Part shown: positions 1 through 44,093 of the stretch, in pieces
Numbering within the stretch: the first letter of the stretch is position 1
How the letters are laid out: each line of letters opens with the position of its first letter
Source: Chthonomonas sp.
GTDB taxonomy: Bacteria; Armatimonadota; Fimbriimonadia; Fimbriimonadales; Fimbriimonadaceae
Assembly (NCBI GenBank): GCA_016788115.1
Contig: JAEURR010000004.1
Location: forward strand, 1 to 44,093
DNA: 44,093 nucleotides
Direction: 5' to 3'
Position numbers and translations under genes: made by a program
The notes under the pieces: model-generated
The model's input: only the letters and a program-made list of their open reading frames with translations
The model's database searches: none
Told to the model about the DNA's origin: nothing

Positions 1-65
1 GCAGAGAAATTTTCAATGAGTATCTCACCCCTGTGTCAAGTTCTACCGTCAAGAGCTGAAGAAAA

Positions 66-94
66 CCGAGGCGGTCCGCGTCGCGTCGCCTCGG
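66..94 (-). terminator. Probable terminator of the first PEP-CTERM gene
   Basis: The inverted repeat CCGAGGCG / CGCCTCGG (66-73 and 87-94) lies just beyond the stop of the minus-strand PEP-CTERM gene. Read on the minus strand the stem is followed by TTTTC, as expected for an intrinsic terminator. The 13-nt loop is rather large. Confidence 0.55.
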
Positions 95-118
95 CGATCC
101 AGAAAGAGCGACCCAGTC

Positions 119-1132
119 TCAGGCGCGACGTCGGCGACGCATGAGAACCAGCGAGCCGAGGGCAAGTGCGCCCCATGTGCCCGGTTCGGGCGCGATGACC
201 ATGGTCAAAGAACCCGCGTAGTCAGTGGTCGGCAGGTTGTGCGTCGGAGCCATGACGTTTGCAAGCCGATCGTACGTATACCACTTGTTTGTGTAGTTCG
301 TACCGTTCCAATACGACTGGATCAGGTGGAGGTTTCCATTGTGCCCTACCGCCATATTCGTCCAACCCGTCGTAACCGTGTACGAGTAGTTAGTCAGGCC
401 TGTCATGGATTGCGCAGTCCCGTTCGCCTGGCTCTTAAAATAAAGCGTCGACGTGTTGGCACTCGAACTGTAGTAGACCCTGCCGTTCGTGGCCACCACG
501 TTCCCGTACGCGTACTGGTCAGATTCAACGCCCAAGTCGTTGAACCCGAGGTAGGTTCCGATCGAATTGTACACAAAGCTATAGAAATTGAAGAAGCCGC
601 CTCCGTTGTCTCTTCGTATTAGCTGATAGATGTTCCCGTCCGTTCCCTGAGTCGCCGAGAGCGGAACGTATGTCGCCCCAAATGGGCTGAGAGTCGAGAG
701 GACGACACCTGTATTCGTCATCAATCGCGTCTTTTGGGACGGCACCGCTCCACCGTAACCCGTGATCAGGTAGTTTCCGTTCGAGAGCGCCGTGTGATTC
801 ATCGGACCGTTTCCGTAGTACGGGGTCTCGCGGGTGTCGAACTGGCCCTTCAGGACGCCAGTGCTGTAGTTGATCCAGCGATTGAAACCATCGGCGTTAA
901 GAACTGCAACTTCGCCCGGACGGCTCGCGTCCTTTGTGACGAAATTGTTCGAGTACCATCCCGTAAGACCCGACCCAAACGTCCCGAGCGAAACCCGGTT
1001 CACTGGGTCATACCGGGCGATCGCACCATTGGACGTCGTGTACATGGCAAGTTCGTAGCTCGCCAGAGCACCCGTTGACATTGACCCAAGAACGAACAAA
1101 ACCGAGAGCTGTCTCATCTGCATGACTTTCAT
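119..1132 (-). CDS. PEP-CTERM sorting domain protein (paralog 1)
   Basis: A 337-aa exported protein. The N-terminus is a signal peptide ending near GALAS. The C-terminus has the full PEP-CTERM signal: PEP motif (APEPGTW), a short hydrophobic helix, then an arginine run (MRRRRR). Such proteins are processed by an exosortase and end up in the extracellular matrix or on the surface; no exosortase is encoded here. The body is aromatic- and Gly/Asn-rich and probably all-beta, with blocks such as YDPVNRVSLGTFGSG and YGNGP that recur in the adjacent paralog. The longest frame begins at a GTG (1159), but the ATG at 1132 (or 1123) aligns better with the paralog's start. The function of the body is unknown. 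Confidence 0.85.
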   Translation of the reverse strand: MKVMQMRQLSVLFVLGSMSTGALASYELAMYTTSNGAIARYDPVNRVSLGTFGSGLTGWYSNNFVTKDASRPGEVAVLNADGFNRWINYSTGVLKGQFDTRETPYYGNGPMNHTALSNGNYLITGYGGAVPSQKTRLMTNTGVVLSTLSPFGATYVPLSATQGTDGNIYQLIRRDNGGGFFNFYSFVYNSIGTYLGFNDLGVESDQYAYGNVVATNGRVYYSSSANTSTLYFKSQANGTAQSMTGLTNYSYTVTTGWTNMAVGHNGNLHLIQSYWNGTNYTNKWYTYDRLANVMAPTHNLPTTDYAGSLTMVIAPEPGTWGALALGSLVLMRRRRRA

Positions 1133-1196
1133 TCTATGACAGATCACCAGAAATCGCACGAAAAACTGGCGCGAAGTTCAACCGGCGCACAGCATA

Positions 1197-1222
1197 AAGG
1201 GCGGCCGCTCCCGGTCGCCCTT
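1197..1222 (-). terminator. Weak stem-loop after the second PEP-CTERM gene
   Basis: Inverted repeat AAGGGCG / CGCCCTT (1197-1203 and 1216-1222), 24 nt past the stop of the minus-strand gene ending at 1246. The 3' side has no real T-run (TTTATGC), so it may be a weak terminator or a processing hairpin between two co-oriented paralogs. Confidence 0.35.
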
Positions 1223-1245
1223 CACTCTCTGCGCGAAATGGGCCG

Positions 1246-2256
1246 TCAGCGAGTTCGCTTTCTGCGCACGATGGCCAATAGGCCGAGCCCGATGGCCGCC
1301 CAAGTCGCCGGTTCAGGCGCAGCCACCATCGTCGCACGCGAAATGGTCATGTTGTACGGCATTGCATACATAACGGCAAACCTGTTACTCTCCGGCTCGT
1401 ACGTGTACCATTGGTTCGTGTAGTCAGTCCCATTGTAGTAGGACTGAATCATGTGGACTTTGCCATCATGTCCTGCAACAAGGTTTGACCATCCCGTCGT
1501 CGAATAGTAAGAGGTGGCGATGCTGGCCGTGGCAGTCTGGGAAACGCCTGCCGGATGCCAAGCGATCCTTGGATTCGTTGTCTGCGTGCCCGGACCCGCG
1601 TAAATTCTGCCGCCCGATGCCAGGATCGAACCGAAGGCATAAGCGTCCGCGTACGATCCCAAGCTATTGTAGCCAAGATACGTGCCCGCGGTAGTGAATC
1701 CGAACGTAACGAATGCGAAGTTTCCGCTTCCCAGGTTGAAACGGTTGAGCGTGTAAATTCGTCCATCCGAACCCTGAGCCGAGCCAAGGGGTTCGTAGCC
1801 TGAGCCGAACGGGCTCATCTCGGTAAACGAAGAAAAGGCGGCGTTATAGACTCGCGAACGCTGCTGAATGGTCGGGCTCCCGTAGTAGGCATTGACCACG
1901 TAGCTTCCGTTTGAGAGAGGAGTGACGCTGTAGGGCCCATTTCCGTAGATTTGCCCTTCGCTCAAGAACTTCTGCCCCGTCTGCAAGCCCGTCGAATAGT
2001 TCGCCCAGCGGATTCCCGCGTCCCCATTCAGCGAAACAATTTGACCAGGACGGCCGGAATCGAGGCTAACGGACGCGCCCGAGTAAGTCCCGACTACACC
2101 TGCGCCGAATGAGCCCAACTGCACCCTGTTCACCGGGTCAAATCGGTAGAAGTTCCGATCCGTAGTGGTCGTGAAGATCACCATCTCGTAGCTGGCCCGC
2201 GCGACCACCGAACCTGCCAAGCAAAACAAAACTACTGAAAGCTGTCCGACTCTCAT
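1246..2256 (-). CDS. PEP-CTERM sorting domain protein (paralog 2)
   Basis: A 336-aa exported protein starting at ATG 2256 with a signal peptide (hydrophobic core LSVVLFCLAGSVV, cleavage near ARA-SYE). It ends in the PEP-CTERM signal APEPATW, a hydrophobic helix and RRKR. It aligns along its whole length with the next gene downstream (shared blocks FDPVNRVQLGSFG, WANYSTG, YGNGP, PLSNGSYVV, and a tail motif on a tyrosine-rich stretch NQWYTY), so the two arose by tandem duplication. The two genes are 113 nt apart. The likely fate is exosortase-dependent export; the biochemical role of the beta-rich body cannot be told from sequence. Confidence 0.88.
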   Translation of the reverse strand: MRVGQLSVVLFCLAGSVVARASYEMVIFTTTTDRNFYRFDPVNRVQLGSFGAGVVGTYSGASVSLDSGRPGQIVSLNGDAGIRWANYSTGLQTGQKFLSEGQIYGNGPYSVTPLSNGSYVVNAYYGSPTIQQRSRVYNAAFSSFTEMSPFGSGYEPLGSAQGSDGRIYTLNRFNLGSGNFAFVTFGFTTAGTYLGYNSLGSYADAYAFGSILASGGRIYAGPGTQTTNPRIAWHPAGVSQTATASIATSYYSTTGWSNLVAGHDGKVHMIQSYYNGTDYTNQWYTYEPESNRFAVMYAMPYNMTISRATMVAAPEPATWAAIGLGLLAIVRRKRTR

Positions 2257-2539
2257 ACGATTCAGTGTATCGCAACTTTGCTGAATCTACCCCTGAGTTT
2301 TCGATGGAGCCCAATGGCCCAAGTTCAAATCCTCGCTCATTGCGGCCAAAAACTGTGAGGAAATGTACAAGATTCGTCTGGCATACGACAAGTCATCGCA
2401 AGCAATGGACGAAAGCCCTCAACTTTCGTCCAACTCTAGCCTCCCTGCGTACAGATCCTCGAGAGAACGGTACGAACAGCGGCGCGAAGAAAGGAGTTCT
2501 CGCGGGCTATTCTACAAACTCAAGCCACACGCGTACAGT

Positions 2540-2998
2540 TCAGAAGAACTCTTTTGCGCCGGCTTCCATTTCTTCTACAGAAGGCTCGTGGATGCGCTGG
2601 CCCATCGACCATTTGTAGCCATATCTGCACGTGAACTGGCCGTAGCGATCGCCCCAGAACATGTCGGCGAGCGGCATCGTCACTTGCACTCCCGCCTTCT
2701 CGGCGCGAGCCCAGTCGGCGTCGATGTCCTTTGACTGGATGTGGATCGTCACGAAGATCTTGTCGCCGGGCTGCGGCCCGAAACTCCCGTACTCCGGAAA
2801 CTCATCGTTGATCATGAGCACGCTGTCGCCAATGACGAGTTGGGCATTCATCACTTTGCTCCCGTCCGGCGTGAGCGCCACGTTCCGCGCGACGGCGCCG
2901 AGCGCCTCTTGGTAGAAAGCGATCGCTTCTTGGGCGTTACTCACCACGATGTAGGGCGTGAGCGTCGGGAACACATGCTGAGACGACAAATCTTTCAT
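2540..2998 (-). CDS. VOC-family (glyoxalase/PhnB-like) protein
   Basis: A 152-aa protein of the vicinal oxygen chelate superfamily. It begins with the typical first beta strand (TPYIVVSNAQEAIAFYQEAL) and carries the late motif DMFWGDRYGQF, common in PhnB/glyoxalase-like proteins. The metal-binding residues of true glyoxalase I are not clearly conserved, so the substrate is unknown. It is divergent from the dioxygenase gene next door, which is also a VOC-fold enzyme; that may be coincidence. It starts at the ATG at 2998. Much of the upstream 283 bases back to the PEP-CTERM gene shows no convincing gene. Confidence 0.85.
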   Translation of the reverse strand: MKDLSSQHVFPTLTPYIVVSNAQEAIAFYQEALGAVARNVALTPDGSKVMNAQLVIGDSVLMINDEFPEYGSFGPQPGDKIFVTIHIQSKDIDADWARAEKAGVQVTMPLADMFWGDRYGQFTCRYGYKWSMGQRIHEPSVEEMEAGAKEFF

Positions 2999-3016
2999 GC
3001 CCGATTATGCATGATC

Positions 3017-3022
3017 TATAAT
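3017..3022 (+). promoter_or_regulatory. Possible -10 box of the hpd promoter
   Basis: A perfect TATAAT lies in the 126-nt gap between the divergent VOC and HPPD genes, 103 nt upstream of the HPPD ATG. The matching -35 (TTCATG at 2994-2999, spacer 17) agrees at only three of six positions, so this is a tentative promoter. Confidence 0.3.
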
Positions 3023-3124
3023 ATGCCCAAGGCTTAGAGTTGCAGCAGCGACCGTATTCTCTCGAATGGGAAATTGGGGGTTGCAATCTGGATCGAAACA
3101 TTCCAAACAAGAGGCACTTCAACG

Positions 3125-4213
3125 ATGAGCTCCGACACCTTCCCCATTCGCCGCGTCGATCACATTCGACATTACGTAAACAATGCCCGTCAGTCGGCAT
3201 TCTTCTACCAACACACGTTTGGCTTTGACATCGTCGCGTTCCGCGGCCTGGAAACTGGCTCGCGCGATCAGGTCGACTATGCCCTGCAACAGAACGATCT
3301 CCGGCTTGTCTTCTCGGCCCCGCTTCGTCCAGGTCATCCCATGGCGGAAAAGATTTCGACCCACGGAGACTTCGTCCAGGACATCGCGTTTGAAGTCGAC
3401 GATGTCGATTGGGCGTACAACACCGCCGTCTCGCGAGGCGCGGAGTCGGCCTACGAACCCATGACCCTGGAGGACACCCACGGAACCATCCGCCAGGCAG
3501 GCATCAAGATCTATGGCAACACGATTCACACGTTCCTGAACCGGGACAACTACACGGGCCCATTTATGCCAGGCTTCCGCGCCGAGAATCAACCGGGAGA
3601 CGGCATCGGAATCATGGAAGTTGACCATTGCGTTGGCAATGTTGAACTGGGACAAATGAACCGCTGGGTGAAATGGTACGAAGACGTCCTCGGTTTTGCG
3701 AACCTGATCAGCTTCGATGACAAGGACATCTCCACGGAATTCACTGCGCTCATGTCCAAGGTGATGGCGAGTGGCAATGGAAGGGTGAAATTCCCGATCA
3801 ACGAACCCGCCGAGGGCCGCAAGAAGAGTCAGATCGACGAGTATCTGGAGTTCTTTGGCGGCGCAGGCGTTCAGCACGTGGCCTTGCGTACAGACGACAT
3901 CGTTTACACGGTCAGCCGGCTTCGCGCCCGAGGAATTGAGTTCCTCAGCGTGCCCCGTTCGTACTACGATATGCTTCCCGAGCGCGTTGGCGCGATCGAA
4001 GAAGACATCGCCGTGCTCGCCGACCTGGGAATCCTTGTGGATCGGGACGATGAAGGGTATCTACTGCAGATCTTTACCAAGCCCGTGACCGATAGGCCGA
4101 CTTTGTTCTACGAAATCATCCACCGCAAGGGGGCGAAGAGCTTCGGAAAGGGCAACTTCAAGGCGCTCTTCGAGAGTATCGAGCGAGAACAGGCCTTGCG
4201 CGGCACGCTGTAA
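3125..4213 (+). CDS. hpd: 4-hydroxyphenylpyruvate dioxygenase
   Basis: A 362-aa non-heme Fe(II) dioxygenase converting 4-hydroxyphenylpyruvate to homogentisate in tyrosine degradation. Two VOC domains are visible: the N-terminal one starts at VDHIRHYV, the catalytic C-terminal one at MEVDHCVGNVELGQM. The expected iron triad is present: His in VDHC, His in GVQHVAL and Glu in LFYEIIHR near the C-terminus. The C-terminal helix (GKGNFKALFESIEREQ) matches the family. The frame extends upstream to 3074, but the ATG at 3125 gives the normal length and follows a GAGG-containing stretch. No other tyrosine catabolism gene is nearby; a terminator follows. Confidence 0.95.
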   Translation: MSSDTFPIRRVDHIRHYVNNARQSAFFYQHTFGFDIVAFRGLETGSRDQVDYALQQNDLRLVFSAPLRPGHPMAEKISTHGDFVQDIAFEVDDVDWAYNTAVSRGAESAYEPMTLEDTHGTIRQAGIKIYGNTIHTFLNRDNYTGPFMPGFRAENQPGDGIGIMEVDHCVGNVELGQMNRWVKWYEDVLGFANLISFDDKDISTEFTALMSKVMASGNGRVKFPINEPAEGRKKSQIDEYLEFFGGAGVQHVALRTDDIVYTVSRLRARGIEFLSVPRSYYDMLPERVGAIEEDIAVLADLGILVDRDDEGYLLQIFTKPVTDRPTLFYEIIHRKGAKSFGKGNFKALFESIEREQALRGTL

Positions 4214-4237
4214 ACTCGCGGCTCGAATTTCTTGAAC

Positions 4238-4275
4238 GAGGCTGATCTCTGGCCATGCAAGGATCAGCCTCTTTT
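4238..4275 (+). terminator. Rho-independent terminator after hpd
   Basis: Perfect 10-bp stem GAGGCTGATC / GATCAGCCTC (4238-4247 and 4262-4271) with a 14-nt loop, followed by TTTT. It sits 25 nt beyond the stop of the dioxygenase gene and 30 nt before the next start. Confidence 0.8.
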
Positions 4276-4304
4276 CGTTTTGGCGCATCGGGTAGCTTTG
4301 ACCT

Positions 4305-4778
4305 ATGGCTATTGATATCCGCGCACACTACGGTTTCTGGATTGAACTGCTCGCTTCGAACTACGCAAAGGACCTCGCGGCCCTGCCAGAAGGCGCGTAC
4401 ACGACGTCGATCGGCGGCGCGTGCCGCACCGCTCAGAACATTTCCACGGAAATCGTGCTGATGACCCGCGTGGCTAAAGACGTGCTCGAAGGAGGGGAGA
4501 TTCCGGGGCGAGATCCCGCGAAGTTTGCCTCGCTGATGGAGGAATTGAGCACGCCAGAAGCCGCCGCGCAGGCAGTGAAGGACGCGGCGAAGGAAGCAGG
4601 CGCCGCTTTCGCCGCAGCTTCGGACGAGACGTTGGCACGGGAAGTTATGATGCCGTGGGGAATGTCGATGTCGCTGTATGCGCTTGCGCACCTGTGCGCG
4701 ACGCACATTAATTACCACGACGCGCAACTCAATTACATCCAATCGTTCCACGGCGACACCGAAATGCATTGGTTCTGA
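4305..4778 (+). CDS. DinB-like four-helix protein
   Basis: A 157-aa, mostly alpha-helical protein. The C-terminal stretch INYHDAQLNYIQSFHGD followed by MHW, and the N-terminal pattern with paired aromatic residues (AHYGFWIELL), are typical of DinB/YfiT-type metalloproteins, which use three histidines to bind a metal and often act as thiol-dependent transferases. His residues are seen at about 8, 143 and 150 but the metal triad cannot be fixed by eye. The substrate is unknown. It lies directly after a terminator, so it probably has its own promoter. Confidence 0.75.
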   Translation: MAIDIRAHYGFWIELLASNYAKDLAALPEGAYTTSIGGACRTAQNISTEIVLMTRVAKDVLEGGEIPGRDPAKFASLMEELSTPEAAAQAVKDAAKEAGAAFAAASDETLAREVMMPWGMSMSLYALAHLCATHINYHDAQLNYIQSFHGDTEMHWF

Positions 4779-4831
4779 TTTGCTGCTCTTTCGGCCTCGT
4801 GGGCGGCGCGCGGGTCTGGTAACGTTTCGGG

Positions 4832-4972
4832 ATGGATTGGATCGAGAAAACCACCGGCCTGCAGCTTGACGGAAGGACGGGGGCAGCCGAATTCTTGCTC
4901 GTCGTGGTTCCTTTGGTCTTTCTTCTAGCCGTCGTGTGGCGGTTCGTCGGCCGCAACCGCCGGTCCGCATAA
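4832..4972 (+). CDS. 46-aa single-pass membrane microprotein
   Basis: A short frame from ATG 4832 to TAA 4970-4972. It encodes an amphipathic start (MDWIEKTTGLQLD), one hydrophobic segment (about residues 21-38, FLLVVVPLVFLLAVVWRF) and a basic tail (GRNRRSA), i.e. the layout of a small inner-membrane protein with a cytoplasmic positive tail. It lies 53 nt after the DinB-like gene and is followed immediately by a strong stem-loop. No clear ribosome binding site was seen. Unrecognised; it could be a real small protein or a chance frame. Confidence 0.45.
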   Translation: MDWIEKTTGLQLDGRTGAAEFLLVVVPLVFLLAVVWRFVGRNRRSA

Positions 4973-4974
4973 AC

Positions 4975-5010
4975 AACAGCGGCCTAGTTCAATTGAACTA
5001 GGCCGCTGTT
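4975..5010. terminator. Bidirectional stem-loop between microprotein and dnaK
   Basis: A perfect 36-bp palindrome (arms of 18 nt beginning AACAGCGGCCTAGTTC) lies between two convergent genes, 2 nt past the microprotein stop and 15 nt past the dnaK stop. It can end transcription from both sides; flanking T-runs are short. Confidence 0.75.
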
Positions 5011-5025
5011 CGCTTTCGCTCGCGC

Positions 5026-6930
5026 TTACTTCTCGTCTTTGAAGTCTGCGTCGATGACGTCGCCGTCCTCTTTCGCCGCGCCGACGCCTGCACCAACCTT
5101 CTCTCCCTCATTCTCCTGCGGTTGCTGCGCACTCTGGTACAGCTTCTCCGCGAGCGAATGGGATTCCGTCTCGAGTTCGGTGAACGCCGCTCGGATCTCG
5201 TCCTCGTTATCGGCAGCGATGGCTTTGCGGAGGTTTGCAATCTTCTCTTCCAGTGAAGACTTCTCTGCTTCCGTCAAGTTCGCTCCGTGCTCGCGCACGG
5301 TCTTCTCCGTGTTGTAAGCCAACGCATCCGCCTTGTTCTTCAACTCGGCCACTTCTTGGACCTTGCGATCCGTTTCTGCGTTCGCTTCCGCTTCGCGGAC
5401 CATTCTGTCGATCTCGTCCCGGTTCAAATTGCCCGAACCCGTGATGGTGATTCGCTGCTGGTTCCCAGTTCCCAGGTCCTTTGCATTGACCTGAAGGATT
5501 CCGTTGGCATCGATATCGAACGTCACCTCGATCTGGGGCACACGAGCCGGTGCCGCAGGGATTCCTGCCAAGTGGAACCGCCCGAGGCTCTTGTTTTCTC
5601 GTGCAAGCGGTCGTTCGCCCTGGAGAACATGAATCTCAACCTCCGGCTGGTTGTCGACCGCAGTGGTGTAAACGCGGCTCTTCTTTGTCGGGATCGTGGT
5701 ATTCCGGTCGATCACCTTATCGAAGATGCCGCCCTGCGTTTCCACACCCAGCGAAAGCGGAGTGACGTCCAGGAGCAAGATGTCCTTCACTTCGCCACCG
5801 AGAACGCCAGCCTGAATCGCCGCACCGATCGCCACGACCTCGTCCGGATTCACGCTTCGATTCGGATCTTTCTTCGTGTACTCCTTCACAAGCGCCTGGA
5901 CCATCGGGATGCGGGAAGAACCACCTACGAGAATGACCTCGTCCAGTTCGGTCGCCCCCATTCCGGCATCTTCCAGAGCCTGATCCAGCGGTCTGCGAAT
6001 CCGTTCGAGCAGATCCGAGCACAGTTCCTCGAACTTTGCACGGCTCAGGTTCAAATCAAGGTGCTTCGGCTGATTGTCGATGGCCGTGATGTACGGCAAA
6101 TTGATGTTCGTCGTGACCTGGCTACTGAGCTCGATCTTCGCCTTCTCCGCCGCTTCGCGCAATCGCTGGAGCGCATCGCGCTGAGCGAGCAAATCAATGC
6201 CCTGCTCCTTCTTGAACTCGCTAGCAATCCATTCGACAATCTTCTGGTCGAAGTCATCGCCGCCCAAGTGGCTGTCGCCGTGAGTCGCCTTGACTTCAAT
6301 GACGCCGTCGCCGACATCGAGTACCGAAACGTCGAACGTGCCGCCGCCCAAGTCGAAAACGAGAACCGTTTCGTTCTTGTCCTTGTCCAAGTGGTAGGCC
6401 AGCGATGCCGCCGTCGGCTCGTTGATGATGCGCAACACCTTCAGGCCCGCGATCTCGCCCGCGTTCTTGGTCGCAGTTCGCTGGGCGTCGTTGAAGTAAG
6501 CCGGAACCGTGATGACCGCCTGGTCCACGGCCGTACCCAGGTACGCCTCCGCGTCTGCCTTGAGCTTCTGGAGGATCATCGCGCTAATCTCCTCGGGAGT
6601 GAAGTCCTTGTCCACCGCCGGGATGTGCGCCACGATCATGCCATTCTTGGCTTCCTTGATCTGGTAAGCCACGCGGCTCGCCTCCTCCTTCACTTCCGAG
6701 TACTTGTGGCCGACAAATCGCTTGATCGAAGCGACCGTGTTTTCCGGGTTGACCACCGCTTGTCGCTTCGCGGTCACGCCGACCAGCCTTTCACCATTGG
6801 CCTTGAACGCGACGACGCTTGGAAGCGTCCGCGTGCCTTCTGCCGTCGCGATGACGATCGGCTCGCCGCCTTCCATTACTGCGACCACCGAGTTCGTGGT
6901 CCCCAAATCAATGCCTACTGTTCGTCCCAT
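5026..6930 (-). CDS. dnaK: Molecular chaperone DnaK (Hsp70)
   Basis: A 634-aa Hsp70 of normal bacterial length. The nucleotide-binding domain opens with [15 protein letters not shown], and contains phosphate-2 motif [16 protein letters not shown] and adenosine motif [12 protein letters not shown]. The substrate-binding domain has [14 protein letters not shown], and the lid ends with an acidic tail ([11 protein letters not shown]). It folds and refolds proteins in the cytoplasm in an ATP cycle with DnaJ and GrpE, neither of which is next to it, so this is a stand-alone dnaK. The start is the ATG at 6930 with AAGGAG upstream. No CIRCE element is visible; a repeat pair lies in the promoter region instead. 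Confidence 0.98.
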
Positions 6931-6940
6931 CGTGTTGCTC

Positions 6941-6976
6941 CTTAAGTCTTATCGCCTAAAGACACTTGAGTCTTAT
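6941..6976 (-). promoter_or_regulatory. Direct repeats upstream of dnaK, possible operator
   Basis: On the minus strand two 12-nt direct repeats, ATAAGACTCAAG (6976-6965) and ATAAGACTTAAG (6952-6941), occur with a 24-nt period. The second runs into the dnaK Shine-Dalgarno (AAGGAG). A possible -10 TATAAG (6977-6972) overlaps the first repeat, with TTGACG (7003-6998) as a -35 at an over-long 20-nt spacing. The layout suggests a repressor or activator site for heat-shock control, but this is inference. Confidence 0.35.
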
Positions 6977-7039
6977 AGGCTCACATGACAATTCTAACGT
7001 CAAAGGTACCCCATCCGTTCCGGGTTTTGGAACGATTTC

Positions 7040-8059
7040 TTAGAGACAGGACTTTAGGGCCTGCATGGTCGCATCGACCGGAATCTCGCCGACCGATTCG
7101 TTCTCTGCCGGGTGAAGAACGGTCAGACTTGGGACGGGCGGTGCCCAGAGCCGGTGAATGCCATACCGGAACAATCCAACCGTCGGAGTTCCCGTCGCCG
7201 CGGCCAGGTGGAGGATGCCGTTGTCCAGGGTGAGGACCGCGCGTGCGACCGCAAGTGCCCCGACGACCTGGGGCATGGTGAGTTTGCCGCGCAGGTCCTC
7301 AACAAGCTCATCTGCGACCAACTGGGTCTCAAGGTCGTTGCCTTGCCAGTACTTCGACTGCGAGCTTGGCGGCGCGCCAAGCAATCCCACCGAGACTCCT
7401 TCGTGCTTCAAAGCACTGAGCGCCTCACTCCACTTCTCGGCGGGCCACAGTTTTTCCGGCAGGCTTGCGCTGGTTGCGATGAGCACGTCGGGCACGGCAC
7501 GCCCCGGGTCATCGCTGGGTACTCGATACGCGGGCACCGTGCCCTCCAGATAAGCCAATCGGCAGAAGATCTCGGCGATAAATCCGCTGGACAAGAACGG
7601 ATACTTTTGGGTCAGCGTTGGGCTGATCCACTCCATGTCGCGCCAGAGGTCGCCCCGGGGGTCGTCGGCGTGGGGCAGGTCTTTCCGCGCTTCGCCATCG
7701 AGACACGGTCCCGCGGCAAAACCGTGACGCCCCACTAGTGCCGCCGTGGCGAACTTCGCCGCCATCGTGCTCTCCAAGTTCACCACCAGTTCGTACGCTC
7801 CGCTTCGATCGCTCAGGATGCGGACCGTGTCCGTCGGGTGCGCTCCATGGAGCGGGTACCAACTATCGAAGAGGTCCGATGCGTGCGCCAGTTCGGAGAC
7901 GCGATTGCCGGCAAAGTAGTCCAGCGTAGCGTGCGGGTACTTCGCCCGAAGCATCTGCAAGAGAGGCGTGGCAATCACAAAGTTGCCGATCGCATCGTTG
8001 GAGATGACGCCGATGCGCGCCTTAGCAGGAAGCTCTTGACCAACGAATCGACGGATCAT
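7040..8059 (-). CDS. Glycosyltransferase family 9 (heptosyltransferase-like)
   Basis: A 339-aa GT-B enzyme. The N-terminal Rossmann domain starts with IGVISNDAIGNFVIATPLLQMLRAKYP, the GT9 signature around the acceptor site, and the C-terminal domain has the nucleotide-sugar motif TLDNGILHLAAATGTPTVGLF. GT9 enzymes transfer ADP-heptose or related sugars during lipopolysaccharide core or other surface glycan assembly on the inner face of the cytoplasmic membrane; donor and acceptor are not predictable here. It begins 23 nt after the stop of the large outer-membrane-type gene on the same strand, so the two are probably co-transcribed. Confidence 0.88.
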   Translation of the reverse strand: MIRRFVGQELPAKARIGVISNDAIGNFVIATPLLQMLRAKYPHATLDYFAGNRVSELAHASDLFDSWYPLHGAHPTDTVRILSDRSGAYELVVNLESTMAAKFATAALVGRHGFAAGPCLDGEARKDLPHADDPRGDLWRDMEWISPTLTQKYPFLSSGFIAEIFCRLAYLEGTVPAYRVPSDDPGRAVPDVLIATSASLPEKLWPAEKWSEALSALKHEGVSVGLLGAPPSSQSKYWQGNDLETQLVADELVEDLRGKLTMPQVVGALAVARAVLTLDNGILHLAAATGTPTVGLFRYGIHRLWAPPVPSLTVLHPAENESVGEIPVDATMQALKSCL

Positions 8060-8082
8060 CTGAGTTCATTGAACCCGATCCG

Positions 8083-11000
8083 CTAGAAGCGCAGCTGGTA
8101 TTCCATGCGCATCGTCCAGTTCTGCAACCGCTGGTCCCCTGGGCGCGAATGCTGCCAGCTCACGTTCCCGAGGAACAGGCTGAGTTGCTGGTTCGGACCC
8201 GGCTGCTGATCGTACCGCAGCGAGTAGCGATGCACAGTCGAGCGTTTGCCCTGGCGATCGTTTTGCTCAACTCCATAGAACAAAAATACGGGAGACGGGT
8301 TCTTCGCGTTGAGAGTCAAATTGACCCCGCCAACCCGGCTGCGGGTCTTCTGCTGATCGTTGCGCAGTTCTTCCCACGATAGCCCGGCAGCGAAGTTTCC
8401 GTCGGTGCGCTGGTTCAATTGCCACTTGTTCGCCCTCGTGGCCTGCGGCAGCGAACCGAGAATGACATCTCCGCGGGCGACTTCGGGGTTGGTCTGAAGT
8501 TGGTGAACCAGTTCCCAAGAGCGGTTGAGCCGCGCGGTCAGCGCATAGTTGCGGATCATCGTGCGCGAACCATCGGGCATCGTGCGCAACTTGTAGGACA
8601 CGTTGAGGCGTAGCGGATTCTTCTCCGCCGGATCGGTCGAGAGCCGGAATGTGCGGTCGATGGCGAGCGCATCGCCCGCAGCCACTTGCGAGAGGTAGTC
8701 CCAGCCCAAGCTCACTTGGCCCACGCGGAATCCTGCGCCCATCGAGCGGTTCTCCCGTGCCCATGCGTTGTTATCGCGCATCGTATCTGCGCCGTAGCGC
8801 AGAGTCAAATCGCTCAACGCACCCAGTTGCAATGGCCGAACCGTCGAGAGCTGGAAATTGCCGGAAGATTGGGTTCGCTGGCGGTCCCAAACGTTCTCCG
8901 AGTACACCGCCTTGCCGACCGCGATACCCGCGACTTGGCCTGGCGTCAGTTCGAAGCTCGACTGCTCCTGGCCGAGCGCACGTGTGTTCGTCTGACGGCC
9001 GTAGTTGTAGCTGAATCGCATGCCGCCGCCAAAGTCCCACCAGAAACCGTACTTTCGTTGACGCTCGCTGGCGTGGTCGCCGGTCCGCTTGACTTCGCTG
9101 TCCGTGACGCTCACGCCCGTTCGCGGGCTCAAGGTCGTCGTGAGCGTGCGTGATTGCTGTGTTTCCCTGTCGCCATCGCTGTAGGTAACGCTCGTGTGCT
9201 GCGCGCCCAGCGAGGTCGCGGCGTTGATTTTAGTCTCGTAGGCAACGGTCTGCCGTTTGGAGTCCGGCAAATCGGTCGTGGAACCGTCATAGTCGACCTT
9301 CTCGGTCTCCAGCTTGACCCTGCCCGCGGAGCCCATGTCCCGGGCGACGCTCCATCGTTCTAGCCCGTTGGCGTAGAGCAGATCCTCTGGCATGTTGGAC
9401 CGCGCTCGGAACCGAAGCATCGAGAGTTGGGTGCGTGCGTCAAGATCATAAACGACCGAAGACGACTCGATATCGCGACTCTCGCCGGTCGCGCCACGGT
9501 CGGCGGTCGAGCGCTGGGTCTCTAGCTGCAATCCGCGCATCAGGTTCCATTTCAGCGCAAATTCCGACTGATGGAACCCACGATACTGGTTTAGAAACTC
9601 TCGTTCGGGGTCGGCCATCGAGCCAATAGACTCAAACCCTTCGCCGATCGCCCGGTTTGCGTAGCGGAGTTCGAGCCCCTTGTCCGCATAGCGTAGCTTC
9701 ATGCGATCGAGTTCGCCTTCGGCGGCCTTGCGAGCCAGGGTCTGTGAGAATTCGAAGGTCTTCGCCCCACCAAGGTTCAGCCCACCGTCAAGATCGGTGC
9801 GACGTAATCCGCTCAGGCTGCCAAGTCGTTCGCGCTCGAAGATCAGCAGTGAGCTGAGAGCCTCGAAGCCGGTACCAATCGACTGGTTTCGGTAGCGGAT
9901 CGAACCGAAATTGCCTGCGAGCGACAAGGTTTGGACTTTTGTCCGGTCGGTGGCATCCTTGAGCGAGAGGTCTTCGGCGGTCAGCGAAAGATTCTTTGCC
10001 GGAGTCAACCGAAGTCGAGTCCCTTCGCGCGAGATACCGTTCAGTTGCCGGAAGAGCTGCCCCTCTTCGCCGCGCTTATCGAAGGGGTTCGCCTGGTACA
10101 TCTTGCCGATCGCATCGACATGCCCGCGCACCTCGGCATCGCTCAGCGCCGCCGAAGCGTTGAAGTCGTGGTCGGAGCCCCGGGTCGTGCGCGAGATGTC
10201 CCAACCGCGACCACTAGCTTGGACGTCCGTGGCGCCCAACCGCGCCGAATCCTGCTGGTCCTCGCGTATCCAGGACGTTGAGTAGCTCCACGGGTTCCCA
10301 CCCATTTGGGCTCCGACGTTCCACGCTTGGCGGCGAAGACCCTGCTCCCGAGAGAGTTGCCCTGCATCGGCGAGGCGTGTGCCGTCGAACCGAGTGAATC
10401 CTTTCTCAACTCGCTGGTCCAAGAATCCGAAGTTCACGATTCCCAACGCGAGATTTGCTTTGCGACGGAAGAGATCGGACCCTTCGCCCGAGTTAATGCG
10501 GTTGGTTTCGAAGCCAATGGAGTTGCGGCCCGCGGCGTAGTTGAGCTGCATCTGCTCGCGGGTCATGCCAGCTTCCTTGGCTAGCTGACCACGATTGACG
10601 TTGCTGAGGTCGTTGAAGCGCTTGAAACCACCGGTGGTGTGCTCGCTCGACCAGTTGAGCTTGAGGCCGCCCAGTTGTGCGCCGTAGCCGCGGCTTTCTA
10701 TGGACTCTTTGCCATCGCGCACGGCGTCGTAGTTCGCCGATAGATTCGCAGACTTGGAGCCTACTTGCTGTAAACCGTATCCAACCCGCGAAAGCCCGCG
10801 CTCTTTCATGAGCGCCGCCACTTGGTCATTCGAGAGACCCGCCTCGCGCAGGCTCTGGGCGGAAGAAAACTTCTTGGAAATGTTCTGGTAGCTCGCGCGG
10901 ATTGAGCCCGTACCTGCCCGGAGTTCCAATCCTTGCATGATGGCTTGCCCCTTGCCTGCGTCCGGAGAAGCTGTCTGCACTTCGGTATCGAGGAGTGACG

Positions 11001-11559
11001 AGGTCTGGACCTTGGATTGATCGCTGACGATGACGACCCCGTTCAGTCCGCCCCCGCCTCGCAAGCCAAACTTGGTCTGCATCCCAACGATGTTCGAGCG
11101 CAGGACGGTGCCATCGTCGAGCCGGTCGGCTTGTCCGAACCCGAGAATCATCCGCTGCGAACCCCCGAGCATGTTCAGCCCGAGGCCGCCGACCATACCC
11201 ATCCCCATCAGGCTGCTCTTCGTCGCCTCGGGTTTGGCATTGGGGTCGTAGCGGTAGGTCGCCTGGATCGACTGGTTCCGCGCTGGCATCTTCGACAAGT
11301 AAACAATGCCCGCCGCGGCATCGATGACGTAGTCCTGGTCACGGCGCAGCGTCTTACCGTCAACAATGATCGTCTCGCTTCCAGGCACGACAGCTGCGTG
11401 ACGCAAAGGTACGGAAGGGGAGCCGGGGGTCACCGAAATCCGGTCAACGGAAGTGCGAATGGCAGAGGATGGAGCAGGCGCGACGACCTCAGCCACGCTC
11501 ACCGAATACACGGCAAGAGCAGCCAAGAGCGCGATCGTCCTTGTGCCTACCCCAGTCAT
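8083..11559 (-). CDS. Large repeat-bearing outer-membrane-type protein, unknown function
   Basis: An 1158-aa exported protein. A signal peptide (IALLAALAVYSVSVAEVVA) is followed by a small beta domain (about residues 40-105, motif IIVDGKTLRRDQDYVID) of a kind seen at the front of large beta-barrel or surface proteins. The rest alternates polar and hydrophobic residues in strand-like runs and ends in an aromatic residue (MRMEYQLRF), as outer-membrane barrels do. Between about residues 225 and 665 six degenerate repeats occur, each a strand, a GF-x(2)-[FLI] segment, a charged helix with R-E/E-Q, and a following strand. No catalytic motif was recognised. It precedes the GT9 gene, hinting at a role in envelope glycan display or export, but that is only context. 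Confidence 0.75.
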   Translation of the reverse strand: MTGVGTRTIALLAALAVYSVSVAEVVAPAPSSAIRTSVDRISVTPGSPSVPLRHAAVVPGSETIIVDGKTLRRDQDYVIDAAAGIVYLSKMPARNQSIQATYRYDPNAKPEATKSSLMGMGMVGGLGLNMLGGSQRMILGFGQADRLDDGTVLRSNIVGMQTKFGLRGGGGLNGVVIVSDQSKVQTSSLLDTEVQTASPDAGKGQAIMQGLELRAGTGSIRASYQNISKKFSSAQSLREAGLSNDQVAALMKERGLSRVGYGLQQVGSKSANLSANYDAVRDGKESIESRGYGAQLGGLKLNWSSEHTTGGFKRFNDLSNVNRGQLAKEAGMTREQMQLNYAAGRNSIGFETNRINSGEGSDLFRRKANLALGIVNFGFLDQRVEKGFTRFDGTRLADAGQLSREQGLRRQAWNVGAQMGGNPWSYSTSWIREDQQDSARLGATDVQASGRGWDISRTTRGSDHDFNASAALSDAEVRGHVDAIGKMYQANPFDKRGEEGQLFRQLNGISREGTRLRLTPAKNLSLTAEDLSLKDATDRTKVQTLSLAGNFGSIRYRNQSIGTGFEALSSLLIFERERLGSLSGLRRTDLDGGLNLGGAKTFEFSQTLARKAAEGELDRMKLRYADKGLELRYANRAIGEGFESIGSMADPEREFLNQYRGFHQSEFALKWNLMRGLQLETQRSTADRGATGESRDIESSSVVYDLDARTQLSMLRFRARSNMPEDLLYANGLERWSVARDMGSAGRVKLETEKVDYDGSTTDLPDSKRQTVAYETKINAATSLGAQHTSVTYSDGDRETQQSRTLTTTLSPRTGVSVTDSEVKRTGDHASERQRKYGFWWDFGGGMRFSYNYGRQTNTRALGQEQSSFELTPGQVAGIAVGKAVYSENVWDRQRTQSSGNFQLSTVRPLQLGALSDLTLRYGADTMRDNNAWARENRSMGAGFRVGQVSLGWDYLSQVAAGDALAIDRTFRLSTDPAEKNPLRLNVSYKLRTMPDGSRTMIRNYALTARLNRSWELVHQLQTNPEVARGDVILGSLPQATRANKWQLNQRTDGNFAAGLSWEELRNDQQKTRSRVGGVNLTLNAKNPSPVFLFYGVEQNDRQGKRSTVHRYSLRYDQQPGPNQQLSLFLGNVSWQHSRPGDQRLQNWTMRMEYQLRF

Positions 11560-11719
11560 AGCTTGTTCTCTGTTAAAAGTATAGGGCCTTAAAGGAAGTT
11601 TCGACCCACCTTTTCAACGAACATTCACTTCTTTCTACGCTGTTCATGCCCCCACAGCGTTCCACTATTCAGGGTTGTTTCCCCTGCAAGAAGAGACGGT
11701 TCAGCTTCATAATGGGTTC

Positions 11720-13117
11720 ATGGGAGTCCGCATTGAGTCTGACAGCATGGGGAAAATCGAGGTCGAATCGACTCGGTACTGGGGTGCGCAGACCCAGCGA
11801 TCCATCGAGAACTTCCCGATCGGCCGCGACCGCTTCATCTGGGGCCGAACGATCATCCGGTCACTGGGCATCCTCAAGAAGTGCGCCGCGCTGGCGAATC
11901 GAGACCTCGGACGTCTGCCCGAAGAAATCGCCTCGCGCATTGTTCTTGCGGCCGACGAAGTGATCTCGGGCAAGCTCGATGAGCACTTCCCGCTCGTTGT
12001 GTGGCAGACCGGTAGCGGCACCCAGAGCAACATGAACTCGAATGAGGTGATCTCCAACCGCGCGATCGAACTCTCAGGCGGGGAAATGGGCTCGAAGTCG
12101 CCGGTGCATCCCAACGACCACGTCAACCACGGACAAAGCTCGAACGACACATTCCCCACCGCGATGCACATCGCAGTGGTTCTTGACATCGCCGAACGCC
12201 TGACCCCCGGAGTGACCACCTTGCGCGACACGTTGGCCCGCAAGGCCTCGCAGTACCAGAATCTCGTCAAAGTCGGCCGGACCCACCTACAAGATGCAAC
12301 GCCCATCACGTTGGGTCAGGAAATCGGCGGATGGGTCGCTCAAATCGACTATTGTTTGCGCGAGGTTCAGCACGCCAAGCAGGGACTGCTCGAATTGGCC
12401 ATTGGCGGCACCGCCGTCGGCACCGGGTTGAACGCCCATCCAAAATTCGGGGACCTGGCCGCCAGCTACATGGCCAAGGAGACCGGCCACGCCTTCACCT
12501 CCGCCGAGAACAAGTTTGCTTCCCTCTCGGCCCACGATGCGCTCGTACAGACCAGCGCGGCCCTAAGGACGCTTGCGGGTGCGCTCCTCAAGATGGCAAA
12601 TGACGTTCGCTGGCTTGCCAGCGGCCCGCGCGACGGGATCGGGGAGATCAACATTCCCGAGAACGAGCCTGGCAGCAGCATCATGCCCGGCAAGGTCAAC
12701 CCCACCCAATGTGAGGCGCTAACCATGGTCGCCGTTCAGGTCTTCGGCAACGATGCCGCAGTGGCCATTGCCGGTTCACAAGGCAACTTCCAGCTAAACG
12801 TCTACAAGCCGGTCATGGTGCACAACGTGCTGGAGTCCATCGCGCTGCTGAGTGATGCGTGCCTGAGTTTCAACGATCAGTGCGCGGTCGGAATAGAGCC
12901 GAACCTGGCGCGTATCCAGAGCAACTTGGACCAGAACCTGATGGTTGTCACCGCGTTGAATCGCCACATCGGATACGACAATGCCGCGATGATTGCGAAG
13001 AAGGCGCACAAGGAAGGCACGACGCTCAAGGCCGCAGCGTTGGCGACTGGCCTGCTGAGCGAAGAGCAGTTCGATGCTTGGGTCGTGCCGCTCGATATGA
13101 CGCACCCGAGCGAGTAA
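11720..13117 (+). CDS. fumC: Class II fumarate hydratase
   Basis: A 465-aa fumarase interconverting fumarate and L-malate in the TCA cycle or reductive succinate branch, a soluble cytoplasmic homotetramer without an iron-sulfur cluster. Markers are [12 protein letters not shown] near the N-terminus, [14 protein letters not shown], the substrate loop [14 protein letters not shown] and the superfamily signature [17 protein letters not shown]. The frame runs upstream to a TTG at 11675; ATG 11720 gives the start that aligns with known FumC ([11 protein letters not shown]...). It sits 18 nt upstream of the NIF3 gene and upstream of the propionate operon, which needs fumarate/malate interconversion for the full cycle. 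Confidence 0.95.
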
Positions 13118-13135
13118 CTTCGCTACACTGGCGCT

Positions 13136-14236
13136 ATGTCCAACACGGTCGGTGACGTCCTGCGCGCGCTCCAACTTATCGCTCCGAGCGAGATGGCGTT
13201 TGGGTTTGACCGGATCGGGCTACAAGTCGGCGATCCCTCGCAGACGGTCACACTAGGCGTTGTGACGATGGATGCCAGCATGGCCGCCATTCGGCACGCG
13301 AAAGCGGTCGGCGCGCAAGTACTCGTCAGCCACCACCCGGTGATCTGGGAGCCGCTGAGAAACGTGCTCGCAACTGGACCCAACGCGCGCGTCTGGGAAC
13401 TCGCACGAAGCGGCTTGTCCAGCATCGCCGCGCACACCAACTGGGATTCTTGCCCGGGAGGGCTGAACGACTTCCTGGCTGAGCAGATCGGCCTGCAGGA
13501 TGTGCGCTCGTTCGGCTCTTCGGCAGAAGCCACCCACCTGAAAGTCGTTGTTTTCGTGCCTACTGCCGAGTCTGACGGCATGCTCACGGCGCTCGCCGCC
13601 GCGGGTGCGGGCACGATGGGGCGCTACGATCAGTGCGCATTCAGCGTCGAAGGGACTGGCATGTTTCGGCCGCTCGCGGGCGCGAACCCGACCATCGGCA
13701 AGGTCGGCCACCGTGAGTCCGTGGCTGAGAGCCGATTGGAAATGATGCTTCCCGTGGCGGCAAGGGCGAAAGTGGAAGCCGCGCTGCTAGCGGCGCACTC
13801 TTACGAGACGCCCGCTTACGAGTTCATACCGCTCGCCTGCACTTCGGTCCAGCCCATCGGACGCACCGGCCGGCTACCTCAACCACTGGGCCTGCTCGAA
13901 TTCCGTGCGCTGCTCGACACCAAGCTCCACACCCGCGCAATGGTGTGGGGATCGACCACCAAGCCCATCCAAACAGTGGCGGTCGTTGGCGGTGCGGCCG
14001 ACGACGAGTGGCTGGCGGCCCAAGCGGCGGGTGCCGACATCTTGGTTACCGGAGAAGTCAAGCAGCACGTAGCGCTTGCCGCTTCCGAATCTGAGTTCGC
14101 CATTGCCGCAGCTGGCCATTACGCGACTGAGCACCCTTCCTGCGAACGGCTGCGGGCAAAGCTTGAGGCCGAGATGCCTGCGGTTAAGTGGGAGCTCTTT
14201 GTCCCCCCAGCCGGAAGCGCTGGGCGGCCTTACTGA
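13136..14236 (+). CDS. NIF3-like dinuclear metal centre protein
   Basis: A 366-aa member of the NIF3/YbgI/YqfO family (often labelled GTP cyclohydrolase I type 2 homolog). Metal ligands are visible: LVSHHPVIW (H66, H67), AAHTNWD, and the C-terminal GHYATEHPSCERL. The length shows the extra PII-like middle domain found in YqfO-type members (about residues 130-235). Family members are hexameric rings binding two metals; the physiological substrate is unsettled. It starts 18 nt after fumC, probably on the same transcript. A 114-nt gap with an inverted repeat separates it from the next gene. Confidence 0.9.
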   Translation: MSNTVGDVLRALQLIAPSEMAFGFDRIGLQVGDPSQTVTLGVVTMDASMAAIRHAKAVGAQVLVSHHPVIWEPLRNVLATGPNARVWELARSGLSSIAAHTNWDSCPGGLNDFLAEQIGLQDVRSFGSSAEATHLKVVVFVPTAESDGMLTALAAAGAGTMGRYDQCAFSVEGTGMFRPLAGANPTIGKVGHRESVAESRLEMMLPVAARAKVEAALLAAHSYETPAYEFIPLACTSVQPIGRTGRLPQPLGLLEFRALLDTKLHTRAMVWGSTTKPIQTVAVVGGAADDEWLAAQAAGADILVTGEVKQHVALAASESEFAIAAAGHYATEHPSCERLRAKLEAEMPAVKWELFVPPAGSAGRPY

Positions 14237-14253
14237 TCACCGCGATCTTCACA

Positions 14254-14295
14254 GGTCATTTCGTGGTCCGCGCGTTGGCGTCCTAGGAAATGACC
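14254..14295. promoter_or_regulatory. Spaced perfect inverted repeat before the propionate operon
   Basis: GGTCATTTC (14254-14262) and GAAATGACC (14287-14295) form a perfect 9-bp inverted repeat with a 24-nt spacer, in the gap between the NIF3 gene and the carboxyltransferase gene. The half-sites are 33 bp apart centre to centre, about three helical turns, which suits a regulator dimer. No T-run follows, arguing against a terminator. Confidence 0.4.
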
Positions 14296-14350
14296 ACCCC
14301 CTGTCCCAACCTGTTTGAACCTGCGCGCGGTACGATTGGGATAAGGAAAT

Positions 14351-15841
14351 ATGACACGTACTGTAGAAGTTACCGACGTCATGCTGCGAGACGCACACCA
14401 AAGTTTGATGGCCACCCGCATGGCCATGGAGGATATGGTTCCTGCCTGCGAAGCGCTCGACAAAGCGGGCTACTGGAGCCTAGAGTGTTGGGGCGGAGCC
14501 ACCTTCGATTCCTGTATCCGATTCCTGAACGAAGACCCATGGGTGCGACTCCGCGAGTTCAAACGATTGCTGCCAAACACCCGCACCCAGATGCTTCTTC
14601 GCGGGCAAAACCTCCTCGGTTATCGCCACTACGAAGACAGCGTGGTTTGTAAGTTTGTGGAGAAGGCTGCCGAGAACGGAATGGACGTCTTCCGGGTGTT
14701 CGACGCGCTCAACGACGTTCGCAACCTCCGGACTTCCATCGAAGCGGTGAAGCGAACTGGCAAACATGCCCAGGGGACGATCTGCTACACGATTTCTCCT
14801 GTCCACACCGTCGACAAGTTTGTGGATATGGCGCTTCGCCTGAAGGAGATCGGCGTGGATTCGATCTGCGTCAAGGACATGGCCGCTTTGCTCAAGCCTC
14901 AACCCGCCTACGACATCGTCAAGGGCATCAAGGAAGCTTGTGGAGCCGACACGTTGGTTCACGTCCACGTCCATAGCACGACCGGCGTCACGCTCGTGAG
15001 CTTGATGAAGGCAATCGAAGCTGGCGCGGACATCGTAGACACAAGTGTGAGTTCGCTCAGTTTGGGACCAGGTCACAACCCAACCGAGAGCCTGGTTGAA
15101 ATGCTGGAAGGCACCGGGTACGACACGCGTCTCGATCTCGAGGAGATCTATAAGGCGCGCGATCACTTCGCGACGGTCCGCCCCCGATACGCGGAGTACC
15201 TGACCGACTACACCGGCGTCGAAACCGAGATTTTCAAGAGCCAGATTCCGGGCGGCATGCTCAGCAACATGGAAAGCCAGCTGAAGCAGCAAGGCCAAGG
15301 CGAGCGCATGAAAGAAGTGCTGGAAGAAGTTCCGCGCGTCCGTGCGGCCGCCGGGTTCCCGCCGCTGGTCACACCTTCATCCCAGATCGTGGGCACGCAA
15401 GCCGTGTTCAACGTGATGATGGGTGAGTACAAGGTCATGACCGGCGAATTCAGCGACCTAATGCTGGGCTACTATGGCGCGACCGACGCAGAGAAAGATC
15501 CTGCGGTGGTCGAGAAAGCCAAAGAGTTCGGCAAGAAAGAGCCGATCGAATGCCGCCCGGCGGACCTTCTGAAGCCCGAGTGGGAGAAACTGCAATCCGA
15601 AGCGGAAAAGCTTGAGGGCAATAATGGTTCGGTTGAAGACGTGCTGACCTATGCGATGTTTCCGCAGGTCGCGCCCAAGTTCTTCAAGGAACGAGCCAAT
15701 GGCCCTCTGAACGTGGGCAGAGATCCGTCCTTGGCCATCGCCAAGGTCGATGAATCTCATGCGGGCTTCTTGAAGGCTCCGATCGAATACGAGGTAACCA
15801 TCAACCAAAAGCGCCAGCGCGTAACGGTGGCCCCGGTATGA
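14351..15841 (+). CDS. Transcarboxylase 5S-type (oxaloacetate/pyruvate) carboxyltransferase
   Basis: A 496-aa TIM-barrel carboxyltransferase that moves CO2 between biotin and pyruvate/oxaloacetate. It strongly resembles the 5S subunit of methylmalonyl-CoA carboxyltransferase. Active-site residues are in the expected order and spacing: D14 in LRDAHQS, carbamylated-type K175 in CVKDMAALLKPQPAYD, and H206 and H208 in VHVHVHSTTG. The C-terminal helical region (PGGMLSNMESQLKQQ) is the part that also docks the carrier. It lacks a fused biotin domain, which is supplied by a separate gene downstream. First gene of the operon; AAGGA lies 5 nt before the ATG. Oxaloacetate decarboxylase alpha is an alternative label, but no beta (membrane) subunit is present. 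Confidence 0.9.
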   Translation: MTRTVEVTDVMLRDAHQSLMATRMAMEDMVPACEALDKAGYWSLECWGGATFDSCIRFLNEDPWVRLREFKRLLPNTRTQMLLRGQNLLGYRHYEDSVVCKFVEKAAENGMDVFRVFDALNDVRNLRTSIEAVKRTGKHAQGTICYTISPVHTVDKFVDMALRLKEIGVDSICVKDMAALLKPQPAYDIVKGIKEACGADTLVHVHVHSTTGVTLVSLMKAIEAGADIVDTSVSSLSLGPGHNPTESLVEMLEGTGYDTRLDLEEIYKARDHFATVRPRYAEYLTDYTGVETEIFKSQIPGGMLSNMESQLKQQGQGERMKEVLEEVPRVRAAAGFPPLVTPSSQIVGTQAVFNVMMGEYKVMTGEFSDLMLGYYGATDAEKDPAVVEKAKEFGKKEPIECRPADLLKPEWEKLQSEAEKLEGNNGSVEDVLTYAMFPQVAPKFFKERANGPLNVGRDPSLAIAKVDESHAGFLKAPIEYEVTINQKRQRVTVAPV

Positions 15842-16119
15842 CCGACGTCCAGGTCTCACGAGAAGAGTTCGAAGAACTGGCAAAGGAAGTCTTTGCGCTG
15901 CGAGCCGAACTTGCCGCCCTACGCATCAGCGCACCTGCGCCGGATTTGGACGAAGAGACAGTCGGGGTCATCGCCGCGGCAGTCGCTGCTTACCTGGGCA
16001 AACGCGCGAGGATCCGGGTCATCCGCCGAGTGAACCAAGACGAGGTCGGCGGCTGGGCGACTCAAGGACGCACGAAGATTTACGGAAGTCATCACGCACC
16101 TCAGATGAGGGGTTGGTGA
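15838..16119 (+). CDS. Small carboxyltransferase-associated protein (OadG/MmdD-tail-like)
   Basis: A 93-aa protein whose start overlaps the 5S stop by 4 nt (ATGA), showing translational coupling. Residues 1-30 form a charged helix (FEELAKEVFALRAELAAL). After a Pro/Ala linker comes EETVGVIAAAVAAYLGKRARIRVIRRV, then GWATQGRTKIYGSHH. This second half resembles the soluble tail of small (gamma/delta) subunits of biotin-dependent decarboxylases and short proteins often encoded beside propionyl-CoA carboxylase genes. There is no membrane segment, so it is not a Na+-pump gamma subunit. It probably is an assembly or linker subunit of the transcarboxylase; that role is inferred from context. Confidence 0.75.
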   Translation: MTDVQVSREEFEELAKEVFALRAELAALRISAPAPDLDEETVGVIAAAVAAYLGKRARIRVIRRVNQDEVGGWATQGRTKIYGSHHAPQMRGW

Positions 16120-16144
16120 ACCAACGACCGCAATGGGAGACATT

Positions 16145-16465
16145 ATGATTAGCTACAAACTTGAAGAAATTGAGAAAACAGCGCTACCACTCGTGGGCAC
16201 ACTATGCGAGATCAGTTGGAACTCGACCAACCGCATGGCCAAGCGACAGTGTGAGAAGTGCGTGTACGTCGTGCGCGGTTTGGAAGGCCCGATGCTTTGC
16301 GTCGAGTTGCTCTACGACGCCATCGACGGCGAGCACCGCAAGGATCACATTTACTGGGTTCCAGCGGATGCAGTTCAGGCACTTCGCGTCCTGACGCCGA
16401 GTAAGGCGCAGTACCGCATCGAGACCCTAGAAAGGGAGGCTTTGGAAGACCAACCGCGAGGCTGA
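16145..16465 (+). CDS. Hypothetical 106-aa protein in the propionate operon
   Basis: Soluble, mixed alpha/beta protein starting at ATG 16145 behind GGGAG (an upstream in-frame codon at 16133 is less likely). It has three cysteines early on, including a CEKC pair after LCEISWNSTNRMAKRQ, and a charged C-terminal helix. No family was recognised. It sits between the small subunit and the CoA-transferase, with its last codons inside a strong stem-loop that also touches the next gene's ribosome binding site. Confidence 0.7.
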   Translation: MISYKLEEIEKTALPLVGTLCEISWNSTNRMAKRQCEKCVYVVRGLEGPMLCVELLYDAIDGEHRKDHIYWVPADAVQALRVLTPSKAQYRIETLEREALEDQPRG

Positions 16466-16477
16466 CCTCGCGGTTGG
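16450..16477 (+). promoter_or_regulatory. Stem-loop spanning stop codon and next RBS
   Basis: Perfect 11-bp stem CCAACCGCGAG / CTCGCGGTTGG (16450-16460 and 16467-16477) with loop GCTGAC. It covers the stop codon (16463-16465) of the 106-aa gene, and its 3' arm ends in the GG that begins the GGGAGG Shine-Dalgarno of the CoA-transferase. No T-run follows. It could couple translation of the two genes or protect an mRNA end. Confidence 0.55.
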
Positions 16478-16488
16478 GAGGCACGATC

Positions 16489-17814
16489 ATGGAGACGCTT
16501 TCTGACCCCCTCACCCGTTCTGCAACAAGGCTCAAGACTGTAAGCGCCGAAGAAGCCGTCAAGCTGATCAAGTCGGGCGACTCCGTGTTCATCCACGGGA
16601 TGGGTGCGTACCCATCCCGGCTGGCTCACGCCATGGTTGGACGCGCGGACGAACTCCGAAATGTCGAGATCATCCATCTGCACGTCGAGGGCGAAGTGCC
16701 CTATGCCGATCCTTCGATGCAGGATTCGTTCTTCGTGAACAATCTGTTCATCGGTGGCAACCTACGGACAGCAGTGGACGAAGGGCGTGCGGACTACGTT
16801 CCGGTGTTTCTGAGCGAGATCCCGGCGCTCTTCCGACGAAGGATCATGCCGCTTGACGTGGCGCTGCTGAGCGTGTCGCCACCCGACAAGCACGGTTTTT
16901 GCTCGCTCGGCGTCTCAGTCGATATCTCGCTTGCAGCAGCGCAGAGCGCAACGACGCGCATTGCCCAGATCAATCCGAACATGCCGAGGACGCATGGAGA
17001 CGGCAACATCCACATCAGTGCGTTCGATGCCGTCGTTTTCACGGACGATCCGCTACCCGCACACGAGCCGACCGAGATCGGGACGGTTGAGGGCAAAATC
17101 GGCGAGCTCATTGCGACGCTCGTGGACGACGGCGCTTGCCTGCAGATGGGTATCGGCGGCATTCCCAATGCTGTGCTTGCCGCCCTTACCAATCACAAGC
17201 GACTTGGTATCCACACGGAAATGTTCAGCGACGGGGTGGTGGAACTCGTGGAGCGAGGAGTCATCACCGGCGAAGAAAAGTCGATCTACCCGGGCAATAT
17301 TGTCTCCGGATTTGTCAGCGGCTCAAGGCGTCTGTACGACTTCATCGACGACAACCCGTTCGTCAAGCTACTGGACATTTCGTTTGTGAACGACACAAGC
17401 AACATCCGTCGGCTCGACAAGATGACCGCGATCAACAGCGCCGTTGAAATCGACCTTACCGGACAGATCTGTGCCGACTCGATCGGGACGCGGATGTTCA
17501 GCGGAGTGGGAGGCCAAATGGACTTTGTCCGGGGTGCAAGCCTCTCCGAGGGAGGCAAGCCGATCTTCGCCTTACCGAGCACCACAAACAAGGGCATCTC
17601 GCGGATTACTCCGATGCTCAAGCCCGGCGCGGGGGTCGTAACGACCCGAGCCCACGTCCACTACGTCGTCACCGAATTCGGCATCGCCAACCTGTACGGA
17701 AAGAACTTGCGCCAGAGGGCGACCGAACTCATCAAGATCGCGCACCCCGATCACCGCGAGGAACTGGAGCGCGCGGCGTATGAACGCTTCAAGAGGAGCG
17801 ACACCATCTCATGA
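16489..17814 (+). CDS. Acetyl-CoA hydrolase/CoA-transferase family protein
   Basis: A 441-aa family I CoA-transferase of the Cat1/Cat2/4-hydroxybutyrate CoA-transferase type. Markers are the paired oxyanion loop MGIGGIPNAVLAAL and the catalytic glutamate in HTEMFSDGVVEL (about E244), which forms a glutamyl-CoA thioester. In this operon the expected job is exchanging CoA between propionyl-CoA or acetyl-CoA and succinate, giving succinyl-CoA plus free acid in the cytoplasm. The ATG at 16489 follows GGGAGG; the frame extends to a TTG at 16474 that lies in the stem-loop region. Its stop overlaps the next start by 4 nt. Exact acyl specificity cannot be read from sequence. Confidence 0.88.
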   Translation: METLSDPLTRSATRLKTVSAEEAVKLIKSGDSVFIHGMGAYPSRLAHAMVGRADELRNVEIIHLHVEGEVPYADPSMQDSFFVNNLFIGGNLRTAVDEGRADYVPVFLSEIPALFRRRIMPLDVALLSVSPPDKHGFCSLGVSVDISLAAAQSATTRIAQINPNMPRTHGDGNIHISAFDAVVFTDDPLPAHEPTEIGTVEGKIGELIATLVDDGACLQMGIGGIPNAVLAALTNHKRLGIHTEMFSDGVVELVERGVITGEEKSIYPGNIVSGFVSGSRRLYDFIDDNPFVKLLDISFVNDTSNIRRLDKMTAINSAVEIDLTGQICADSIGTRMFSGVGGQMDFVRGASLSEGGKPIFALPSTTNKGISRITPMLKPGAGVVTTRAHVHYVVTEFGIANLYGKNLRQRATELIKIAHPDHREELERAAYERFKRSDTIS

Positions 17815-19370
17815 GTACTACCGGAATTACTGCCCCTGACCGAATCGCCGAACTCAGGTCCAAAAAACAGGAATTGCTGCTTGGAGGCGGTCAAGACCGT
17901 ATCGACAAGCAACACGAAGGCGGCAAGATGACCGCCCGCGAACGCATCGACACTCTGCTGGACACGAACACATTCCAGGAGTTCTCCGTTTTCGCCGAGC
18001 ACCGATGCACGAACTTCGGCATGGCGGGCAAGAAGGCCCCGGCCGATGGCGTCGTGACCGGGACGGGAACGGTGGACGGTCGGTTCATCCACCTGGCTAG
18101 CCAAGACTTCACCGTCTATGGCGGCTCGGCCGGCGAAGTCCACAGCGAGAAGGTCGTCGAATCGATGCGAGCTGCTCTCCGGACGGGGACGCCGTTCGTG
18201 TTCATCAACGACTCAGGTGGCGCGCGCATCCAAGAGGGGATCGACTCGCTGAGCGGATACGCCAAGGTGTTCTACGCAAACACCGAACTGAGCGGCGTTG
18301 TCCCACAGGTTTCGCTGATCTGCGGTCCGTGCGCCGGTGGCGCGGCTTACTCCCCTGCCCTCACGGACTTCATTATTCAGACTCGCAAGGCGCAGATGTT
18401 CATCACCGGGCCCTCGGTGATCAAGCAGGTCACCGGCGAAACCGTGAGCGCCGAGGAACTCGGCGGCGCGGAAGCTCAGATGCACTACTCGGGCGTGGTC
18501 CACTTCGTCGCGGACGACGATGATCATGCGATGGGAATCTGTCGGCGTCTGCTGAGCTTCTTGCCGAGCAACAACTTGGAAGACCCACCGTTGCTCCCTG
18601 GCGAATACGTGCTTGAGCCTGACCCAACTCTGAACGACGTCATCCCGGATGATCCCAAGAAGCCGTACGACGTGCGCGACGTCATCACCAAGATCGTGGA
18701 CTACGGCGACTTCATGGAGATCCAGGAGACCTTCGCGGACAACATCGTCGTCGGGTTTGGGCGCGTCGCGGGTCGCACAGTCGGTTTGATCGGGAACCAA
18801 CCCAAAGTGTTCGCCGGCGTGCTCGACATTAATTCCAGCGACAAGGCGGCCCGGTTCATCCGGTTCTGCAACGCCTTCAACATCCCGCTCGTGACCCTCG
18901 TGGACACTCCAGGGTTCCTTCCTGGCGTCAGCCAGGAGTACGGCGGCATCATCCGCCACGGCGCAAAGGTGCTTTTCGCTTACTCGGCGACGACCGTGCC
19001 GAAGGTGAGCGTCATCATGCGCAAGGCCTACGGCGGCGCGTACGTTGCGATGTGCGCCCGGGACCTCGGTGCCGACCGAGTCTTTGCCTGGCCTACCGCC
19101 GAGATCGCCGTTATGGGGGCCGAAGGTGCAGCCGAGATCGTGTTCAAACGCGAGATCGAGCAAGCGGAGGATAAGGCGGCCGCGCGCGTTCAGTTCACCG
19201 AGGCATATCGGGCCAAGTTCAGCACTCCCTACGTCGCGGGTGCACGACGAATGGTCGATGACATCATCGAACCAAGCCAAACCCGCATCGCCATTGCCCG
19301 CGCCCTGGAGAGCCTGCACACGAAGCGCGAACTGCGTCCTTCGAAGAAGCACGGCCTGATCCCGCTCTGA
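17811..19370 (+). CDS. Methylmalonyl-CoA carboxyltransferase 12S / propionyl-CoA carboxylase beta subunit
   Basis: A 519-aa acyl-CoA carboxyltransferase with two crotonase-like halves. The N half has FVFINDSGGARIQEGIDSL and CGPCAGGAAYSPALTDF; the C half has TLVDTPGFLPGVSQEYGG and MRKAYGGAYVAMCARDLG. These glycine-rich pairs form the oxyanion holes for biotin and acyl-CoA. It transfers CO2 between biotin and propionyl-CoA/methylmalonyl-CoA. The start ATG overlaps the CoA-transferase stop (ATGA). Paired with the 5S-type subunit and a free biotin carrier and without a biotin carboxylase, it fits a transcarboxylase; propionyl-CoA carboxylase is possible if a biotin carboxylase is encoded elsewhere. 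Confidence 0.93.
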   Translation: MSTTGITAPDRIAELRSKKQELLLGGGQDRIDKQHEGGKMTARERIDTLLDTNTFQEFSVFAEHRCTNFGMAGKKAPADGVVTGTGTVDGRFIHLASQDFTVYGGSAGEVHSEKVVESMRAALRTGTPFVFINDSGGARIQEGIDSLSGYAKVFYANTELSGVVPQVSLICGPCAGGAAYSPALTDFIIQTRKAQMFITGPSVIKQVTGETVSAEELGGAEAQMHYSGVVHFVADDDDHAMGICRRLLSFLPSNNLEDPPLLPGEYVLEPDPTLNDVIPDDPKKPYDVRDVITKIVDYGDFMEIQETFADNIVVGFGRVAGRTVGLIGNQPKVFAGVLDINSSDKAARFIRFCNAFNIPLVTLVDTPGFLPGVSQEYGGIIRHGAKVLFAYSATTVPKVSVIMRKAYGGAYVAMCARDLGADRVFAWPTAEIAVMGAEGAAEIVFKREIEQAEDKAAARVQFTEAYRAKFSTPYVAGARRMVDDIIEPSQTRIAIARALESLHTKRELRPSKKHGLIPL

Positions 19371-19379
19371 GGAATCGAA

Positions 19380-19769
19380 ATGAAACTGAAGATCACGATC
19401 GAAAACAAGGCATACGAAGTCGAAGTCGAAGTTGCGGAAGAGCAACCCGCCACCGCCGTGCGCTACATCGGTGGTGGCGGATCTGCAGCACCGCGTTCGG
19501 CTCCCACAATGAACCACGCCGCGCCGAGCTCTGACGCGAGACAACCGGACGATGAAGGTCGCGCCGTACGTTCGCCGCTCGCGGGCGTCGTCTCCGAGAT
19601 CAGCGTCGCCGTTGGCGACACCGTCACCGTAGACCAGCCCGTCATCGTGCTGGAAGCCATGAAGATGTTCACGACGATCACGTCACCCGTTGCTGGCAAG
19701 GTCAAGAACATCGAAGTCGCGCAGACGGATCCCGTCAAGCAGGGCCAACTCTTGATGGAGTTCGAATAG
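19380..19769 (+). CDS. Biotin carboxyl carrier protein (1.3S-type)
   Basis: A 129-aa biotin carrier. The N-terminus (MKLKITIENKAYEVEVE) is the strand pair typical of carriers in oxaloacetate decarboxylase and transcarboxylase systems, followed by a Ala/Pro/Ser-rich linker (about residues 33-60) and a biotinyl domain with EAMKM at 92-96 (biotinylated K95). It carries carboxybiotin between the 5S- and 12S-type subunits. It lies 9 nt after the 12S-type gene and 9 nt before the epimerase gene, firmly inside the operon. Confidence 0.94.
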   Translation: MKLKITIENKAYEVEVEVAEEQPATAVRYIGGGGSAAPRSAPTMNHAAPSSDARQPDDEGRAVRSPLAGVVSEISVAVGDTVTVDQPVIVLEAMKMFTTITSPVAGKVKNIEVAQTDPVKQGQLLMEFE

Positions 19770-19778
19770 GGGGAGCCA

Positions 19779-20249
19779 TTGGAAACCACAGAATTCACTA
19801 AGATCGGGGTTCGCAGCGTGGACCACGTCGCCATCGCGGTGCCGCTTGGCACGCTTGACCAACACATCGTTCTGTACGAAAAGATGGGCTTCACCCTCGT
19901 TCATCGCGAAGAAGTGTACGGAGGCGACCAAGTTCGTGAGGCGCTACTGCGGGTCGGCGAGAGCGAGAACCTGATTCAACTTTTGGAGCCCCTCAATGAG
20001 GATTCGCCCGTCGCAAAGCAGATCGAGCGTCAGGGTGGCCGGGGCGGTCTCGCCCACGTCGCCTTCCGGGTGGAGGACGCCCAATCGGCGCATGCTGGGC
20101 TCAAAGCCGAAGGATACAACTTGATCGACCCAGCACCCCGGCCAGGTTCGCGGGGCACGACCGTTTTCTTCATGCACCCCAAGAGCCACGCGGAAGGATC
20201 GCTCGGGGTGCTGTACGAATTCGTTGAAGTGCCGAACTCGGAGGCGTAA
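19779..20249 (+). CDS. mce: Methylmalonyl-CoA epimerase
   Basis: A 156-aa VOC-fold enzyme interconverting (S)- and (R)-methylmalonyl-CoA, the step between carboxyltransferase and mutase. Metal and catalytic residues are visible: His in SVDHVAIAV, Glu/Gln in LIQLLEP, His in GGLAHVAFRV and Glu in VLYEFVEV. It starts at a TTG (19779) behind a very strong GGGGGAG, an unusual start that is supported by length and spacing. Its stop TAA shares its last base with the ATG of the mutase small subunit. Confidence 0.92.
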   Translation: METTEFTKIGVRSVDHVAIAVPLGTLDQHIVLYEKMGFTLVHREEVYGGDQVREALLRVGESENLIQLLEPLNEDSPVAKQIERQGGRGGLAHVAFRVEDAQSAHAGLKAEGYNLIDPAPRPGSRGTTVFFMHPKSHAEGSLGVLYEFVEVPNSEA

Positions 20250-22132
20250 TGGAACAATTGTTTTCCGAATTCCCTGCCACCACGACCGACGAGTGGATGG
20301 CAGCGATTGAACGGGATCTAAAGGGCGCGGACTTCAATAAGCGGCTCGTGAAGAAGACCTTGGACGGGGTCCAGTTACGCCCGTTCTACCGCGCTGAAGA
20401 TCTTCCGAACACATTGCCGATGCTCGGTCGATCCAGCCCTATCATCAGTCGAGAAGAGATTCGCGAACCGGACCTACGCGAGGCAAATGCACACCTCGCG
20501 CGCGCGGTCAAGCGCGGCATCGTGCAGTTTTCGATTTCGCTGTATCCGGGTGGTGCCGCGGTTTCTACGCATCAAGACCTTCGGACGCTCCTGGAGGGTG
20601 TGGACCTTACCAGCGTTGCGATCCACTGGAACGTTGGTCCCTTGGCCCTCCCATTCATGGGGCTGCTGAGCCGCTATCTGGGCGAAAAGCAGATCGACCC
20701 GACCAAGGTTTTGGGTTCGTGCGACTTTGATCCGATCATGGATCGTGCCGCTCGGTGGACTCAGGCTGACGGAGCTTCATGGACCCAAGACGTCACCCGG
20801 TATCTGCAGCAAGTCGAGGGGCCGATGCCTCGGTTTGGTTTGTTCGGTATCCGCGGTGCATTCATCGAGAAGGCGGGCGCGAGCATCGGGCAAGAGCTTG
20901 CCGTGACTGCCGCACTCATGGCTGATAGTCTCGGCGCAGCCCAAGAAGCGGGATGCGACGTAACCGAATTGGTTCACCGCAGCGAGGTGCGGTACGGCGT
21001 GGGCACAAACTACGTCTTGGAAATCGCCAAACTCCGCGCTGCCCGTCTCGTTCTGGGCGAAGTTTGCCAAGCGTTTGGGGTAACCGGCGCAATTCCGAAG
21101 TTGCACGTGATCACCACGAGCAGCAACAAGACGCTCTACGATGCCCACAACAATTTGCTGCGCGCCACGATTGAGTCGATGTCCGCCGTCATCGGCGGAG
21201 CGGACTCCATCTCGACGGCGGCGTACGACCAGGGCTATCACACGCCGGATGAATTCAGCGAGCACCTCAGCCGCAACACTTTAGACCTGATCGTCGACGA
21301 GGGCCACTGTTGCCGTGTGGACGATCCATTAGGTGGGAGCTACACGGTCGAGCGACTCACGGCTGACTACGCCGACGCGGCCTGGGAACTCTTCCTACGC
21401 ATCCAGAATGCAGGCGGCGTGCTCGCAGCAATGCCGCAGATCCGCGAAGAGTTAGAGCGAGTCCGGAACGAGCGATCCGAGCAAGTCGACCGACGCCGAC
21501 GCATGATCGTCGGGACGACGATCTTTTCGAATACTTCTGAGCGCCGGCTCCAGGACATCCAGTCTAGCCCGGCGGCGATGCAAGCCCGTCCGTGGGACGA
21601 CAAAGATCGACCCGATCTTGGGGCTTGGCTCACAGACGCTAAGGTACCGAGCTCGCCGTTCGATCCGTTCCGACCGAGTTGGCCCTTCGAGCACCTCCGA
21701 ATCAGACTTGAGCGTCACGTGGCCGCGGGCGGTCGCTTGCCCAAGATCCTGCTCATGCTCTTGGGCGACGCAAAGATGCGTGCCGCTCGCGCAGAATTCT
21801 GCCAGAGCTTCTTGGCGGCTGGGGGCTACGATGTCCAGCAACGGAGCGCTGACAACGCACAGGAGGCTCTGAGTCAGGCATCAGCAGACGGATATGACAT
21901 GGTTGTTCTATGTAGCTCCGACCCTGAGTACGCCGGCATCGCCGCGAGCATCAAGCCCAGCGGCACCAAGTGCGAGGTGTGGGTCGCCGGATTTCCCGAA
22001 GAGTCCGTCGAATCGTTGCGCGCACTGGGGGTGACCGACTTCATTCACGTCCGGCTGAGTCACCTGGCGACCCTCAACAAGCTCCATCACCGATTCGGCA
22101 TCGCGTTGCTCCCGGAGGAGACGAATTCATGA
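20249..22132 (+). CDS. mutA: Methylmalonyl-CoA mutase, small subunit
   Basis: A 627-aa homolog of the mutase small (beta) subunit. It has the TIM-barrel region ([15 protein letters not shown] near 410, [10 protein letters not shown]-type barrel strands) and a degenerate cobalamin-like C-terminal domain beginning [15 protein letters not shown]. The DxHxxG base-off motif is missing there, so it does not bind B12 itself and serves structurally in a heterodimer with the large subunit. Start and stop are overlapped by the neighbouring genes (1 nt and 4 nt), indicating coupled, stoichiometric synthesis. Confidence 0.93.
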
Positions 22133-24258
22133 AAGTCAACTTCCCTTCCGAGTTACGACCCAAGACCACCCCGGTGGAAACCACCGGTACTGCTTGGAAT
22201 TCTCCCGAGAACATCCCCGTCAAGCCGCGCTACTCGGCCCGAGACCTAGAACATCTGGAGCACCTTGGCTACGCCGCGGGCGTTCCTCCGTACCTGCGAG
22301 GGCCGTATTCCTCGATGTACGCCCTGCAACCGTGGACGATCCGTCAATACGCGGGCTTCAGCACCGCCGAAGAATCGAACGCCTTCTACCGGGCCAACCT
22401 CGCAGCGGGACAGAAGGGTCTCAGCGTGGCGTTTGACCTGCCGACTCACCGTGGCTACGACTCGGACCACGAGCGCGTCCTCGGCGATGTGGGCAAGGCG
22501 GGGGTGGCGATCGATTCGGTCGAGGACATGAAGGTCCTTTTCGACGGAATTCCCCTCGGCGAAATGAGCGTGAGCATGACGATGAACGGAGCAGTGCTGC
22601 CCGTCATGGCGTTCTATATCGTCGCCGCCGAAGAGCAGGGAGTCGGGACCGAACGGCTCAGCGGAACCATCCAGAACGACATTCTGAAAGAGTTCATGGT
22701 CCGCAACACGTACATCTATCCGCCGCTCCCGAGCATGCGGATTATCGGCGACATATTTCAGTACTGCGCCGAGCGGATGCCCAAGTTCAACTGCATCAGC
22801 GTGAGTGGGTACCACATGCAAGAAGCGGGGGCGACGAGTGACCTGGAACTCGCCTACACACTCGCCGACGGCCTGGAATACCTGCGCACCGGAGTCAACG
22901 CGGGCCTTTCGGTCGATGACTTCGCGCCCCGAATCAGTTTCTTTTGGGACATCGGCATGAACCACTTCATGGAGGTGGCGAAGATGCGAGCGGCGAGACT
23001 TCTCTGGGCCAAAATCGTTCGCTCCTTCAACCCGAAGAACCCCAAGTCTATGGCGCTCCGAACCCACAGTCAGACTAGTGGGTGGTCCCTTACCGAGCAA
23101 GACCCGTTCAACAACGTCATGCGGACGTGCATCGAGGCGATGACGGCCGCTATCGGGCACACGCAGAGTCTCCATACCAATGCGCTCGATGAGGCGATCG
23201 CACTCCCGACGGAGTTCTCGGCTAGGATCGCTCGAAACACTCAATTGGTAATCCGTGAGGAGTCCGGCATATGCCAATTTGTGGACCCGTACGGCGGCTC
23301 ATTCTACGTCGAGTCGCTAACCCACGAGCTCGCTCACCGGGCTTGGAAGCTCATCGAAGAGATCGAAGAGCTGGGCGGCATGGCCAAAGCCATCGAAACT
23401 GGCGTGCCGAAGCGACGGATCGAGGAAGCCGCCGCCCGAAAACAGGCGCGGATCGACACCGGGAGAGATATCATCGTAGGTGTCAACCGCTATCGGCTCG
23501 ACCGAGAGCGACCGCTGGATATTCTGAGCATCGATAACGAAACGGTGCGCCGGCAGCAAGTCACCCGCTTGGAATCAGTCCGAGCGGCGCGGGACGCAGC
23601 TTCGGTTCAAGCGAGCCTGGATGCGATCTCCGAGAGTGCCAAAACCGGTGAGGGCAATCTACTCGCGCTGTGTGTCGAAGCAGCTCGCAAGCGGGCGACC
23701 CTAGGAGAGATCAGCATGGCGATGGAGAAGATTTGGGGACGATACCGAGCCGAAGCGACCGCTTCGAGCGGAGTCTATGGTCCCGAGGCAGGCTCGGACG
23801 AAAGTGTCCAGGCCGCCCGCACCCTGGCGGACCAGTTTGCTAGCGCCGAAGGCCGCCGACCCCGAATCCTCGTCGCCAAGATGGGACAAGATGGGCACGA
23901 TCGCGGTGAGAAGGCGGTTGCGAGCGCGTTCGCCGATCTTGGCTGGGATGTGGACGTTGGCGCACTCTTCCAGGTCCCCCGCGAGGTCGCCGACCAGGCC
24001 ATCGAGAACGACGTCCATGTCGTCGGCGTAAGTTCACTGGCTGCCGGACACAACACGCTCCTACCCGCGCTGATCACCGAACTCCGGTCGCGTGGCCGAG
24101 AGGACATTCTCGTGGTCGTGGGTGGCGTCATCCCGCCCCAAGACTACGAGGGGCTCTATGCGCACGGCGTCGCGGCGATCTTTGGGCCGGGCACGGTACT
24201 TCCGCTCGCCGCGCAAGAGATCTTGCGCGTGATGGCAGGGTCCCCGACACCCGCGTGA
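22129..24258 (+). CDS. mutB: Methylmalonyl-CoA mutase, large subunit
   Basis: A 709-aa adenosylcobalamin-dependent mutase interconverting (R)-methylmalonyl-CoA and succinyl-CoA. The catalytic barrel carries the substrate loop [19 protein letters not shown] and [19 protein letters not shown], and the C-terminal B12 domain has DGHDRG with H590 as the cobalt ligand, followed by [14 protein letters not shown] and GGVIPPQDY. Start at ATG 22129 (frame open further upstream inside mutA); it overlaps the mutA stop by 4 nt, and its own stop overlaps the meaB GTG start. No cobalamin riboswitch was seen upstream of the operon. Confidence 0.97.
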
Positions 24259-25328
24259 ACGAACCGGAATCCAGCGCTTTGGAAGTTCGACCGGGGGTGA
24301 GCGCTCCGCCCTCGGTTAACCTCCAACTGCGCCGGATCCCACCCCCTGATGTGTCACCCGTCGAATTGGATGCCCGCTTGCGGGCCGGTGACCGTGCAGC
24401 GCTTGCCCAGGCGATCACCCTCATCGAGAGCGAGCAGCCAACTCACCATGACGCAGCCCGTGAGCTGATCGACCTGGCGCTCTCGCAAGCCCGTGCAAGC
24501 CGAAGGATCGGCTTCACCGGGGTACCTGGGGTCGGCAAGAGCACGCTGATCAACCAGATTGGGCTGCACTGGATCGCACAAGGGCACCGAGTCGCGGTGC
24601 TCGCGGTGGACCCCAGCAGCGTGGCTTCCCGGGGGAGCATCCTCGGTGACAAGGGTCGCATGCCGGGGCTCGCCGTGAGCCCGCAAGCTTTCGTACGACC
24701 AAGCCCGGGCGGACAGTCGCTCGGCGGGGTGGCGCACAAGACCCGCGAAGCGGCCTTGCTTTGCGAAGCCGCCGGTTACGACATCATAGCCATCGAAACC
24801 ATCGGCGTGGGCCAGAGCGAGGTGGCGGTGCACGCAATGGTGGATTGTTTCCTGCTCCTGATGCTCCCCGGAGCGGGCGATGAACTCCAAGGCCTGAAGC
24901 GCGGAATCATGGAGATGGCCGACGTCGTTGCGGTCACGAAGTCCGATCACGAGAACGTTGCGCGTGCGCAGCTCGCGTGCAGCCAGATTCAAAACGCTCT
25001 CCACTATCTTGCACCGACGCCAAGCGGATGGTCCCCCACCGCCCAATGCGTGAGCTCGGAAGCCCCTGGGACGGTCGGGAATCTTGCCAACTCTATCAGC
25101 GAATTCCTTTCTCATGAGGAGAGGACCGGTTGGTTTGCGCGCCGTCGCGCTCACCAAGCCTTGGAGTGGATGGAGGAGCTCGTGGTAGAGCAAGTTGTGC
25201 GCACTGCCCTACTCGATCCCCGCATCCTCGCGCTGCGCGACACCCTGGCACCGCAAGTCTCAAGCGGTATCCTGAGCGCGCGACGAGCCGCCGATGAGAT
25301 CCTCCAAGCCCTCCGGCATGAGCACTGA
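24255..25328 (+). CDS. meaB: Methylmalonyl-CoA mutase GTPase chaperone
   Basis: A 357-aa G3E-type P-loop GTPase of the MeaB/ArgK group. It protects and reloads adenosylcobalamin in the mutase. Visible motifs are Walker [10 protein letters not shown] (89-97), [20 protein letters not shown], a Walker B-like region [13 protein letters not shown] and the base-specificity motif VTKSDHEN. The start is a GTG overlapping the mutB stop (GTGA). The N-terminus has about 45 extra, Pro-rich residues relative to the helical start of many MeaB proteins, so a later start is possible. Confidence 0.94.
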
Positions 25329-26484
25329 ACCGCAGATCGAGCGCGTCCAGATCGAGGTCCCGTCACGCCATGATCGGGCCTCCGCGCCGATGCTGCTGCA
25401 GGCGGATCTCGTGGGGACCTGCCAAAAACGCCCACCCGTCGTATTCCTCACCGGCGGACCCGGTATCCCCGCCACTCATGCGCGGGCCTACGAACCTTTC
25501 CGAGTGGTCATTGATCATTTGGCGCAAACGCGCCGGGTCGTACTGCTTGATCAACGAGGGGTCAGCCTCTCGATCGCTCCCCTCAATGCCAGCCACGATC
25601 TCCTGCTGGCCCCCGAGGCTGCGATGACAGCCCTTGTCAAGCAGGCCCGGGCCACGCTCGCCACTGGGATCGATCCCCACGCCATCACACCTTGGCAAAG
25701 CGCGCTGGACGTTCCCATCGTCGCGCGGACTCTGGGGGTTGAGCAGGTCGATGTGATCGCCTACTCGTACGGGACCCACCTGGCGATGGCGACGGTTCGG
25801 GCGCGACCCGAGACCATCCGGAAACTGGTCCTCTGCGGTTTCGAAGGGCCGGATCAAACTTACAAGCTCCCCAGCCAGTTCGACCATCAGCTTGCCCGCA
25901 TCGACGGTGGACTGCTCGAGAAATTCGCCGCAGCGTGCGCACAGCTCTCCCGCCAACCGTGCTCGGGGCTCAGCGATTGGGGGCTCAGGTGGATTGCAAG
26001 CAGCTGGTTCGGACTGTCGGATCGCTATCCGTATCTATTGCCGCTATGCGAGGCTATCTTGAACCAGGATCTCGGCCCCATCGACAGAGCAACAGCGGGA
26101 TTCATCAAGATGCTCAATCACCGCTCCCCGGTTTACTATCTTTGTGATGCGGCAAGCGGAGCGTCCGGAGCGCGCCTGCAACAAATCGCCCGCGAGGCCG
26201 AATGTTCGTTGGTTGGTGAGGTGCTGAACTTCCCGTACCCAGCGATTCGCCTTGCCTGGGGTCAGTGCGATCTGGGAGACACATTTCGGGGGCCGCTTGA
26301 GATCCACTGCCCCGTGCTCGTGCGAACCGGCGAGATGGACGGATTCACTCCTCAGCAGAACATCGCCGACTCGGGCGTCCAAGTCGAGTCGGCACAATAT
26401 GTCCACTTGCCGGGGGCTGCTCACAACGATCTGCTGAGCGACCCCGAAGCGGCGGCGCAGATCAACGCGTTCTTGGACGCCTGA
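25318..26484 (+). CDS. Alpha/beta hydrolase, proline iminopeptidase-like (S33)
   Basis: A 388-aa serine hydrolase. The oxyanion motif LTGGPGIPA and the DQRGVS turn are typical of the S33 aminopeptidase group. The nucleophile elbow is AYSYGTHLAM, the acid lies in TGEMDGFTP and the histidine in GAAHNDLL, so the triad is complete. It would release N-terminal residues (often proline) from peptides, or hydrolyse an ester. It has no signal peptide. The ATG at 25318 lies inside the end of meaB (11-nt overlap), an odd partner for a mutase operon. Its 3' end overlaps the convergent PEP-CTERM gene by 23 nt. Confidence 0.85.
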   Translation: MSTEPQIERVQIEVPSRHDRASAPMLLQADLVGTCQKRPPVVFLTGGPGIPATHARAYEPFRVVIDHLAQTRRVVLLDQRGVSLSIAPLNASHDLLLAPEAAMTALVKQARATLATGIDPHAITPWQSALDVPIVARTLGVEQVDVIAYSYGTHLAMATVRARPETIRKLVLCGFEGPDQTYKLPSQFDHQLARIDGGLLEKFAAACAQLSRQPCSGLSDWGLRWIASSWFGLSDRYPYLLPLCEAILNQDLGPIDRATAGFIKMLNHRSPVYYLCDAASGASGARLQQIAREAECSLVGEVLNFPYPAIRLAWGQCDLGDTFRGPLEIHCPVLVRTGEMDGFTPQQNIADSGVQVESAQYVHLPGAAHNDLLSDPEAAAQINAFLDA

Positions 26485-27058
26485 GCCGCACTGCGATCGC
26501 AAGCACACCCATCGTCAGCGGTATGATCGCCGCTGGCTCTGGGACCGCCGAGACATGCCACTGCATCTCCCAATTCGTGGATGCGCCCAACTGATTGACC
26601 CAGTATGTGTAGTCACCCGCTGGGAGCGGCGTGGTAAATCCAATCGCCCCAAATCCCGTCGCCATGGCTGGCAGGAGGTCGTTCCCCACTGAGACCCCTC
26701 CAGGGCCGAAGTGCGCGTAGCCCAATAGCGCCGACGGATCGGGCGCGTTCGGATCAACAGTCATCGTCGTGCCTTTCTGGAATCCGATGAACGCGCGCAT
26801 ATCATTCGACACATAGTCCGACAGTATCAGTTTGTCCAGTTGGCATCCCACCGGTACCTTGAGCGAAAAATACTCTCGGTCGCCGTTCGACGTCGTGGCT
26901 TGGATTACGTTCACTCCTCCAGCCAGGGTCAGTGCGGTGGGGCTAAGTCGATTGTTAGAAAGGTCTCCATTCACAGATTCCTTCCAAAGGATGAGCGCGT
27001 GGCTCGAAGTGGTCAATCCGAAAGCAGCAATAGAGCAAAGCAAAGTAAACAGTCGCAT
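26462..27058 (-). CDS. PEP-CTERM sorting domain protein
   Basis: A 198-aa exported protein with signal peptide (LFTLLCSIAAFGLTTSSHA), a beta-rich body and the C-terminal PEP-CTERM signal AVPEPAAIIP, hydrophobic stretch and RLRRPRTR. The start at ATG 27058 lies 8 nt after GGAGG; upstream in-frame ATG 27064 and GTG 27073 are too close to the RBS. Not closely similar to the tandem PEP-CTERM pair at the window start. The 3' end overlaps the plus-strand hydrolase by 23 nt. The gene lies 77 nt downstream of the glycosidase gene and may share its transcript. Confidence 0.87.
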   Translation of the reverse strand: MRLFTLLCSIAAFGLTTSSHALILWKESVNGDLSNNRLSPTALTLAGGVNVIQATTSNGDREYFSLKVPVGCQLDKLILSDYVSNDMRAFIGFQKGTTMTVDPNAPDPSALLGYAHFGPGGVSVGNDLLPAMATGFGAIGFTTPLPAGDYTYWVNQLGASTNWEMQWHVSAVPEPAAIIPLTMGVLAIAVRLRRPRTR

Positions 27059-27135
27059 GAACATGTCCTCCACCGAATATCCTACAATGGAATTCGTGCT
27101 TGGCAGGTAGTTTTTGTAGACTCAGAGTTGCGATC

Positions 27136-28146
27136 CTACTGAGTTCTTTTCCGCTCATAGACCGCGAGGGCGCGTACCGCACTGGCCTGGTAGAGCAGAC
27201 GATACGGACCCGAGGTGGGCGCTTCGCCCCACATCTTGCCGAACATCCAGTCGCCGTTCCGTCCGCGGAGGAGAGCTCGAACCGCTGACGCCTGCTGCAC
27301 CCGAGTGAGCTTGAGATTCTCGAAGAGCAGGTGGGCAAACGGCATTTCGTCGCCGATCGAACCGTCCTGCTTGATCCAGTGCTTGATGGCCGCACGCTCC
27401 ATTTGGCGCTGCTCGGTACCATAACGCGGCTCTTTGGTGATCCTCGCGAGCTCGCGCGCGGTGCGGATCATGAGGGCCGTGTTGTAGGACCACTTGGTGC
27501 GCTCTACGGTCCCGTCCGTGGTGATGTGATCCCACATTAGGTGGTCCTTCGGATCCATCAGCTTCTGTCTCGTCCACTCATACAGTTGCGTTGCCTGCGC
27601 CAGGTATCGCTCTTCCTTTGCGTGGGCGTATATTGCGAGGCACGCCGCCGCGGTCGGGGCGGTCGAGCAAGTGTTCTTGGAACTGTGCTCCCTTTGTCGC
27701 CACCAAACACCTCCACCCAGGGTTTGGTCGTGCCCGCTCAGGCAGAAGTCAAGTGCCGCCTGTGCCCGTTCGAGGAGCGCAGGGTCCTTGAGGAGTTCGA
27801 ACGACTCAACCAATGCCAGGACCATCCACGCGTTGTCGTCGTAGTACTTGTCGTCCGGGAAGGGAGGCCCAGGCTGTACGTCGAACCCGGGCTGGTTCCA
27901 GTACTTCTCGACCATCGCGAGGTCCCCCTTCAGCTTGGCGATGAACTTCGGGTTGTTGACTGCGAGCGCGTTGGAGGCCGAGAGCGCAACACCCAGGCCC
28001 CAGTTGAAGGTCGGCTGGGCCTGATCGCTGCTTTCCCGCAAGAAGCCAGTCTGCGCAATGCGGAACTGGCTCTCCAGCGCAGCGTAGGCAGTCTCTGCAT
28101 CAGAACGTACGATCGGAGCGGATAGAAGCATCAACAGTCCTAGCAT
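27136..28146 (-). CDS. Glycoside hydrolase family 76-like (alpha-1,6-mannanase type)
   Basis: A 336-aa secreted protein: N-terminal signal peptide (LGLLMLLSAPIVRSDA), then an (alpha/alpha)6-barrel. The pair of adjacent aspartates in KYYDDNAWMVLAL matches the catalytic DD of GH76 endo-alpha-1,6-mannanases; GGGVWW and a later WSYNTALMI block also fit. Its likely job is trimming mannan-like glycans outside the cytoplasm. Located just upstream of a PEP-CTERM gene on the same strand. Other all-alpha barrel families are possible but the DD motif favours GH76. Confidence 0.8.
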   Translation of the reverse strand: MLGLLMLLSAPIVRSDAETAYAALESQFRIAQTGFLRESSDQAQPTFNWGLGVALSASNALAVNNPKFIAKLKGDLAMVEKYWNQPGFDVQPGPPFPDDKYYDDNAWMVLALVESFELLKDPALLERAQAALDFCLSGHDQTLGGGVWWRQREHSSKNTCSTAPTAAACLAIYAHAKEERYLAQATQLYEWTRQKLMDPKDHLMWDHITTDGTVERTKWSYNTALMIRTARELARITKEPRYGTEQRQMERAAIKHWIKQDGSIGDEMPFAHLLFENLKLTRVQQASAVRALLRGRNGDWMFGKMWGEAPTSGPYRLLYQASAVRALAVYERKRTQ

Positions 28147-28406
28147 GGCGGTTTCAGGGGTCCTGTTCTCGGTTGGACGGTAACTACAAAACCAAATGGG
28201 GCAACGTTTTAGGTTTCATTCTGGCACTACACCAGCCCAACAGTTTCCGCGCCATGATGCATGCGTTTATGAGCCAGTTTGGCGGCACTAGATGCAAGTT
28301 TGTCGAACCCTTGCATGTGGCGTCGAAAGCCCCGCACCCGGGTCTCGAAGCGTGACGCACTCAATCCCATCGCAGGCTCATTACAAGTTAACTGGCCCTC
28401 ATAAAC

Positions 28407-28452
28407 AATGACTCATTAATGACCTCATTTGGCATCCGTAACTTTACGTAAA
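28407..28452. promoter_or_regulatory. Cluster of palindromic operator-like sites
   Basis: Two directly adjacent inverted repeats with identical arms, AATGA-C-TCATT (28407-28417) and AATGA-CC-TCATT (28418-28429), are followed 13 nt later by the perfect palindrome TTTACGTAAA (28443-28452). They lie about 200 nt before the decaheme gene. Tandem identical half-sites suggest binding of a dimeric regulator; the regulator is unknown. Confidence 0.4.
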
Positions 28453-28582
28453 TGTATAGATGACTCTGATAATGGTTTCTCGTCTGGCTTGACGGCGGTG
28501 AACGCTGGTTTCTTTTGAACTCGGGCGGGAGAAAACTGAAAAAACAGGCCGAAAATTACGCTACAAGCTCGAAGTGCGTGAC

Positions 28583-28619
28583 TATACTAAGACGAGGCTC
28601 AGGCAGGGAACCAGTTCCC
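28583..28619 (+). promoter_or_regulatory. Candidate -10 box and downstream inverted repeat
   Basis: TATACT (28583-28588) could be a -10 element; the hexamer 17 nt upstream (GCTACA) matches the -35 consensus only in its last half. Right after it, GGGAAC-CA-GTTCCC (28606-28619) is a perfect inverted repeat that would lie in the leader of the transcript and could be an operator. Confidence 0.3.
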
Positions 28620-28651
28620 CGGACGGAGCACAAGGACTGAAGGATAAAGCG

Positions 28652-29617
28652 GTGAGATACCAACTCTTAATGCTTGTTGCAGGTGTCGCAATGCTCTCTC
28701 TAGGTTTCACAAATGTTACGAAACCCCAGGGAGCATCAATGGCGGAAAAGCTCTTCGCCCGAGCGACTCCCGACGATTACATGAACGAGGAAGCGTGCGG
28801 CGAGTGCCATGAGCAGATCGTTAAGAACTATCCCGCTTCGGCTCATGCGGCGCTCGTCTCCGACACCAAGGCTCCTTTGGATCGCCAAGGCTGTCAGGGG
28901 TGCCACGGTCCGGGCCGCATCCACCAGGCGGAGGAGAATGCTGAGGTCATCTCCTACACAAAGCTCAGCGTTCAGGAATCCACCGCCGCCTGTATGCGCT
29001 GTCACGAGAAGACAATGTCGCCGAGCCACTGGAAGAGTTCCGTGCATGCACGTGCAGACGTCGGATGCGTCTCATGCCATCAGATTCACACGGACACCGA
29101 CAATGGCTTGGGCCACGGAGCCCTCAAGAAGGATCCGCGAGCAGCAGTGTTCATCGCGCGGACAGACCCTAAGGCGATGTTGAAGGCCGATGAAGCAACT
29201 CTGTGTGGGTCGTGCCACTCGGCGACCGTCGCTGAGTTTCGCGGAGCCTCCCATCATCCGATGCCCGAAGGCAAGATCGTGTGCAGCGATTGCCATACGC
29301 CTCACGCGTCCAAGAACTCGCGGATCAACACCGACACGGTCAAGGGCAAGTGCGTAACCTGTCACACCGAGAAGGGCGGTCCATTCATCTTCGAACACGA
29401 CCCAGTCGCTGGTTTCAGCGGCAATGGATGCCAGGAGTGTCACCGACCTCACGGCACCAACAATCCGAAACTCTTGAACTCGGTCACCCGCGGTCTCTGC
29501 GCCCAATGCCACACCGACAAGATGGCAGGGCACTACCCGGGTCAGACCTGCTGGTCAGCGGGATGCCATGTTGCAACACACGGCAGCAATGCGGATCGCC
29601 GCTTCTTGAAACCGTGA
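28652..29617 (+). CDS. Decaheme cytochrome c, MtrA/DmsE-like
   Basis: A 321-aa periplasmic multiheme cytochrome. After a signal peptide (LLMLVAGVAMLSLGF) come nine CxxCH sites (first at about residue 49: CGECH; then CQGCH, CMRCH, CVSCH, CGSCH, CSDCH, CVTCH, CQECH, CAQCH) and a last CX4CH site (CWSAGCH). Length, ten hemes and the HPMPEGKIVCSDCHTPH and ATHGSN tail motifs fit the MtrA/DmsE/PioA family, which threads an outer-membrane barrel and carries electrons across the outer membrane. The GTG at 28652 follows AAGGA and gives a proper signal peptide; the frame runs open to 28574. The barrel gene starts 13 nt downstream. Confidence 0.92.
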   Translation: MRYQLLMLVAGVAMLSLGFTNVTKPQGASMAEKLFARATPDDYMNEEACGECHEQIVKNYPASAHAALVSDTKAPLDRQGCQGCHGPGRIHQAEENAEVISYTKLSVQESTAACMRCHEKTMSPSHWKSSVHARADVGCVSCHQIHTDTDNGLGHGALKKDPRAAVFIARTDPKAMLKADEATLCGSCHSATVAEFRGASHHPMPEGKIVCSDCHTPHASKNSRINTDTVKGKCVTCHTEKGGPFIFEHDPVAGFSGNGCQECHRPHGTNNPKLLNSVTRGLCAQCHTDKMAGHYPGQTCWSAGCHVATHGSNADRRFLKP

Positions 29618-29630
29618 CGGAGTCAATCTA

Positions 29631-31262
29631 ATGAAACAACACAGATGGCTTTCGACAGGAATGACAGCGCTCTTCGTACTGGCTGGCGCATGCGCCTTCG
29701 GTCAGACCGCAGACCCCGCTGAGACGGATCCAACCGTCGCCCCTACCGAAGAATCGACTGAAGCGAGCACACCTGAAGCGCCGGTAAGACGCCGGGAGAT
29801 CACGATCGGAATCGACTCGATCAAGTTCAACGACGCGCTCCGCCGCTACGGACGCCCGCCACAGGGCCTGACGCTGCATCGACTTCGCTTCTCTTCCCCG
29901 TATGGCGAAGGGCCCGCTTACGGCAAGCTCCTGGTCACTGGGATGCCCGAGCGAGATAACGCGATCGAAGGGATGATCACCTTTAATCACGGCCACACCA
30001 CGATCAAGGCTCGCCGAACTGAGTCCGGAAGTTATGTCATGGACTGGCGTGCCAAGCCCATGAGCAATCGCAAGCAAGTCGAGTATACGGTGGATCAGGT
30101 CCTGACTCAATCACTGGGGATGTTCCTCAGCTACCGATCGTTCGAGCAGTCCACCGGATACCCGGCGCCGCGGGCGACGGATCACACCCGCAACGAAGTG
30201 GTCGCCGCTGGTGTGGTGGGGCAAGTCTTGGGTGGTCAATTTGACGCCACCCTTGCCAGCCGCCGGACACGAGACGTCAACGGAGCCTTGCCCACAACGA
30301 TGCAGCGCCGAGCGGACGCAACCTACTCGCGGGACTTCGGCAGCCATCTGAACTTGGAAGGGACCGTCGGCTTCTCGCGCATCGAACAGGCTGGACTCCC
30401 GGCAAGCAACGTGAAGAACGTCGGCTTCGCAGGGGTACTGGACCTCGGTCCATCGACCGGACTCCAGTTCAACCTTGGGCGCACCGACTACGATTTCAAC
30501 ACCAACCAAACCCCTTCGATCCGCAAGCGAACGATTTCGGGGCTCCGGCTGGTGCACATTTCCAACAAATGGTCGTTCCAGTTCGGATACCGACACCGCG
30601 AGACGGAACGAATCCGAGGGGACCGGACGTTTGTCGACGTGCCGAAGCTGAACGACTATGACGCTCGGCTGAGCGGACGCATTGGGACTGCCCGTGTCAC
30701 CCTCAAGGGGTCCTGGGAAGATCTGAGAACGTCCGCGATCATGACGACCTTAGACAAGCGGCAAATGCTGTGGGACGATCGAGCGACATTCCAAGCCAAG
30801 GTGGACGGTGGTAACGAGACTTTTCTCGCTTACGGTGTGTACACCTACCGCTTCCAGCAGAACAAGCAGCGTGGCGTCGATATCAAGTGGAACAACCTGG
30901 TGCTCGGCGGCAGCTACGTGTTCAACCCTTGGGTGCAGGCTTATGCAGAAGTGTCGAACGACAGCTTCAGCGCGCGCAGCGAAGGAAGCACCGCGCTGGA
31001 CTTCTTCTTCCCCAACAGCCGCACCGCGGCACTGGGGCTCAGCTGGACGAAGTCACCCGGGCTGTCAGGCTCGGCAAGTTTGAACCTTTATGAATCGGGC
31101 GACATCCGCGGGAGCCAGCTCACGCTGACGCTGCGCAAGCAGCTAAGCGCAGACCATGACTTTGAGTTCATGGTTGCTCCTTGGCGGCAAACCGACCGGC
31201 TTTACGGAATCTCGGGATACCGAACGACGATGCTATCGGCGCGGTACACGGTGAAGTTTTGA
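29631..31262 (+). CDS. Outer-membrane beta-barrel protein, MtrB/PioB-position
   Basis: A 543-aa protein with signal peptide (MTALFVLAGACAFGQ), a Thr/Glu/Pro-rich acidic linker (about residues 25-52) and a long run of alternating-polarity strands separated by charged loops, ending in ARYTVKF with the terminal Phe recognised by the BAM machinery. The number of strands looks sufficient for a large barrel (20 or more). In gene order it takes the place of MtrB/PioB, the sheath through which the decaheme cytochrome passes. Sequence-level membership in that family was not confirmed by eye; the N-terminal CxxC of some MtrB proteins is absent. Confidence 0.8.
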   Translation: MKQHRWLSTGMTALFVLAGACAFGQTADPAETDPTVAPTEESTEASTPEAPVRRREITIGIDSIKFNDALRRYGRPPQGLTLHRLRFSSPYGEGPAYGKLLVTGMPERDNAIEGMITFNHGHTTIKARRTESGSYVMDWRAKPMSNRKQVEYTVDQVLTQSLGMFLSYRSFEQSTGYPAPRATDHTRNEVVAAGVVGQVLGGQFDATLASRRTRDVNGALPTTMQRRADATYSRDFGSHLNLEGTVGFSRIEQAGLPASNVKNVGFAGVLDLGPSTGLQFNLGRTDYDFNTNQTPSIRKRTISGLRLVHISNKWSFQFGYRHRETERIRGDRTFVDVPKLNDYDARLSGRIGTARVTLKGSWEDLRTSAIMTTLDKRQMLWDDRATFQAKVDGGNETFLAYGVYTYRFQQNKQRGVDIKWNNLVLGGSYVFNPWVQAYAEVSNDSFSARSEGSTALDFFFPNSRTAALGLSWTKSPGLSGSASLNLYESGDIRGSQLTLTLRKQLSADHDFEFMVAPWRQTDRLYGISGYRTTMLSARYTVKF

Positions 31263-31309
31263 TGACTGAAATGCAATCGGAGAGAAACAAAAACGAGCGG
31301 AGGACGAAT

Positions 31310-32746
31310 ATGAAGAACCGATGGTTCATTACACTCATCGCGTCCATCCCTGTTGTGGCCGCGGTTCTGGCAATCCAGAGCTGTGGTGGCGTTGGCGGAC
31401 CGACCACAAATAATGGTGGCCAGGGATCGGTAAGCGCTTCGTTCTTGGCATTGCTCAGCGATGAGCAGCGCACAGCAACGTCGATTACCCCTGAAGAATG
31501 CGCTGACTGCCACGGTGGCCGTAATCCGGATGAACCGATCTATGCACACTGGAAGGAAACAGCCCACTTCGCAAAGGGTGTGACTTGCGAGAGCTGCCAC
31601 GGCCCGGGAAGCGCCCACAAGGCAAACCCGACCAAGTCAAACATGCTGACCTACCCGAAGATCACTTCGCCGGTCGTATGCGGGCAGTGCCACGGTCCAA
31701 TCGTGGATCAATACAACGTGTCGCAGCACAGCAAGCTTGTCTCTGACCCGGTGGAAGAGGCCATCGTGAACCCGGCGCAATACGGTCGCAACTCGCGCTG
31801 TATCGCCTGTCACAGCGGCCTGGTCCGCGCGGAGATTCTGGAGAAAGGCGAGGACCTGGGTGCCCTTTCGGATGCTGAAATCCGAGAGATCTCGGAGAAC
31901 ACGTTGCAGCATGTGCCACATTCGGCCACCTGCACCACTTGCCACAGCCCGCACCGACAAACTGGCAACCTCACGGACGCTGGTAAGGAAGTCCAGCTGA
32001 ACAAGAAGACGTTCAACCTCGACATCACTGCGATCGATCGGGGAACGACGGCTGCCTCCTTCACGAACTACGATCACGTCTGCGGCCAGTGCCACAACGG
32101 ACGTGGTACGGACCCAACCGACGCGAAGCTGACTTCCGGCACGGCTCGACCGAGCATGCACGACAGCAATCAGATGCAAATGCTGATGGGCTTCGGCGGC
32201 GTCGAAGGTTCGGGACCGGTGGAACGAAACACGGCCCACGCTCAGGCGCCCGGCCAGTGCTCCAAGTGCCACATGCCGGATTCGAGGCACACCTTTACGG
32301 TGAGCTTCGACAACGGCTGCGCGCCGTGTCACACGGCAGCAGATGCGGCGGCACGCGCCACCTCGATCAAGTCGGAAACGCTGAGCTTGCTCGTTGCCCT
32401 CCGGACCCGTATGGAGACATGGGCACAAGGCAAATTCGGCAATGCTGACTACTGGGACTACACCAGTATCATCACCGCCGACGGCGGCACCCCGCCGACT
32501 CAGTCGCAAGTGCCGATCGAAGTCAAGCGGGCACGCCACAACTACTACTTCGTCATCCGCTCCGGCGACTACGGCGTCCACAACGCCCCGTACGCTAAGC
32601 ATCTCCTCTCGGTCGCGAATACCAACCTGACCTCGATAGGAGTGGCAGGAGCGCCAAGCTCGCGGCTCGGAAACGATGACAAACTGCAGATCATCGAACG
32701 CGATAAGCAGCGGGCGATGAAGGCTGAGCTCGAGTTTCCCGAGTAA
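31310..32746 (+). CDS. Octaheme c-type cytochrome lipoprotein
   Basis: A 478-aa protein with a lipoprotein-type signal (basic start MKNRW, hydrophobic core, Cys after AIQS at about residue 25) and a Gly/Asn-rich tether. Eight CxxCH motifs follow: CADCH, CESCH, CGQCH, CIACH, CTTCH, CGQCH, CSKCH, CAPCH. The C-terminal helix region (about 380-460) includes RSGDYGVHNAPYAKHLL, recalling the D/G-x-HN-P helix of pentaheme nitrite reductase (NrfA) and octaheme relatives, but there is no CxxCK active-site heme. Start ATG 31310 has GGAGG; an earlier ATG at 31262 overlaps the barrel stop. It is a candidate outer-surface electron exit or terminal reductase. Confidence 0.88.
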   Translation: MKNRWFITLIASIPVVAAVLAIQSCGGVGGPTTNNGGQGSVSASFLALLSDEQRTATSITPEECADCHGGRNPDEPIYAHWKETAHFAKGVTCESCHGPGSAHKANPTKSNMLTYPKITSPVVCGQCHGPIVDQYNVSQHSKLVSDPVEEAIVNPAQYGRNSRCIACHSGLVRAEILEKGEDLGALSDAEIREISENTLQHVPHSATCTTCHSPHRQTGNLTDAGKEVQLNKKTFNLDITAIDRGTTAASFTNYDHVCGQCHNGRGTDPTDAKLTSGTARPSMHDSNQMQMLMGFGGVEGSGPVERNTAHAQAPGQCSKCHMPDSRHTFTVSFDNGCAPCHTAADAAARATSIKSETLSLLVALRTRMETWAQGKFGNADYWDYTSIITADGGTPPTQSQVPIEVKRARHNYYFVIRSGDYGVHNAPYAKHLLSVANTNLTSIGVAGAPSSRLGNDDKLQIIERDKQRAMKAELEFPE

Positions 32747-32755
32747 CCAGCCCCG

Positions 32756-32781
32756 GGCTGGGGTTCGAGAGAATCCCAGCC
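32756..32781 (+). promoter_or_regulatory. Intercistronic stem-loop before ccmF
   Basis: GGCTGGGGTTC / GAATCCCAGCC (32756-32766 and 32771-32781) pair with one G-U and a GAGA tetraloop, in the 52-nt gap between the octaheme gene and ccmF. No proper T-run follows, so an attenuating or mRNA-processing hairpin that lowers ccmF expression relative to the cytochromes is more likely than a full terminator. Confidence 0.45.
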
Positions 32782-32798
32782 CAAGGATTTCTTTGCCG

Positions 32799-35210
32799 AT
32801 GAACGATATCAATGCCACAAGCCTCATGGACCCACCAAGTTGGTCTCTGACTCTCGGAGTCATAGGCCGATTCTTGATTTTGGGGGCAGCCGGGTTCTTC
32901 GCCCTGGCTGGCATATCGTGGTTCGTACAACCTCGGTGGCCGAACGGCGCACGACTGGGCAAGGGTGCATTTTTTGCTGGCTGCGCTGCGCTGGCCGGTT
33001 CGTTCGTCAGCCTCGGCGTGCTCTTCGCCAATCACCGATTCGAGTATGAGTACGTCTACGGTCACTCAGATCTTGCGAACGCCTTGGCATACCGCATTGC
33101 CGGGATCTGGTCCGGCCAAGAGGGGAGTTTCTTGCTTTGGGCGACGTGCTCGGCAATCTTCGGCCTCTTCACCGTCGGTCGCACGGAGCACTACCGCCGC
33201 TGGTACACGATCGTCTTCTCCTTCTTCCTGGGAGGCATCGCCAGCATTCTCGCGTTCGAGTCTCCCTTTAACCTCAACATGGTTGGGTCGAAGCCGTTCG
33301 TCCCCGCCGATGGACTTGGACTCGCACCTTCCCTACAGAATTACTGGGTCATCATCCACCCGCCCACCATCTTCCTCGGGTTTGGATCGCTAACCTGCCT
33401 CTTCGCTCTGGCGGTCGCCGCACTCTGCACGCGAGACTACGAGCGCTGGATACCGATTGTGCGCCCCTGGGCAATCGTCGCCACCACCCTCGTGGGTGTC
33501 GGCCTGTGCATGGGCGGTTTCTGGGCGTACGAGACGCTCGGCTGGGGCGGCTTCTGGATGTGGGATCCTGTCGAGAACGTGAGCTTTGTCCCATGGTGCT
33601 TCGCGGCAGCGCTCTTGCATGGCGTACTCGTGCAGGCCACCAAGAAGAAGTGGCAGATGACAAACCTTCTGCTCGGTGCACTGCCCTTCCTCGTGTTCGT
33701 TTACGGCACCTTCCTCACCCGATCGGGATTGCTGAGCGACGCGAGCGTGCATAGCTTTGCCGAGATGGATCGCTCCGCGCTAAAACTGCTTACCATCGTC
33801 ATGGGGGTCAGCACGCTCGGATTCCTCGGGCTATGGGGGGTGCGAACTTGGCAGCAACGCAAGGTCCAAGCCGAAGCAAGTGAAGCCCCTACCGGTCTCC
33901 AGCGCGAAGGGTTCTACATGGTCGGGATCACGCTCCTGCTGGTTATGGGCATCGCCACCGCCATTGGCATGAGCGTTCCGCTGGTTCAGGCTCTGCGCGG
34001 CGAGAAACCCCGAATTGTAGAGGAGGCGGTGTACCACCAGGTGCTCGTTTGGATCTTCGTACCGATCATGCTGTTGCTGGCGATCACGCCATTTGTCGCA
34101 TGGCGCGGCATGCGGGCGCGCGATTTGGCCGCCCGAATGTACACGATCTTGTGCATCACCGTGGGAGTCACGGGACTGCTGCTCTTCCTGACCGTCGTCA
34201 CACCGTTCGCGCGTCGCATAGAGATCGCGCCGGTCGTCACAATGCTGGGGCGCTACCAAGTGCCCGGCCTCGCGTGGTTGACCGTCTTAGTCGGAATCTG
34301 CCTCTTTGCGCTCATCGGCAATGTGTGGTGCGCGTCTGGGCTGATGAAGCGAAGCAAACTCGGTATTGCCCCATTCATGACCCACGTGGGTCTTGGGCTC
34401 TTGATGATGGGTCTGATCGTCTCCCGTGGTTTCGAACGCAAAGCCCAAACGATGGTGATGCAAGACTATCCCGGGCGACTCATGAACTACGAAGTTCGAT
34501 ACGCCGGGATGACGTCTAATGAGATGGACCGCAATAACAAACTCAAACTGGCGATTTACGATCCGCATAAGCAAGGTGACCCGTTGTTCATCGCCTACCC
34601 AGGGCTGTACCGGGTGCAGATGGCTGATGGCCAAGAGAACACCATGGTGTGGCCGCACATTGAGCGCAACTGGCTCATGGATACGTACGTTTCCCTCGGT
34701 CAACCGCAGAACAACGCCAGTCAAGACCTGACCTTGAAGCAAGGCGAAACAGTCCGTTTCGGCGAAATGATGCTGACCTACAAGAAAATGACCCGCCAGG
34801 GAGAGCCGGGCCAGTTAGGAACGAAGTTCGGTGCCGAAGTGACCGTCGAGAGCATGGGCCAGGTCGCGACGGTAAACCCCGAGATGGAGTTGGGGGGCGA
34901 CCAGGGCATGGTCGACCACCCGGTGAAGATCGCCGACAACATGGAGCTCGTTATGGCTGGCATGGACGCAGCCGACAAATCCGTCCGGCTACGCATCCAG
35001 CTCACCACCCCGCTCTATCCGGTCGAGATCTACCACAAGCCGTTGACCAGCCTCGTCTGGCTTGGGACTGGGGTCATGACCCTTGGTGGCTTCCTTTCCG
35101 CTTTTTACAGACGCGCCCGCAGGCCCGTAACCGCCCCGGAGTCGCCTCAGGTCGCTCCGCTTGGAGCAAAGCCGAAGCGGGCACCCGCAATGCTAGGAGA
35201 TAAACCATGA
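32799..35210 (+). CDS. ccmF: Cytochrome c heme lyase subunit CcmF
   Basis: An 803-aa polytopic membrane protein that attaches heme to apocytochromes on the periplasmic side. Features are ALAYRIAGIWSGQEGSFLLWA, the heme ligand region YWVIIHPPTIFLGFG and the WWD domain WGGFWMWDPVEN (about 249-260). The C-terminal soluble part (about 555-755) is long and ends with a further membrane segment, making the protein longer than a typical CcmF of about 650 aa. Start ATG 32799 (TTG 32793 also in frame). Its stop overlaps the monoheme cytochrome start by 4 nt. Confidence 0.95.
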   Translation: MNDINATSLMDPPSWSLTLGVIGRFLILGAAGFFALAGISWFVQPRWPNGARLGKGAFFAGCAALAGSFVSLGVLFANHRFEYEYVYGHSDLANALAYRIAGIWSGQEGSFLLWATCSAIFGLFTVGRTEHYRRWYTIVFSFFLGGIASILAFESPFNLNMVGSKPFVPADGLGLAPSLQNYWVIIHPPTIFLGFGSLTCLFALAVAALCTRDYERWIPIVRPWAIVATTLVGVGLCMGGFWAYETLGWGGFWMWDPVENVSFVPWCFAAALLHGVLVQATKKKWQMTNLLLGALPFLVFVYGTFLTRSGLLSDASVHSFAEMDRSALKLLTIVMGVSTLGFLGLWGVRTWQQRKVQAEASEAPTGLQREGFYMVGITLLLVMGIATAIGMSVPLVQALRGEKPRIVEEAVYHQVLVWIFVPIMLLLAITPFVAWRGMRARDLAARMYTILCITVGVTGLLLFLTVVTPFARRIEIAPVVTMLGRYQVPGLAWLTVLVGICLFALIGNVWCASGLMKRSKLGIAPFMTHVGLGLLMMGLIVSRGFERKAQTMVMQDYPGRLMNYEVRYAGMTSNEMDRNNKLKLAIYDPHKQGDPLFIAYPGLYRVQMADGQENTMVWPHIERNWLMDTYVSLGQPQNNASQDLTLKQGETVRFGEMMLTYKKMTRQGEPGQLGTKFGAEVTVESMGQVATVNPEMELGGDQGMVDHPVKIADNMELVMAGMDAADKSVRLRIQLTTPLYPVEIYHKPLTSLVWLGTGVMTLGGFLSAFYRRARRPVTAPESPQVAPLGAKPKRAPAMLGDKP

Positions 35211-35530
35211 AACGACTACTCTACTCTTGTGCCGTTGTAGGCCTGTTTGCATCTGCAATGGCCATGACCACCTTCAACAAGGTATTCCACGACAAGTACG
35301 ACATCAAGCCCACTTCGAACATTGGAAAGGCCGACTGCGCCGCATGCCATGTAAAGAAGAAAGGCGGAGCACTGAACCCCTACGGCAAGGACATCGCCGC
35401 TGCGATGAAGGCCGCGGGAAGCAAGAAGCTGACGCCGGCCATCTTGTCGAAGGTTGAAGGCTTGGATTCGGACAAGGACGGCAAGTCCAACATCGCTGAG
35501 ATTAAGGCTGACAGCCTCCCAGGAGGCTAG
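35207..35530 (+). CDS. Small monoheme cytochrome with EF-hand-like loop
   Basis: A 107-aa exported protein: signal peptide (LLYSCAVVGLFASAMA), a single CAACH heme site at about residue 45-49 and, near the C-terminus, the loop DSDKDGKSNIAE, which has Asp at positions 1, 3 and 5 and Glu at 12 like a calcium-binding EF-hand or thrombospondin-type loop. Sequence around the heme (KKKGGALNPYGKDI) is a pattern of short periplasmic cytochromes. It is coupled to ccmF by ATGA overlap and could be a periplasmic electron shuttle for the conduit. No sixth-ligand methionine can be assigned with certainty. Confidence 0.8.
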   Translation: MKRLLYSCAVVGLFASAMAMTTFNKVFHDKYDIKPTSNIGKADCAACHVKKKGGALNPYGKDIAAAMKAAGSKKLTPAILSKVEGLDSDKDGKSNIAEIKADSLPGG

Positions 35531-35587
35531 CACCGGCGCAGCAAGGTCTCAAGAATTGCATCGCTGCTACTTTAAGGAATTGACATC

Positions 35588-35959
35588 ATGAAACTCGGAG
35601 TACTCGTCTCGATCGTCGTTGGCCTCGCCGCAGCCGGTGGTCTCACCACCGTGTTCGTGAGCAATTCATCGCCATATGTGACGATTCAGGACGCTTCTGG
35701 GCACCCTCAGCGCGTACACGTCGTGGGCAAAATCGTCCCCGACACACTGAAGCGCAATACTTTGGCAGGCGAAGTCCGGTTCAATCTCAAAGACGAGACC
35801 GGCGCTATGGCCGTGAAGTACGTGGGTCCGCCTCAGCCCAACCTCGAATCCGCGACCCAAGTGGTCGTGGTTGGCAAGCTAGACGAGGGTGTGTTCCACG
35901 CCGACCAGATGCTGGTGAAGTGTCCCTCGAAGTACGAAAGCGAAGCGAAGACCAGCTAA
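35588..35959 (+). CDS. ccmE: Heme chaperone CcmE, CxxxY type
   Basis: A 123-aa periplasmic heme chaperone anchored by an N-terminal helix (LGVLVSIVVGLAAAGGL). The OB-fold is visible through VHVVGKIVPDT, VRFNLKDETGAMAVKYVG and VFHADQMLVK. Where E. coli CcmE has a heme-binding His in HxxxY, this protein has C112-P-S-K-Y116, i.e. the CxxxY motif of the System I variant known from archaea and some sulfate reducers. It takes heme from CcmC/CcmAB and delivers it to CcmF. AAGGA lies upstream of the ATG. A bidirectional terminator follows. Confidence 0.92.
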   Translation: MKLGVLVSIVVGLAAAGGLTTVFVSNSSPYVTIQDASGHPQRVHVVGKIVPDTLKRNTLAGEVRFNLKDETGAMAVKYVGPPQPNLESATQVVVVGKLDEGVFHADQMLVKCPSKYESEAKTS

Positions 35960-35981
35960 GCCGCTCTCGGCGGCCACGCAC

Positions 35982-36018
35982 AAAGAGGTCCGCAAGACGA
36001 ACAGTCTTGCGGGCCTTT
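35982..36018. terminator. Bidirectional terminator between ccmE and ccmD
   Basis: Stem GGTCCGCAAGAC / GTCTTGCGGGCC with a GAACA-type loop, flanked by AAAGA on the left and TTTACTTTTT on the right, sits between convergent ccmE and ccmD and can terminate both transcripts. One mismatch in the stem. Confidence 0.8.
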
Positions 36019-36142
36019 ACTTTTTCTCGTCGAGCTCGCGCTCCATGGCCTTAACTCGGGTGTCTATCCGATTCAGGTACAGATACAGGACGATCCACAC
36101 GACGAGCGGTGGTACGGTTGCCAGAACTTTCCAAGTTTCCAT
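36017..36142 (-). CDS. ccmD: CcmD-like small membrane protein
   Basis: A 41-aa protein with one hydrophobic helix (VLATVPPLVVWIVLYLYL) followed by a charged helix (NRIDTRVKAMERELDEKK), the standard form of CcmD, which helps release holo-CcmE from the CcmABC complex. It begins at ATG 36142 inside the end of ccmC, overlapping it by 92 nt in another frame, and has no clear ribosome binding site, so it probably depends on translation of ccmC. Confidence 0.75.
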   Translation of the reverse strand: METWKVLATVPPLVVWIVLYLYLNRIDTRVKAMERELDEKK

Positions 36143-36788
36143 CACGATCACGCAATCTTTGTTCGAGGAGCGAGACTTGGACGTGCAAACGATACAGCCA
36201 CATGCACGTGCCAAGCAAAACGATGAAGACGCCCAAGACCACCGTCCAGTAGTCCTTGGAGAATCCGCCCGATTGGACGGTAGTGCTCGGGTGAAGCGAA
36301 TTCTTCACCACTTGTGGCAGTCGCGGAAACACAAATACCAGGAACAGCACCGGAAGCAGCGTGAGCGACGAGTACACCGCGGCTGCTCGAGCACGCGCAA
36401 CCTCGTCATCGAAGGCCATTCGGACCGCGAAGTACGCCCCGAGCAACATCAACACGATAAGGAACGAGGTCTGTCGCGGGTCCCAGTGCCACCACGCGCC
36501 CCACTGGACGCGAGAGAATAGGATCCCGGTGATCATTGTGGCCGCTGCCATGCCGATCGAGACCTCGGTTGCGGCTAGGCTACGGTACTCCCAGATCCAC
36601 TCGCGGGTGCGCAAGTACGAGAATGAACAGTACGAGGCGAATAGAATGAACCCGACGGTTGCGAATGCGCACGGCAGGTGGAAGAAGATCATCCGTGCCA
36701 ATTCCGGGTCTGGGAAATTCTTCGCGGGCGGAACCTGGTAAGCGAAGAAGGTCAGGACGGCCATTGCCGCAAATCCAATCCATCTCAT
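36051..36788 (-). CDS. ccmC: Heme handling protein CcmC
   Basis: A 245-aa membrane protein with six predicted helices. It loads heme onto CcmE in the periplasm. The WWD-type motif WGAWWHWDPRQTS is at 96-108, the first heme-ligand histidine in FFHLPCAFA (H37), and a second in SLHPSTT near 185. The C-terminal tail after VSLLEQRLRDRD is hydrophilic and unusually long because it reads through the start of ccmD. Start overlaps the ccmB stop (ATGA). Confidence 0.94.
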   Translation of the reverse strand: MRWIGFAAMAVLTFFAYQVPPAKNFPDPELARMIFFHLPCAFATVGFILFASYCSFSYLRTREWIWEYRSLAATEVSIGMAAATMITGILFSRVQWGAWWHWDPRQTSFLIVLMLLGAYFAVRMAFDDEVARARAAAVYSSLTLLPVLFLVFVFPRLPQVVKNSLHPSTTVQSGGFSKDYWTVVLGVFIVLLGTCMWLYRLHVQVSLLEQRLRDRDGNLESSGNRTTARRVDRPVSVPESDRHPS

Positions 36789-37462
36789 TGCTCACTCCAA
36801 ACAGCTGCGAACTGGTACGGGGCCAGTGCTAACACGACGACAGTATACTCCCAGACCCCTGCGCAACTAAGCCAACCTGAACTCAAAGCAACCCCATCAA
36901 TCGCATTCCGCGCGGCCGAAACCCCGAGCGCAACGAGCGGCACCAAAAGTGGCATGGCGACCACGCCTGCCAACGTGCCCCGGTTGTTTCCGCGCGATAT
37001 CAACGCCGAGACCAGGGTGACCATTCCCGCGAGTGCGGCCGAGCCCCCGACCAATGTGGCGATCAACAACCCATAGTGAGCAACGCTGACTCCGGTGAGC
37101 ACCAGGAAAAGCCCGGCCACCACCCCTGCCGTCGCCGTCATTTGTAGCGCGGCGAATAGCATCTTTCCCCAGTAGACTGCATGAGGGCGAGCCCACATGC
37201 GTAGCAGATCGCCTGTCCCCTGCTCTTCTTCGGCCACAAAGACCCTTGTGAGCGTGCCGACCCCCGCAAACAGCAGCGCCGCCCACAGCATTCCGGCTGC
37301 CGCTTCGGCCGTCAACTCACGTCCATAGAAGGCAAATGCGAGTGTGAAGACCGTCACCCCGCTCAGCATGAACGCAGTGTAGGTCGCGCTCTTGTTGCGC
37401 AGCTCCGATTGGAGCTCCTTGCGCAGGACTGCACCGATCTCAGATTTCCAGGCTGAGCTCAT
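36785..37462 (-). CDS. ccmB: Heme exporter membrane subunit CcmB
   Basis: A 225-aa protein with six predicted membrane segments, the permease partner of CcmA. The N-terminal amphipathic part (VLRKELQSELRNKSATYTAFML) and LFAGVGTLTRVFVAEEEQGTGDLL are characteristic of CcmB. Start chosen at ATG 37462 rather than the in-frame TTG at 37471; this overlaps the end of ccmA by 23 nt. The complex releases holo-CcmE using ATP. Confidence 0.93.
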   Translation of the reverse strand: MSSAWKSEIGAVLRKELQSELRNKSATYTAFMLSGVTVFTLAFAFYGRELTAEAAAGMLWAALLFAGVGTLTRVFVAEEEQGTGDLLRMWARPHAVYWGKMLFAALQMTATAGVVAGLFLVLTGVSVAHYGLLIATLVGGSAALAGMVTLVSALISRGNNRGTLAGVVAMPLLVPLVALGVSAARNAIDGVALSSGWLSCAGVWEYTVVVLALAPYQFAAVWSEQ

Positions 37463-38018
37463 GAGTCGCAAACCTCCTTTCTAGCGGGTCGTTCGTAGCG
37501 ATGACGAAGGCGGCTCGGTTGCGACGCGCATCGATCATCCGGGCGATCACATCGCGGCCGCGCTCATCCAGGCCAGCGCTCGGCTCATCGAGCAGTATCG
37601 CGGGTGGCTCCGCCTGGAACGCCAAGGCAAACTTGAGGCGTGCGCGCATGCCCGTCGAAAGGTGGCGACCCGCGACGCCAGCCGCATAACGAAGCTCGAC
37701 TTCTTCAAGGAGTTCATCCACGCGAGGGTCACAGCCGCGTAACTTTGCTGCGAGTTCGAGGTGTTCGGCGACCGTCAGAACCGGATACACCGATTGGTCG
37801 AGGGCCGCATAGCCCAAGGACGTGCGGCGGTCTTCGCCGCGGTCACAGGTGCCTTCCGTGGCTGGGATCACACCAGCCATCACCTTAAGCAGAGTGCTCT
37901 TGCCGGAGCCGTTCGCACCCAGCACAACGAGAGTGTCACCGGGCTCCAACTCCAGATCCACATGCCTGAAGAGCCAACGTCGGCCGTACCTCTTGCCCAG
38001 ACGCTCGCAGCGGATCAC
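37440..38018 (-). CDS. ccmA: Heme exporter ATPase CcmA
   Basis: A 192-aa ABC ATPase. Walker A is GANGSGKST (34-42), the signature loop LSTGMRAR (from 120) and Walker B ILLDEP (141-146), followed by AGLDERG. It is short, as CcmA proteins are. It begins with a GTG at 38018 and leads the ccmABCD operon, which converges on ccmF/ccmE. The 134-bp gap upstream, shared with the divergent CbcL-like gene, should hold promoters for both, though none could be assigned clearly. Confidence 0.92.
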   Translation of the reverse strand: MIRCERLGKRYGRRWLFRHVDLELEPGDTLVVLGANGSGKSTLLKVMAGVIPATEGTCDRGEDRRTSLGYAALDQSVYPVLTVAEHLELAAKLRGCDPRVDELLEEVELRYAAGVAGRHLSTGMRARLKFALAFQAEPPAILLDEPSAGLDERGRDVIARMIDARRNRAAFVIATNDPLERRFATHELSLEI

Positions 38019-38152
38019 GCACGAAGGTTACCAGCATCGATAGGCTCTGTGAAGCGAATTGCCCCATGCGCTGATGACATGACTCAAACGATGACGATTT
38101 ATGCGCAAATGCGGTGCGAAAAGCAGGTCCCAGGAACCTAAATGTCGAAACT

Positions 38153-39973
38153 ATGAGTATGCGACGATCGCTGAGACGCGTAGGGATCTACGCCATCTTG
38201 CTTGCGGTTGCAAGCCTACCGCTATTTTTCGGATTTGCCAGAGCGCAGTCCATCACCACCCCACCCGAAGCGCACGCGCAGGCGTCCAAACCCGACGCAG
38301 AAACCCAGACCGAAATCGACGATTGTATGGGTTGCCATGCCTCTGACGCCGAGTCCGGACCTGCGGTCGATGTCAACCATCTTATGGCGTCGCCCCACGC
38401 TTCGCTCGGATGCAAATCGTGCCACTCCAGCATCACGGAGGCACCGCACACCGAGGAGATGCTCGCTGAAAAACCCGCATGCGCGGATTGTCACCCAGAC
38501 GAATCGCAGGGCTACGCGACGAGCGTTCACGCCCGACCCGACAAGGTCGCCGGGGACCACCCGACGTGCAAGACCTGTCACGGTCACGGCGATCCGCATT
38601 CGGTGCGACTGTATGCCACTTGGAGCCGCGCCGACAAGGTCAACGTCTGCAGCACCTGTCACCGCGATATAGAGCGGATGGCGCGGTATGGCCCGAATGT
38701 CGAAGCCGTCAGCTCGTATGAGCAGAGCTTCCATGGGCGCGCCCTGCTGAAGTACGGCAGCCAGAAGACAGCCATTTGTATCGACTGTCACGGGAGCCAT
38801 GCAGTCCTCTCGCATACGGACCCGAAATCAAGCACCCACACCAGCGCGGTCGCGACAACCTGCGGCAAATGCCACGAGGGTGCGGGTCCCAATTTCTCGG
38901 TCTCTGGTTCAAACCACATGAACCTCACGATCCACCGTGAGCCGGTTCTCAACGCCGTCCTGGTCTTCTTCAAGGTGCTCGTCACGGCGATGGCGACGTT
39001 CCTCATGATCGGTGTACTGCTCGATCTCAAGCGTTCACTGTTTGGGAAGACACCTCCCCGCGCCGGGCGAGTCGTCAGCACGGTCGTCTCACTTGGATTT
39101 CTGAGCATTGTTGGGGCCATCGCGCAGGCTACATTTGGGATACGAGGCGGCACAATCACGACCCTGGTGGGGGCCTCGTTGCTGCTTGCATCGGTCCTGA
39201 TATTCCGGTGGCAGAATCGGAAAGCCGATACAGCCCCCAAAGAGGTGTTCGACCGATTCCACACTTCCATTCGCGTGCAACACATGCTGCTCGTGATCAG
39301 CTTCACGCTGCTCATCATCACCGGGATGCCGGTGCGTAATCCGCAAACCGAGATGCTGCGGCGGATCTACTTGAGCATTGGGGGACTTGAAGTTGGCCGG
39401 GTGATCCACCGAGCCGCAGGGGTGATCCTAATCGGCGTCTTCGTCTTCCACGTGCTGGAACTCCTGTGGAAGTGGAAAGGTAGCGGGTACAAGTGGAGCG
39501 CATGGACAATGCTTCCCACGCGGCAAGATGTGGCGGACTTCATCGCCGAATCCAAGTCGTACATGGGCGGACAAGGGGAGGTCCCGACTTACGGGCGCTT
39601 CCACTTCCGCGAGAAGCTGGACTACTTCGCTGAGTACTGGGGCATTCCGCTGATGGCGATCACGGGGCTCATCCTGTGGTTCCCGGTGTACTTCGGAAAC
39701 GTGCTGCCGCCGATCGCGATCCCTATCGCCTTCATCGCGCATTCGTACGAAGCGGTCCTGGCATTCATCGCCATCCTGACCTGGCACCTTTACAATAGCT
39801 ACTTTAACCCCAACCACTTCGCGCTGAGTCAGCCGTGGAACATCGGCCTGCTCTCGCACGACGACATGCACCACAAGCACCCGTTGGAGATCCGGTCGGT
39901 ACTGCAGAATGGAGCAGAGACGCCAGATACGGAGAGCCCCAGCGACACAGCTCCTGAGCCTCCCGAGGAGTGA
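38153..39973 (+). CDS. Seven-heme cytochrome c fused to b-type membrane domain (CbcL-like)
   Basis: A 606-aa fusion. A signal or anchor helix (VGIYAILLAVASLPLFFGFA) leads to a periplasmic domain with seven CxxCH motifs (CMGCH, CKSCH, CADCH, CKTCH, CSTCH, CIDCH, CGKCH). After about residue 265 follows a membrane domain of the cytochrome b561/FdnI type, with candidate heme-b histidines in VQHMLLVISF, VIHRAAGVIL, VFHVLELLW and LTWHLYNSYF. This design is that of Geobacter CbcL and related quinol-cytochrome c oxidoreductases, which pass electrons from menaquinol to periplasmic cytochromes. The start could be ATG 38153 or 38159; no strong RBS is visible. Confidence 0.88.
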   Translation: MSMRRSLRRVGIYAILLAVASLPLFFGFARAQSITTPPEAHAQASKPDAETQTEIDDCMGCHASDAESGPAVDVNHLMASPHASLGCKSCHSSITEAPHTEEMLAEKPACADCHPDESQGYATSVHARPDKVAGDHPTCKTCHGHGDPHSVRLYATWSRADKVNVCSTCHRDIERMARYGPNVEAVSSYEQSFHGRALLKYGSQKTAICIDCHGSHAVLSHTDPKSSTHTSAVATTCGKCHEGAGPNFSVSGSNHMNLTIHREPVLNAVLVFFKVLVTAMATFLMIGVLLDLKRSLFGKTPPRAGRVVSTVVSLGFLSIVGAIAQATFGIRGGTITTLVGASLLLASVLIFRWQNRKADTAPKEVFDRFHTSIRVQHMLLVISFTLLIITGMPVRNPQTEMLRRIYLSIGGLEVGRVIHRAAGVILIGVFVFHVLELLWKWKGSGYKWSAWTMLPTRQDVADFIAESKSYMGGQGEVPTYGRFHFREKLDYFAEYWGIPLMAITGLILWFPVYFGNVLPPIAIPIAFIAHSYEAVLAFIAILTWHLYNSYFNPNHFALSQPWNIGLLSHDDMHHKHPLEIRSVLQNGAETPDTESPSDTAPEPPEE

Positions 39974-39992
39974 CTCGAATCCTAAGTAAGCC

Positions 39993-40039
39993 AAAAGACG
40001 GGGCCCGCTTCCTAATCGAAGCGGGCCCCGTCTCTTTTT
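39993..40039. terminator. Strong bidirectional terminator
   Basis: Perfect 15-bp stem GACGGGGCCCGCTTC / GAAGCGGGCCCCGTC (39997-40011 and 40018-40032) with a 6-nt loop, preceded by AAAA and followed by TCTTTTT. It separates the convergent CbcL-like and ImcH-like genes. Confidence 0.92.
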
Positions 40040-40047
40040 GCCGCCGG

Positions 40048-41568
40048 CTACTTGGCCGGCTCTTCTTCCTCTTCTTCGTGGCCGTGGCACTCCTTGCACG
40101 GCGTGTTCTTCCATTCGTCGCCGATATCCACCGGGTGTTCGAACTCCATGCCCGCGAAATTCGTCTTGGTCTGTCCTGGCTTGCCCTGCGAGACGAAGGT
40201 GTGGCACGTGTTGCAGTCCTTGCTGATGACCTTCCCTTTGTCACTGGTCAACTTACCGTTGTGGCAACGGAAGCACCCGTTTCCACGCAGGTGATCCAGG
40301 TTGTCGTTATGCGACCGCCAGTCCGTGCGCATCTCCGGGAAGTAGTTCTGCTTGTAGATCGCTTGGATCGAGACAATGGCCGCCTCGAGCTTCGATGCGC
40401 CGGTGGCCATGAAGTCGGCGTACGTTTCCTTGTAGTACGCCCGGAGTTCCGTCGCGATCTTGGTTAGAGCTTCGGGCTTAGTCGCATACTTGGCGTCGAG
40501 GACCTCGACTGCCTTGGCCTTGATCTCAGGAACGGTCTTGTCTATCAACCCCGTCGAGAGGGCAGTATCAACTGACTGGCTGGCCGGGTGGAAGATGTGG
40601 GTCGGCCGGTTGTGGCAATCAATGCAGTCCACGACGCGGCGCTGACCACTCTTCACCTGTGCTTCGGTCAATTTGGCGGTCGCGTCGCGATAGATTGTCA
40701 CTGCGCCGCTCTTGTCCTTCATCTCCACGTAGGGAATGATTTGCCGCTCGCGATCCGTGGCGATGTACGAGATGGTGCTGTCCAAGTACATGTGGGCATG
40801 AATTCCCTGCGCCTGCGCCCCTTCCCCGCCGCCGATCTTCACGAGCATGCTCGTAGTGTGCTCGGTGTTCTCCTCATCGGAAAGGAAGTAGTCGTGGGTC
40901 CGCACCTTTTGCGTGAAGAAGTGCTTGGGCCAGTGGCACTGCTCGCAAGTCTCCTTCGCGGGGCGAAGGTTGGCGATGGGGGTTTTGATCGGCCGCTCGT
41001 ACTTGTTGAAGATCGTGGAGTAGACCTGGTATGAGCCGGAGAGCTTGGATTTCACGTACCAGTCCACACCTTCCCCGATGTGGCAGCCCGCGCACGTGAC
41101 ACGAGCGTGAGGCGAGCCTTGGTACGCCGTGTACTCAGGCTCCATGACGCTGTGGCACGTGGTTCCGCAGAACTGGACCGACTCGGTGTACTCGTAACCC
41201 TTGTAACTCCCGAACCCTGAGAGCGCGGTGAGCACCAATCCGCCCAACGCCACCGAAGTCGCGATGAATCGGTGCCGCGGCTGGTTCAGGTCGATGACGG
41301 GCAACTCAGCGGGGAGTTCCCCGCGCTTCTGTCTCCGGCGTGCGCGCCAAAGGCCGATGGCGGCAATGAACAGCCCAAAGAACATCATGCCCGGCAGGGC
41401 GATGTAGGTCACCAGGCCGCTGTACGAGTTGGCAAAGCCGCCGAATAGGTCGAAGCAGATGAGAATCACCGCGAGGATGAACATCACCGTGGCGAAGGTC
41501 ATCCCGAACAGGGTGGTCGCATTATAGAAAATTGCAGGTAGTCGACGTTTCATCGTGTTGTAGTCCAC
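40048..41568 (-). CDS. Seven-heme NapC/NirT-type inner-membrane cytochrome (ImcH-like)
   Basis: A 506-aa membrane-anchored cytochrome. Three hydrophobic segments (about 20-40, 52-72, 105-122) precede a periplasmic domain that opens with a CX3CH site in the NapC-type context FCGTTCHSVMEPEY, followed by CAGCH, CEQCH, CIDCH, CFRCH, CNTCH and CKECH, seven hemes in all. The tail is acidic (HEEEEEEP). Architecture and heme number match Geobacter ImcH, a quinol oxidase needed for high-potential extracellular acceptors. The frame starts with GTG at 41568; ATG 41553 is an equally plausible start. Alone on its strand after a strong terminator. Confidence 0.88.
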   Translation of the reverse strand: MDYNTMKRRLPAIFYNATTLFGMTFATVMFILAVILICFDLFGGFANSYSGLVTYIALPGMMFFGLFIAAIGLWRARRRQKRGELPAELPVIDLNQPRHRFIATSVALGGLVLTALSGFGSYKGYEYTESVQFCGTTCHSVMEPEYTAYQGSPHARVTCAGCHIGEGVDWYVKSKLSGSYQVYSTIFNKYERPIKTPIANLRPAKETCEQCHWPKHFFTQKVRTHDYFLSDEENTEHTTSMLVKIGGGEGAQAQGIHAHMYLDSTISYIATDRERQIIPYVEMKDKSGAVTIYRDATAKLTEAQVKSGQRRVVDCIDCHNRPTHIFHPASQSVDTALSTGLIDKTVPEIKAKAVEVLDAKYATKPEALTKIATELRAYYKETYADFMATGASKLEAAIVSIQAIYKQNYFPEMRTDWRSHNDNLDHLRGNGCFRCHNGKLTSDKGKVISKDCNTCHTFVSQGKPGQTKTNFAGMEFEHPVDIGDEWKNTPCKECHGHEEEEEEPAK

Positions 41569-41747
41569 GCGATCTGTCTAGTCGATACCCATAACCTGGC
41601 CGCGCAGAGTCCTTAGTCGAATTATGGCCACACTGAACCTGGATCTAGCGAAAACCGGGTCACTTTCTCAGTGAACCAGCGAAATATGGGGTGTAATCTA
41701 GGTCGCACTTTCTCGAGAGCGTGGTTAATCACTAACGAGAGTCCATA

Positions 41748-42077
41748 ATGTCAGCTTTTGTAAAGTTTCAAGATCCAGTTTCGACCTTCTGGCTCGTCAC
41801 CGAGCGATGCATTGTTGGGAGCCCCGGGGAGGGCGATCATCGGCATACGAGCTTGCTGATGGGTGATCCGACCGAACCCGCGCAGGTGGGCGACGTGGTC
41901 ACGGCGTACTCGAACGCCGACGGCGAGACTGTGAGTTGGATCGTCGAGTCCGTGCACCAAGTGCAGGCTCCCGAGGCAACGCCGGGCCAACCGCGCGAAC
42001 TTCTCACCATCTCCACGTGGCGACCGGTGTCGTACGGTTGGGACACGAACGTTTTGACCGTCGGCACGGACGAGTGA
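41748..42077 (+). CDS. Hypothetical 109-aa protein
   Basis: A soluble, beta-leaning protein without signal peptide or membrane segment. GAGAG lies 9 nt before the ATG. It has the composition of a real protein (varied, with FWLVTERCIV and ISTWRPVSYGWD strands) but no recognised family. It stands alone in a 640-nt stretch between the ImcH-like gene and the toxin module. The opposite strand is also open over the same bases, so strand assignment is not certain. Confidence 0.5.
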   Translation: MSAFVKFQDPVSTFWLVTERCIVGSPGEGDHRHTSLLMGDPTEPAQVGDVVTAYSNADGETVSWIVESVHQVQAPEATPGQPRELLTISTWRPVSYGWDTNVLTVGTDE

Positions 42078-42211
42078 CAACCGGGTGCCCTAGGGAGCTA
42101 TATAGACACGCAACTGCGACCCTTACGCTCTGCTCATCCGCAGATCGTGCATCTATTAATAACAGTTCCCGTGTAGTTCGGTGTTCGATTTCGAATACGA
42201 GCGGATCCCGC

Positions 42212-42496
42212 TCAGTTCTCTGGCGGGAAGACTGCTCCTACGACAGTGTGAAAGCTCTCGAAATCGGGGAACTCATGGTCCTCGATGACCTGCGTGATGC
42301 CGTCCCAGGGTGTGCACTTGATTCTGATCCGAATGCCTCTCGCATCGAAGAGTGGCTCGGTCTCGTCATCCAGTTCCACGTCCTCACGGGTCATACAGAG
42401 GATGCGCTCCGACTCGTAGGTCTCTATAACCTTTGACTTGATATCGACACCCATCAAAGGCCAGTGAATTGCTTGCTCTGGAGGGACTATTGCCAT
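42212..42496 (-). CDS. Candidate immunity protein 2
   Basis: A 94-aa acidic soluble protein (for example REDVELDDETEPLFD and EDHEFPDFESF). Its ATG at 42496 overlaps the end of the orphan toxin tip by 10 nt; the frame extends further upstream to 42544, but the overlap start is the likely one. Small acidic proteins encoded directly after an RHS-type toxin tip are usually the matching immunity proteins that bind and block the toxin in the cytoplasm. No known immunity family was recognised. A 134-nt stretch beyond its stop holds nothing recognisable. Confidence 0.6.
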   Translation of the reverse strand: MAIVPPEQAIHWPLMGVDIKSKVIETYESERILCMTREDVELDDETEPLFDARGIRIRIKCTPWDGITQVIEDHEFPDFESFHTVVGAVFPPEN

Positions 42497-42792
42497 GGCC
42501 AATGTCCTGGATTGTTCGTGAGATGAAGATGTGGCAACTTCCACGGCGGTGCCGGAACTCGACGGTGGCCGTTACTTGAACCCTTTTGCAGCCACGGCTG
42601 AATGTCGAAACGAAACCACGTTTCACCGTTGCAAGTAAACTGCAAGCCTCCTCCCCCGGTATTCTTGTACGGTCCTTGAAATGACCGGTTGATACCACCA
42701 GATTTCATAATGCCTGCTGCTACGAGGCAACCCATCGCAACTTCGGTAAGATGCTTCGCTTCGGTATTGCCGGGCATCGTTTCCGACGTCAC
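42487..42792 (-). CDS. Orphan RHS toxin tip (displaced C-terminal module)
   Basis: A 101-aa frame starting at GTG 42792, overlapping the upstream immunity gene stop. It is a homolog of the last 100 residues of the neighbouring RHS protein: TEAKHLTEVAM, then [AG]-AMKxGG/IMKSGG, FQGPYKNTGGGGL and WFR-x(3)-PW line up, and both end HxPW(E/Q). Between them the last 40 residues differ (KLPHLHLTNNPGHWPW here). It lacks RHS core repeats and any secretion signal, so it looks like an orphan module that could recombine into the RHS gene. It could also be silent. Confidence 0.7.
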   Translation of the reverse strand: MTSETMPGNTEAKHLTEVAMGCLVAAGIMKSGGINRSFQGPYKNTGGGGLQFTCNGETWFRFDIQPWLQKGSSNGHRRVPAPPWKLPHLHLTNNPGHWPWQ

Positions 42793-43022
42793 TCAAGATC
42801 TGTTGCATACGTTAGTTCCTTTACAACAAGCTCCTCTATCACAGCGAACAACTCCTTGCCATTGCGATCCGTCAAGTACCAGTAGTCAGACGTCCATTTT
42901 GGCGTATTGCAGTACTCAACGTAACGGACGAGCTCAAGGACATTCGGGCACTCATAACGTACCTCTGAGAGATGCGGCTTCACGTACACCAGCACGGGCC
43001 ATTCTATTTGTGCGTCGATCAT
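42789..43022 (-). CDS. Candidate immunity protein 1
   Basis: A 77-aa protein beginning at ATG 43022, which overlaps the RHS stop by 4 nt (ATGA), with a further in-frame ATG two codons upstream. It is acidic to neutral, soluble and rich in aromatic residues (KWTSDYWYLTDRNGKELF). Position and coupling make it the likely antidote for the RHS toxin tip. It is unrelated in sequence to immunity candidate 2. No family recognised. Confidence 0.65.
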   Translation of the reverse strand: MIDAQIEWPVLVYVKPHLSEVRYECPNVLELVRYVEYCNTPKWTSDYWYLTDRNGKELFAVIEELVVKELTYATDLE

Positions 43023-44093
43023 TCCCATGGAAGATGTCTGTCAGCTCCTCCCCCGGGAGGACGTGGTCCTGGTGGGAAGTCCCTATGCCAGTGTGGCCAT
43101 TTGTACCAGGGTTGCCCTCTCCAAGGGTGAACCTCAACGCGAAACCAGGGGTCACCATTCCGAGTTACCTTCAGCCCGCCACCCCCAGTGTTCTTGTACG
43201 GACCTTGAAACTCTCCATTCACCCCTCCGCCTTTCATTGCGCCCGCAGCTATCAGACACACCATAGCCACTTCGGTAAGATGCTTTGCTTCCGTATAGCC
43301 CGGTTCATCGTCATGCGACCCGTCATCACCAATTCCGAACTTTGAACCGTTCCGTAGTGCATGACCGGCGGTTTCCAGGCCGTCGTTTACCGCGTTTAGA
43401 GCAGCTTCATAGACCTCGTCGCTTGCGTCCCCGTCTCCAGTTAACAACCAACGATCGAAGTTCCAGAGTCCTTGGGGGTCTACTCCTTGAACAGAATCAT
43501 TAGAACAATAGCCGTAGTGATTGAAACCTCCCCTGAATCCAATCGGATCCCTGGTAACCCACCTACCGTTCGCGGGGTCGTAGTATCGGTGTTGGCAGTA
43601 GTACAACCCTGTTTCAGTATCGAGCTTGTACCCCCAACGAGCATTGTAACCGAACCTCAGCAGATCTGCAGCAGAGCTTGCACCATTAGAGTACACAAAG
43701 TTTCGCTGGCCCCAAGCGTTATACGCCGAATGGATCAGCGGTTCATCGGCGTACCGTGCCCCCGAGAACAGACAATGAACCGCGTTGCCTTGCCAGTCGA
43801 ACTGGTAATCCCCAACGACCGGGATCGTGCCCGAAAGCTTGCTCCAGCGAGTCACCAAGCCATCCGGCGCAAAGATATTCATCCCCACCATCGTCCCATC
43901 AGCCTTGGTCTCCAGAACCGCGTTGCCTTGATCGTAGTAACAAAACGTCTTGGCACCCGTCGCGGTCTTGCGCGTCCAGGCGCGCAATCCATCGGCCCGG
44001 TAACCCGCACCCCAGACCTGAGCCCCTGCTGGGAACGCCGTAAGACGGTTCTCCTCATCGTAACTGGCGCTACCGCTCGAATAGGTCGTCGGG
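43019..44093 (-). CDS. RHS-repeat polymorphic toxin, C-terminal part (runs off window)
   Basis: The frame is open to the window edge, so the gene's start and most repeats lie beyond 44093. The visible part has a YD-type repeat (YDEENRLTAF), LRAWTRK and then the RHS core signature: FGYNARWGYKLDTETGLYYCQ-type text, HRYYDPANGRWVTRDPIG, GGFNHYGYCSNDSVQGVDPQGL (ending at 43463-43480). After DPQGL comes a variable tip of about 147 residues, with a helical section (ALNAVNDGLETAGHALRNG) and a His/Pro/Trp-rich end (YKWPHWHRD, RHLPWE). In this family the repeats form a shell around the toxic C-terminal tip. The tip's activity is not recognised. Confidence 0.88.
   Translation of the reverse strand, partial: PTTYSSGSASYDEENRLTAFPAGAQVWGAGYRADGLRAWTRKTATGAKTFCYYDQGNAVLETKADGTMVGMNIFAPDGLVTRWSKLSGTIPVVGDYQFDWQGNAVHCLFSGARYADEPLIHSAYNAWGQRNFVYSNGASSAADLLRFGYNARWGYKLDTETGLYYCQHRYYDPANGRWVTRDPIGFRGGFNHYGYCSNDSVQGVDPQGLWNFDRWLLTGDGDASDEVYEAALNAVNDGLETAGHALRNGSKFGIGDDGSHDDEPGYTEAKHLTEVAMVCLIAAGAMKGGGVNGEFQGPYKNTGGGGLKVTRNGDPWFRVEVHPWRGQPWYKWPHWHRDFPPGPRPPGGGADRHLPWE

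Follow-up and report, generated by a model that had tools for sequence, protein, structure and literature searches.

The product of ccmE1 is a genuine CcmE protein of the System I* type, in which cysteine takes the place of the heme-binding histidine of E. coli CcmE. Its gene lies in a 44,093-nucleotide stretch of DNA from Chthonomonas sp. ("the window"), close to a gene for a heme lyase, CcmF1, and in one operon-like run with genes that resemble those of a porin-cytochrome conduit. We consider it likely that CcmE1 and CcmF1 serve mainly or only the cytochromes of this conduit, that a second pair encoded elsewhere in the genome (CcmE2-CcmF2) has the housekeeping role, and that both pairs share one set of CcmABCD. 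Cys-type CcmE proteins were already known; the locus is new in that a duplicated CcmF-CcmE pair is tied to a bacterial porin-cytochrome-like operon.

System I* is the variant of the Ccm system that has a CxxxY CcmE (Allen 2006; Goddard 2010; reviewed by Stevens 2011, PMC3601427). It is known from archaea, Desulfovibrio, Chloroflexi and Firmicutes. For the Desulfovibrio system, covalent attachment of heme to the cysteine of CcmE has been shown. About one third of the bacteria with a Cys-type CcmE had retained CcmH according to that review (PMC3601427). In Methanosarcina acetivorans, where the cysteine of CcmE is C120, CcmABCEF is sufficient (PMC9084895). In ANME archaea, the gene for a second heme lyase, CcmF2, is always found beside that for the giant multiheme protein MHC-B (PMC9012536). 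A literature search found no published CcmE type for Armatimonadota. The features of the window are listed in Table 1.

Table 1. Cytochrome c maturation genes of the window and the multiheme cytochrome genes around them.
Feature	Position	Strand	Remarks
Nonaheme periplasmic cytochrome, DmsE/MtrA (decaheme) family	28574..29617	+	TIGR03508; 9 CXXCH
Putative outer-membrane beta-barrel (porin partner)	29631..31262	+	conserved location, flanked by nonaheme and octaheme genes
Octaheme lipoprotein	31304..32746	+	8 CXXCH; lipobox-like IQSCGG; 46-bp gap to ccmF1
ccmF1, heme lyase paralog, 805 aa	32793..35210	+	Pfam, alignment, AlphaFold, 6zmq match
Small monoheme c-type cytochrome	35207..35530	+	CAACH; DxDxDG stretch; 4-base overlap of its start with the ccmF1 stop
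ccmE1, Cys-type heme chaperone, 123 aa	35588..35959	+	N-terminal TM anchor, OB-fold, CPSKY
CPSKY motif of ccmE1	35921..35935	+	Cys112 aligns with E. coli His130
ccmD, 41 aa	36017..36142	-	one TM helix; overlaps 3' end of ccmC
ccmC	36051..36788	-	Cytochrom_C_asm / TIGR01191; sole CcmC found in genome
ccmB	36785..37471	-	PF03379, 79.1 bits
ccmA	37440..38018	-	TIGR01189 is top NCBIfam match, 101 bits
7-heme (seven-CXXCH) cytochrome fused to cytochrome b561	38168..39973	+	recurrent conduit-cluster neighbour in relatives
NapC/NirT-type multiheme cytochrome	40048..41568	-	PF03264; recurrent neighbour

The sequence-only reading had reported Cys112, encoded by TGT, within the CPSKY motif of ccmE1. This was confirmed by reading the open reading frame, which has the codon at 35921-35923, and by aligning E. 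coli CcmE. In the alignment with 8ce8_E and 1sr3_A, heme-binding His130 of the E. coli protein corresponds to Cys112, and Tyr134 corresponds to Tyr116. The protein matches the Pfam CcmE model (PF03100) with 62.6 bits (cut-off 24.6). Its AlphaFold model (pLDDT 90.5) consists of an N-terminal helix and an OB-fold, and the best Foldseek matches of this model are CcmE structures; the OB domain of CcmE from D. vulgaris (2kct) was also matched. Cys112 is neither a sequencing slip nor a chance replacement because the cysteine is invariant in all 105 distinct CcmE sequences read from the phylum (see below).

The window encodes CcmABCD and a CcmF, as expected of System I*. The genes ccmC, ccmB and ccmA converge on ccmF1 and ccmE1, which are on the opposite strand. 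The ccmD product scores slightly below the cut-off of TIGR04391 (21.2 bits; cut-off 24), and an equivalent ORF is kept after ccmC in four relatives. This gene had been overlooked earlier, and so had the other ccmE-ccmF pair, which lies outside the window. The annotation of the locus bears out the earlier remark that neither ccmG nor ccmH adjoins ccmA-F. CcmF1 retains the WWD motif and, in the alignment, the four invariant histidines (189, 276, 320 and 531). Its AlphaFold model (pLDDT 87.5) has an enlarged periplasmic beta domain (about residues 549-750) and is matched by Thermus CcmF (6zmq) with a Z score of 34.7 over 569 residues. CcmF1 combines features expected of a CcmF heme lyase (WWD, four conserved histidines, CcmF fold).

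The host genome (2.4 Mb, 97% complete) was searched for further maturation genes. Profile searches detected two CcmE genes; CcmE2 is encoded on another contig (C3), upstream of its own CcmF (CcmF2). Both copies have CPSKY at the position of His130, and no His-type CcmE was found in the genome. The CcmH model (PF03918) gave no match in the 97% complete genome while positive controls were detected, although a very divergent CcmH might evade this model (a CcmH discussed below, from G004, scores only 25.5 bits). The discovery of a His-type ccmE together with a ccmH elsewhere in the genome had been named as what would refute the initial interpretation; both were looked for, and neither turned up. 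Judged by its gene content, the genome is of the CxxxY System I* type without detectable CcmH. The combination of an HxxxY CcmE with CcmH, as in the classical E. coli-type System I, is not found in it. Searches found just a single CcmC, a pair of CcmF and one CcsA, the last being a System II protein. Outside the window, the genome also codes for a full-length DsbD and for TlpA-like thioredoxins.

The plus-strand genes nonaheme cytochrome, putative barrel, octaheme lipoprotein, ccmF1, monoheme cytochrome and ccmE1 follow each other in this order with small gaps. The nonaheme protein belongs to the MtrA/DmsE family by its TIGR03508 score (194.4 bits; cut-off 192.2). The putative barrel has no match among Pfam and NCBIfam models, including those for MtrB/PioB; a homolog in another locus (L244) weakly matches Porin_4. 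Comparison of the octaheme protein with PDB sequences gave weak multiheme matches only. CXXCK was not found in the cytochromes of the window, and the motifs of the conduit are all ordinary CXXCH. We regard the first three genes (28574-32746) as encoding a putative porin-cytochrome-like conduit. Homologs of the monoheme cytochrome gene come after ccmF1 in most relatives. This protein was considered as a substitute for CcmH and was set aside, since it has a CXXCH motif and copies also occur away from ccmF.

The relationship between ccmF1 and the conduit was analyzed in 76 genomes of the family, all of which have a CcmF. CcmF1 and CcmE1 of the window are, by their sequences, paralogs of the separate CcmE2-CcmF2 pair. 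The CcmF1 type occurs in 27 of these genomes and forms one clade (93/85) nested among CcmF2 sequences, which corresponds to one change on the tree; the CcmE1 sequences also cluster together in their tree. The octaheme gene is present in about 29 of the 76 genomes. It occurs in 25 of the 27 genomes with CcmF1, and in both exceptions CcmF1 is at the start of a contig. In all 24 intact loci, the octaheme gene is located 24-247 bp upstream of CcmF1 on the same strand. Co-occurrence of the two genes (25/2/5/44, n = 76 genomes) gives a Fisher p of 5e-13 when shared descent is ignored. Only 10 of the 24 intact loci have a CcmE in addition to CcmF1 (in one of them, the CcmE is of the other lineage), and CcmF1 is therefore the core partner of the conduit. 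Four genomes (G091, G114, G115 and G116) have conduit genes and lack CcmF1, so that CcmF1 is helpful but not strictly required. From this linkage we infer a heme lyase, often with a Cys-type CcmE of its own, that would be dedicated to a porin-cytochrome conduit in the manner of NrfE or ANME CcmF2.

The same data may also be read as a plain System I* with redundant and interchangeable CcmE-CcmF pairs, where the linkage only secures capacity when the conduit is expressed. The catalytic features are identical in both CcmF types, the four genomes just mentioned have the conduit without CcmF1, and the conduit has ordinary CXXCH motifs rather than the CXXCK known from NrfA/NrfE. Proximity of CcmF1 to the octaheme gene could likewise reflect inherited co-expression instead of specificity. 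However, a separate CcmF1 clade has been kept beside the octaheme gene despite divergence to about 50% identity, which suggests more than a dosage effect. We take redundancy as a serious possibility but lean away from it.

System II might be thought to perform general maturation in this organism, with the Ccm genes being accessory, because contig C5 encodes a CcsA (127 bits) together with a ResB-like protein. Their genes, however, directly follow nrfH-nrfA (L039 996-5045), and this NrfA has a CWTCK motif. The order nrfHA followed by CcsA/ResB is the arrangement of the NrfA-dedicated NrfI (PMC12285233), and the pair looks like a dedicated system of this type, not a general one. Of the 76 genomes of the family, all have a CcmF but only about 10 have ResB, which is absent from both relatives of the same genus. 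We thus consider general maturation by System II to be very improbable. Across Armatimonadota, ResB and CcmE are mostly found in separate genomes, and System I* must therefore suffice alone in most of them. ResB matches in two genomes (G038 and G041) were not counted as System II because they overlap contig regions of CcmF genes, and weak matches in three others (G042, G043 and G174) were left out as doubtful. Regarding contig C5, its start (L039 1-417) is nearly identical to the Rhs/YD-repeat sequence at 43019-43987 (minus strand) of the window, at the end of the contig containing the window, which suggests that the assembly broke at this repeat.

CcmE was detected in 169 of 237 Armatimonadota genomes, and CcmH in three of the 237 (profile search). 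All 105 distinct CcmE sequences that were read have the cysteine; none is of the His type. The motif is C-P-S/T-K/R-Y in 103 of them and CPSKE in the remaining two (L096 3665-4285 and L097 3896-4309), where the tyrosine of CxxxY is gone and the cysteine kept. The closest named loci are from Armatimonadetes and Fimbriimonadaceae MAGs, with CcmE identities of up to 65%, which places the host in Armatimonadota, order Fimbriimonadales. In two deep-branching genomes (G003 and G004), CcmH is encoded within the cluster of ccmE and ccmF, where the CcmE is of the Cys type. The genes ccmE(Cys), ccmF and ccmH follow one another there (L040 164-3487 and L041 4571-8102), and in the broader tree the CcmFs of these loci make up a separate clade together with two relatives that lack CcmH. 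The CcmH of G116 was discounted. It is encoded on a 3-kb contig (C7, L042 1-3044) that carries a proteobacterial-type ccmF end, ccmG, ccmH and ccmI, and is probably a contamination.

CPSKY-type CcmE loci are also found in Acidobacteriota, Zixibacteria, Calditrichota and Bacillota, in a set that was gathered by the CPSKY pattern, is biased to LVKCPSKY and is uninformative on the frequency of the His type. Among 50 named genomes with a CPSKY CcmE, from several phyla, 46 gave no CcmH match. The earlier proposal that the Cys type goes along with loss of CcmH thus holds strongly but not absolutely: CcmH loss is very frequent in the phylum but not obligatory, since G003 and G004 combine a Cys-type CcmE with an adjacent CcmH. 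This agrees with the proportion of CcmH-retaining bacteria given in the review (PMC3601427).

The Cys variant is a known one, characterizes the whole lineage and does not depend on the multiheme cluster. It is not a local adaptation, because it is fixed throughout the phylum, in genomes with or without multiheme clusters. Although ccmE1 sits in a multiheme cluster, we give next to no credence to the idea, suggested by the sequence-only reading, that the cysteine is a local adjustment to very multiheme cytochromes, given that it is also present in CcmE2, in genomes devoid of the cluster and in the CPSKY-pattern loci of the other four phyla. A connection to multiheme cytochromes does exist at another level, as CcmF1 and CcmE1 are the paralogous copy tied to the multiheme conduit.

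The locus shares features with several known systems. It resembles described System I* in its CPSKY CcmE, in having CcmABCDEF and in having neither CcmH nor CcmG alongside. It differs in belonging to a new phylum, in that the cysteine is fixed and in having two CcmE-CcmF pairs per CcmABCD. As in M. acetivorans (PMC9084895), a CxxxY CcmE and two CcmF occur without CcmH. Unlike that archaeon, the bacterial host has a CcmD, and its two CcmF are both of full length, each with a CcmE partner. With ANME CcmF2 (PMC9012536) it shares a CcmF paralog next to an extracellular multiheme cytochrome, on a mostly CcmH-less background. The differences are the bacterial host, the porin-cytochrome-like cluster, the ordinary CXXCH motifs and the CcmE that often accompanies CcmF1. 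As with NrfE, the CcmF paralog for NrfA, a paralogous heme lyase is encoded together with the proteins that it presumably serves, but here the substrate cluster has no CXXCK, NrfF and NrfG are lacking, and NrfA is encoded on another contig beside CcsA/ResB. As in MtrCAB, an MtrA/DmsE-family cytochrome, a barrel-like protein and a multiheme lipoprotein are encoded in one operon; in contrast to it, the putative barrel matches no MtrB/PioB model, the cytochrome has nine hemes instead of ten, and a heme lyase is linked. By analogy, the closest parallel to CcmF1 is ANME CcmF2, with NrfE being more remote.

We propose that the single CcmABCD set would load heme onto Cys112 of CcmE1, with a covalent bond like that in Desulfovibrio, and presumably also onto the equivalent cysteine of CcmE2. 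CcmF would then pass the heme to apocytochromes without CcmH, by analogy with the Desulfovibrio and Methanosarcina systems (PMC3601427, PMC9084895), and reductant probably comes via the full-length DsbD and the TlpA-like thioredoxins. CcmE1-CcmF1 would mature the surface cytochromes of the conduit, as their linkage suggests, and CcmE2-CcmF2 would act as the housekeeping pair. A more far-reaching claim, that CcmF1-CcmE1 is a conduit-specific holocytochrome c synthase set within a porin-cytochrome operon, sharing CcmABCD with the housekeeping pair and an independently evolved counterpart of ANME CcmF2, is in our view evenly balanced.

For the phylum, these results turn CcmH-less maturation with a Cys-type CcmE from a scattered oddity into the rule. 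This is relevant to the origin of CcmH and of the unusual His-heme bond, which could be either ancestral features or later additions. The conduit-linked CcmF/CcmE paralogs provide a test of whether extracellular multiheme cytochromes need a heme lyase of their own, a question that also arises for ANME archaea, in a setting where close relatives naturally have or lack CcmF1 and where the heme motifs are ordinary CXXCH.
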